This document shows positions 1 through 39,321 of a DNA stretch of 39,321 nt, piece by piece. This stretch comes from a virus: positions 1 through 39,321 of the IMG/VR virus record IMGVR_UViG_3300036766_001358, one strand, 5' to 3'. The translations under genes and the position numbers were made by a program. The notes beneath the pieces are model-generated. The model was not told where the DNA came from. It saw only the letters and a program-made list of their open reading frames with translations, and made no database searches. Position 1 is the first letter of the stretch, and the number at the start of each line of letters is the position of its first letter.

Positions 1-814
1 TGATCCAGTGGTCCTCGTCCATGTCGAAGAACTCGATCGTCAGGTCCTCCGGGACGCCGAGCTGGGCGACCTCGTCGCCCTTCTGGATCAGGGACGGGGT
101 GCCGTGGGTCATGGAGGGGTCTCCGATGACCTCGCCGACGAGGCTCTCCAGAATGAGCGAGAGGTAGCTCCTCGCGCTCCCTCCGGCCACAACCTCGCGC
201 TTGCGGAGCTCGCCCAGGTTGATGGGGTCCACGGCGACGGAATAGGGTCCGGTGAACCCGTCCGCCTCCATGAGGGCGATGAGGTTGTTGAAGTCCTCGT
301 AGGGGGTCGCGGTGCCGGGAGCGGCGCTCCAGACCGATGCGGCGGCCTGGCTGTTGCCGGCGGCGGCGAGGAGGCCCGAAACGACGGGGTATGTCCCGCC
401 GTTGTAGATCATGTCGTTCTCGGCCTCTATGCATCGCCGTGCGGCTGCCTTGGCGTTGCGCTCCTTGGCGCCCTGCTTGGCGCTGGCGTCCAGGCGGTGG
501 ACCTTGAACGGCCGGCGTATCATCTGGACCGGGATGGCCGTCTGGATCTCCTCCCGGACTTCATCCTCCACTATCGAGGACGCCCTGCGTCCGCCGATGA
601 TGGCCTCGCCGGGCCGCTGCTCGGCGTAGTACTGGATGAATTCCGCGTTGATGTCGAGACCGTCCATGACGGGGAGAAGCTGGCGCCCCCTGAGCGCCGG
701 CAGGACGGCCTCGACGACGCCGTCCTTGAGCTTCCGGATGTCGTCCTGGGTCAGGCTGGTGTTGAGCCCGGTTCTCAGGGCTCGCTCGCTGAAAATGTGG
801 CGCAGGCCCTTCAT
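1..814 (-). CDS. Major capsid protein, HK97/encapsulin fold (N-terminal 271 codons; continues at 39321)
   Basis: This gene encodes the shell subunit of the icosahedral head. The start is ATG at 814, with GGGGGAG just upstream overlapping the stop of the decoration gene. The reading stays open to position 1 and continues in phase at 39321, giving 337 residues in total. Encapsulin-like landmarks are an N-terminal helix region, IIGGRRAS near residue 75, an ENDMIYNGG segment followed by GLLAAAGN, then EDFNNLIALMEADGFTGPYSVAVDP, and later GTPSLIQKGD. This order matches the family 1 encapsulin/linocin-like branch of the HK97 fold. It follows protease and decoration genes, as expected for a capsid gene. 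The fold is recognised by eye. The main alternative would be a cellular encapsulin, but the phage neighbours exclude that. Confidence 0.88.
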   Translation of the reverse strand, partial: MKGLRHIFSERALRTGLNTSLTQDDIRKLKDGVVEAVLPALRGRQLLPVMDGLDINAEFIQYYAEQRPGEAIIGGRRASSIVEDEVREEIQTAIPVQMIRRPFKVHRLDASAKQGAKERNAKAAARRCIEAENDMIYNGGTYPVVSGLLAAAGNSQAAASVWSAAPGTATPYEDFNNLIALMEADGFTGPYSVAVDPINLGELRKREVVAGGSARSYLSLILESLVGEVIGDPSMTHGTPSLIQKGDEVAQLGVPEDLTIEFFDMDEDHWI

Positions 815-815
815 T

Positions 816-1271
816 TCAGCTCCCCCTGAGAAGGACGACAAGCTTGTCGCCACCGGCGCTCGCCGTGGTGAGAGCCCGGCCGACGCCCTGCTGGACGCCG
901 GCTATGCTCGCCGCCTCGGTGATGACCCGGTAGAAGGTGGTCGCGCCCACCATCACGCGCGCGCCGCGGGCCACGCCCGCGTCTGCCTTGACCACGACCA
1001 GCCCGTCCATGATGACGGGGACCTGGTCGCCGATCGCGTAGTCGTCCGTTTCCTTTCCGCCGGATGCGACCTTTGTCATGTTGAGGTCAGCGACCCCCAG
1101 ACATGTCGTATCCGTTGCGGCGGCTATCCGGAGAACGCGGCTCCCGTCCGTCCCGTACTTGACGAGGTCATGGGGCGAGATGACACCTTCGGCGGTGAAC
1201 ATCTGCACCATTGTATTCTTCCCCGCCCGTACCGAGTTGGCCGGGACTTTGATTTCGTTTTTTATTGCCGT
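816..1271 (-). CDS. Capsid decoration/stabilisation-like protein (DUF2190-like), probable ACG start
   Basis: This is a small head protein placed between the protease-scaffold and capsid genes, the usual position of a decoration protein. The segment GDQVPVIMDGLVVVKADAGVARGARV followed by a short C-terminal beta-rich stretch resembles DUF2190-like capsid stabilisation proteins. The first ATG is at 1211 (131 residues), but the strong GGAGG sits at about 1279-1283, and the frame between is coding-like (KNEIKVPANSVRAGKNT). Seven bases after GGAGG the frame has ACG GCA at 1271, giving 151 residues. No ATG, GTG or TTG lies between the in-frame TGA and 1211. A start at 1211 behind GGGGAAG is the conservative alternative. 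The gene ends one base before the capsid start. Confidence 0.75.
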   Translation of the reverse strand, partial: TAIKNEIKVPANSVRAGKNTMVQMFTAEGVISPHDLVKYGTDGSRVLRIAAATDTTCLGVADLNMTKVASGGKETDDYAIGDQVPVIMDGLVVVKADAGVARGARVMVGATTFYRVITEAASIAGVQQGVGRALTTASAGGDKLVVLLRGS

Positions 1272-1302
1272 AGTGATTCCTCCTTGAACTTTCGTTTCTC
1301 AG

Positions 1303-1352
1303 ACCGGGCGCTCGCCCGGCCTCTTTGGGTCCTGGAGCCCGGCCGTGGCCGG
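1303..1352 (-). terminator. Two tandem perfect hairpins between protease and decoration genes
   Basis: Directly after the protease stop codon (1354-1356) the transcript can form a 6-bp stem CCGGCC/GGCCGG with a 2-base loop (1339-1352). It can then form a 7-bp stem CCGGGCG/CGCCCGG with a 2-base loop (1304-1319), just before the GGAGG of the decoration gene. There is no T tract, so full termination is unlikely. Partial termination, an RNA processing site or 5' protection of the abundant decoration-capsid message are possible roles. Confidence 0.5.
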
Positions 1353-1353
1353 A

Positions 1354-2802
1354 CTACTCCTCCGAGCCGTGCGCCTTTATGGGGCGGTAGGCGAGAGGCT
1401 TGAACACGTTGGGGAGCCGTCCGCTCTCCGCGGCGTTCTCGCCCGGCTTGGGCGTTGCGGTCTTTCCGGCGGCGGGGGCGGGGACCTTGAGTCCTTTGCT
1501 GGCTCCGCCCGGAGCCGGCGGGGTCGGGGCATCGGGGGCCTCGGTCTTGCTCTCGGTGGAGAGGTTGAGCATGGTCTCCAGGCGGCCGAGCTCGATGTCG
1601 CTCGCCGACTGGATGCTGGCCTCGTCCGGGAAAATCTTCCCGAATTCATCCTCGCCCATGCCCTCCTTGAGGGCCTTGACCCTGGCCTCGCGCGCCTCGG
1701 CCTTCTGCTTCTCCAGGACGGCGAGAGCCTCGTCGCCTTTCTTGACCCGGGCATCGAGGGCCGCCTGGGCCTTCTTGCCATCCTCGATCTCCTTGGTCAT
1801 GGCGTTCATCTTCTCGATGAGCGTCTTGACCTCGGCGTTCGAGTTGGCGAGGGCGTTGAGGTTCATCGCCGCTACCTGGGCGGCGGCTTCCTTCGCTTTC
1901 TTTTCCTCTTCTGGTGTCGTGTCGATTCCTCCTGTGGTTCCTGATCCGTCGCCATTCATGGCGCCGGCAATCTTGCGTGAGCATGACGCGCAGCCTATCC
2001 CGCAAAGGGGCGGCTGGCATTGAGCGGTCCCGGACTCCGGGAGAACGGCGAGGTGGTAGGGGTTGACATCGGTCTCCAGGTGGTCGTATTCCCGGCCGTT
2101 GGCGGAGCCCTGGGCGGGGACCGGGTCGTAAAAGTAGCCGATCGAGAGCTCGCGGACCTGGGCCTTTTTCATCTTCTCGATGAGCCCGGTCCGGTCGTTA
2201 CCTGCGCGGTCCTCCTTCAGGATGGCCAGATCGGCGTTTATCCTGGCGACACCTTCGAGCTCGGTGAGGTGAGCGTTCGAGGTCCAGCCGATGATGGGAA
2301 AATCCTCGCTCTTTAGATCGATGGTTGCGGTCTGGCTCACGGTCGGCGCCGGGTGCCGGATGACTATCCGGAGGCTGTTCGAGAACGGGACCATCTTCTC
2401 GAGCTCCTCCCGGGACCGATATCCAACGGCGCCGTCCGGGGAGTCGAAACAGCCCTCGGCGGCGAACGGAACATTTTTGAAGACGACGGCCTCGCCGGTG
2501 TCCTCCCACTCGACGCCATTGAGGACCGCATTGAATCCTGAGACGGACTCGAGGAGTTCGGGCGAGGGTCGGGAATTGCCGCGTATGTCGGGATGGTCGG
2601 CGAGCCATTTCTTTGCGGCGGGGAGCTTGAACGATTCCTTTTTGAAACGGATGGCCTGGGGTTTCCATTTCGTCGAGCCTTTGAGCCGGCCATAAACAAT
2701 GTAAACGCCGGCGGTGATGTCGGCGGTCCGCTCCTTGTCAAAGAGCCCGGGCTCCCGGAAACGATACCGCCATTCATTCTCGGTCTCGTCCCAGCCGGGC
2801 AT
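1354..2802 (-). CDS. Prohead protease (DUF2213-like) fused to scaffold-like coiled coil
   Basis: Likely head-maturation protease that also carries a scaffolding region, 482 residues. The start ATG at 2802 overlaps the portal stop by one base (TAATG) and has GGGGAGG nine bases upstream. An ATG at 2820 is closer to the ribosome site and is rejected. The N-terminal part (EWRYRFREPGLFD, WKPQAIRFKKESF) is unassigned. Residues of about 85 to 250 resemble the DUF2213 protease family: PFSNSLRIVIRHPAP, IIGWTSNAHL, VRELSIGYFYDP and HLAVLPESG. A Cys cluster (CQPPLCGIGCASC) follows. The C-terminal third is an Ala/Glu/Lys-rich coiled coil ending in a Pro-rich tail, as in scaffold domains removed during maturation. 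The catalytic residues could not be assigned. Confidence 0.78.
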   Translation of the reverse strand: MPGWDETENEWRYRFREPGLFDKERTADITAGVYIVYGRLKGSTKWKPQAIRFKKESFKLPAAKKWLADHPDIRGNSRPSPELLESVSGFNAVLNGVEWEDTGEAVVFKNVPFAAEGCFDSPDGAVGYRSREELEKMVPFSNSLRIVIRHPAPTVSQTATIDLKSEDFPIIGWTSNAHLTELEGVARINADLAILKEDRAGNDRTGLIEKMKKAQVRELSIGYFYDPVPAQGSANGREYDHLETDVNPYHLAVLPESGTAQCQPPLCGIGCASCSRKIAGAMNGDGSGTTGGIDTTPEEEKKAKEAAAQVAAMNLNALANSNAEVKTLIEKMNAMTKEIEDGKKAQAALDARVKKGDEALAVLEKQKAEAREARVKALKEGMGEDEFGKIFPDEASIQSASDIELGRLETMLNLSTESKTEAPDAPTPPAPGGASKGLKVPAPAAGKTATPKPGENAAESGRLPNVFKPLAYRPIKAHGSEE

Positions 2803-5228
2803 TATTCCAGACCTCCCCATTCGCCCTCGCCGGCCTCTATCTCGGCCACCAGTTCGTCATAGGCGGTCAACGGAACGATGGTACAACGGCAACCGTAGTC
2901 GCTCAGGTACGGCATGGCCTCGTCCCTGGTCATGACGAGGCCTTCGAGCGCTGCGTGCTCGGGCCGGACAAGCTCGTCCTGGGCGGTCGTGTAGACGCCC
3001 TTCTTGACGCCGAGCTCCTTCATCGTCTCCCAGCGCGCCTCGGACGCGGCCTCGTGGACGACCTTCTGGACGGTCGCCGGGATGCCCTTGCCGAACTCGG
3101 TGAACTTGGCTGCGAGCCGGTCGGTGAGTTGGGCGTAGCTCTCGCCTTTCTTCAGCCCCTCGGCGAGCTCCTGCAATGCGGCCTTGTGCGTATCGAGGTA
3201 GGTGTTCTTTCCGAGAGTTTCAAGGTTGGCGAGGATGAGTTTGATACTGGCGCTGTCCTCGAGGATCGTGGGGTCGATCTGATCGCCCAGGTTGAGCGCC
3301 GTCTGGTCTGCGCCCGCCGCGACCGCTGCCTTCACGAACGCCTCGAACGCCTTGTCGAAGCTGGACCAGCCCTTCGCCTCCCATGCGGAGAGGTCCTTCA
3401 GGACGGCAGATAGATCGGGCGTGGCCGTGTTTTCGTTGGCCCCGGGCGCGGCCGCCTTGCCCGGGACGGGCGGCGGCGGTTCATGCCCGACCTCGCCGAC
3501 GTGCCGCTCCCAGGACTTCTTCAGCGCGGCGAGCATCTGCGCCTCCATGACCGTGACCAGATTGCGCCATGCGTCCGAGAAGGAGCCCTCCAGGGCCTCC
3601 GTCTTCTCGTACCACTTGCCGTACAACTTGGCGTGCACGGCGTCGCTCAGGGGCGGCCTGCGCGCCTCCTGGGGCGCGATGGCGGCGGCCTGGCCGGCCT
3701 TCTGCGGAGCCGGCGGGGCGGGAGGACCGGGAGGCGTGCCCTGCTGCCCGGGCGGCTCGGACGGGGCCCCGGGCTGGGCTCCTGGAGCGGGCGGGGCGGC
3801 CGGTGCCGGCTCTTTGAACTCCGGGGCCTTGCCGTCCTCGAGGACAGTGACGAGGTCCGAAATAGCGGGGACGGCGATAACGGCGCCGTTCTTGTCGATG
3901 AACCGGAGCTCCTTGTCTTTGGTGTATGCCTTGAACCCGATTCCGCCGAGCGCCTGGAGAGCGGCGCCGAGGTTCATGGCGGCGGTGGATTTCTTGGAGG
4001 CCACATCGGCCTGCTCATTATCATCGAGCTCCCAAAGGGGCGCCCAATCAAATTCGTCGTCGCCCTCGGGGATTATCTTGTTGAGCGTGAGAAGTTTGAG
4101 CAATTCCTGGAGCTTGGGCTGGATAACATTTGTCTGCTCGTCCTTGACGGAATCTTTCCATTCCCCGACATTTACCTCGGAGCCCGTGACCGACCCGGCC
4201 TCGGTGCCGAGGAGCGCAACCTTTGAGCCGAGCGAGCCAGCGGCGAGGGTCTGGAGCAAGTAATCGCCGTATGGCTTTGGGTTGAGGACCGAGGTCGGAC
4301 CCTGGAATTCCAGGGCGTAAGATTTCGGGAGCGTAAAATGGGATTTGACATCGATAAATTCCATGCTCTCGTCCGCCGCCTTGACCTCGTCATCATCGGC
4401 ATCGTCCGGGACCGTCAGGGTCGGGAACGGTTTTGCCGTCGAGAACGGGACCTCGCCCATTGCGAAATCAAAGTTTTTCTTGACGGTGTACTTGTCATAG
4501 AGCGGCTCAAACATGCTGATGCCGGCCGGGTCGTCGTCGAGGAAATCGTTGCGCCAATGAATGAACCTGGAGGCGGGGACCTTGATTTCCTCGGTGGTCT
4601 CCTTGACCGGGCGCTCAATGGTGTAGGCGATGATGGCGCCGTAATTCTCTTTGAGCGGGTCCCGTTCTTGCCAAATGGCCTTAACCCTGGTCTTGGGGAT
4701 GACATGGAGAAAATCAATGCCGGAGATATTGGTCGGCTCCTTGGTCGGGTCGTCCGGATTGCCCTCGACCCACCCGAGCACGATGAGGCAGTAACCATGG
4801 AATTTCATGGAGGTGTAGGCGCGTTTGTACATCTCCTTGACCTTGAGACGCTCGAACAGCTCCCGGACGGCTTTCTGTCTGGCCTCATTGGTCGAATTGT
4901 AGGTCAACCACCGATTGAACGAGGTCCCGGGCCATTTGGTAAGCGTCCTGAAAGCGAGCTCGTCCCGGCGGACGAGGTATAAGAGGTCCTCGGTTGTGAC
5001 ATCGACCGGGAAGGGCGAGTCCTGTTTGGTTGGGCGATCGCTGGTTTTCCGGGGCGAGGTCGGGGGGAAAAACGACTTGGACCGGCCGGAGTTGTATTTG
5101 ATTGAGGTGGTCCGGCTTGAGGGTTTAGAAGAAGATGCACCGGGGCGGCCGGACCGTTTCGCCCCGTGACGGGGCGCGGCCTTCGCCGTGCTATTCGCCG
5201 GTGACCCAATTTCGGCCGCGCCCCCCAT
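2802..5228 (-). CDS. Portal protein fused to MuF-type minor head protein
   Basis: An 808-residue fusion of the DNA-entry portal with a minor head protein. The first 70 residues are basic, Ser/Pro-rich and probably disordered. Residues of about 70 to 450 look like a DUF1073-type portal: YLVRRDELAFRTLTKWPG, HGYCLIVLGWVEGN, DFLHVIPKTRVKAIW and RFIHWRNDFLDDDPAG. A Pro/Ala-rich linker follows at about 480-530. The C-terminus is MuF-like: TDRLAAKF, QKVVHEAASEARW, VRPEHAALEGLVM and the closing GCRCTIVPL. Portal and MuF are more often separate adjacent genes. The ATG at 5228 lies about where a transcript from the upstream TATA-like box would begin, suggesting a leaderless message. A later start inside the disordered N-terminus is possible. 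Confidence 0.85.
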   Translation of the reverse strand: MGGAAEIGSPANSTAKAAPRHGAKRSGRPGASSSKPSSRTTSIKYNSGRSKSFFPPTSPRKTSDRPTKQDSPFPVDVTTEDLLYLVRRDELAFRTLTKWPGTSFNRWLTYNSTNEARQKAVRELFERLKVKEMYKRAYTSMKFHGYCLIVLGWVEGNPDDPTKEPTNISGIDFLHVIPKTRVKAIWQERDPLKENYGAIIAYTIERPVKETTEEIKVPASRFIHWRNDFLDDDPAGISMFEPLYDKYTVKKNFDFAMGEVPFSTAKPFPTLTVPDDADDDEVKAADESMEFIDVKSHFTLPKSYALEFQGPTSVLNPKPYGDYLLQTLAAGSLGSKVALLGTEAGSVTGSEVNVGEWKDSVKDEQTNVIQPKLQELLKLLTLNKIIPEGDDEFDWAPLWELDDNEQADVASKKSTAAMNLGAALQALGGIGFKAYTKDKELRFIDKNGAVIAVPAISDLVTVLEDGKAPEFKEPAPAAPPAPGAQPGAPSEPPGQQGTPPGPPAPPAPQKAGQAAAIAPQEARRPPLSDAVHAKLYGKWYEKTEALEGSFSDAWRNLVTVMEAQMLAALKKSWERHVGEVGHEPPPPVPGKAAAPGANENTATPDLSAVLKDLSAWEAKGWSSFDKAFEAFVKAAVAAGADQTALNLGDQIDPTILEDSASIKLILANLETLGKNTYLDTHKAALQELAEGLKKGESYAQLTDRLAAKFTEFGKGIPATVQKVVHEAASEARWETMKELGVKKGVYTTAQDELVRPEHAALEGLVMTRDEAMPYLSDYGCRCTIVPLTAYDELVAEIEAGEGEWGGLE

Positions 5229-5230
5229 GC

Positions 5231-5318
5231 GGCGAATTATATATTGATTTCGATATATTAAGAAATTCGGCGTACGTCAGGAAACGTCAAAAACACGTCA
5301 GAAAAACAACACTGTTAA
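5231..5318 (-). promoter_or_regulatory. Structural-module promoter with three phased ACGTCA repeats
   Basis: Gene-free stretch between the small regulator gene and the portal. On the minus strand there are TATA-like boxes, TTAATATATC (5254-5263) and CAATATATAA (about 5235-5245). The first is at archaeal spacing from the portal ATG at 5228. Upstream of them, ACGTCA (plus-strand reading) occurs at 5274-5279, 5284-5289 and 5295-5300. The 10- and 11-bp steps put all copies on one face of the helix. Minus-strand T-rich tracts between the copies could also serve as an oligo-T terminator for the upstream operon. Confidence 0.65.
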
Positions 5319-5492
5319 TTATATAGCCTTGCGTTTTTTGGCCGAGTCGTAGGCCTGGCGAACGATGCGAGTCACCACCTCATTGGCGGTAATCATTTTC
5401 TTGCCGGCCTCGCGTCGGGATTTCTCCCATTCGTCTTCATAAAGCGGGCGAAGTTTTTCAATGAGTTCATCATCGAGGTAGACATGCGCCAT
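5319..5492 (-). CDS. Small ribbon-helix-helix-like DNA-binding protein
   Basis: A 57-residue protein with the pattern of a ribbon-helix-helix (CopG/Arc-type) regulator. A short strand (AHVYLDDELIEKL) runs into a first helix, then ITANEVVTRIVRQAYD forms a probable second helix with a basic tail. The ATG at 5492 shares its A with the terminase stop TGA and has GGAGG eight bases upstream. It is the last gene before the structural promoter, whose three phased repeats are the kind of tandem site such proteins bind. It could therefore control late genes or itself. Fold and role are inferred from pattern only. Confidence 0.65.
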   Translation of the reverse strand: MAHVYLDDELIEKLRPLYEDEWEKSRREAGKKMITANEVVTRIVRQAYDSAKKRKAI

Positions 5493-6898
5493 CACAAGAT
5501 CCTCCGGAAAGTCCGGTTCGTCTCCCGGAACGAGCGGTGGGCGATCTCCAGGCTGTCGGCGCGGTCCAGGCGCCGGCCGCCCGGGAAATTGATGAGTTGG
5601 TGGACGAGCTCCTGCTGGCTGAGGTGGAAGTGGATCTGGCCGGCCTCGATGGGCACGCAGAGGGTGTCGATGCGGGCGATCTTGTCCTTGCCCTCGGTGG
5701 TCAGCCCAAAGGCCGGCAGGTCCAGGACCTTGAGCTCGGAGACTAAATCGGCCTGGGCCCCGACATCCTCGACGAATATCTTGCGCGGGTGCCAGCGGCC
5801 GAACGAGGCCAGGATCTGGCGCCGGCGCTCGACCGGGTCCCAGACGCCGGCGATGCTCTCGAGGACATATTCCCAATTGACCGTCTTGTCGTGGCCGAGG
5901 ACCGTGATGGCGGTCTCGGAGCCGATGTCGGTCTTGCCGGTGGCCGGGTCGATGGCCATGTGGATGAGGAGGCGGGCCTGGAGGCCGGGCGAGAGGGGAA
6001 GGTCGTAGTACCGGAACCAGTCCGGCTTGATGCGGGTGTTCTTGAGACTCGAGGGGTCGCAGAGGAACCGGAGCCCAAAGGCGATACTCCCACCCTTGTC
6101 CAATACCAATTGCGGCAGGTCCACTCCGGACCAGCGCTCTGGATAAAGCAGTTCGTACTCCATTCCGTGCCAAACGACGTTAGGGTACTGAGAGAAGTCC
6201 TGGGGCCGCTCATATCGGTGGAACGGATAGATATGCGTCTCCCAACCCTCGGCCATCAACGTCATATGCAAGTCGAGCTGGTGCCACAGGGAGCCGACCG
6301 CGACGACCGGTGGGCTGCCGTTGAGCCGGTCCAGGAATGTCATCTTGAGCCAGTTCAGGGCGTCCTCCCGGACGGCCTCGGAGGTTGTGGACCGCTCGTC
6401 GACGACATCGTCCAGGTAGCCCATACCGGCCCGGAGGCCCTCCATGTTCGTGCCGAGCGTGACCCCGACCCAGCTCGCATCCCGGCTCGCTGGCGTCCAG
6501 CCGGGCACCATGAAGACCTCGTCGGAATCCTTCCAGCCCGTTTGGTGCGATTCCTCCTTCAGGCGCTCGGCACCGTGGACCTTAGCGATGGCATCTCGGA
6601 GGAAGGCCCCGGTGCGCTTGACGACTTTGTCAGAGGCGGAGGCGAATAGCAGGTGCGGGTCGTCGCCTAAGAGGTCCTGGACCATGTGGAGCCCGATTAC
6701 GGTGCTCTTCAGGCAGCCGGGCGCCGTGAGGATGACGGTCTTCTTGCCGGCCGCCTTGTTGGCCCGGATGATCTCATAGATGCGCCGGGCGTGGGCGGGC
6801 AGGGGCCTGGCCCCAATGACCTTGCACAAATAGTCGACATCGGTCCGGGCCCGGAGGATACGGGCCTTCTGGGCGATGATCTTGGTGTAGGCGTTCAT
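5492..6898 (-). CDS. terL: Terminase large subunit (packaging ATPase-nuclease)
   Basis: DNA-packaging motor of 468 residues, a usual length. The N-terminal ATPase has a P-loop-like TAPGCLKST near residue 58 (a deviant Walker A with Lys-Ser-Thr kept), SASDKVVKRTGAFLRDAI, and Walker B GYLDDVVDE near residue 163. A coupling-like motif follows at VAVGSLWHQLDL. The C-terminal RNase H-like nuclease shows MAIDPATGK, IFVEDVGAQADLV and RADSLEIAHR with acidic residues at metal-binding positions. The start overlaps the small-subunit stop by four bases (ATGA), indicating translational coupling. It precedes the portal module, as usual. Confidence 0.92.
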   Translation of the reverse strand: MNAYTKIIAQKARILRARTDVDYLCKVIGARPLPAHARRIYEIIRANKAAGKKTVILTAPGCLKSTVIGLHMVQDLLGDDPHLLFASASDKVVKRTGAFLRDAIAKVHGAERLKEESHQTGWKDSDEVFMVPGWTPASRDASWVGVTLGTNMEGLRAGMGYLDDVVDERSTTSEAVREDALNWLKMTFLDRLNGSPPVVAVGSLWHQLDLHMTLMAEGWETHIYPFHRYERPQDFSQYPNVVWHGMEYELLYPERWSGVDLPQLVLDKGGSIAFGLRFLCDPSSLKNTRIKPDWFRYYDLPLSPGLQARLLIHMAIDPATGKTDIGSETAITVLGHDKTVNWEYVLESIAGVWDPVERRRQILASFGRWHPRKIFVEDVGAQADLVSELKVLDLPAFGLTTEGKDKIARIDTLCVPIEAGQIHFHLSQQELVHQLINFPGGRRLDRADSLEIAHRSFRETNRTFRRIL

Positions 6899-7524
6899 CG
6901 GGGCTGGTCATCCCCCATCTCGGTGATCGCTTTCAGGACCTCGGCCCGGGCGGCCTCGCCCAGGCGCGGCAGGAGATGGGCCAGGAAGGCCTCCGCCTCG
7001 GCCTTCACGGCGCCGGCGTAGACGCTCGTGTCGAAGGCAGCAGGGCCGTCCTTGCCCTCGCCGAGCAGGGCCTTGGCCATGGCCTCGGCCTGGTCGATGC
7101 CCCGCAGGAAGGGCTCCGTGGCCCGTACGAGGCCGATGAAGAACTTCTCGTCGGATGGCGTTATCCTCGGGGGCTTGACGCCAGGTTGCGGGTCGGCGGC
7201 CTGGTCGAACTTCCGCTTGTAGGCCTTGATGCGGGCCTCCAAGAGTGCCAGGTAAACAACCCGGCGATGTATAGTGTCGAGTTTAGTTTTGTTTAGTTCC
7301 GCGGCCTTGGCGTCCTGCGCGACACGTATTATATGTTGCTGGGCCTCAGATTGTTTAATTTTGTCGCTCGAGGGTTTAATTCTTCCTTCCAATATTTCTT
7401 TGGAAATTTGGCTAACCCTTCCCTTGGATATTTTGTATTTCTTGGCCAGTTCCGTGACCCGGTATTTCTGGCTCAGGATGTCGAGGCCCAGTTGGCGCTG
7501 CTGCTCCTTGGAGAGGGTGGTCAT
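6895..7524 (-). CDS. terS: Probable terminase small subunit (helix-turn-helix)
   Basis: A 209-residue protein just upstream of terL and overlapping it by four bases. The N-terminus has a helix-turn-helix-like segment, RVTELAKKYKISKGRVSQISKEIL (residues about 22-45), as in small terminase subunits that recognise the packaging site. The middle is basic and helical (RVVYLALLEARIKAYKRKFD). The C-terminus is Ala-rich and helical, suitable for oligomerisation. Its ATG overlaps the methyltransferase stop (ATGA). The call rests on position and the helix-turn-helix; the sequence alone would also fit another DNA-binding protein. Confidence 0.75.
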   Translation of the reverse strand: MTTLSKEQQRQLGLDILSQKYRVTELAKKYKISKGRVSQISKEILEGRIKPSSDKIKQSEAQQHIIRVAQDAKAAELNKTKLDTIHRRVVYLALLEARIKAYKRKFDQAADPQPGVKPPRITPSDEKFFIGLVRATEPFLRGIDQAEAMAKALLGEGKDGPAAFDTSVYAGAVKAEAEAFLAHLLPRLGEAARAEVLKAITEMGDDQPR

Positions 7525-8816
7525 TTCGATCGCTTCTTGAAATTATGGTATCGCTCGACGATGACGTCCACATAGGCCGGGTCGAGCTCCATGACGAACG
7601 CCGTCCGGCCCAGCTGCTCTGCGGCGATGAGCGTGGAACCCGAGCCCCCGAAGATGTCCAGGACGAGCTCCCCGGGCCGGGACGAGTTCCGTATCGCCCT
7701 GGCGCAGAGAGCGATGGGCTTCTGGGTCGGGTGGACATTGTCATTGATGGCGGGCTGCGGGATGCTCCAGAGGGTCGACTCATTCTTGGGGCCGTACCAG
7801 CGGGACTTGCGTCCGGTGGGCTTGGCGCCCTCGCCGGCGTAGACGATGATCTCGTGCTGGGGATGGTAGCGCGCCCAGGTGAGCGTGGGGTGGGTCTTGG
7901 CCCAGATGATGTCGACCGCAAAATAGATGCCGAGATCGATGAGCGCGGCGCGGAGGTTATGGAGGGTTTTGCTGGCGTAGCAGATATAGAACGAGGCGGT
8001 GTCCTTGGAGAATTGCAGGAGGCGGTGAAGGAAGGCGGTGCAGAAGGCGGTGTTGTCCTCGAGGTCGTCGTTCTGGATCCGGCGCCACTTCCTCGTCCTG
8101 CAGGGCTTGCCCTTCTTCCAGCCGGCGAGCTCGGAGCTCTGGTAGTCGATGCCGTAGGGCGGGTCCGTGAAGACCATGTCGGCGAGCTGGCCCTTCATGA
8201 GAATGCGCATGTCGGCCTCGCTGGTGGCGTCACCGCACATAACCCGGTGGGGGCCGAGCTTGTGGACCTGGCCCTTGCGGGTCCGGGCGGTCTCGGGCGG
8301 CGCCGGCGCCGTGTCCTCCACGACGCCCAGGTCCTGGGGGAGGATCTCCAGGTACTCCTCTTGCGTGAACCCGGTCGACTCGAGGTCCAGGCTGGGGACG
8401 GTGAGCTCCTCGAGGTCGTTGTCCGTCTCGAGAATGATAAAGTCGAGGTCTGCCTGCAGGAGCTCGAGGTCCCATCTGCCCTGGAGGTTGGGGTTGTTTA
8501 GCGCGATGTTTAGCGCCGCGTCCGTGACCGGGTCGGCGTCGATGATGCGGATGTCATCCTTGTGGACCCAGGTCTGGTGGAGGACCTTCTCTAGTGCCTG
8601 CAGGCGCTGGTGGCCCCCGGTGACGTGCTTGAGGCGGGCGTTGAAGATGATGGGGTCGACGAGGCGGAAGCCGTTCTTCGTCTTCCAGCCCTTCATTGTG
8701 GCCGTGTATTCCTGGATGGAACGGGCGAGGCGCTTGAGGTTGTCTTCATCGATCTGGCGCGGGTTCTTGTCCCAGGCGGGGAGCGTGGAGATCGGGACCT
8801 GGTGGGGGTCGGGCAT
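7521..8816 (-). CDS. ParB-like domain fused to N6/N4 DNA methyltransferase
   Basis: A 431-residue fusion. Residues 1-110 form a ParB/Srx-like domain (ISTLPAWDKNPRQIDEDNLKRLARSIQEY, then VTGGHQRLQAL, the GHR-type motif with Q). After a linker, residues of about 190-431 are an amino-methyltransferase: VMCGDATSEADM, catalytic DPPYG near residue 220, NVHPTQKP, and the SAM-binding FGGSGSTLIAAEQLG near residue 397. The catalytic motif precedes the SAM motif, as in beta-class enzymes. It probably protects viral DNA or marks packaging sites. It lies directly before terS with a four-base overlap. Such ParB-methylase fusions are frequent in phages; the target sequence cannot be predicted. Confidence 0.88.
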   Translation of the reverse strand: MPDPHQVPISTLPAWDKNPRQIDEDNLKRLARSIQEYTATMKGWKTKNGFRLVDPIIFNARLKHVTGGHQRLQALEKVLHQTWVHKDDIRIIDADPVTDAALNIALNNPNLQGRWDLELLQADLDFIILETDNDLEELTVPSLDLESTGFTQEEYLEILPQDLGVVEDTAPAPPETARTRKGQVHKLGPHRVMCGDATSEADMRILMKGQLADMVFTDPPYGIDYQSSELAGWKKGKPCRTRKWRRIQNDDLEDNTAFCTAFLHRLLQFSKDTASFYICYASKTLHNLRAALIDLGIYFAVDIIWAKTHPTLTWARYHPQHEIIVYAGEGAKPTGRKSRWYGPKNESTLWSIPQPAINDNVHPTQKPIALCARAIRNSSRPGELVLDIFGGSGSTLIAAEQLGRTAFVMELDPAYVDVIVERYHNFKKRSK

Positions 8817-8822
8817 AGAGGA

Positions 8823-9188
8823 TCACGCCTTGTCGTCGTCCTTCCCCGGCCGGTTCTGGGTCCAATGTTCGAGGAGTGCGCCCTGGGGGATGAATATCTT
8901 CACGAGGAGCGGGGTGTTGTCGGCTAACTCCTCGATGCCCAGGGCGTCGGCGAGGTGCTCCATGCCGAGCTCCTTGAGATTGGAGAGGTTGAGGTTCATG
9001 GTCCCGAGGCGCTTGCCCTCGTCGTCGTTGGGGAGGTTGGCGAAGATAGAGATGACATGGGTTCCCCCGCCCTTGCTGTGGTGGGCGATGTCCTTGATCT
9101 CGGCGCTGAGGAGGAGGCCCTCGCCCGAGGGGGCGGCCGCCGGGGGGGCGACCGGCTTGCCCTCGAGGTCTGTCTGGCCGGCGGCCAT
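8823..9188 (-). CDS. Conserved-looking hypothetical protein between two ParB genes
   Basis: A 121-residue protein of unknown function. Residues 1-25 are Pro/Ala/Gly-rich and probably disordered. The rest looks like a single alpha/beta domain (LLLSAEIKDIAHHSKGGGTHVISIFANLP, MNLNLSNLKELGMEHLADALGI, NTPLLVKIFIP) with an acidic tail. The ATG at 9188 has GGAGG six bases upstream and follows the previous stop by two bases. Placement between a ParB protein and a ParB-methylase suggests a partner in the same DNA-binding or modification process, but no motif proves this. Confidence 0.7.
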   Translation of the reverse strand: MAAGQTDLEGKPVAPPAAAPSGEGLLLSAEIKDIAHHSKGGGTHVISIFANLPNDDEGKRLGTMNLNLSNLKELGMEHLADALGIEELADNTPLLVKIFIPQGALLEHWTQNRPGKDDDKA

Positions 9189-9190
9189 GG

Positions 9191-10663
9191 TCAGCCTCCC
9201 TTCTTGGCGGCCTTCTTGGCATTCTTCACTATCGCCCTTACTTCCTTCTCCTCCATGAACAGGGTCGCATCGTGGGTCGTGTCCTGCATGATGGCGGTGT
9301 AGTCCCGGTGGACGGCGAGGACCTCATAGACGGTGTTGTTGTCCATGGTCGTCTCGAGGACCTTGCCCTTGCTCAGGGCGATGTGGTCCACGACCAGGCG
9401 CTCCAGCTCGTGCCGGGCGATCCCGGCCGGCGTGACCTTGGCGTCGATTGCCTTCTCCAAGTCCCAGAGCCGGGTCCGGTGCTCGAGCACGCCCTCATTG
9501 TCCCCGCCCCAGCCGCCGACCTGCAATGTGGCGTCGGTTGCGTGCTTCGCCTTCTTCGCGCCTGGGGGCGTGAGCACCATCGTGGGCCACTTGGGGAGCT
9601 TCTTGCGGTCGACCTTGAAGGTGATAGAGAGCTCCTCATCGCCGTCATCATCGCCGAACTCCTCGCCGATCTGGATCATCGTGGCTGCCTTGGCCTTGGT
9701 CACGAGCTTGGCGAGGTGGTCGAAATAATCCTGGATGGCGATGTTGCTGAGGTGGTCCTTGCTCTCGACCTTGACGACGCTCTCGCCGCCGGGGACGGTC
9801 TTCTCCCGGCCGGAGACATTCCCGTCGAGCGTGGTTTCCCTTTCCCGGACGGAGCCCTTCACGAGGTCCCAGTGCTCGTAGCACTTGCTGCACTGGACCT
9901 TATTCTTCCTCAGGTCCATGCTGTAGCCATCGGAGGCTGGAGGATTCCCGCATTTGGGGCACTTGGGGAACTTGAGCTTGTCCCCGAGCTGCTGCAGGTG
10001 CTTGGCCAGGGCTTCAATCTTGGCGCGCTTCTTGACGAGCTCGTCGGCGCTCGCCTCCACCGCCTTCGCCGTCGGGGCCCGGCCGAATTGAGCCTGCTGT
10101 TTGATTTCCTTGAAGAGTTCCAGCTGGTCACCCTGGTGCTTGAGCTTGAGGAACCCTTCCTCCGCCATGGTGGCGGAGATCGTGCCCTCCTGGACGGCCG
10201 CCTGGACGCGCGGCTCGAGCTCGAGCAGCTGGACGCGGCGCAGGACCCAGCTGGGAGATCTCCCGACCTGCTTGGCGATCGCCTCGGGCTTCATGTGCAT
10301 CGTGTCCATGGCCCGTTTGAAGGCGCTGGCATCTTCCATGGGCGTCGGGTCCCGGCGCTCGATGTTCTCGGTCAGCGCCAGGACGAAGGCCTGCTCGTCG
10401 GTGGCGTCGATGACGTGCGCGGGTATCGTCGGGGCCTTCAGCTTGCAGAAGGCCAGATAACGGCGGTGGCCGCAGATGAGCTCCCAGCCGGTGCCCTTCG
10501 GCCGCACCAGGACCGGGTTGATCAGCCCCTGGGTCTTGATGGATTCCGCCAGGCCGTCGACGTCGGCGTCCTTCAGGTCCCGCATCGCGAACACCGGCAA
10601 AAGCTCGATGCTCTTGATGGCAACTTGCACTAACTCGTATCCCCTGTTCTTTTCCTTTCCCAT
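9191..10663 (-). CDS. ParB-family protein with internal zinc ribbon
   Basis: A 490-residue protein. Residues of about 5-100 are a ParB/Srx nuclease-like domain: LLPVFAMRDLKDADVDGLAESIKTQGLINPVLV and the signature CGHRRYLAF. Next is a ParB helix-turn-helix region (KPEAIAKQVGRSPSWVLRRVQLLEL). A zinc ribbon follows at about 235-270 (CPKCGN and CSKCYEHW). The C-terminal 200 residues are unrecognised and rich in charged residues. The start ATG at 10663 follows the HNH stop and uses GGTG six bases upstream; the in-frame GTG at 10672 is the ribosome site itself. CTP-dependent clamp function is known for ParB relatives but not shown here. Confidence 0.85.
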   Translation of the reverse strand: MGKEKNRGYELVQVAIKSIELLPVFAMRDLKDADVDGLAESIKTQGLINPVLVRPKGTGWELICGHRRYLAFCKLKAPTIPAHVIDATDEQAFVLALTENIERRDPTPMEDASAFKRAMDTMHMKPEAIAKQVGRSPSWVLRRVQLLELEPRVQAAVQEGTISATMAEEGFLKLKHQGDQLELFKEIKQQAQFGRAPTAKAVEASADELVKKRAKIEALAKHLQQLGDKLKFPKCPKCGNPPASDGYSMDLRKNKVQCSKCYEHWDLVKGSVRERETTLDGNVSGREKTVPGGESVVKVESKDHLSNIAIQDYFDHLAKLVTKAKAATMIQIGEEFGDDDGDEELSITFKVDRKKLPKWPTMVLTPPGAKKAKHATDATLQVGGWGGDNEGVLEHRTRLWDLEKAIDAKVTPAGIARHELERLVVDHIALSKGKVLETTMDNNTVYEVLAVHRDYTAIMQDTTHDATLFMEEKEVRAIVKNAKKAAKKGG

Positions 10664-10664
10664 A

Positions 10665-11105
10665 TCAAACACCTTTCCCTTTTCTATTCTCCTGACTAAT
10701 TATCCGATGACAATCAGCACAGAGCCAGACCACCTCGAGAGGCTTCGTATAATCGGGATGGTGACCTTCGATTGGTCCTACTTTCCTGCAGGCGGAGCAC
10801 TCTTTTGGTTTTACCAACCGCCCTCTCATTATAGACATGCGAACCCTACCTTGGGCTCGGATTTTCTCTGGGCGAAAAAGCCGCTCTTGGTGTTCTTGCT
10901 CGGCAAGATATTCTCTATTATCTCTTCGCCATTTTCTTGTCCGTTCGTTATCGTGCTCTCGATTTATTCGATGCAACCTTGATTGGAGTTCGAGCCTTTC
11001 TGCGCGATGTTCTCGATAATGTTTTCTTTGGTATTTACGCAGAGTTTCCTTATGTTCTCGTCGGTATTTTCTATTATATTCGAGTTTCTCTGCCCTGGTC
11101 TTCAT
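10665..11105 (-). CDS. HNH endonuclease, AT-richer than its neighbours
   Basis: A 146-residue protein. The N-terminal half is an Arg/Lys/Glu-rich helix (EYNRKYRREHKETLRKYQRK) typical of small phage HNH proteins. The C-terminus has the nuclease core with zinc ligands: CSACRKVG, IEGHHPDYTKPLEVVWLCADCHRI. The ATG at 11105 has GGTG five bases upstream. The DNA here (about 10670-11110) is clearly lower in GC than the flanking genes, suggesting recent acquisition, for example as a free-standing homing endonuclease. It separates the radical SAM and ParB genes, which are otherwise close-packed. Confidence 0.85.
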   Translation of the reverse strand: MKTRAEKLEYNRKYRREHKETLRKYQRKHYREHRAERLELQSRLHRINREHDNERTRKWRRDNREYLAEQEHQERLFRPEKIRAQGRVRMSIMRGRLVKPKECSACRKVGPIEGHHPDYTKPLEVVWLCADCHRIISQENRKGKGV

Positions 11106-11109
11106 CCAT

Positions 11110-11826
11110 TCACCAATCCTTTTTCAGGTAAACTTTGTTCTCAATACCGAGTTTCTTGACTGTGTCGATGACCCTCTCCTTGGCCGCTGGCCAATTAATT
11201 GTTTTTGCGTATTCGTGATAATTTAGGCGACCGACTTTGAACTCATCCACGAAATCTGCTGTTTGCTCGAGAAACCAGATCGTATCCTCGACATGGATAA
11301 TGGGTTCGAGGGAGGCCCATGTCCTGATACCCTCATTGTGGGCGAGGACCAGCGCCCTTAATCGCTCCCTGTAGTCGCCGCACCGAGGCTCCCAGAATTG
11401 TTGTTCCGCCACGGTATTAACCGTAAGGGTCACCCCGAACCTGGCGCGGCCCCTGGCCATCAAATCGAAGTCCCGCGGGGCCCGGTCGCCCTGCTTCGTG
11501 AGGATGGCGAACGGGGCGTCGTGCTCCACCATCAGCTTGAGGACCTCGCGGGTGAGCTCGAGCCCGATGTCCAGGTCCTGGTAGGGGTCGCAGATGAACG
11601 AGAGCATGATGGGGTCGACCGCGCCCGTGAACGCCGGCAGTTCCTTGCGCAGGCCCTCGAGCATGCCCTTGCGGGCGTAGGGGCGCCCGTGGAAGCGCTC
11701 GGGCGTGGTGTGGCAGAACGCCGGACCGTAACAATAAATGCAGCCGCCCGGGCAGCCCCAATAATCGTTGCAGGCGAAATGGGCGAACTCGTAGGCCTTG
11801 CCGGCAGGGGTGTAAATGAAGGTCAT
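11110..11826 (-). CDS. Radical SAM protein (SplB/Rv2578c-like)
   Basis: A 238-residue enzyme with the radical SAM iron-sulfur motif CPGGCIYC (CxxxCxxC) near residue 25, preceded by ACNDYWG. Later elements fit the TIM barrel of the spore photoproduct lyase-like branch: MLSFICDPYQDLD, LTREVLKLMVEHDAPFAILTKQG, FGVTLTVNT and WASLEPII. No extra cluster domain is visible. The start ATG at 11826 overlaps the preceding stop (ATGA) and has GGAGG eight bases upstream. Family members act in DNA repair or RNA/nucleoside chemistry; the substrate here is unknown. Neighbouring zinc-ribbon and deoxyribosyltransferase-like genes make a nucleotide or base modification role plausible, but this is inference. Confidence 0.85.
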   Translation of the reverse strand: MTFIYTPAGKAYEFAHFACNDYWGCPGGCIYCYGPAFCHTTPERFHGRPYARKGMLEGLRKELPAFTGAVDPIMLSFICDPYQDLDIGLELTREVLKLMVEHDAPFAILTKQGDRAPRDFDLMARGRARFGVTLTVNTVAEQQFWEPRCGDYRERLRALVLAHNEGIRTWASLEPIIHVEDTIWFLEQTADFVDEFKVGRLNYHEYAKTINWPAAKERVIDTVKKLGIENKVYLKKDW

Positions 11827-12125
11827 TTCATATTCCTCCAGTTTCCCTTCATCCTCTTGACCCATTTCTGAAAGTGGGATTTCTTGCGGGCCTCGCGCCG
11901 GGCCTTCCTTTTCTTACGGGCCTCGATCACTTCCTTGGTCGGGGGCGGGGCCCGGTCCTGCTGGGCGGTCTTCCTGGCCTTCTCCGCCCGGCGCCGGCGC
12001 TCCCGGACCTCCGGAGACCGGGGCTTGTTGGTCCAGCCGCAGCGGGAGCACTTGGACCATTTACCACCCCTCGATAGGAGGTTGCCGCAGATCCTGCATT
12101 TCCTCGGTTTCTTTCCGTGGGTCAT
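11823..12125 (-). CDS. Zinc-ribbon protein with basic helical tail
   Basis: A 100-residue protein. The N-terminal CRICG...CSRCG pair forms a zinc ribbon (residues 10-30). The remainder is very basic and helical (EVRERRRRAEKARK, EARKKRKARREARKK), suited to RNA or DNA binding. Two ATGs are possible, at 12131 and 12125. The second is preferred because GGTGGGG lies about seven bases upstream of it. It ends in a four-base overlap with the radical SAM gene, suggesting co-production. Confidence 0.75.
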   Translation of the reverse strand: MTHGKKPRKCRICGNLLSRGGKWSKCSRCGWTNKPRSPEVRERRRRAEKARKTAQQDRAPPPTKEVIEARKKRKARREARKKSHFQKWVKRMKGNWRNMK

Positions 12126-12127
12126 AA

Positions 12128-12568
12128 TCATCCCCACCCGAACTGAGTGCAGAGAAATTCGGTCGGGGTCAGATGCACCCGCTCGAAGACCCGGTACAGC
12201 AGATCCCGCTTGAGGCCCTCGGGGGCGATGGCATAGAGTTTGCAGCCCCGGCCGGCGGCGAAGCCGATTTCGATGTGCGTGCTGTTCCCGGCGGGGAAGA
12301 TGGCCACCAGGGCCTCGCAGGACTTCAGGGCCTCGATGTCCTTGTGGAAGTGCTCGACGACGATGGGGTGGTTGAACCACTCGTGGTCGGGGAGCTCGTC
12401 CCGGCCGTCCCGGAGGGCGTCGAGCTTGGAGTCGGGCTGCTCGCAATCCTTCCAGTTGAACGAGTGGTGGGTGAAGTCGTAGACATCCTCGCCCAGCTCG
12501 CGCATTCTCTTGATGAGGTCGACGACCTGGGCTGCGTTCTTCCAGCTGCTCGCAACATACCATTTCAT
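12128..12568 (-). CDS. Nucleoside 2-deoxyribosyltransferase-like protein
   Basis: A 146-residue protein of the deoxyribosyltransferase/TIR-like Rossmann group. The N-terminus WYVASSWKNAAQVVDLIKRMRELG is the usual first strand and helix. FHKDIEALKSCEALVAIFPAGNSTHIEIGFAAGRG contains the family-type acidic residue in the IEIGFA segment. The start ATG at 12568 overlaps the preceding stop and has GGAGG eight bases upstream. Known relatives exchange bases on deoxynucleosides or hydrolyse nucleotide signals. In a virus it could alter nucleotide pools, make modified bases or counter nucleotide-based defence; the sequence does not decide. Confidence 0.75.
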   Translation of the reverse strand: MKWYVASSWKNAAQVVDLIKRMRELGEDVYDFTHHSFNWKDCEQPDSKLDALRDGRDELPDHEWFNHPIVVEHFHKDIEALKSCEALVAIFPAGNSTHIEIGFAAGRGCKLYAIAPEGLKRDLLYRVFERVHLTPTEFLCTQFGWG

Positions 12569-12708
12569 TTCTTGTCCCTCCAATCTCTGAACTCCTCGAT
12601 TTTCTCGGTATCCTTCGGGTCATAAACCTGAGTGCCGCAACTGGGGCAACGATTCAGATCCGAGGAGAATGCCATCCTGCATTTCGGGCAGGACTTGATG
12701 CCGGCCAT
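12565..12708 (-). CDS. Mini zinc-ribbon protein, 47 residues
   Basis: A very short gene that starts at ATG 12708 and ends in a four-base overlap with the deoxyribosyltransferase-like gene. The protein has CPKC and CPSCG (residues 7-24) spaced as a rubredoxin-type zinc ribbon, and an acidic-basic helical tail (DTEKIEEFRDWRDKK). It fills the gap between the HNH gene and the next gene with no spare bases, which supports its reality. It may act as a nucleic-acid or protein adaptor. Confidence 0.72.
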   Translation of the reverse strand: MAGIKSCPKCRMAFSSDLNRCPSCGTQVYDPKDTEKIEEFRDWRDKK

Positions 12709-12710
12709 GG

Positions 12711-13862
12711 TCACGGTCGGACCTCCTTCCTGTCCCAATCCGATTCATCGTCCAAGGGATTTGATGAAGCAGAGCGCCACCTCCGGACCTTGCGCATTGG
12801 GGCCGGGGATGGCGGCTTGTGGTTCCTCGGCCGAGCGTCCGGGCCGCAGTGCCGGCAGAGGACCGTAGGATCGAGCCGGAGCATCCCGCAGTTGGGGCAG
12901 GTCGGGGAGAAGTTGGTGAGGTAGACGGGCGCCCGGGCAGGCGCATGGACGGCGGGCTGCGGAGCCGCCTTCATTGCCTGTTTCATAGCTGGGCGGGGTT
13001 TTGGTTTTATAACTTTCGCCAAGCGTTCAATGGCCTTCTTGTCCTTCATCACATGGTCGACCGCCACCTTAATGGCGCGGCGCACGGCCGGCGCTGGCGT
13101 CGGCTCGCCCAACATGATTATCTCGTTCAACAATTTCCGGGGCCGGCCAGCCTGGAGTTTGTGGCGCTTGAGATTGATTGATTCCGCCCTGGTCACGACC
13201 CGCAAGTTGGCGGGGTCGTCGTTGCTGGGGTTGCCGTCCAGGTGCAGGACGACGTCGTTGAATGTCAGAGGCCGGCCGGCGAGCTGGGCGCCGATCGTCC
13301 GGGCCCGGCTGATGTACTTGGCGGCGCCGCACTTGTGGCGCTCCTTGGATCTGATGTAGATGTAGCCCTGGGCGTTGAGGATGCCGCCGTTGAAGTTCGG
13401 AGGAATATTGCCCTTCTTGAAACTGCCGCCGTTCGGCTTGCAGATGCCGAGACCTTTCTTTCCGGCTGTCCAGGGAATGTGGCCCTTGTGGAAGCGGCCG
13501 CTGTTGTCCTCCTGCAGGCGGGAGAGGTGGCCGGAAGCGTAGTACGGCGGGGGATGGTCGGGCATCGCCCGAACATGCTTGTGATTATGAGTGTGGAGTG
13601 GATAATGGAGGACCTGCCCACAGCCGCAGCCGCAGGGGCCTTCGATGCTGAAATCACGGAATATCTTCCTGTACCAGGATCTCTTTCCCCTTGTGACATC
13701 TCCCAGAATGAGTTTCCATTTGCCTTCGAGGGAATGAACCTCGTTGAAGTGGTTCCTGAGCTGGCGAGGGGTATAACGCCGGCGCTTACCTGCGTGATTC
13801 TCATCCGTGCAGAAAGGGCAGTTGGATTTCTCGTTCGAGAATAACTTGAGGTAGGGCTGCAT
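12711..13862 (-). CDS. HNH homing-type endonuclease with zinc-binding ends
   Basis: A 383-residue protein. The N-terminus has a C2H2-like finger (CPFCTDENH, RNHFNEVH). The centre has Gly/Asn-rich repeats (RFHKGHIPW, SFKKGNIPP) typical of DNA-binding modules next to HNH cores. The nuclease core is VVLHLDGNPSNDDPANLRVVTRAESINLKR (residues about 225-255). The C-terminus has a second zinc pair (CPNCGM, CRHCG). The start ATG at 13862 overlaps the methyltransferase stop (TAATG) behind GGGGG. It is probably a free-standing mobile endonuclease, though a packaging-linked HNH role cannot be excluded. Confidence 0.82.
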   Translation of the reverse strand: MQPYLKLFSNEKSNCPFCTDENHAGKRRRYTPRQLRNHFNEVHSLEGKWKLILGDVTRGKRSWYRKIFRDFSIEGPCGCGCGQVLHYPLHTHNHKHVRAMPDHPPPYYASGHLSRLQEDNSGRFHKGHIPWTAGKKGLGICKPNGGSFKKGNIPPNFNGGILNAQGYIYIRSKERHKCGAAKYISRARTIGAQLAGRPLTFNDVVLHLDGNPSNDDPANLRVVTRAESINLKRHKLQAGRPRKLLNEIIMLGEPTPAPAVRRAIKVAVDHVMKDKKAIERLAKVIKPKPRPAMKQAMKAAPQPAVHAPARAPVYLTNFSPTCPNCGMLRLDPTVLCRHCGPDARPRNHKPPSPAPMRKVRRWRSASSNPLDDESDWDRKEVRP

Positions 13863-14389
13863 TAGAGAGCCCCCTTTTCGAATCCGAGGATTGATTTCTG
13901 AGCCCGGAACTCCTTCCAATACCTATCACCGTTTCCGGTCCCGGGGAAAAGGTCCGTGTACTCATCAGCTGGAGTGGCTCCCAACATCTTGAACATCCAG
14001 AAATAGAAGTCTTTGGGCTTCTGGCCATGGAGGGAGCTCGAGCATTTCATCCCCCGGTCGAAGATGGGTGGCTTCGACTCGATGTAATCCTTGATGAAAA
14101 ATGGGCTGCGCCGGCCGGTCCTCGCCGGCATGACTATGAGCGGTTCCCAGGCGTAGATTGGAGCCGTGTTGCTGTGCATTGAATTATATGGCTTCGTCCA
14201 CGCACATACGCGTACCTTCTCGGGGCAGAGGGGCAGAATCGCCCAGAGGTCCTTGCTTCCGGTGGAGAGTGCCCATCCATCGAAATTATCTATCAAACCC
14301 TGAACGAGGATTTGATGGCTTACCTCTTGCGAGCCATAATGTCGCTTGGCGCTCCCTGGATATGGCGGGTCTGCATAGGCTATTTTCAT
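13862..14389 (-). CDS. Small DNA adenine methyltransferase-like protein
   Basis: A 175-residue protein beginning MKIAYADPPYPG, with catalytic DPPY at residues 7-10. The near C-terminal DLFPGTGNGDRYW resembles the SAM-binding FxGxG motif. Motif order again is catalytic before SAM site. At 175 residues it is short for a methyltransferase, close to compact phage MT-A70-like or DUF-type enzymes. It overlaps its upstream neighbour by four bases and the HNH gene by one. It is the second methyltransferase of this genome. Activity is probable but not certain because the target-recognition part is minimal. Confidence 0.75.
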   Translation of the reverse strand: MKIAYADPPYPGSAKRHYGSQEVSHQILVQGLIDNFDGWALSTGSKDLWAILPLCPEKVRVCAWTKPYNSMHSNTAPIYAWEPLIVMPARTGRRSPFFIKDYIESKPPIFDRGMKCSSSLHGQKPKDFYFWMFKMLGATPADEYTDLFPGTGNGDRYWKEFRAQKSILGFEKGAL

Positions 14390-14772
14390 TCGAGCTTGCC
14401 CTCCTGGATCTCGCCGATGACGAGCTCGCCGTCCCGCAGGAAGATGGGGATGATGTTCAGGGCCCAGATCTTGCGCTTGCCCCGGGCACCCTTCAGAGCC
14501 CAGCCGTGGACCTCGAAGAAGTTGCCCGCCTCGAGCCAGGTCCGGAGGGTGGGGAGGGCGGCCGCCTTGGTGACCCGCTTGGATTCATTGTCGGCGGTGG
14601 TGGACTGGACGCCGAGGACGCCCTGGACGTGCTCGCGGACGGCCACGATGTCGATGCACCCGAACAGGTCGACCCGCTGGTGGATCGCCTGGATCCACCG
14701 CTCGACGACGCCGGCCTTGTATCCCATGCCCCTGAGGTACTCGAGGCTGCGGGCGGTGGGGGAGCCGCTCAC
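14386..14772 (-). CDS. PD-(D/E)XK-like nuclease-fold protein, GTG start
   Basis: A 128-residue protein. The segment SLEYLRGMGYKAGVVERW, then DLFGCIDIVAV and GVQSTTADNESKRVTKA, fits the restriction-like nuclease fold (Asp in FGCID, then Q-x-T in place of E-x-K), as in Holliday-junction resolvase or VRR-NUC-like phage proteins. LPTLRTWLEAGNFFEVHGW would be the following helix and strand. The GTG at 14772 overlaps the preceding TGA (GTGA) and has GGAGG seven bases upstream. The lack of a clear catalytic Lys may mean it binds DNA without cutting it. Confidence 0.62.
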   Translation of the reverse strand: MSGSPTARSLEYLRGMGYKAGVVERWIQAIHQRVDLFGCIDIVAVREHVQGVLGVQSTTADNESKRVTKAAALPTLRTWLEAGNFFEVHGWALKGARGKRKIWALNIIPIFLRDGELVIGEIQEGKLE

Positions 14773-14978
14773 TTCCGTCCCTCCTCGCACTCAAGGCCTT
14801 TGACGCAGCGCTCCGGCTGGCAGCTGCCCCGATCCTTGCAGGGCATCCCGGTCTTGTCCAGCGAGCTCCTCCGCGCCTCGACCTTCTCGGGGTGGCAGCG
14901 CGGGCAGGCGCGCTTGCCCGGGGCGATCACGGGCCGGTAGGTCCCGCACTTGCCGCAGAACGGGGAGGCGGCGATCAA
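14769..14978 (-). CDS. Cys-rich small protein (zinc ribbon), TTG start
   Basis: A 69-residue protein with CGKCG...CPRC (zinc ribbon, residues 8-28) and a second Cys-rich stretch (CKDRGSCQPERCVKGLEC). The start is inferred as TTG at 14978, whose TTGA overlaps the preceding stop, like its neighbours. GAGG lies just upstream. Upstream sequence in this frame is a shadow of the previous gene. Function unknown; it belongs to a run of small zinc-binding proteins. Confidence 0.6.
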   Translation of the reverse strand: MIAASPFCGKCGTYRPVIAPGKRACPRCHPEKVEARRSSLDKTGMPCKDRGSCQPERCVKGLECEEGRK

Positions 14979-15487
14979 AGGAACCTCGGGACGGCGACGA
15001 CGTATTCCATCTTCAGAACGGTCCTCGGAGGCCGGGTGTCTTTTCGAAGGCGGCCGAGGAGGTTCTTCTTCCGGTCGGCCTTGCGCTTCGAGTGCGCCGT
15101 CCACGCCTTCCATTTGTCATTGGTGTCAACGGCCTCGAAGTTCTGGCCGTCGGAGCAGCTCCTGCAGGGCCCGGTGAAATAGGAGGCCTCGCCGCAGATG
15201 GGGCAATGGAAGTACTGATGATCGCGGACCCGGGCGCTATGGGGGAGGTGCAGGAGGATCTCCAGGCCCCGGTCGAACTCGATGAAGAACGGCGCCGGGA
15301 TGTGGGCGACCATCCAATCCGTCCAGGTGACCTCGACCAGGTCGTAGTGGACCTGGTCCTTGAAGGCCCTGAGCTGGACCTCCTGGCCATACTTGCAGTC
15401 GGCGAGCCTCTGCTCCTGGCTGGTGAAGACGAGCTGGGTCCGGGCCCGAGCCTCGGCCCGGGCGGCGGTGACGCTGGCGACCTTCAT
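14975..15487 (-). CDS. Hypothetical protein with central zinc ribbon
   Basis: A 170-residue protein with no recognised family. An N-terminal helix is rich in Ala/Arg (ARAEARARTQLVF). An alpha/beta part follows (FKDQVHYDLVEVTWTDWMVAHIPAPFFIEFD). A zinc ribbon (CPICGEASYFTGPCRSC) lies near residues 95-110, and then a basic tail. The start ATG overlaps the preceding stop (ATGA), and the end overlaps the next gene by four bases. The tail could contact nucleic acid. Confidence 0.72.
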   Translation of the reverse strand: MKVASVTAARAEARARTQLVFTSQEQRLADCKYGQEVQLRAFKDQVHYDLVEVTWTDWMVAHIPAPFFIEFDRGLEILLHLPHSARVRDHQYFHCPICGEASYFTGPCRSCSDGQNFEAVDTNDKWKAWTAHSKRKADRKKNLLGRLRKDTRPPRTVLKMEYVVAVPRFL

Positions 15488-15693
15488 GCCCCATCACCTT
15501 CCACGACACGGACGTCAGCCCAGCCTTCGAGCTGAAGCATCTCAACGAGGATCTGCAGGAGCCGGTCCTGGCCGGGCCGGACCTCGGACTGGCGCGTGTA
15601 CTCGCGGCCGTTGATTGTGCGGCGCTCCTTGGCGCCGGCGAACTGCCTTGCCGCCCGGGGGTTCGGGGGCCCCGAGGCCCAGATGGCGATCAT
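15484..15693 (-). CDS. Small hypothetical protein
   Basis: A 69-residue protein with no recognised domain. The N-terminus MIAIWASGPPNPRAARQF is followed by a basic stretch and a helix (QDRLLQILVEMLQLEGW) ending in a short strand (DVRVVEG). GGGAGG lies eight bases before the ATG at 15693, and four-base overlaps link it to both neighbours, so it is very likely translated. No function can be offered. Confidence 0.7.
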   Translation of the reverse strand: MIAIWASGPPNPRAARQFAGAKERRTINGREYTRQSEVRPGQDRLLQILVEMLQLEGWADVRVVEGDGA

Positions 15694-15992
15694 GAGGCGA
15701 GCCTCCCGTAGGGCCAGTTAGTGCACTTCGCACAGGATTCGACCCCGATCTTCTTCTGGCAGGCCTCGATATTGGACTCCAATTGGCTCTGGCGGGCGCC
15801 GTCATGCGGCGACAATAGCGGGCAGGTATCCTCGACCAAATCATCATCCTCCTCGTCCTTGTCTTCGAAAAAAGAAAAAGGGCCCGGCGCGGCCGGGCCC
15901 TCAAACTCCGTGGGAAAAAGCCTGGTACCTGGTGATGCACCCTTCTTTGAGGGCGGAATGGGCCGAGGCGGGTTCGTTCCTCCGTCGGTCAT
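15690..15992 (-). CDS. Small protein with C-terminal Cys motif
   Basis: A 100-residue protein with a disordered Pro/Gly-rich first half, an acidic stretch (DKDEEDDDLVED) and a C-terminal CPLL...CQKKIGVESCAKCTNWPYG segment whose Cys residues may bind zinc or a cluster. Its ATG overlaps the integrase stop by four bases. A strong terminator-like hairpin with T tract is embedded in its coding sequence (15868-15900), so expression past this point may be conditional. Confidence 0.7.
   Translation of the reverse strand: MTDGGTNPPRPIPPSKKGASPGTRLFPTEFEGPAAPGPFSFFEDKDEEDDDLVEDTCPLLSPHDGARQSQLESNIEACQKKIGVESCAKCTNWPYGRLAS
15868..15900 (-). terminator. Hairpin plus T tract inside a gene, downstream of the integrase
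   Basis: Reading the minus strand, a perfect 9-bp stem GGGCCCGGC/GCCGGGCCC (15892-15900 with 15880-15888, 3-base loop) is followed at once by TTTTT, C and TTTTTT (15879-15868). It has the form of an intrinsic terminator, and the T tract alone matches archaeal termination signals. It lies within the gene at 15690-15992, about 90 bases past the integrase stop. Confidence 0.6.
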
Positions 15993-17095
15993 GGGTGCAT
16001 CTCCATGTACTTCGGGCCCTTAGGTCTTTGGGGCGGTTGGGCGAACAGGGCCTGGAGCTTGTCGTAGCTGTCGTCCGGGCGGAGGTCAACATACCACCTC
16101 TGCGTGGTCGCCACGGATGCGTGCCGCAACAGCCTGCTCGTCGTCTCGATCGTGGCCCCGCAGTCCATGAGGACCTGGCCGTAGCTCGTCCTGAGATCCT
16201 TGGGGGCGATGTCCACGCCGGCCTCCTTGCCGATCCGCGAGAACATCTTCCGGACCTGGTTGGAGGTCACTGTCTCGCCGCTCTCGCGCATCCCCGGCCC
16301 GGCGAGCTCCGGGAAGAACCGGGGATGGCCCTGCCGCCCGAGGTGCGCCTCCCGGAGCTCGAGGAAGCGCTCCACATGCGGCCTCACGGGCGGGAGCAGC
16401 GTGGTGTAGTCGGGAACCGTTTTGCTGAAGCCCACCCGGAGGCGCCAGCAGTACCGCTCCAGGTCCGCATACTGCAACGCCCGGAGCTCCTTGGGCCGGA
16501 CGCCGAAGCCCGCGGCGAATGCCACGAGGCCGTAGGCGACGACATCCCACCAGGCGTCGGACTTCTCCGCCCGGACACGAGCGACGTCCAGGAAGGCCAG
16601 GACCGTCTCGAGCCGGAACGACCTCTTGCCGGCCTTTCCGGAGCCGTGCGGGAGCCACTGCGCTTTCACCGGGTGCGCCCTGAGCTGGCCGATGATGGCG
16701 TTGCCGGCGAGGGCGCAGAGCTGCGACATGATGCCGAGATACTTGAGCATCGTGCCGGGCTTGAGGCCCTGCTCCTTGAGGTGGCCGAAGAGGTTCATGA
16801 TGTCCCTCTCGCCCATCCCGGCGGGGTTCCGCGTGGTCAGCCTGCCGCCCTCGTGGAGGCTCCTGACGATCTTCCCCAGGTGGCGGAGCTTGCGTTCCCG
16901 CTCCTGGGCCGTTCCTTCCTGCGTCCTGCTCCAATCCGCCCTCTCCTGCACTAACTGTCGGGAGTAGGCGAGCCAGGGGTTGCGCCCCACGGCCTCCACG
17001 CTCCCGATGCCCTTTCCTTTTCCCACGGAGACCTGCGGTATGTTTGGGTCACCGACATTGGTCTCGGGGTTGGGGAGGGCGATGGATTCACTTAT
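15989..17095 (-). CDS. int: Tyrosine recombinase/integrase, probable ATA start
   Basis: Site-specific recombinase for integration of the viral genome. Counting from GTG at 17026 (345 residues), catalytic motifs are Arg in GFGVRPKELRALQYADL, Lys in FSKTV, KDLR (where most families have HxxR), LLRHAS and the nucleophile in QRWYVDL. A core-binding domain precedes them (HLGKIVRSLHEGG, IMNLFGHLKEQGLKPGTMLKYL). The GTG would leave an 82-base gap in a packed operon. The good ribosome site AGGTGAT (17101-17107) is followed five bases later by ATA AGT at 17095, in frame, with coding-like sequence between (SESIALPNPETNVGDP). The ATA start (368 residues) is therefore preferred but unproven. Confidence 0.85.
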   Translation of the reverse strand: MSESIALPNPETNVGDPNIPQVSVGKGKGIGSVEAVGRNPWLAYSRQLVQERADWSRTQEGTAQERERKLRHLGKIVRSLHEGGRLTTRNPAGMGERDIMNLFGHLKEQGLKPGTMLKYLGIMSQLCALAGNAIIGQLRAHPVKAQWLPHGSGKAGKRSFRLETVLAFLDVARVRAEKSDAWWDVVAYGLVAFAAGFGVRPKELRALQYADLERYCWRLRVGFSKTVPDYTTLLPPVRPHVERFLELREAHLGRQGHPRFFPELAGPGMRESGETVTSNQVRKMFSRIGKEAGVDIAPKDLRTSYGQVLMDCGATIETTSRLLRHASVATTQRWYVDLRPDDSYDKLQALFAQPPQRPKGPKYMEMHP

Positions 17096-17108
17096 AGTTT
17101 ATCACCTT

Positions 17109-17345
17109 TTATTTTCTCTCGATGTACTTGGCGTGGAGATTCTCGCATACGCATTGGATGGCCTTGACCATGGCCATCTCTTCTTTCGTCAGTTCCAGGG
17201 GCGGGTGCGAGAGCCAGGAGTCCAGCTGCCACCACATCTCTTTGTATTGGCTCAGTTCCTCCTCGGCTTGCATTTTCTTTTTTTCCTTGTCATACTGCTC
17301 GTACCTAAGGCGGGTCGACTCTTTCAACGATAGGGTCTTGACCAA
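17109..17345 (-). CDS. Small charged helical protein, TTG start
   Basis: A 78-residue protein, almost wholly helical and charged (LRYEQYDKEKKKMQAEEEL), with a Trp pair (MWWQLDSWL) and a C-terminal helix ending CVCENLHAKYIERK. TTG at 17345 is the start because AGGTGAT lies five bases upstream, the same spacing as the proposed ATA start of the next gene. It precedes the integrase and might be a small accessory or excision factor, but it shows no helix-turn-helix. Confidence 0.7.
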   Translation of the reverse strand: MVKTLSLKESTRLRYEQYDKEKKKMQAEEELSQYKEMWWQLDSWLSHPPLELTKEEMAMVKAIQCVCENLHAKYIERK

Positions 17346-17346
17346 T

Positions 17347-17487
17347 TCAAATCACCTCTCGACCACTATTGACTTTCCTGTGATATATGACTTCGTGAAT
17401 GTCGGCCGGCTGCCGCCCGGCCGCCCGGGCCAGCTTGGCCCGGACCTCGGGGCTGAAGACGCTGGAGGGCCAGGGGTTGGATTTCAT
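17347..17487 (-). CDS. Very small protein, 46 residues
   Basis: Short gene packed between two others: its ATG at 17487 follows the previous TAA directly, and it ends one base before the next TTG. The protein reads SVFSPEVRAKLARAAGRQPADIHEVIYHRK, a helix with basic ends. GC at third codon positions matches the neighbours. No family is recognised. A small DNA-binding role is possible but unsupported. Confidence 0.55.
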   Translation of the reverse strand: MKSNPWPSSVFSPEVRAKLARAAGRQPADIHEVIYHRKVNSGREVI

Positions 17488-17646
17488 TTATTCCACCAAC
17501 ACCCAGAGGGTTTTCCATCCCTTGACTTTCCTGCAGGACGGACACTTGGGATTGAGGCCATCACTCGCGGCGATGTTGGGATCAAATATTGCCCCGCAGT
17601 TCAGGCACATGGCCAACGGTATTGATTCATGTTTCTTGTCCTTCAT
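17488..17646 (-). CDS. Mini zinc-ribbon protein, 52 residues
   Basis: Small gene with ATG at 17646 behind GGTGAG. The protein has MCLNCGAIFD and CPSCRKVKGWKTLW, two Cys pairs spaced for a zinc ribbon. It follows the winged-helix gene stop by five bases and is joined without a gap to the next small gene. It may be an adaptor for DNA- or protein-binding partners. Confidence 0.68.
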   Translation of the reverse strand: MKDKKHESIPLAMCLNCGAIFDPNIAASDGLNPKCPSCRKVKGWKTLWVLVE

Positions 17647-17651
17647 AGTTC

Positions 17652-18995
17652 TCACCCATATCCTATATTATCCCCTGGCCCCGGCGGGGGCTTGTATTCC
17701 TGGCTGGCCCCCATGGCGGCTTGGACCGTGACTTCGATCTTCGGCGTGATGGCCTTCTCGACCTTGTCGGCTATGACATCGGCGAGGGCGGGCATGGCCT
17801 CCTGGAAGGTTTCGGTGGCGATGCCCTTCATGATGGACGGGAGCTTCTTCTCGAGACCGTAGAGCTCGTCCTGGAGAGCGGTGAGGAGCGTTGGCGCATT
17901 GGCCCAGTTGAGGATCTTCCGGAGGCCCTCGGAGCGCTGAGCCGGCCGGAGCAGGAACTCGATCTCGGCGTACTTCTTGGACTGGTCGATGGTGATGGTG
18001 GTGCCGTCATCAGCCTTGATCTTGAGCCAGCCCTTGAAGGTGCCGCCAATGTCAGGGAGGGGAAAGGCGACATGGAGCTCATCGGGCTCGGGGAGGCCGA
18101 ACTGATACCCGTAGTTCTTCTGGAGCCAGTTGGCCACGCGCAAGGCGTCCTCCTCGAGGTCCCGGCCCAAGGCCTCCTGCAGGGCCTGGCGGTCGTGGAC
18201 GCTTTCCTCCGGCAGCCAGATGCGGATGCAGTGGCCCGGGAACTCCTGGAGCGTGACTATCCCGATGTCATCGAAAAGGACCTCTGCGGGCTTGTACCAG
18301 TCGTCTCCGTGGACGTTCTTGATGGGCGTGCCCCAGCGGAGCAGGTCCAGTTCCGGCCGCCTGCAGGCGCCCTGCTGGATCGTGAACTTGACGGCCCGGT
18401 GATGGACCCTGGCGAAGTGGTCCAGGGCCACGGGCGGGGCTGGCCTGACATCTTCCTCGTGGGCCTCGTCCTTGGCCACGGCCTCGACCTGGCCGGCCTG
18501 GCCGGGCGTGTCCATGCCTGCCGCTTCGGGCCCCGCCTTGGCCCCGTCCTGGCCCTCCTGGCCCGCTTTGCTGGATTGGCCCGGCTCCTGCTCCGGTCCC
18601 GGTTCTGGCCCTGCCACGGGCTCGGGCTTGGCCTCGTCCACAACCTTGTCGCTGAGGCTGGGGGAGGAGGGGGTTCCCACCGCCTTGTCATGAGAGCTGG
18701 TGCCACGGCCCCCAGCAATCGATGGTTTTGAAAAGTTTCCTGAAAAGTTTCTTGCAGAGTTTTGGCCCAGCTCGGATTTGTATCTGAGGCCCGTGGCCGT
18801 GGTCTCATAGATCGCTGGCGATTTCCCTATTCGCCGGAGGGCGCCCTCTGCTACGAGTTGGTTAATATAATTATATGCGGTTCTCTCGCTGAGGCCTGAG
18901 AAGAGGATGGATTCAGGGGCCGATAATCGGTTCTTGGACCCGTTGCCAAAGGCGAGCAAATTATACAGAAGTCGGAGCTTCAACTCACTCCTCAT
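17652..18995 (-). CDS. Winged-helix protein, possible replication initiator
   Basis: A 447-residue protein. Residues 1-70 are a winged-helix domain: LKLRLLYNLLAFGNGSKN, SGLSERTAYNYINQLVAEGALRRIG, TATGLRYKSEL. A long Pro/Gly/Glu/Ala linker covers about 90-190. The C-terminal domain (HHRAVKFTIQQG, VLFDDIGIVTLQEFPGHCIRIWLPEES, RVANWLQKNYGYQFGLPEPDELHVAFPLPD) is not recognised and ends in an amphipathic helix. The gene contains two direct repeats in the start of the linker, with a third copy upstream. A DNA-binding head, linker and internal iterons resemble the lambda O arrangement, hence the suggestion. A transcription regulator is the alternative. Confidence 0.68.
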   Translation of the reverse strand: MRSELKLRLLYNLLAFGNGSKNRLSAPESILFSGLSERTAYNYINQLVAEGALRRIGKSPAIYETTATGLRYKSELGQNSARNFSGNFSKPSIAGGRGTSSHDKAVGTPSSPSLSDKVVDEAKPEPVAGPEPGPEQEPGQSSKAGQEGQDGAKAGPEAAGMDTPGQAGQVEAVAKDEAHEEDVRPAPPVALDHFARVHHRAVKFTIQQGACRRPELDLLRWGTPIKNVHGDDWYKPAEVLFDDIGIVTLQEFPGHCIRIWLPEESVHDRQALQEALGRDLEEDALRVANWLQKNYGYQFGLPEPDELHVAFPLPDIGGTFKGWLKIKADDGTTITIDQSKKYAEIEFLLRPAQRSEGLRKILNWANAPTLLTALQDELYGLEKKLPSIMKGIATETFQEAMPALADVIADKVEKAITPKIEVTVQAAMGASQEYKPPPGPGDNIGYG

Positions 18996-19041
18996 CGGCC
19001 CTCGTTTCCCCAGAACTAACCACCTCTAATTGAAAAGTTTC
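18729..19041. repeat. Three copies of TGAAAAGTTTC (iteron-like)
   Basis: TGAAAAGTTTC occurs at 18729-18739, 18741-18751 (12-bp step) and 19031-19041. The second and third copies continue to match for about ten more bases (c/t TGCA, two purines, GTT). Each contains the inverted element GAAA-NN-TTTC. Two copies are inside the winged-helix gene and one is just before it. They could be origin iterons, an operator, or the trace of a small duplication, since both encode an NFS peptide. Confidence 0.55.
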
Positions 19042-19165
19042 CTGCAAGGTTATTTTCGGGCTTTTTGGCCTTCCGGGCCCGGGCCTGCTGGCCCAGGGTC
19101 TTGGGCTTGACCTCGACAAAATCTTCAATGTGGCTCTGCCTACGTCGCTCGTTTATTTGGGTCAC
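19016..19165 (-). CDS. Small basic protein, GTG start
   Basis: A 49-residue protein (TQINERRRQSHIEDFVEVKPKT, then a basic QQARARKAKK tail). GTG at 19165 is the only standard start after the in-frame TAG. The ribosome site is weak (AAGG next to the start). The end peptide NLAGNFS is echoed in the winged-helix protein (ARNFSGNFS), where the DNA repeat is shared. It is probably real, because it fills the space between the structured element and the winged-helix gene. Confidence 0.5.
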   Translation of the reverse strand: MTQINERRRQSHIEDFVEVKPKTLGQQARARKAKKPENNLAGNFSIRGG

Positions 19166-19176
19166 CCTTGCCTATG

Positions 19177-19224
19177 GCCCGCCCGGCGCCTCGAACGCCG
19201 GCGTCCCGCCTGTCGGGGACGGGC
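19177..19224 (-). other. tRNA-like three-stem structure (T-arm plus acceptor-like stem)
   Basis: Directly after the stop of the next gene upstream, the minus strand can fold into a closing 7-bp stem GCCCGTC/GGCGGGC (19218-19224 with 19177-19183, one G-T pair) and an inner short hairpin. It also has a 5-bp stem CGGCG/CGCCG with a 7-base loop TTCGAGG (19184-19200). The last part has the exact form of a tRNA T-arm (TTCRA loop, closing G-C pair) followed by a 3' acceptor strand. There are no D or anticodon arms. It may be an attachment-site core derived from a tRNA 3' end, a structured RNA element, or chance in GC-rich DNA. Confidence 0.4.
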
Positions 19225-19476
19225 CTACGACTTCTCTTGGTAGACGAGCTTATTGAGGTAGGGCCTGGTCACGGCCTCGATCTCGCAGGGGACCGCCTTC
19301 ATCTCCCCGCGCCTTCGGAGTCTCTGATAGAATCCCGGGCTCGGCCCTCCGAGGTTGTTTATCCTGTCGATGGCTTCTTTCCGGGTGGGGGCGACTGAGC
19401 ACAACAATGGAAACCAGTCGTCCCGGAAGGCCTTTCGCATCACTATCCAACCATGCGTGTATGTAGTCACCACCAT
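19225..19476 (-). CDS. Small hypothetical protein
   Basis: An 83-residue basic protein (TYTHGWIVMRKAFRDDWFPLL, APTRKEAIDRINNLGG, FYQRLRRRGEMKAVPCEIEAVTRPYL). The ATG at 19476 shares a base with the preceding stop and has GGAGGTGA just upstream. It looks like one compact alpha/beta domain with a strand-helix-strand order. No family is recognised. It ends at the structured element described at 19177-19224. Confidence 0.7.
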   Translation of the reverse strand: MVVTTYTHGWIVMRKAFRDDWFPLLCSVAPTRKEAIDRINNLGGPSPGFYQRLRRRGEMKAVPCEIEAVTRPYLNKLVYQEKS

Positions 19477-19670
19477 CACTTCACCTCCAAGTTGAGTTCG
19501 ATGTACCGGCCCCGGAACTTTACGTCGGCCTTCCGGACGTGGATGTTGATCGTGTTGTAGTCCCGACCGACCTCGACGGTCCCGAGTGGCCCGAGGTCGA
19601 GCGTGATTCCCTCGCCGTCCGTCAGGCTCACCTTCCCCTTCGCCGTGCTGTCCCATACCAAGTCTCTCAC
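19476..19670 (-). CDS. Small beta-rich protein, GTG start
   Basis: A 64-residue protein that is nearly all beta strand (GKVSLTDGEGITLDLGPLGTVEVG, YNTINIHVRKADVKFRGRYIELNLEV), like a small barrel or sandwich. The GTG at 19670 overlaps the previous TGA (GTGA), with GGAGG just upstream. Function unknown; small beta barrels of this type often bind nucleic acid or protein, but no motif confirms it. Confidence 0.62.
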   Translation of the reverse strand: MRDLVWDSTAKGKVSLTDGEGITLDLGPLGTVEVGRDYNTINIHVRKADVKFRGRYIELNLEVK

Positions 19671-19999
19671 CGCCCCTCCGCTTCGTGCTGTCTGCCGGCG
19701 TCGTACGCTCGCTCGTTGGCCTGGTCCCTGTCGGCCTGGCCATCGATGTGCTGCTCCAGGGCGGCGTCGTCGGCCTTCTGCTTCGCCTCGGAGTCCGGAA
19801 TAAGACGGATCCAACCGATCTCCGCCTCCTCGACCAGACACTGGTCCATTGCCTCCATGACCGCGTCGGTCACCTCGTCCCGGGTGCACCTGGTCTCGAG
19901 CTGGACGCGCTCGCAGAGGGGAATCCAGAGAAGTCCTCTTGGAAGTCCGGAGGCTTTGAGGGTCTTGATGATGGATTCGATGATGAGCTGCTGCTCCAT
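19667..19999 (-). CDS. Hypothetical helical protein
   Basis: A 110-residue protein. The first 75 residues look like a small winged-helix-like fold (IIESIIKTLKASGLPRGLLWIPLCERVQ, RDEVTDAVMEAMDQCLVEEAEIGWIRLI), and the tail is charged and coiled. The ATG at 19999 directly follows the previous stop, with GGTGGT upstream. A regulatory role would fit such a fold, but similarity to any family is not evident. Confidence 0.65.
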   Translation of the reverse strand: MEQQLIIESIIKTLKASGLPRGLLWIPLCERVQLETRCTRDEVTDAVMEAMDQCLVEEAEIGWIRLIPDSEAKQKADDAALEQHIDGQADRDQANERAYDAGRQHEAEGR

Positions 20000-20149
20000 T
20001 CAGACCACCACCGGGCAGTTCCTCGGCCGAGGATCCCGGCTGCAGCGCTTCCGGGGCGTTCCGCAGAACTTCGAGCGGCAGGGCGGGGCGTCGTGCATGA
20101 GCTTGGTCTTGTAGCCATTCGAGATGTAGGGGAGGTGGACGACGATCAT
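20000..20149 (-). CDS. Small Cys-containing basic protein, 49 residues
   Basis: Short gene filling exactly the space between its neighbours: the ATG at 20149 follows a TAG directly and the TGA ends at the base before the next ATG. The protein (HLPYISNGYKTKLMHDAPP, then Cys residues in CRSKFCGTPRKRC and NCPVVV) could coordinate one zinc ion. Otherwise unrecognised. Confidence 0.6.
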   Translation of the reverse strand: MIVVHLPYISNGYKTKLMHDAPPCRSKFCGTPRKRCSRDPRPRNCPVVV

Positions 20150-21049
20150 CTACGGGCCTCCTATGGGGCGGTCGGCGCAGTTCGCGCAGTCCCTCTCCTC
20201 CGCGCAGTCTTCCGGGGCGCATCTCCCGGACTGCGGGGTGGGATTGCGCCGGTGGTTCTTGATGCAGAGAAACATGCAGAAGTAGGTCCGCCTCAGGATG
20301 CATGGCTGGTCTGTCGTGCATGGCCGGCCTTCGACATGGGGCACCGGCTTGGCCTCCTCCCGGAGCCGCTCGAGTTCGCCCTGTTGGTCTGAGATGATGC
20401 GCCGGTCCTGCGCTCGCTCGGCCTCCGCCTTCTTGAGGTCGGCTTCGAAGGTGGCCCGGACGCGCTTCATCTCGTCGATGACGGGATAGAGCCCGAGGCG
20501 TTCCCGGTCGACCTGTTCGATTTTGTGCTGGAGTTCGGCGACCTTCTTGCTGTGGTCGTAATTGGCGTTCGCCAATTTGTCAGTCCACATTTCCTCGTGT
20601 TTCTTCAGCTTGTCCTCGAGGGCGGCGATGACCAGGTCCTTGTCGATTATCAGGTTGGGCGGGGAGTTCGGGACCCCTGCGAACTTGTCCTGGTGGTATT
20701 CCCTGGCGCTCTTGGCCAGGGTGTCGAGGCCATGCGGGCACGGCGCTTCCTTCGGTCTTCCGCATCCTTCCTGGGCCCCGAACATCGTGAAGTGGTCGCA
20801 GGAGAAGCAGTTCGGCGGGAGCTTGTTGTTGGGCGCCGGCTCGGTGAGGAGGCGCTTGCCTTTCGTGTCGGTCTCGTAGATTTCCGAGACCGTGACCTCC
20901 CAGCGCCGCCACTTGTATCCGAGGATGAAGTGGTCCGGGACGCAGAGGCGCCCGGCCGGGGTCTCGATGGCCTTGTAGGAGGCGCCCCGGATCTTGAGGT
21001 GGTCGAGGTCTGCGCCATCAAAGATCGTCGGCGTGACGTTGTCGGCCAT
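20150..21049 (-). CDS. Coiled-coil protein with Cys-rich ends
   Basis: A 299-residue protein. Residues of about 5-70 are beta-rich (TIFDGADLDHLKIRG, LCVPDHFILGYKWRRWEVTVSEIYETD). A Cys/His cluster follows (CFSCDHF, GCGRPKEAPCPHG). Residues of about 140-235 form a long charged coiled coil. The C-terminus has eleven Cys residues (CTTDQPCILRRTYFCMFLC, CAPEDCAEERDCANC). The ATG at 21049 overlaps the preceding TGA; an in-frame GTG at 21058 is possible. No family is recognised. The domain order suggests a multimeric zinc protein that could bring other factors to DNA. Confidence 0.68.
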   Translation of the reverse strand: MADNVTPTIFDGADLDHLKIRGASYKAIETPAGRLCVPDHFILGYKWRRWEVTVSEIYETDTKGKRLLTEPAPNNKLPPNCFSCDHFTMFGAQEGCGRPKEAPCPHGLDTLAKSAREYHQDKFAGVPNSPPNLIIDKDLVIAALEDKLKKHEEMWTDKLANANYDHSKKVAELQHKIEQVDRERLGLYPVIDEMKRVRATFEADLKKAEAERAQDRRIISDQQGELERLREEAKPVPHVEGRPCTTDQPCILRRTYFCMFLCIKNHRRNPTPQSGRCAPEDCAEERDCANCADRPIGGP

Positions 21050-21582
21050 CAGTACCACGCTCCCCCGCCCTTGCTGCGGTCGCCGAGCTCGGCCAGTTTA
21101 TCCAGTGCGTCCAGGAGCACCTTCAGGCTCACATCGTCGAGGTCCTCGATCTGCTCCTTCCCCTTTCCTGTCAGGTACTCCCGAACGCACCGCTCCCCGC
21201 CTTCCTTGTGCTTGCGCCGGGCATAGGCGCCCCGGACCCGCTTGTCCCTGATCTCCAGGGCTCTCGGGTCCGGCGGGCTCGACGCCGGCGCTGCCGGTCC
21301 CTTCGGCTTTGCGGAGGTCGAAGAATTATCCGGCGGCGCCGGCTTTGTCTCCGTTGGCGAAGGCGGGGAGCTTGAAGGCCCAGGGCCGGCCTCGCCGGCC
21401 GGGGCTGGGGGCTGGTCTTTAGGGGCCCCCTGCGGTGCCTGGACAGCAGCAGGGGGCTGGGTAGTTCTATCCGGGGCGGATGGGCCCGCCAGTGTGAGGT
21501 CGTTGAATCTCCTGAGAAGGTCGAAGGCGATGGCGGACTCCAGGGGGTTGTCCGTGGAGAAGGTGATGGTGATGGTGGCCAG
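21049..21582 (-). CDS. Hypothetical protein with Pro/Ala linker, probable CTG start
   Basis: A 177-residue protein: an N-terminal beta-helix unit (ATITITFSTDNPLESAIAFDLLRRFNDLTLAG), a long Pro/Ala/Ser linker, then a basic C-terminal helix region (RGAYARRKHKEGGERCVREYLTGKGKEQIEDLDDVSLKVLLDALDKL). No ATG, GTG or TTG lies near the start of the coding-like part. The only in-frame ATG (21687) is deep in the preceding gene and its translation there is a shadow. CTG GCC at 21582 begins one base after the preceding stop and seven bases after a G-rich GAGGGGGG site, so CTG is proposed. Confidence 0.62.
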   Translation of the reverse strand: MATITITFSTDNPLESAIAFDLLRRFNDLTLAGPSAPDRTTQPPAAVQAPQGAPKDQPPAPAGEAGPGPSSSPPSPTETKPAPPDNSSTSAKPKGPAAPASSPPDPRALEIRDKRVRGAYARRKHKEGGERCVREYLTGKGKEQIEDLDDVSLKVLLDALDKLAELGDRSKGGGAWY

Positions 21583-21583
21583 T

Positions 21584-21781
21584 TCAATCCCCCCTCGTGT
21601 GCCTGGCGCTTTCCTGGACCCAGCCGTCGTGCTCCCTCCAGCTGGGATCGTCCGCCCACGGCCGGCGGGGGTCCGTGGCGGCGCCATGCTTCTTGCCGCC
21701 CTGGACGAAGCCGGTGAGCGGGGCCTGGGCCGCGGCCTTGCGCTGGGCGGCGAGGTGCTCCTCGTAGGTCATGCGGGGCAT
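21584..21781 (-). CDS. Small hypothetical protein
   Basis: A 65-residue polar protein (TYEEHLAAQRKAAAQAPLTG, then a Trp-rich, charged part RRPWADDPSWREHDGWV). The ATG at 21781 follows the previous stop directly and GGAGG is eight bases upstream. Composition suggests partial disorder. No family or function is recognised. Confidence 0.65.
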   Translation of the reverse strand: MPRMTYEEHLAAQRKAAAQAPLTGFVQGGKKHGAATDPRRPWADDPSWREHDGWVQESARHTRGD

Positions 21782-21979
21782 TCAGACCGCCTCCGGATGT
21801 CGGAGATCCATCAGGCCCCAGACCTCGTCGAGCATCTTCCGCATGGCGAAGTCGTGTTCGCCGCAGAGGCCCCGGGTCTTCGTGGACTTCAACTTGCCGT
21901 CGGGTCCCCGCTCCCTGCGCCTGTAGACGGCCTGGGAGGGCTTGCCGCAGAGTGGGACGCAGCAGGTTGGCCAGCGCAT
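21782..21979 (-). CDS. Small zinc-binding-like protein
   Basis: A 65-residue protein with CCVPLCGKPSQAVYRRR and GLCGEHDFAMRKML, giving paired Cys/His ligands like a short treble-clef or HNH-type zinc site. The ATG at 21979 directly follows a TAG, with GGGGGCG upstream. The Cys and His spacing is compatible with an incomplete endonuclease-like finger, but catalytic residues are not visible. Confidence 0.65.
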   Translation of the reverse strand: MRWPTCCVPLCGKPSQAVYRRRERGPDGKLKSTKTRGLCGEHDFAMRKMLDEVWGLMDLRHPEAV

Positions 21980-22252
21980 CTACTTCGCCCCCTTGGGGTC
22001 GAGGGCCCGGTCTCGGACCTGCTGGACGGCGTACTGCATGACCTCGATGGCGTTGTCGACCTTCTTCTTGCCATCCTCGGGGGCCCGGGCGTTGTAGTAG
22101 ATCTTCTGGCGGCAGGAGGCCGGCCCGAACTCCAGGGAGTCGACCTGGTCGTTCTCGGTCCGGTGGACGTGGTTGTACTGGCCGAGGACCAGGGGCGCGG
22201 GCGCCGCCGGCGCCGGCGGGGCGGCCGGCTGCGGCTGCTGCTCGTCGGCCAT
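21980..22252 (-). CDS. Small hypothetical protein with Pro/Ala N-terminus
   Basis: A 90-residue protein. Residues 1-22 are Pro/Ala/Gln-rich and disordered. The rest is one small domain (GQYNHVHRTENDQVDSLEFG, then a helix VDNAIEVMQYAVQQVRDRAL). GGAGGTGG lies eight bases before the ATG at 22252, which follows the previous stop directly. Not recognised. Confidence 0.68.
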   Translation of the reverse strand: MADEQQPQPAAPPAPAAPAPLVLGQYNHVHRTENDQVDSLEFGPASCRQKIYYNARAPEDGKKKVDNAIEVMQYAVQQVRDRALDPKGAK

Positions 22253-22942
22253 TCATCCCACCTCCAGGGTGCGGGCGGCCGCCCGCAGCGCCTCGATCCA
22301 GGCCTTGACGGGCTTCCGGCGGATGGCGTTCATGCGCCCGTCGGGCCAGACCTGCTCGCCCAGGACCTGGCCGATGGCGAACTGGTGGTCCATGGCGGAT
22401 AGGCTCGGGTGGTATTGCATCCAGCCGACGAACTTCCCGGCCTCGGTCCAGGCGGCGTAGAGGCTGGCCCCGAAGCCCTGGGCGGCGTAGACGATGAGGC
22501 CCTTGATCTTCGGGGCGTCGATGGATTTGAGCCCCACGGGATAGACCTGGCACCGGAACAAGCGCAGGTACTCGACCTGGGCCCATCGGACGAACTCGCC
22601 GGCGTTGGCCGGCTTGCGGCGCCGGACCTGGTCGTCGTCGTCGCCCCAGACCACGGCCGGGTCGTGGTCGTAGAGGAAGGCCAGGGCGTCCCGGATGTGG
22701 GCGTCGACCTCAGAGATCGCCACCTCGCCGATGTCCGTGTCGTAAGCACGCTGGATGACATGGAGAGCAGCCTCGAGGAGCTCCACCGCACGCCTCCGCC
22801 GGCGCATGTTGTCGACGGCCGGGTCCGGCTGGTTGCTGGGCTCCTCACCGTCGAACATTCCGCGGGTGATGTCGGTCCGCTCTTCCTTCGAAAAACCGTA
22901 GGCGCTGTTCCCTCGGGCGCTCGGCCCGTCCGTGTTCATCAT
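22253..22942 (-). CDS. Hypothetical protein, first gene of the leftward early operon
   Basis: A 229-residue helical protein (RAVELLEAALHVIQRAYDTDIGEVAISEVDAHIRDALAFLYDHD; FVRWAQVEYLRLFRCQVYPVG; VKAWIEALRAAARTLEVG). The ATG at 22942 has GGAGG eight bases upstream and is the first gene after the regulatory region. Its position suggests early expression under control of the AbrB-like protein. No domain is recognised, so a role in host takeover or replication would only be a guess. Confidence 0.72.
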   Translation of the reverse strand: MMNTDGPSARGNSAYGFSKEERTDITRGMFDGEEPSNQPDPAVDNMRRRRRAVELLEAALHVIQRAYDTDIGEVAISEVDAHIRDALAFLYDHDPAVVWGDDDDQVRRRKPANAGEFVRWAQVEYLRLFRCQVYPVGLKSIDAPKIKGLIVYAAQGFGASLYAAWTEAGKFVGWMQYHPSLSAMDHQFAIGQVLGEQVWPDGRMNAIRRKPVKAWIEALRAAARTLEVG

Positions 22943-22959
22943 CTTCTCGACCTCCGCAT

Positions 22960-22985
22960 TGACCCCGGGCTTTCGGCCCGTGGTT
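22960..22985 (-). promoter_or_regulatory. Leader hairpin of the early operon
   Basis: The short untranslated leader before 22942 can form GGGC-CGAAA-GCCC, a compact hairpin, followed by GGAGG. On the minus strand CCATAATATCC (23006-23016) is a TATA-like box that would start transcription near 22984, just before this hairpin. A copy of the repeat motif, tagacctaaagg (22985-22996), overlaps the predicted start. Confidence 0.45.
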
Positions 22986-23019
22986 AGACCTAAAGGCGTA
23001 TGCGGGGATATTATGGTTT

Positions 23020-23079
23020 CGGTCTAATCCTGGTTCCAAGTTTCGGTCCAAGTGTCGGGCCAAGTCACGACCTAAAGAG
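23020..23079. repeat. Five in-register 12-bp tandem repeats in the divergent promoter region
   Basis: Units start at 23020, 23032, 23044, 23056 and 23068: cggtctaatcct, ggttccaagttt, cggtccaagtgt, cgggccaagtca and cgacctaaagag. The consensus is close to CGGTCCAAGT. The array ends just before the rightward TATA-like box. Related single copies lie at 22985 (tagacctaaagg), 23871 (cggccctaaata) and 23902 (cgacctaaagat), in front of the two leftward genes. Likely an operator array for the AbrB-like protein or an iteron-type origin. Confidence 0.7.
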
Positions 23080-23083
23080 AGAG

Positions 23084-23115
23084 CAATTATATATACCAAA
23101 TCCGATATGTTTTTT
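23084..23115 (+). promoter_or_regulatory. TATA-like promoter of the AbrB-like gene
   Basis: The AT-only box ttatatata (about 23088-23096) sits about 24-26 bases before the ATG at 23116, the usual archaeal distance from box to transcription start. The message would be leaderless and begin at that ATG. The box is nearly symmetrical, so it could also start leftward transcripts. Confidence 0.6.
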
Positions 23116-23319
23116 ATGGCAAAGGTGATGGTAAAGCCCCTGGTGAGGTCGGTCAACAAGGTCCATGACGGGAATGAAGGGGATTCTCTAAAGACCCTTA
23201 TCCCGATCGAGGTCATTCGATTTCTGAAACTCCAGGACAAGGAAAAACTCCTCTGGGAGTATGATGAGGGACACCGGAGGATGATCGTCAGCAAATATAT
23301 TGGCCGGTCCAAACCCTGA
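23116..23319 (+). CDS. AbrB/SpoVT-type small transcription regulator
   Basis: The only clear rightward gene. It encodes about 67 residues with the swapped-hairpin AbrB pattern: VRSVNKVHDGNEGDSLKTLIPIEVIRFLKLQDKEKLLWEYDEGHRRMIVSKY, that is, strand, DSLKTLIPIEVIRFLKL (the usual xxxTIPxEVxxxLxL core) and terminal strands. Such proteins bind DNA as dimers. The ATG at 23116 fits the TATA-like box and a leaderless message; ATG at 23107 would add three residues. It lies next to the tandem repeats and divergent from the early operon, so it is the best candidate for the viral switch regulator. Confidence 0.82.
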   Translation: MAKVMVKPLVRSVNKVHDGNEGDSLKTLIPIEVIRFLKLQDKEKLLWEYDEGHRRMIVSKYIGRSKP

Positions 23320-23481
23320 GAGAGAATATCCTTCATCGCCCGAAGATAAGCTTTGCTGTTAATATTGCCAATAGGTTAAATCGTCCCCCGATGGTATTCG
23401 AAACCCGTTTTGATTGGACGCCACCTACTTTTTTGGGGCGGACCGGAATTGAATTCGGCGGATGAAGGATTAGTGGTCGGC
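23320..23481. other. Noncoding stretch between convergent genes
   Basis: About 160 bases between the rightward AbrB-like gene and the leftward membrane-protein gene. No supported reading frame was seen. It contains a T6 tract (ttttttgggg, near 23430) that could terminate the rightward transcript and a weak inverted repeat around ccggaattgaattcgg (23443-23458). Nothing else is recognised; an attachment site could lie here but is not visible. Confidence 0.4.
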
Positions 23482-23865
23482 TCACTTTGATCGATGAAAA
23501 TAGAATCCTGCTATCAAGAGGATGATCGAGACAAGAAGAGCGGGTATGCCGGCAACCTGTTCTAATTGCCCGCGGTTTGCCTTTTCAGAACCTTGTTCCT
23601 GGAGATTCTCGGAGGATTGGCGGGACATATTTGCCATGAAATTCTCAGAATATTGTGTAAAGGAATCGGTCGCACCCCGGGCAAGGGCCGAATGATAATC
23701 CGCATTGTCCTCTGCCTCAGTGGACTTCCGGAGAAGTTCCTGCCCGTCATGCATATCGTAATAGCTAATAAGGAGCATTATCGAAGACAGTAAAATTGTG
23801 AATGCACCTATGCCAAGTAAGACCAAACCGAGTTCCTCGCGTTCCATTTCAACCCGATTGTCCAT
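23482..23865 (-). CDS. Two-helix membrane protein with soluble central segment
   Basis: A 127-residue protein. Transmembrane helix 1 is at about 12-33 (LGLVLLGIGAFTILLSSIMLLI), a polar helical region at about 40-100 (RKSTEAEDNADYHSALARG, NFMANMSRQSSENL), and helix 2 at about 104-123 (AGIPALLVSIILLIAGFYF), with a basic end. It is lower in GC than the operons and has its own promoter with repeat copies shared with the AbrB region. A lone, separately controlled membrane gene next to the regulator suggests a lysogeny-expressed protein, for example superinfection exclusion. A holin is the alternative. Confidence 0.7.
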   Translation of the reverse strand: MDNRVEMEREELGLVLLGIGAFTILLSSIMLLISYYDMHDGQELLRKSTEAEDNADYHSALARGATDSFTQYSENFMANMSRQSSENLQEQGSEKANRGQLEQVAGIPALLVSIILLIAGFYFHRSK

Positions 23866-23940
23866 TGGTTCGGCCCTAAATAATCTTTCTCTTTCGAGTT
23901 TCGACCTAAAGATTATTAATATATGATATACAATATATTA
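23866..23940 (-). promoter_or_regulatory. Promoter and operator of the membrane-protein gene
   Basis: On the minus strand, AT-only stretches (about 23912-23940, including ATATATTAATAA) form a TATA-like region. Between them and the ATG at 23865 lie two copies of the repeat motif (23871-23882 and 23902-23913). A perfect 10-bp inverted repeat, aataatcttt (23879-23888) and aaagattatt (23908-23917), can form an operator palindrome or a leader hairpin. The shared motif suggests control by the AbrB-like protein. Confidence 0.55.
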
Positions 23941-23950
23941 TTACTGGTAC

Positions 23951-24002
23951 GGCGGCTTTACCCGCCGGGGAGGGGGCGGCCTCGCGAACCTTCCCCCCTC
24001 CC
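23951..24002 (-). terminator. Double hairpin closing the tail operon
   Basis: Just after the stop of the last tail gene (24007-24009) the minus-strand transcript can form a 9-bp stem GGGAGGGGG/CCCCCTCCC (23994-24002 with 23968-23976). A second 5-bp stem GGCGG/CCGCC follows (23951-23966). The downstream DNA is AT-rich. This fits an end of transcription for the structural operon, although no long T tract follows at once. Confidence 0.55.
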
Positions 24003-24006
24003 GTAT

Positions 24007-27000
24007 CTATGGCTTGACCACCTGGATGGCCAACGTCACGCGCCGGCCCGGGATGAACTCGGGCCGCTCTGCCCATATATTCCCTGCGCCCGATGTCGGG
24101 TTCACGGAATACGCGGCGACCTGAACGAAGTTGGTCCCGGCGTAGTCGTCGGCGTATCCAAACCCTATCTCGGATATGACCTGCGGCCATGATCTGTTCA
24201 GCCCGATATCGTTCTTGCGAAGTTGCGCCTGGAGCATGACGAACCCGGACGCCATGACGAAGGCCTTGGCGCGGACCTGCCCGATCTTGTAGCCCAGGTT
24301 CACGCCGGCCGGCGTCCCGGTCCCGACCTCGAGGAAATATACCTTCGACGGGAGATAGGTGTGCGTCGGCTCCCGGTACATCAGGGGTATGTCGGCACGG
24401 AGACTCACCCCGACCGCCCCGATATCCTCACGCAGGGATGTCGGGCACTCGCTCGCGCCGGAATGGTGCGCCGGGCAGCCGCTCGACCCATCCTCACGCT
24501 GACGATCCGAACCCATCCGGATACGGCCGCCAAGGCCGGTCAAGCCTCTGGTGATGCCCTCGATGCGGCCGAGCGTCGAGCCGTCCTTGAGGCCGCCTAT
24601 CCGGTCGACCGAGGGGGTGCGGTAGATCCACTCGGGGTTGAGGAACCCGAGCTCCAGGGCCGTCGGCTTCCCGGTCCCGCCGGACCATCGAACGCCCTTG
24701 ACGCAGAATATGCCGTCAATGCCCTTGCGCGAGATTTTCAGATAGACCAGCTCGTTGCAATGGCGGAATGGCCCGGTCGCGAGGCTCTGGTCGAGGCCTT
24801 CGAGCGTGACGTTCCCGCCCACTTCGGTCTCCATGCCGGCGTCTGCGAGCTGGATGGTCTGACCTGCAAAGTCACCGTACCCGACGCCGATGCCGCCGGT
24901 GAGGAACACGCTCCCGCGCTGCAGGCTCTTGCCGGTCCCGGCGGCGCCTCCTCCCGCCGCGAGCACGTCGCCGCCCATGTTCCTGATGATGGCGGTCTCG
25001 GCCGCTTTCTTGAAGTTGCGGAAGACCTGACCATCCACGATGCGCACATAATTCTGCGAGACCGGGGAATCCCTGGAATCGTAGAATGTTCGGACGGACT
25101 TTTGGGCGCTTGAATAGAGGTTCCAGGTAGTGGCGTTCGGGAACTTGGCGTCCCGGACCTCGAGCGTGACCGCGCCGGCGGCCGATTTGTACACCCGTGC
25201 GACCACGGGGCAATTCTTCGCCAGCGTCTCGAGGGCGTCGAGCCCGTTGCTGTTCTCGAGCTGGATGCAATATTGCTTCGTGGCCGGCTCGGTGATGGAG
25301 ATGTCCAGGACCGTGTAGAGGTCCGAGACGATTGCCTTCGCCCAGGACTGGAACACGGTCGCGTAGGTGATGGTCCCTTTCCAATAGGTCGCCCTCACGA
25401 GTTTCTGGCCGGTGAATAGGATGGGGACGGTGCCGTCGCGCCGCCATGAGTACTGGCCGCATTGGTCGCCGCCCTGCAGTTGCCTCAAGACGAAGTAGAT
25501 GAGGTGCGCACCGCCGGCGTCGTCCTCGATCTTGTATTCGCCCTTGGTGTAATCGAGGTCAATCCAATGGCTCTCGAAATCCATCCCATAGTAGATGGCG
25601 AACTTGGCGGCATTCACGATATAGGCGCCACCGTTGACGCTCTCGACGCCACGCCTCGAGAGGGGCAACATGTCGGCGGTCGCCGAGCACCGGAGTTCGA
25701 AGTAATTGTTGGCCCCAGCGGCGGATACCCGGAGGACTATCCAATACATCGATCCGGATTGGAGCACGAGTTGGGTGGCATCACTGGCCGCTGCGAAGAA
25801 ATCAAGCTCGACCCAGCTCTCGTTCCCGACGCCGACGCCCCAGTTTGCCCTGGGCGAGGTGAGGGTGGCGACGATGGTCCCGGACGGAACGCCGTTGTTG
25901 TCGGTCTGTATCTCGCAGACAAGATCAGCGACGTTGCCGCCGGCGTTCTGGTAGCCCTTGAGCCATACCTTGCGGAACTCGCCTGAGCCTGCGATGAAGC
26001 TCTGCGCCACCTTCGTATTGACGCCGGCCCCCTGGTCGAATACCCGCCATACGCCGGGTGTCAGGGCCGCCCAAACGCCCTCCCGTATCAGGAGCAGCCG
26101 GAGGCGCTCGAGCGGCACCTGCGGAGCCTTGTCAGCGTCCAGGGTGGCCGTGAGCCGCTGGACATAGCCGTTATTGAGCGTCAGGGCGATCGGCAGGGTC
26201 TCGTCGACGATATGGGTGTTGCCCCATACCGCAAAGGGTATCTGTCGCTCGAACATGACGCCCAGGATGCCGATGCACCGGACCGAGACCTCGTTCTTCC
26301 GGAGCGGCTTGGTGATGGACCGGACGTAGCCATAGAAGAACGTGTCGCCCCATGTGGCCTCGCCCGATTCCCGCCGGTACATCTCGACAATGTCGTCCTC
26401 CTCGATGGCCTCGGCGTCCTCGGTATCGACAAAGTTGAGCTCTATCTCCGGGACCTCGTTCCGGCCGTCGCCGAGGGTCCAGGACTTGAGCCGGAGCTCG
26501 TCCGTCTCGGTCGACATGGACCCGATGATGACCTTGTGCTGATAGGTCCCCATCGAGGACGGCGTTCCGCTGAAATTTCCGGAGAGCTCCTCAAGCAGGA
26601 TTGTATCCGACCCTGCCGATGCAAAATAGACCTTGACCTTGATGTCGGTGCTGAGTGTCGGCGAGAACCCAAAGTCAAAGTCGGCGCTATAGAGCGTGAT
26701 GGTGGATGTGATGTCGACCGTCCTCGTGGAAAGGACCGAGTTATCCGACGCCTTGATTATCTCGACCTTGGTGATTTTATTGCTCGCCGACCCGTTCGAG
26801 ACCGTGACCGTGAGAGATTGAAGCTGACTCCCGGTCGGCATTGAGATAGATTGAGACCTCCAATTCCCTGTAGACTTGTAGGGGAGGACGACGACATTCT
26901 GAGCATAGTAGTCGTGCGAGCTCCCGGCCGGGCTGTAGCTGTTATTGAAGTTTGCACCGCTGTAGGTCGGGTTATCGGAGTAGCCTTTTCCGATGATGAT

Positions 27001-27609
27001 GGCCGGGGAACCGCTCCACCCGGCCGGCCGAGCGGCTGACCGGATGGATGTCCAGGATGTCCCGTTGGTGGAATAGAACGCCTCGTAAGTCGTGGAGGTG
27101 AGGACAATCTTTAACCAGTACCAGGTCCCGGTCGATGGTGTACCTGTTTCCGCGTACCCGGTCGTGCTGGCGTCGTTGTACCCGCATTGGTATCGAAGTG
27201 TCCCGCCGGAATTTGCGAGCGAGACTCGGACCCAGTTGTCCACATCCCAATACATGACCGCGCCGACAGCCCACGAATTGGCTCCGGAGCCGGATGGGAA
27301 TTTAAACCGGCCGATGAGAATGATGTTGTCGATGCCGGGCGACCGTTCGATATGGGCAAAGGCATGTTCCCGGCTGTTTATCCGCCACTTCCCGAGGTCG
27401 ACCAGGTCCCAAGAATCGATGACATCCTCGGATGTGTCGTCGTGCTCGGTCCAGCCGGCTTTTCGGCCGGTCGACGCCGGCCGGTCGCAGAATGTCGGCG
27501 CGCTTCCGAGAGCGTTGTCGGCAATGAGAGCGTTGTCCGTGGCCGTGTCCGCATCGCTCTTGTCGCCGCCGTCAAAGTCGGCGGTCGTGGTGATGGTGAA
27601 GTCGGCCAG
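24007..27609 (-). CDS. Large tail hub/receptor-binding protein with N-terminal lectin-like domain, probable CTG start
   Basis: A 1200-residue tail-tip protein. Residues of about 65-240 look like a concanavalin-like (LamG-type) domain (IIGRFKF-like strand, MYWDVDNWVRVSLAN, WYWLKIVLTSTTYEAFYSTNGTSWT). A beta-sandwich follows, then a hub-like domain near residues 360-450 (VPEIELNFVDTEDAEAIEEDDIVEMYRR, FFYGYVRSITKPLR, VSVRCIGILGVMFERQIP) as in distal tail or gp27-like proteins. The first ATG is at 27255 and would cut into the lectin domain. The frame is open and coding-like back to CTG GCC at 27609, seven bases after GGAGG, with no ATG, GTG or TTG between the in-frame TGA and Met119. CTG is therefore proposed. 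Confidence 0.82.
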   Translation of the reverse strand: MADFTITTTADFDGGDKSDADTATDNALIADNALGSAPTFCDRPASTGRKAGWTEHDDTSEDVIDSWDLVDLGKWRINSREHAFAHIERSPGIDNIILIGRFKFPSGSGANSWAVGAVMYWDVDNWVRVSLANSGGTLRYQCGYNDASTTGYAETGTPSTGTWYWLKIVLTSTTYEAFYSTNGTSWTSIRSAARPAGWSGSPAIIIGKGYSDNPTYSGANFNNSYSPAGSSHDYYAQNVVVLPYKSTGNWRSQSISMPTGSQLQSLTVTVSNGSASNKITKVEIIKASDNSVLSTRTVDITSTITLYSADFDFGFSPTLSTDIKVKVYFASAGSDTILLEELSGNFSGTPSSMGTYQHKVIIGSMSTETDELRLKSWTLGDGRNEVPEIELNFVDTEDAEAIEEDDIVEMYRRESGEATWGDTFFYGYVRSITKPLRKNEVSVRCIGILGVMFERQIPFAVWGNTHIVDETLPIALTLNNGYVQRLTATLDADKAPQVPLERLRLLLIREGVWAALTPGVWRVFDQGAGVNTKVAQSFIAGSGEFRKVWLKGYQNAGGNVADLVCEIQTDNNGVPSGTIVATLTSPRANWGVGVGNESWVELDFFAAASDATQLVLQSGSMYWIVLRVSAAGANNYFELRCSATADMLPLSRRGVESVNGGAYIVNAAKFAIYYGMDFESHWIDLDYTKGEYKIEDDAGGAHLIYFVLRQLQGGDQCGQYSWRRDGTVPILFTGQKLVRATYWKGTITYATVFQSWAKAIVSDLYTVLDISITEPATKQYCIQLENSNGLDALETLAKNCPVVARVYKSAAGAVTLEVRDAKFPNATTWNLYSSAQKSVRTFYDSRDSPVSQNYVRIVDGQVFRNFKKAAETAIIRNMGGDVLAAGGGAAGTGKSLQRGSVFLTGGIGVGYGDFAGQTIQLADAGMETEVGGNVTLEGLDQSLATGPFRHCNELVYLKISRKGIDGIFCVKGVRWSGGTGKPTALELGFLNPEWIYRTPSVDRIGGLKDGSTLGRIEGITRGLTGLGGRIRMGSDRQREDGSSGCPAHHSGASECPTSLREDIGAVGVSLRADIPLMYREPTHTYLPSKVYFLEVGTGTPAGVNLGYKIGQVRAKAFVMASGFVMLQAQLRKNDIGLNRSWPQVISEIGFGYADDYAGTNFVQVAAYSVNPTSGAGNIWAERPEFIPGRRVTLAIQVVKP

Positions 27610-27611
27610 GC

Positions 27612-27851
27612 TCAGACCTCCTTGATTTTCAGCTCAAGGACCTTGTCGGTCTTTTCCACCTTGTTGCTCTTCAGCTGTGTGGTCGTGATGGTGATTGTCA
27701 ACAGGTTGGTCTCCATCGTCGTGGTGACATCGCATTCCTCGGACGGGATGCCAAGGAGCTCGAGCGCCCAATGGACAAACTCCGGGAGCGGGAGCTTTGC
27801 ATACATCGCTTTCCAGTCGGCTTTCTTGAGATCGATTGTGGTCTTGGCCAT
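27612..27851 (-). CDS. Small tail-module protein
   Basis: A 79-residue protein: a helical N-terminus (KKADWKAMYAKLPLPEFVHWALELLGI), then a Thr-rich beta part (CDVTTTMETNLLTITITTTQLKS) and a charged tail. The ATG at 27851 shares a base with the preceding stop. It sits between a fibre-like protein and the large hub, so it is probably a virion or assembly component, but no family is recognised. Confidence 0.68.
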   Translation of the reverse strand: MAKTTIDLKKADWKAMYAKLPLPEFVHWALELLGIPSEECDVTTTMETNLLTITITTTQLKSNKVEKTDKVLELKIKEV

Positions 27852-28171
27852 CAGACTACCTTCTGGAGCACTGCCCGGACCGGAAAGTCGGGGATGGATG
27901 TGTAGTACTTGGAGCCGCCGCCCATCTCGACGTAGCCCTCGCAGCAGTAGTTCCCGGCCTCATCGAGGTCATCGGTCGTCGTAGTCGTATATGAGAAGGT
28001 CCCATTGGCGGCAACCTCTATCGTCCCGTCCTTTGTCATTAATGCCCCAGACGGTTTCTTGAAGATGATCTTCAGGATCGTGTAGCCGGTCAGGTTCTTG
28101 GGCGCGCCGCTCTCCATGACCTGCAGGATGGTCTTGTAGCCGATCGCATATTGATAAACCTCGTCGCTCAA
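27851..28171 (-). CDS. Baseplate upper-protein-like N-terminal domain (BppU-like), TTG start
   Basis: A 106-residue beta-sandwich protein: KTILQVMESGAPKNLTGYTILKIIFKKPSGALMTKDGTIEV, FSYTTTTTDDLDEAGNYCCEGYVEM, YYTSIPDFPVRAVL. This follows the pattern of the BppU-type N-terminal Ig-like domain that attaches fibres to baseplates. The TTG at 28171 overlaps the preceding stop by four bases (TTGA) and has GGTGAG upstream. It probably contributes to the tail tip. Confidence 0.72.
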   Translation of the reverse strand: MSDEVYQYAIGYKTILQVMESGAPKNLTGYTILKIIFKKPSGALMTKDGTIEVAANGTFSYTTTTTDDLDEAGNYCCEGYVEMGGGSKYYTSIPDFPVRAVLQKVV

Positions 28172-28434
28172 TCTCTCACCACCTGATTGTTCTCCGTCTT
28201 GACTGTCACCGTTCTCTGCGCGCTCGTCGCCACTTGGACCGGGATGGTCGCCACGCTCCCCACGGCCACGCCCAGGGCCTCCGAGGTTGCGACCGCGGCC
28301 TGGAACGAGGCCTGGGACAAGGCCGTGACCTGGAAGGTTCGGATGACCGCCGGCGTAATGGCCTGGAGGAGTGTGCCCCAGCCGTAGGTCGCGCCCGGGT
28401 CCTCACCAAAGCCGTAGACGCCGACATTAGACGT
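28168..28434 (-). CDS. Small tail-module protein, probable ACG start
   Basis: An 88-residue protein (SNVGVYGFGEDPGATYGWGTLLQAITPAVI, AVATSEALGVAVGSVATIPVQVAT). The frame is coding-like and ends in a four-base overlap with the next TTG start. No ATG, GTG or TTG occurs between the in-frame TGA and a TTG at codon 39. ACG TCT at 28434 is seven bases after GGTG, so ACG is proposed. A competing frame with an ATG at 28427 gives an Arg/Pro-rich shadow product. Gly and Ala content suggests a structural tail role. Confidence 0.6.
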   Translation of the reverse strand, partial: TSNVGVYGFGEDPGATYGWGTLLQAITPAVIRTFQVTALSQASFQAAVATSEALGVAVGSVATIPVQVATSAQRTVTVKTENNQVVRD

Positions 28435-29167
28435 GGGCGCTCACCTCATCCATAGTCGCGAAGGCGGTCGCCGACATAGACACATCGGAGCCGGCCATCG
28501 TCCTCGGCTTCCAGTCGTACAGGACGGTCGCCTCGTCGTCGTCGTAGATGTGCCAGTGCTTGTCCGTATCGTCCCACACCTTCCTATTGGTCCAGAACTT
28601 GCGGAGGAAATCGATGGTCGTGATGAGGGCTGCGAGGGCCAGCTCGACGTCGTCGACATTCCCATCCACGGTCGCGAGCGCGGCGGCCTGAGCGGCCGTC
28701 TTCGCCGCGTCGTACGCCCCGGTGAGCGTCATGGCCGCCCCAGGCGCCGCCGCGCTCTTGGCGGCGTCGTATGCGCCCGTGAGGGTCATCGCGTCGCCTG
28801 GGGCCGCGCGCGAGCCCACGGAGGCATTCAGGTTGGATAGGCCGGCCGCGCTCGCGTCGTAGACATCGAGCTCCGTGACCTGGACGAGGGCCGGGAAGGT
28901 CCGGACACCCGCTTTGGCCGACCGCACGACCATGAAGCCGACCGTGTCGAGCTCGCCGGCCGTCGCCTCGTAGTAGTATAGGCCGTTCCCGATCTCCGAC
29001 ATGGAGCCGGCGAAGTCCGCCTCCGCGCCCCCGTTCTTGCAGACCTTGAGGTCCGAGCCGGAGAAGGTGAGGCCCGTCTCGGGCGTCTTGCCATCCGTGT
29101 CGTCCACGAAGTAGAACGGGATGCGCCTGCGCGCGGCCGTGGCCTGGGACTTCTTGAGCTGAATCAT
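28427..29167 (-). CDS. Tail fibre/baseplate protein with tandem Ala-rich repeats
   Basis: A 246-residue protein. The N-terminus (IPFYFVDDTDGKTPETGLTFSGSDLKVCKNGG, GNGLYYYEATAGELDTVGFMVV) is the beta domain common in baseplate and fibre proteins. Residues of about 120-165 hold a tandem repeat whose core is MTLTGAYDAAK, present twice. The C-terminus is a helix followed by FWTNRKVWDDTDKHWHIYDDDEATVLYDWKP. The ATG at 29167 shares a base with the preceding stop, with AGGGGG eight bases upstream. It probably links fibres to the tail tip. Confidence 0.78.
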   Translation of the reverse strand: MIQLKKSQATAARRRIPFYFVDDTDGKTPETGLTFSGSDLKVCKNGGAEADFAGSMSEIGNGLYYYEATAGELDTVGFMVVRSAKAGVRTFPALVQVTELDVYDASAAGLSNLNASVGSRAAPGDAMTLTGAYDAAKSAAAPGAAMTLTGAYDAAKTAAQAAALATVDGNVDDVELALAALITTIDFLRKFWTNRKVWDDTDKHWHIYDDDEATVLYDWKPRTMAGSDVSMSATAFATMDEVSAHV

Positions 29168-29343
29168 CAGTTGAACCCCCTGTTGAATTGCGAGCCGGTG
29201 AATGTCTCGCCGGCCCCCCCGCCTGTCGTGCCCATGAACTGGATGCCTTCGAAGCCGAGGGCCCGGAGCGCGCCGGCGCCGCCCGCCGCCCTCGTGAGCG
29301 TGAAGGTCTCGCCGCCCCCGAACAGTATCTCGTTTATGGCCAT
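29167..29343 (-). CDS. Small Gly-rich tail protein, 58 residues
   Basis: A short gene with ATG at 29343 behind GGTGAGG. The protein is Gly/Thr-rich (NEILFGGGETFTLTRAAGG, MGTTGGGAGETFTGSQFNRGFN), with the motif GETFT appearing twice. It lies between two large tail genes and ends in a one-base overlap, so it is likely translated. The function is unknown; it could be a tail-tip peptide. Confidence 0.65.
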   Translation of the reverse strand: MAINEILFGGGETFTLTRAAGGAGALRALGFEGIQFMGTTGGGAGETFTGSQFNRGFN

Positions 29344-29354
29344 GTTCCTCACCC

Positions 29355-31475
29355 TCAGTAGAGCGTCAGCAGCGCCCTCACGTCTATCCCGTCCGGCAGG
29401 CTGGTCGCCGTGTACCGGATGTAGTACCCGACTGTATCCTTGGACGCGTCCCAGGCGTTCCAGGATGTCCCGTTGGTCGAGTACTCCCAGGTGCCATAGG
29501 CCGCGGTGGTCGTATCGTCGTCGAGGACCGAGACGCCCGTGCCCGCGTTGTACAAGCGTATGCGCATGCGTGGGATGTTGGTCCCGAAGGCGGCCTTCTG
29601 CCGATATGCGAAGCGCCGGTTGGCCGTGTCGGACTTGTTGACCGCGCCCTCGTAGTGGCTGTCCGTCTCGTCGTTGCTCTCGTACCCGACCTGGACCGCG
29701 AAGACGCGGGCCGGAATGAGCCGGGGCGAGAGCGTCCGGAACTCGAACATGAACTGGATGGCGTCGGCGTACCCGACCGCGCTCATGTCGCCCGCCTGCC
29801 CCACGAGCGTCCAGCTTCCGGAATCGTCGCTGATGCCGGCCGTCCTGTAGTACAGCTTGTAGCCGTCCGGCTCCTGGCCTATCTCGCCACTGCCGAGGTA
29901 GATGGCCTCGGCGACCGACACCCTGTCGTACTTCCTGCAATTGGTCGTCGCCATGGACGGCGTCGCAAGGCGCTGCTTGCTCGTCGCCTGCCAGCCCCAG
30001 TGCGCGCCCAGGGGCATGACGTAGACGATGTTGGTCGTCGCGGAGGTCGACCCGCGGATGAGCACCGCGAGGCCGCCCTGGACCCATATGTTGAACTGGG
30101 CCGCGCCGGCGTTCGGGTGCGGGACCGCGTCGCTGCTCATCGACCCCTGGTCGAGCTGGCTGTCGGTCATGAAGATGCGCGCGTCCATCTGCCCGTTGTC
30201 CGTCCTGTACTGCGTGATGTAGCCATAGGTGGTGGTCGTCACGACAATGAGCTTGTCCAGCGTGGACGACACTTCGAGGGAGGCGAGCGTGCCGGTCGCC
30301 GCGTAGGTGTTCACGGTCCCGGGCGGCACCTCGGTCATGACGTCGCTCATCCAGGTAGTGTTGCCGGACGTCAGGTTGCTCTCCGCCGCCCTGTACACCC
30401 TGGATGCGGTCACGAAGTACATGGACAGGACGCCCGAGCCGGCGCCGTGGTTGAGCGTGTCCAGGCGGCCGTTGTTCACCTGCGAGAGGTTGCCGGTCAG
30501 GGCCTGGTTCCCGGTGGCGTAGACAAAGGCGGTCGTGTCCTTGCCCGATGCGAGCGTCAGATCCTTGCAGATGTTGTACTTGAACCACGCGACGCTCGTC
30601 CCGCCGCCGCCCTGGGAGCAGTAGATGTACTGCTGCGTCCAGGAGTCCCTCGCCTTGAGCCCGCACCCGCCGGTCGTCGTGTTCGTGACCGTCGCCGCGT
30701 CGGCGAGCCAGTAGACCGCACGCACCCCGTCCGTCGCGACCGCGGCCGCGATGGTGGTCCCGGCCTGGATGAACAGCTCGTACCTCAGGCCTTTCGCCAT
30801 GAACAGCCCGCCGTTGGTCGTGGTGGCGTTGGTGTTCGCCGTGATGACCCTGAGGTCCTCGATGACGTAGGTCCCGTCCGCGATGACGCCCGCGCTCGCC
30901 GTGAGCGTGATGCCCGTGTCGGAGCCGATGGCGCTAATCTCGTACCACGTCGAGATGCTCGCCGGGTTCGACGAGCCGAACCCGATGCGGCAGCCGACGG
31001 GGATGCGGGACGTGGACCACGCGGTCCCGGTCCCGGTCACGGCCGTCCCGTTCACCGAGGCGGTCCCGGTCGTGTACTTCTCGTACGAGACGCGGAAGCC
31101 GCGTATGGTGTGGGCGGTCGCGGATGGGTAGGTCAGCGTCACGAAGCCCTTCCAGGCGAGCGTCCAGGCGGTCCAGTCGAGCTCCCAGAGCGAGATGCGC
31201 CGGGTGGCCGCGGCTGTGGCGATGTCGGCCATGAACACCCACCACTTCGTCGACGACCATTCGATGATGACGGGGTAGGCGCTCGAGATGGTCGTGGACT
31301 GCTCCATCGGCCGTCCGATGAGCGTCGGGAGCGGGCCCGCCCACTTGTCCTCCGGGTTCGCACCCGTCAACTGCTTGATGAGCGTGCCCAGGATCTGCTT
31401 GGCGCTGTCGTAGGCGGTCCAGAGCGCGCTGCTCACCCCGCCGTCGAACTTGTGTATGGCGTACCTGTTCCCCAT
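29355..31475 (-). CDS. Tail-tip beta-propeller/fibre-like protein
   Basis: A 706-residue, beta-rich, Thr/Ser/Gly-rich protein. Repeating elements such as KWWVFMADI, GLRYELFIQAGT, AFVYATGNQALTG, DKLIVVTTTTYGYITQY and NIWVQGGLAVLIRGS suggest propeller-like blades. The C-terminus (TWEYSTNGTSWNAWDASKDTVGYYIRYTA) is a small beta domain found in many fibres. The ATG at 31475 is used because GGAG lies nine bases upstream and the previous stop is one base away; a TTG at 31484 is possible. Probably a surface protein at the tail tip; receptor recognition is plausible. Confidence 0.75.
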   Translation of the reverse strand: MGNRYAIHKFDGGVSSALWTAYDSAKQILGTLIKQLTGANPEDKWAGPLPTLIGRPMEQSTTISSAYPVIIEWSSTKWWVFMADIATAAATRRISLWELDWTAWTLAWKGFVTLTYPSATAHTIRGFRVSYEKYTTGTASVNGTAVTGTGTAWSTSRIPVGCRIGFGSSNPASISTWYEISAIGSDTGITLTASAGVIADGTYVIEDLRVITANTNATTTNGGLFMAKGLRYELFIQAGTTIAAAVATDGVRAVYWLADAATVTNTTTGGCGLKARDSWTQQYIYCSQGGGGTSVAWFKYNICKDLTLASGKDTTAFVYATGNQALTGNLSQVNNGRLDTLNHGAGSGVLSMYFVTASRVYRAAESNLTSGNTTWMSDVMTEVPPGTVNTYAATGTLASLEVSSTLDKLIVVTTTTYGYITQYRTDNGQMDARIFMTDSQLDQGSMSSDAVPHPNAGAAQFNIWVQGGLAVLIRGSTSATTNIVYVMPLGAHWGWQATSKQRLATPSMATTNCRKYDRVSVAEAIYLGSGEIGQEPDGYKLYYRTAGISDDSGSWTLVGQAGDMSAVGYADAIQFMFEFRTLSPRLIPARVFAVQVGYESNDETDSHYEGAVNKSDTANRRFAYRQKAAFGTNIPRMRIRLYNAGTGVSVLDDDTTTAAYGTWEYSTNGTSWNAWDASKDTVGYYIRYTATSLPDGIDVRALLTLY

Positions 31476-31476
31476 C

Positions 31477-31644
31477 TCAATCAACTCCGTAATGGGTCCC
31501 GTTGACTATGAAGTTCGCCTGGAACGCGACCGCCCTCCCGGGGTTGAGGATGTCCTCGCACACCACCAGTTCCCAGGGCGCGACGTCCACGTCGGCCAGC
31601 ACCCTGTACCTGCCCTGCACCTCCGTCCCTGCCTTGACTTCCAT
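31477..31644 (-). CDS. Small tail-module protein, 55 residues
   Basis: A short gene with ATG at 31644 behind GGTGAGG, ending one base before the next ATG. The protein is mostly beta strand (GTEVQGRYRVLADVDVAPWELVVCED, GRAVAFQANFIVNGTHYGVD). GC-rich third positions match the neighbours. It is likely a small virion or assembly protein; no family is recognised. Confidence 0.65.
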   Translation of the reverse strand: MEVKAGTEVQGRYRVLADVDVAPWELVVCEDILNPGRAVAFQANFIVNGTHYGVD

Positions 31645-31654
31645 GTCCTCACCT

Positions 31655-32779
31655 TCAGTTGTACGGCGCCTCGATGACCTCGAACTTCACCTCATATCTT
31701 CCCTCATAGAAGGCGCGCCCGGGCGGGATGAGATCATCGTGGTCCCGCAGATATGCCTTCCCAAAGTGCCCGTCTTGCCATGTGAACTTGACCTTCTCAC
31801 CCTGCGCTGATTTCAACTCCATAATCTGGGCGAGGAACTTTCGCTGGGCGAGCGGGTGGTCCCATACCGTCCCGTAACGGAGATAGGCCACTACAGTCAC
31901 AACCGAGGACTTCCGGCTCGTTATCTCGATGTATGACCCGTCGGAGCCGAGGAATGTGTCTTCCACCGACTCCACCGCCCTGTACTTCACAGTCACCTTC
32001 GTCGTCCGGCTCAGCAGCACGATGTAGTAGTTGGTCGAGTAGATGCTCGGCAATAGGTCGTCGAAGAAGCTCTGCAGCAGCGTGATGGTCCCGGTCGGCT
32101 TGATATACCATGTCCGGTTCTCATAAGTCTTTATGACGGACCTCGTCAGCGTCAATGTCCCGGCCACGATCTGCTCCTCCGGCTCGGTCGTGACCTTGAA
32201 CATGTACAGCGCATCGAGTAGCGTCAATGTCTCGCCCGATGTCTTCCCATGGAGCCTGCTCATCGACCACATGTAGCTGTAGATGACTTCGATTGTCCCG
32301 CCTGCCGTGGGAATGGGGTAGGACATACCCGTCAGGGTCGGGAAGTGAGCGGTCCCGCCGAGCATGCCCGCCTCGTAGTGGTTCACCCTGTAAGTCGCAT
32401 CCCCAATGAACTGGACCTTGGCGCCCGCGGCGATCGCATAGCCGACAACGCCGGTCCTGCTCTGGAAGGTCGCGGCCACATTCGCGGCCGCGCCTACGGC
32501 CGAGATTTTGAAGATGCTGGTCCCCTGGACGTCGACGCTCCACATGTTCGTCACGGAGCCGTTGATGGTAACGACGCCGTTGCTGTTGAACCTGAGCGTG
32601 ACGCTCTTGCCCGTCTGGATGGACACGCCCGCGCACGAGACGGCGGCCGTGTTGAAAATGAAGGTCCCGTTGTCGTCGCCCCCGGACTGGGTGATGTCGA
32701 TGGTATCGCCCGAGGTGATGGTGTAGTCCGTCCAGTTCTTCGTCCCGCCGTTCGGGATGACGACGCTGATAACTGCCAT
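31655..32779 (-). CDS. Tail-tip/baseplate protein
   Basis: A 374-residue protein just after the tape measure, where distal tail proteins normally lie. Residues of about 1-150 show regular beta-helix-like strands (DTIDITQSGGDDNGTFIFNTAAVSCAGVSIQTGKSVTLRF, GVVTINGSVTNMWSVDVQG). The later part is mixed (VTVKYRAVESVEDTFLGSDGSYIEITSR; QGEKVKFTWQDGHFGKAYL). GAGGTGA lies before the ATG at 32779. It could be a distal tail or fibre-adaptor protein. Confidence 0.72.
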   Translation of the reverse strand: MAVISVVIPNGGTKNWTDYTITSGDTIDITQSGGDDNGTFIFNTAAVSCAGVSIQTGKSVTLRFNSNGVVTINGSVTNMWSVDVQGTSIFKISAVGAAANVAATFQSRTGVVGYAIAAGAKVQFIGDATYRVNHYEAGMLGGTAHFPTLTGMSYPIPTAGGTIEVIYSYMWSMSRLHGKTSGETLTLLDALYMFKVTTEPEEQIVAGTLTLTRSVIKTYENRTWYIKPTGTITLLQSFFDDLLPSIYSTNYYIVLLSRTTKVTVKYRAVESVEDTFLGSDGSYIEITSRKSSVVTVVAYLRYGTVWDHPLAQRKFLAQIMELKSAQGEKVKFTWQDGHFGKAYLRDHDDLIPPGRAFYEGRYEVKFEVIEAPYN

Positions 32780-32788
32780 TTCTTCACC

Positions 32789-34318
32789 TCATGTCATTGA
32801 GCCCTTGAGCGCCTCGACGACCTTCGCCGCGATGCGCGTCTCGTCGGCGTGGTAGATGTGCTGGATGACCGTGAACTGGCCGCCGCGGCTGGATGCCGGC
32901 GCGCCGAACTTGTCGGCCGCCGTGGATACCGCCGGGCCGGTCGCCGCAGCGAACTTATCCGCGACCGTGGCCGCAACATCAGGGATGGTCGCGACGCCGG
33001 CCCCCATGCCCTCGACGTAGGTCCTCATCAGGTTCCGGCCCCACACCATGATGTCCTTCAGCGGGCCATGCTTGGGGGGCGACTCCGCCTTGAGCGTCAG
33101 GCCCATCGCCTCTGCGATGATCTCCAGGGTGTACCTCGTCTCCGGGTCCTGCGTCTGGTCATACATGCCCTGGAGGTATGCCCGGACGGTCTCCTCGCCT
33201 GATGTTTTCGCGGCCCGGTAGATGCGTTGCCGCTCGCCCGGATCGTACCACCAGGCGTCCCTATCGGGGTACTGCGCCAGCGCCGCCTCCTCCGCGGCCT
33301 TCTTGAGCGCCTCGGCCTCGGCGAGGAGTTGTGTCCCGGAAGGGCGGACCGGCTGCTGGTCCCGTATCTGCTGGTTGAGGACGGCGAGGTCCTCGTTGAG
33401 GCTGAATACCTGGTCCCGGTATGCGGCCGCCTTCTCCATGAGCCCCTGCTCCTCCGCCGCCCGTGCCTTTTGCTCCAAGTCGGCGATATTGGCCTGCAGG
33501 GCGTCGCGCTGCTTGATGAGGCCGGACGGCTCGCCCTCGCCGGTCACGGTCTTGCGGATCGCGGTTTCATACTTCGTGACCGCGTCTGTAGCGGCTTGGA
33601 TGGCCCGCTCATTCTCTATCTGCTTCTCCTTGTACATGTTGACGACCGTGACGCCCAGGGCGAGCGCAGCGGTGACGCCGGCGATGGCGAGGCCGGCCAT
33701 GCCGATTGGCGTCGATAGGGCAGACATGAGGCCGCCCATGTTCGAGCTCGCAAGATTGTTCGCCTCCTTCGCGACCGTGTTCTCGCCGACGGCGATTGTG
33801 TCCACGGCGACCGCCGCGGTATGCATGCCCCACATGATGACCATGCGCTGATACTGGACATAGAGCCCGAGGAGCATCCCAGCCGCCTGGATGCCCATCC
33901 CGATCATGGCTGAAACGCCACCAGTCGCTTTATCCAGTTCCATCCAGAATTGCTTGACCGCCTCCTTCGCGCCGCTGTGCCCGGCCATCATCGATGCGCC
34001 CCATTGCTCGATGGTGGACGCGGTCGCGTTCAGGATATGATTGTACTGCATCTGCTCGATGTTGGCGAGTTTGTATTCCTTGGTAGCCTGCTTTATCTCG
34101 CGGCCATGCTCGATGACCTTGTGGGTCGCAATGCTGCAAGATTCGCCGACCACACCATAGTCATGGACAGCGGCGTCGCCCATCTCTGTCGTCTGGCCAG
34201 CTGTCTCGGAGGCCGAGGCCCCTATCGTCTTGATGGCTTCGGCTGCGCCCTTGAGCGTCTCGCTCGCCTGGTCCGCCGCCGTGATTAGGACGCCGATCTC
34301 GACCTGGCTCTCAGGCAT
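32789..34318 (-). CDS. Tail tape measure protein (short)
   Basis: Tail-length ruler of 509 residues. The N-terminus is helical (ITAADQASETLKGAAEAIKTIG). Hydrophobic segments follow at about 137-165 (GIQAAGMLLGLYVQYQRMVIMWGM) and 205-228 (MAGLAIAGVTAALALGVTVVNMY), then a coiled-coil region (DALQANIADLEQKARAAEEQ). The C-terminus has the typical SPPKHGPLKDIMVWGRNLMRTYVEGM. With about 0.15 nm per residue, the known ruler relation, a tail near 75 nm is expected. The start overlaps the chaperone extension by eight bases, with GGTGAT upstream. Confidence 0.85.
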   Translation of the reverse strand: MPESQVEIGVLITAADQASETLKGAAEAIKTIGASASETAGQTTEMGDAAVHDYGVVGESCSIATHKVIEHGREIKQATKEYKLANIEQMQYNHILNATASTIEQWGASMMAGHSGAKEAVKQFWMELDKATGGVSAMIGMGIQAAGMLLGLYVQYQRMVIMWGMHTAAVAVDTIAVGENTVAKEANNLASSNMGGLMSALSTPIGMAGLAIAGVTAALALGVTVVNMYKEKQIENERAIQAATDAVTKYETAIRKTVTGEGEPSGLIKQRDALQANIADLEQKARAAEEQGLMEKAAAYRDQVFSLNEDLAVLNQQIRDQQPVRPSGTQLLAEAEALKKAAEEAALAQYPDRDAWWYDPGERQRIYRAAKTSGEETVRAYLQGMYDQTQDPETRYTLEIIAEAMGLTLKAESPPKHGPLKDIMVWGRNLMRTYVEGMGAGVATIPDVAATVADKFAAATGPAVSTAADKFGAPASSRGGQFTVIQHIYHADETRIAAKVVEALKGSMT

Positions 34319-34607
34319 GTTTCATCACCCTCGCCTTCGCTGCCTCGAACTCGTCACCCTCGCGCTCGTCGACCATGGACGCCTCATACTCGGCCAGGAC
34401 CGTGGCGGACAGGCCCGAGGTGTCTCCGGAACGCAACTTGGCCTCGACGGCTGCCCTGGTCCATAGGACCGCATCGAAGAGCATGCGATCCAGGCCGATG
34501 AGGTGGCGGCCGTCCGGGTCCACTATCTCACTGGGGAACCTACCGGACCGGGCCGCCATTTCCATTGCCATCCGGCCCGCGCTGTTCCGGGCGAAACTTC
34601 TCAGCAA
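34311..34607 (-). CDS. Tail-assembly chaperone extension (T-like), probably made by +1 frameshift
   Basis: Reading frame of about 87-98 residues between the G-like chaperone and the tape measure, overlapping the former by up to 68 bases. The sequence is helical (MEMAARSGRFPSEIVDPDGRHLIGLDRMLFDAVLWTRAAVEAKL). The first possible starts (TTG 34607; ATG 34571, 34565, 34559) have no ribosome site. The frame is +1 relative to the G-like gene, and the overlap contains UUU CGC (34596-34591), where Phe-tRNA can slip to UUC. As in lambda G-GT, it is most likely a fusion extension. Separate translation is the alternative. Confidence 0.7.
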   Translation of the reverse strand: MLRSFARNSAGRMAMEMAARSGRFPSEIVDPDGRHLIGLDRMLFDAVLWTRAAVEAKLRSGDTSGLSATVLAEYEASMVDEREGDEFEAAKARVMKHA

Positions 34608-35010
34608 GCGCTGTTCCCTCCTGACCCTGCGAGTTGGTGAGGAGGTCGCGTATCAAGTCCGCCGCGTCTCCCGGCTCCAGGTCGCCGATGAATAGGATGT
34701 CGTCCCCGACCGCAGAGATTTCCGCCTGCCCCTCGTGCTCGCTCATCAGGCGAGGCGAGACCGAGAGCGGCGCGACGACCTTCTCCAGGATCTCCCGGCG
34801 CCGGTCGATCATCCGGTTGCCCATCGTGGCCGCATCCGTGGTCCGGACTTTGTCCATGTCGATGCCCAGGATGTCGAATACCTTGATCACCTCGATGGCG
34901 TCCAGCTTCACCAGCTTGAATTCCGCGCCGGACCGCGTCTTGACGATCACCGTCGGCCTTGAACTGAGCCATTTCTGCACCTGTCCCTTGTACCTCTCTC
35001 TCGCGTTCAT
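34540..35010 (-). CDS. Tail-assembly chaperone (G-like)
   Basis: A 156-residue protein located between tail tube and tape measure genes, the standard place for the chaperone that coats the tape measure during tail assembly. Sequence: VIVKTRSGAEFKLVKLDAIEVIKVFDILGI, then helices (RMIDRRREILEKVVAPLSV, EPGDAADLIRDLL) and a Gly/Asn-rich disordered end. GGAGGG lies upstream of the ATG at 35010. A probable +1 slip site near its 3' end would join it to the frame ending at 34311. Confidence 0.8.
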   Translation of the reverse strand: MNARERYKGQVQKWLSSRPTVIVKTRSGAEFKLVKLDAIEVIKVFDILGIDMDKVRTTDAATMGNRMIDRRREILEKVVAPLSVSPRLMSEHEGQAEISAVGDDILFIGDLEPGDAADLIRDLLTNSQGQEGTALAEKFRPEQRGPDGNGNGGPVR

Positions 35011-35084
35011 TTCCTTTCCCTCCTACTTGGTGATTGATGCCGGAGCTTCCATCCCTACGCGGTTTGTACTACGGTCGCCGGCGT

Positions 35085-35363
35085 TCAGCCCCAGGAGATT
35101 GACCTGGGCTTTATCCAGTAGTATCCGTGGGCCTGCTGGCTCTTCTTGTGCGGCACGCTTGAGGCTTCTCGGCTTATCTGCCGCCCATAGCAGTCAGTCT
35201 TCGTGGGGTCGGAATCCACATAGACCACATTCAGGCTCGGACCGGCCTCTTCCGGGTTGTCGTATGTTTCCTTGCCCCAGACCGCGGTTACGAGCGCGTG
35301 ATGCGGTTGCGCCGTGTGGTCGATGTAGATGACCATTTCGCCGACTTGGACCGTTTCTGGCAT
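35085..35363 (-). CDS. Small beta-barrel-like tail-module protein
   Basis: A 92-residue protein with an SH3-like strand pattern: VQVGEMVIYIDHTAQPHHALVTAVWGKE, SLNVVYVDSDPTKTDCYGRQISREASSVP, HGYYWIKP. GGAGGTGAAAG precedes the ATG at 35363. It lies between the tail tube and chaperone genes. Similar small barrels occur in phage tail operons, but the role is not established. Confidence 0.7.
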   Translation of the reverse strand: MPETVQVGEMVIYIDHTAQPHHALVTAVWGKETYDNPEEAGPSLNVVYVDSDPTKTDCYGRQISREASSVPHKKSQQAHGYYWIKPRSISWG

Positions 35364-35440
35364 CTTTCACCTCCTGTCCGTCGAGGACCGTGATTCTGTG
35401 AATTGATGGAGCCTCCGGCCGCCTCGACATTTGCCTTCAT
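35288..35440 (-). CDS. Doubtful short reading frame before the barrel protein
   Basis: An ATG at 35440 has a good GGAGGAG five bases upstream, and a 50-codon frame (KANVEAAGGSINSQNHGP...) follows. However, its second half overlaps the well-supported gene at 35085-35363 in another frame and is Arg/Ser-rich, and third positions are not GC-biased. It may be a short coupling leader. Otherwise the stretch 35364-35485 holds nothing clear. Confidence 0.2.
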   Translation of the reverse strand: MKANVEAAGGSINSQNHGPRRTGGERCQKRSKSAKWSSTSTTRRNRITRS

Positions 35441-35485
35441 CGGCTCCTCCGTGGGAAAGGTTTGAGGCTAATGCCGGAGCGTGAT

Positions 35486-36454
35486 CTATACGTAGGCCGT
35501 GACCTGCGTATTCTGGTAGAGGATGGTGAACGGGTTCCCGCCCGCCACCGGTGTCTGCATCTCGTATTCGATGTTCTCGATGGTCCGCTCCCTCTTGTTG
35601 ACGTTCGCCTTGTGCGTCTTGTAGATGGCCTCGCCCATCTGGAACTTGAGGCAGTAATACTGCGTCGCGCCAGCGAGCTCATTGTGCGTTATCTCGATGG
35701 CGATGGCCTGGGGCGTGAGGTAGTTGGCCGGGGCCACGGCGGTGGCGCCGCCCATGAAGTACTTGAACTGGTCTACGCTATCGAAGAAAAGGTCCATCGT
35801 GCCCTTTACGATGAGCCCTCCGAAGTTGGTAGAGTAGAGTTCGCGCGAGCCATGCGCGAAGTCGTCCTCGGAGACCTGGTTCTCTATCTCCAGCGTCATG
35901 CTCTTGATACGCGCCACCTGGGAGCCGCCTATCTTGAGTACCGAGTGGACGTTGTGGTAGACCTTTTTCGTGGAGAATGTCGGCGTCGCCAGGCTGTCTA
36001 TCTTCGCGGTCGCACCGCAGGTCTCGAAATCGCAGATGATCTTGCCTTTGGGGGCTATGGTCACCTTGAGTTTCTTGACCGTCGAGCCGGGCATGGACTT
36101 CTGGCCGCCCGTGACATCCGAGCCGACCGCGATCGTGAGCGGGACCGGGCTTTCCTTCGGGACCATCGTATGCAGGTATACGCCCGATTCCGGAACAGTC
36201 ACCGTATCCGAGCCCGCGCCCATGAGGGCCGCAAGCAGCAGGCCGATGTTCTCCTGCTCGGCGTAGCACTTGAAACCGCCCTTGACATTGAACGGGCCCG
36301 GGGCCGGCTTCTCCTTGAAGCGCGTCCCCATCGTGAAGTCCATGTCAACGCTGTTGTCGAGCGAGTAGTTCTCGTCGATAGCATTGACGTATGCGGTCAG
36401 GGCCACCTGCGTCTTGAAGGTCGTCTCCTTCCCAACTCCTACAAAGCGTGTCAT
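35486..36454 (-). CDS. Major tail (tube) protein
   Basis: A 322-residue protein with the usual tail tube start: TRFVGVGKETTFKTQVALTAYVNAIDENYSLDNSVDMDF, then strands FNVKGGFKCYAEQENIGLLLAALMGAG, a middle insertion, and KSMTLEIENQVSEDDFAHGSRELYS, with the C-terminal NPFTILYQNTQVTAYV. This order matches siphovirus tube proteins. It is the only candidate for tube; no sheath gene follows, which supports a non-contractile tail. GGGAGGG lies before the ATG at 36454. Confidence 0.85.
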   Translation of the reverse strand: MTRFVGVGKETTFKTQVALTAYVNAIDENYSLDNSVDMDFTMGTRFKEKPAPGPFNVKGGFKCYAEQENIGLLLAALMGAGSDTVTVPESGVYLHTMVPKESPVPLTIAVGSDVTGGQKSMPGSTVKKLKVTIAPKGKIICDFETCGATAKIDSLATPTFSTKKVYHNVHSVLKIGGSQVARIKSMTLEIENQVSEDDFAHGSRELYSTNFGGLIVKGTMDLFFDSVDQFKYFMGGATAVAPANYLTPQAIAIEITHNELAGATQYYCLKFQMGEAIYKTHKANVNKRERTIENIEYEMQTPVAGGNPFTILYQNTQVTAYV

Positions 36455-36455
36455 A

Positions 36456-36806
36456 TCATCCCTCCCTGAGGTCCAGATCCGTCAGGGGTGGCTGCGCAGC
36501 CTGGAAGGCGAGCCTCGCCTTCATCATTCGCGCGTCCTTCTCCGCCCTCGCCGGCTCCAGGGCCGCCAGGACCTCTTGGACGGCCTCGATGTGCGCGCCG
36601 GGATCGGGACCCGCGTCGGCGAGCGTCTCCAGGATGGCCTTCGCATGGTCCTCCCTGACCTCGACATAGAGAGGATCACCGGCAAATAGGTCGTCGAAGA
36701 ACTCGTCGACGGGGAACGGCACCCCGCGCTTAATCGGATGGGGAAACTGCACCTTGAAGCACTCGGTCGCAGTCCCGATATATACATAGGTCTTGGTCGT
36801 TGTCAT
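36456..36806 (-). CDS. Small tail-module protein before the tube gene
   Basis: A 116-residue protein: a beta-rich N-terminus (KTYVYIGTATECFKVQFPHPIKRGVPFPV, LYVEVREDHAKAILETLAD) and a helical C-terminus (HIEAVQEVLAALEPARAEKDARMMKARLAFQAA). The first residues resemble small phage proteins that bind near the head-tail joint. The start is uncertain: GTG 36809 and ATG 36806 lie directly on the AGGTG site, closer than usual. Confidence 0.68.
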   Translation of the reverse strand: MTTTKTYVYIGTATECFKVQFPHPIKRGVPFPVDEFFDDLFAGDPLYVEVREDHAKAILETLADAGPDPGAHIEAVQEVLAALEPARAEKDARMMKARLAFQAAQPPLTDLDLREG

Positions 36807-36810
36807 CACC

Positions 36811-37275
36811 TCATATCTGTGTCGACTTCCGATACTGGACCTCCAGCACTACGAAATGGAGCGTGACCTCGCCGTTGGAGACCGGCGGCCCTTTGGCGAA
36901 GCCGGTGAATGTCACGATGGTCGCGCCGCAGGCGAGCACCTTGTGCGCGTCGGCCAGCAGCTCGGCCTCTATCTCCTCGCCGATGTCGATGGCGAGCTTC
37001 TGGTCCTTGTCGGGCTTGTGGCCCATGACGTAGACCTGGAACTCGACGGTGATGAGCGCGTCCTGATAATCAGCGCTCATCCCGTCGACATCGAGCGGCG
37101 CATCCGCGATGCCCGCGAAGACGCCGGCCCGATACTGGCTGGCAAAGAAGTCCTGGAAGGTCCTCGTCCCGTACTCGATGGCGTTGTCGCTGAGCGCCGC
37201 AAGGTTCGCCTGGGCGGACGCCTGCAGGAGCGTGATGACGTCAGTGGCGACCGTGTTCCGGCCCACGACCGCCAT
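36811..37275 (-). CDS. Tail terminator-like protein
   Basis: A 154-residue protein that follows the gp10-like gene and precedes the tube, the usual place for a tail terminator. The order helix (VATDVITLLQASAQANLAALSD), strand YRAGVFAGIADAPLDVDG, YQDALITVEFQVYVMGHKP, EIEAELLADAHKVL, NGEVTLHFVVLEVQYRK fits the terminator fold. The ATG at 37275 overlaps the previous stop (TAATG) behind GGAGGTG. Confidence 0.72.
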   Translation of the reverse strand: MAVVGRNTVATDVITLLQASAQANLAALSDNAIEYGTRTFQDFFASQYRAGVFAGIADAPLDVDGMSADYQDALITVEFQVYVMGHKPDKDQKLAIDIGEEIEAELLADAHKVLACGATIVTFTGFAKGPPVSNGEVTLHFVVLEVQYRKSTQI

Positions 37276-37769
37276 TACTCTCCACCTCCCATGAGCGTCT
37301 GCTTGGCCGTGGCGATCGCAATGCCGGGCGACCGGGCAATGAGCATGGCCCGCGCCCAGAGATGCGCCGGGCGCGCCTTGATGCCCGGGTGGTGGATGTG
37401 GCGGACGGGGTGCTTCGCGCCAATCCAGAAGAGCGCCTTCTTGGTCCTTGGGTAGATGTCGTAGGGATCCGTTCCCCCATACACCCATTTGGCGTACGCG
37501 ACGGTCGGCCCGACGAGGAAATTCGGCGGGACCGAAAAGATATCGATGCTGGATACCAGACGCCCGGTCCTGCGGTTGATGTAGGGCGATGATGAGAATT
37601 GGACCATCAACTTCCTGCCCTCCAACGCCATGTTCATCTGCCATGACTTGAGGAAGACCGGGATCTTCTCGTTCGTGAGGCGGGTCATGTAGGCCATCGC
37701 CTTCTCGATGTCCACCTTCACAATGAATAGTGGGTTCGTGGCTGACTGGGCGGTGGAAGGTTCGGCCAT
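37275..37769 (-). CDS. HK97 gp10-like tail/neck protein
   Basis: A 164-residue protein with the HK97 gp10-like signature: RTGRLVSSIDIFSV, LVGPTVAYAKWVYGGTDPYDIYPRTKKALFW, VRHIHHPGIKARPAHLWARAM (the P..fm..Al type end). The N-terminal helix VDIEKAMAYMTRLTNEKIPVFLKSW is also typical. It joins head and tail assembly. GGAGG lies four bases before the ATG at 37769. Confidence 0.8.
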   Translation of the reverse strand: MAEPSTAQSATNPLFIVKVDIEKAMAYMTRLTNEKIPVFLKSWQMNMALEGRKLMVQFSSSPYINRRTGRLVSSIDIFSVPPNFLVGPTVAYAKWVYGGTDPYDIYPRTKKALFWIGAKHPVRHIHHPGIKARPAHLWARAMLIARSPGIAIATAKQTLMGGGE

Positions 37770-37770
37770 T

Positions 37771-37959
37771 CTACCTCCTCGAAGGGCAATTCTTGGCCGT
37801 GATGCGGACCGGCTCGCCGTCCCGGGCTCCGCAATAATCTTTGAGTTCCTGATCCCAAATAACCGGCGGCCGTGGAGCTCCTCGACGGCGCCCGATGAAA
37901 TTAACCTCTCGGCGCATGAAGTCTTTAAGAGTCAACCCGATGCGCCGGCCCTGAAACAT
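37771..37959 (-). CDS. Small head-closure-like protein
   Basis: A 62-residue basic protein (LTLKDFMRREVNFIGRRRGAPRPPVIWDQELKDYCGARDGEPVRITAKNC) between a connector and the gp10-like gene. Head-closure proteins normally occupy this position, but this one is shorter than usual. Two Cys residues may bind a metal. The ATG at 37959 overlaps the previous stop (TAATG), with GGAGG seven bases upstream. Confidence 0.6.
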   Translation of the reverse strand: MFQGRRIGLTLKDFMRREVNFIGRRRGAPRPPVIWDQELKDYCGARDGEPVRITAKNCPSRR

Positions 37960-38378
37960 TAGATGTCCTCCAGGGTCTCGTCGGTGTCTTGGCCAGCGGC
38001 GTCAATTCGAAGCCGGCGATAATCCTTTCCATGAATCATCCGGGCGGCGCGGTTGGCGCCGGCGGGCGGGGCATAGGTCGCCTTGATATAATCGGCGAGC
38101 CACGTCTCTCCGGTCTCTCGAATGATGTGCTTTCGGGTCCGTTCGCCCTCGACGGGGATGGTCCTGCGCTCCTTGAATAACCCGGCGCCGATTTTCGCCT
38201 CGATATCCTGGATGAGTAAGACCGGGGAGGTGAGCGGGACGGCGGTATATGCCGAGAGCTTGAGGTCCATCCAGCGGCTCGCTTCCTCCAGGGCGGCGAG
38301 GAGGTCGGTATCAAAATCGAGATTGAGGGTGTCGATGTTGGCCTCGCGTTTTATCCGGAGAAGGTCGGTGTTATACAT
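37959..38378 (-). CDS. Head-tail connector (adaptor) protein
   Basis: A 139-residue helical protein: TLNLDFDTDLLAALEEASRWMDLKLSAYTAVPL, AGLFKERRTIPVEG, TWLADYIKATYAPPAGANRAARMIHGKDYRRLRI. This fits the gp6/YqbG-type adaptor that docks on the portal ring. The ATG at 38378 shares a base with the previous stop (TAATG) and GGAGG lies upstream. It is the first of the ordered connectors after the capsid gene. Confidence 0.72.
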   Translation of the reverse strand: MYNTDLLRIKREANIDTLNLDFDTDLLAALEEASRWMDLKLSAYTAVPLTSPVLLIQDIEAKIGAGLFKERRTIPVEGERTRKHIIRETGETWLADYIKATYAPPAGANRAARMIHGKDYRRLRIDAAGQDTDETLEDI

Positions 38379-38719
38379 TAGGGACCTCCGCCCGGGTCCT
38401 TTGGTTTCTCGAACGGCGTCCCGTCCATGTTCGGCGCCGGCCACGGCTGCGACTTCATGCTGGCCGGGTTGGACCGCGCCTCCCGTTCCTTCTGGAGATC
38501 CCGGGCCTTGGCGGCGAGCGCCTCCAGGTCCCGGAGCGTGATGGGCTGCCCGGTCAGGTACCGCACAACCAGGTTGAGCGCCATGGTCACGATGGCCATG
38601 ATGCCCACATAGAGCGGGTTCTCCGTGAAGCCCTCGACGATCGACAGCGCCCAGATCAGGAAGAGGGCGATGTTCAGCCAGACCGTCTTCGATTTCCACC
38701 AGACCTTCCCGTTCTCCAT
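38378..38719 (-). CDS. Small membrane protein, holin-like
   Basis: A 113-residue protein with two transmembrane segments (WLNIALFLIWALSIVEGF, about 14-31; LYVGIMAIVTMALNLVVRYL, about 36-55), then a charged helix and a Pro-rich tail. Its size and topology resemble phage holins, here placed among head genes. A structural membrane-associated role is the alternative. GGAGG lies nine bases before the ATG at 38719. Confidence 0.65.
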   Translation of the reverse strand: MENGKVWWKSKTVWLNIALFLIWALSIVEGFTENPLYVGIMAIVTMALNLVVRYLTGQPITLRDLEALAAKARDLQKEREARSNPASMKSQPWPAPNMDGTPFEKPKDPGGGP

Positions 38720-38724
38720 CGGAC

Positions 38725-39066
38725 TCAGCCTCCTTTGATGGCCAGCGTTATGGCGGCCAGGATGGCCGCGAAGACGCCGGCGATGATCTTGCCCCTGTTC
38801 TCCATCACCGCGAGCTTGTACTTCTGGCCGGGCGTGAGGCCGGCCGTGGGGTCGGCCCCGGCCGGCGGGGCGCTGGGCGCAGGATGGGCCTTGTCGGCCG
38901 GCTGGGCGCAGTGCTCGTCGAGCTTGTCCTTGATCTCGTCGTTGGCGTCGGCCAGGTCCTCGAGGTTGATGATGACCAGGGCCGCCATGCCGGCGGGATC
39001 CTTCTCGGCCTTCTCCTTGTTCTCGACGAACCTGTCGTCCTGTTCCGTGATGCGCTTCCTCGCCAC
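38725..39066 (-). CDS. Tail-anchored small protein, holin-like, GTG start
   Basis: A 113-residue protein: a charged helical N-terminus (ARKRITEQDDRFVENKEKAEKD, LVIINLEDLADANDEIKDKLDEH), a Pro/Ala linker, and one C-terminal transmembrane helix (KIIAGVFAAILAAITLAI). The GTG at 39066 is used because GGAGG lies seven bases upstream; an ATG at 39096 has none. It precedes the second membrane protein, and the pair may form a lysis or membrane-attached unit. No lysin gene was found. Confidence 0.65.
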   Translation of the reverse strand: MARKRITEQDDRFVENKEKAEKDPAGMAALVIINLEDLADANDEIKDKLDEHCAQPADKAHPAPSAPPAGADPTAGLTPGQKYKLAVMENRGKIIAGVFAAILAAITLAIKGG

Positions 39067-39085
39067 TCGTCTGCCTCCTCTATTG

Positions 39086-39118
39086 AGATTTCCCAATCGG
39101 GAAAAAGAAAAGGGGGGA
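39086..39118 (-). terminator. T-rich tract and hairpin after the capsid gene
   Basis: Downstream of the capsid stop (39122-39124) the minus strand reads CCCCTTTTCTTTTTCCC and then a hairpin TTTCCC-GATT-GGGAAA. The T-rich tract fits an archaeal termination signal. It may end most capsid transcripts while allowing some reading into the connector and tail genes. Confidence 0.5.
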
Positions 39119-39121
39119 CGA

Positions 39122-39321
39122 TTACGGTTTCCGGGGTCCCCTGGTCCCGGCCGGCGGCGGCGGAGTCGGTGGAGGCGTTTCCCCCTCGGGCGCTGGAGCC
39201 GACGCGTCCTTCTCGTCGATTATCTCAATCGGCGAGAATTGTCCCATCACTGTGGCGCGGATCGGGTCCGCGTACTTGTTGGGGACCTCGGCGGTCAGCA
39301 CGTCGTCCGAGAGACTCACGA
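39122..39321 (-). CDS. Major capsid protein, C-terminal part (continues from position 1)
   Basis: The frame enters at 39321 in the phase left by codon 271 of the gene at 1-814. The joined residues read DEDHWIIVSLSDDVLTAEVPNK, an unbroken beta segment, followed by RATVMGQFSPIEIID, which matches the closing strands of encapsulin-type capsid proteins. The last 25 residues are a Pro/Gly tail. A separate 65-residue gene starting at GTG 39319 would have no ribosome site and is rejected. Confidence 0.85.
   Translation of the reverse strand, partial: VSLSDDVLTAEVPNKYADPIRATVMGQFSPIEIIDEKDASAPAPEGETPPPTPPPPAGTRGPRKP

Follow-up and report, generated by a model that had tools for sequence, protein, structure and literature searches.

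A long open frame on the minus strand of IMG/VR virus record IMGVR_UViG_3300036766_001358 raises the question of where translation of a putative tail-tip protein begins. The stretch analysed, positions 1 to 39,321 of that record (39,321 nucleotides), is referred to here as the window. Within it, the frame spans 27633 to 24007 without interruption; upstream it is bounded by an in-frame TGA at 27636-27634. This gives 1208 residues from stop to stop and 1200 counted from a CTG at 27609. The earlier note had claimed that no ATG, GTG or TTG lies between this TGA and Met119 and had read the CTG as the start codon. A scan of in-frame NTG codons indeed found no ATG, GTG or TTG ahead of the ATG at 27255; the only NTG codons there are three CTGs, at 27615, 27609 and 27405. 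The reading of CTG as the start is supported by the homologues, which carry ATG at exactly the codon aligned with CTG 27609, and translation therefore most likely starts there rather than at Met119. The features of the start region are as follows.

24007..27609, minus strand: putative lectin and tail-hub fusion gene; open frame, 52% full-length identity to the fusion in relative L023
27612..27851, minus strand: upstream 79-aa gene; TGA stop two bases before CTG 27609
27617..27623, minus strand: Shine-Dalgarno (SD) sequence AAGGAGG; -12.4 kcal/mol, 7-nt spacer to CTG
27607..27609, minus strand: probable CTG start codon; aligned to the relatives' ATG, optimal coding start
27256..27606, minus strand: codons 2-118; omitted if only standard start codons are allowed
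27253..27255, minus strand: Met119, first ATG; within predicted strand 113-122, SD energy -2.4 kcal/mol

On the minus strand the junction reads ...ATC AAG GAG GTC TGA GC CTG GCC GAC TTC ACC.... The earlier placement of CTG GCC seven bases past a GGAGG at the end of the previous gene is correct, the spacer between AAGGAGG (27623-27617) and CTG 27609 being TCTGAGC, 7 nt. The SD duplex energy of this site (-12.4 kcal/mol, against -2.4 for ATG 27255) may be compared with a median of -10.1 kcal/mol for the 32 assigned canonical starts. A match as strong occurs at 0.19% of minus-strand positions and at 2 of 547 minus-strand CTGs, CTG 27609 included. CTG 27405 has an SD energy of -3.9 kcal/mol. CTG 27615 was rejected as a start; it lies 1 nt from the SD and is not the codon aligned with the relatives' ATG.

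The 118 codons ahead of ATG 27255 had also been described as open and coding-like, and both codon usage and selection bear this out. In a codon-usage scan of the 47 predicted genes that used no start-codon information, the optimal coding start of the hub ORF fell exactly at 27609. This ORF was the sole large outlier for coding ahead of its first ATG, GTG or TTG, with 42.5 bits over 118 codons; the runner-up gene reached 9.7 bits. Codons 2-118, compared with relatives L011, L002 or L006, gave pN of 0.33-0.44 and pS of 0.66-0.98 (near saturation), and are under purifying selection similar to that on codons 119-345.

Scans of IMG/VR proteins with the N-terminal module recovered the near-identical pair L002 and L003 (54-55% identity), L011 (52%) and L006 (44% and 42%). 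L006 carries at 4951-7080 a 709-aa protein with the lectin-like module twice in tandem, on a 95-kb viral contig. A scan with the hub module found L023 (IMGVR_UViG_3300031707_006566), which encodes a complete 1,200-residue lectin and hub protein with 52% identity over its full length. The alignment of homologues that the earlier note had proposed as a check finds ATG at the codon matching CTG 27609 in L002, L003, L006, L011 and L023, five relatives from four lineages (L002/L003, L006, L011, L023). The CTG itself is thus unconserved, as every relative found has ATG; those relatives share 42-55% identity over the common module and are not the same virus. The starts MADFLVTTTADFDGG, MSDYDFNSTAHFDGG and MADFSFTSTADFDNG of L002/L003/L006/L011 align with LADFTITTTADFDGG of the window, free of indels from the start codon to a conserved TADFD-like motif. 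In these four relatives, a purine-rich SD-like stretch precedes the ATG, which overlaps the upstream gene.

The L023 fusion is the closest counterpart, sharing the two-part architecture and length, the small upstream gene and the position of the SD. Its start differs: ATG 8948, behind a small gene of the same kind, overlaps the upstream TAA, whereas the window has CTG. The two start regions align without gaps over 60 nt (window CAAGGAGGTCTGAGCCTGGCCGACTTCACCATC, L023 CAAGGAGAAATCATAATGCCTGACTTTACCATC), and the TAATG stop/start of L023 corresponds to GCCTG in the window, whose upstream stop (TGA) lies earlier. Three of the five TAATG bases have changed, so the region has truly diverged and does not hold a single isolated odd base. 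The 79-aa upstream gene has a PLP-x-(F/Y)V-like motif and recurs as a conserved neighbour next to the lectin genes of L002, L011 and L023; it and other nearby genes are in synteny with the L011 lectin cassette.

The protein divides into two modules.

26569..27609, minus strand: predicted N-terminal lectin-like module, residues 1-347; from alignment, AF2 models, Foldseek and sub-cut-off Pfam matches
24007..26553, minus strand: putative hub module; 63% identity to the free-standing gene of L007/L008

Residues 1-347 are predicted to form a ConA-like beta sandwich followed by a second beta domain. AlphaFold (AF2) models built from 5 and 6 sequences had mean pLDDT of 57 and 61, with low values over residues 1-94 and higher ones over residues ~95-195. 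In the models Met119 lies inside strand 113-122 of the sandwich and at least three strands precede it, so that a start there would leave a broken domain. Foldseek matched the model to ConA-like proteins, namely 3o12, 3mep and GH43 C-terminal domains, with E of about 1e-6 to 1e-7, and at the level of fold the term 'lectin-like' used previously holds. Pfam DUF1349 and GH43_C2 gave weak matches over residues 123-201, counted in the stop-to-stop frame, below their gathering scores (18.3 versus 32.4 and 17.9 versus 22.7 bits). The window module thus shares its fold with these ConA-like modules (DUF1349, GH43_C2, PDB 3o12 and 3mep, and the C-terminal domains of GH43 xylosidases), but is just about 10-16% identical to them and stays under the Pfam cut-offs. 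The putative lectin module may bind a receptor.

The hub module starts at about residue 353. Its ortholog in L007 and L008 (IMGVR 3300035179_000699 and 3300035659_000060), the latter from a sister virus, is a separate gene of ~850 aa without the lectin module, whose own ATG comes right after a distal-tail-like gene. The in-frame fusion of lectin to hub is found in the window and L023. In the window the gene lies downstream of the tail tube gene at 35486-36454, followed by 32789-34318 and 31655-32779; the order tube, tape-measure-like, distal-tail-like, hub is kept in L007 and in the part of L023 that was read. The PHROG baseplate hub profile phrog_177 matches weakly (E=0.061 for the window protein, E=0.0021 for the L008 ortholog). 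Of the earlier designation 'tail hub', then, gene order gives support while the family match is weak, and because of these two lines of evidence we tentatively regard the protein as a tail or baseplate hub. The tube protein itself (minus strand, Phage_tube_2) has as its sole match among phage records the archaeal Haloarcula virus HHTV-1, at 23%, and the terminase and ParB have weak matches to many bacterial phages.

Several other starts in these viruses are unusual. The coding ORF at 28440-28168 of the window (minus strand; APTSNVGVYGFGEDPGATYGWG...) begins without an in-frame ATG, GTG or TTG. It has an ATG at 28427 in a TAATG overlap, one base out of frame, and an ACG at 28434 with a strong SD (GAGGTGA, -9.9). 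A near-cognate start would account for this arrangement, as would an indel of one base. In the ORF at 19025-17652 (minus strand), CTG 19013 has a strong SD (GAGGTGGTTAGTT-CTG, -10.3) and stands six codons ahead of an ATG whose SD is weak (-5.5). In the sister virus (L008, also G001, IMGVR_UViG_3300035659_000060), 57 coding-like codons precede the first ATG of the gene at 6874-6491 (minus strand), where CTG GAC GAA, just past an SD GAGGGGGG (GGGGGG) and an adjacent upstream TGA, is a candidate CTG start. No relatives turned up in searches with the 17652-19025 protein or with this sister gene. The portal gene of the window (5276-5228, minus strand) looks leaderless: the SD is absent (+2.4), and TTAATATAT at about -29 is accompanied by TATAAT-N7-ATG, with TTATTATAT and TATAAA-N6-GTG in the sister counterpart. 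In the leader of the integrase ORF (17089-17026, minus strand), AGGTGATAAANTATAAGTGAA upstream of the first GTG is conserved in the window, L008 and L023. This leader is coding-like, yet its differences from the sister virus are nearly all non-synonymous, and we did not count it; it represents either an ATA start or a non-coding leader.

Could the site have another origin? The same codon may be the start, with ATG in the real genome and the C an assembly or sequencing error. Every relative carries ATG here, the window contig is a single metagenomic record, and ORF 28440..28168, seemingly one base out of frame with its TAATG start, lacks a standard start and so keeps this doubt alive. Searches for a near-identical contig of the same virus (exact pattern in viral_contigs; protein and genome scans) returned none, the protein scans yielding diverged relatives only, and DNA and tblastn searches of phage and plasmid records for the lectin/hub found nothing. 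However, the portal, terminase, hub, integrase and ParB align to the sister virus unbroken and without frameshifts, the bases flanking the junction have diverged as well, and the sister's own candidate at G001:6874 argues for natural CTG. By a rough estimate, an A-to-C error at one of 47 starts is several-fold less likely than a natural CTG at its published frequency. We therefore consider a consensus error unlikely.

It is also unlikely that this virus group is unusually tolerant of near-cognate starts, through relaxed start selection in the host or a deliberate lowering of tail-tip dosage, although near-cognate candidates with strong SDs occur at CTG 27609, ACG 28434 and CTG 19013 of the window and at CTG 6874 of the sister virus. 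Met119 is the first standard start codon of the hub frame, and translation from it would leave the upstream frame untranslated or decayed. This is highly improbable given that the upstream protein sequence is conserved under purifying selection and carries the coding signal noted above, that homologues start 118 codons earlier, and that 27255 is without an SD and falls within a strand of the predicted sandwich. Equally hard to sustain is a longer fusion made by -1 frameshifting out of the 79-aa gene. The hub frame extends 21 nt back into that gene without a stop, in the -1 register relative to it, and the SD-like AAGGAGG could promote slippage, but the overlap CTG AAA ATC AAG GAG GTC TGA holds no X XXY YYZ slippery heptamer and the relatives retain two separate genes, the second with ATG.

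We consider it probable that the gene starts at CTG 27609, the original ATG having become CTG in this lineage, and that the SD and coupling help initiation at CUG. The analysis establishes the start position, the coding of codons 2-118, the SD, the fusion and the fold class. The ancestral start would have been an ATG overlapping the upstream stop (TAATG/TGATG), as it still is in the relatives, and the junction would have drifted to TGA-GC-CTG in the window lineage, the base being truly C. The CUG would be decoded as (f)Met by the initiator tRNA, aided by the near-perfect AAGGAGG at optimal spacing, and ribosomes terminating on the 79-aa gene two bases upstream may help initiation. The product would be the complete tail-tip protein of 1,200 residues, in which an intact ConA-like module at the N-terminus is joined to a baseplate-hub module, with (M)ADFTITTTADFDGGDK as the expected N-terminal peptide. 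According to figures cited in PMC11497404, CUG makes up 0.024% of bacterial starts and its output in E. coli is 0.86% of that of AUG. Such low efficiency may be bearable because the hub would be needed in few copies. Reinitiation at non-canonical starts has been described (PMC4648390), but in the setting of eukaryotic scanning, and is not drawn on here.

Bacteria are known to use CTG starts, and phage annotations include them; the window gene adds a well-anchored case, not a new kind. ORF10 of phage phiB124-14 has an annotated CTG start (PMC3338817) in which, as here, CTG replaces ATG. That start is an annotation call, whereas the site in the window is fixed by the ATG of homologues and belongs to a large tail-tip structural gene. 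It is a rare case of a CTG site anchored by homologues of four lineages, one with the identical domain fusion. Gene callers limited to ATG, GTG and TTG would begin the protein at Met119 and lose a third of the lectin-like module, and an annotation from that point would mislead receptor-binding or structural analysis.
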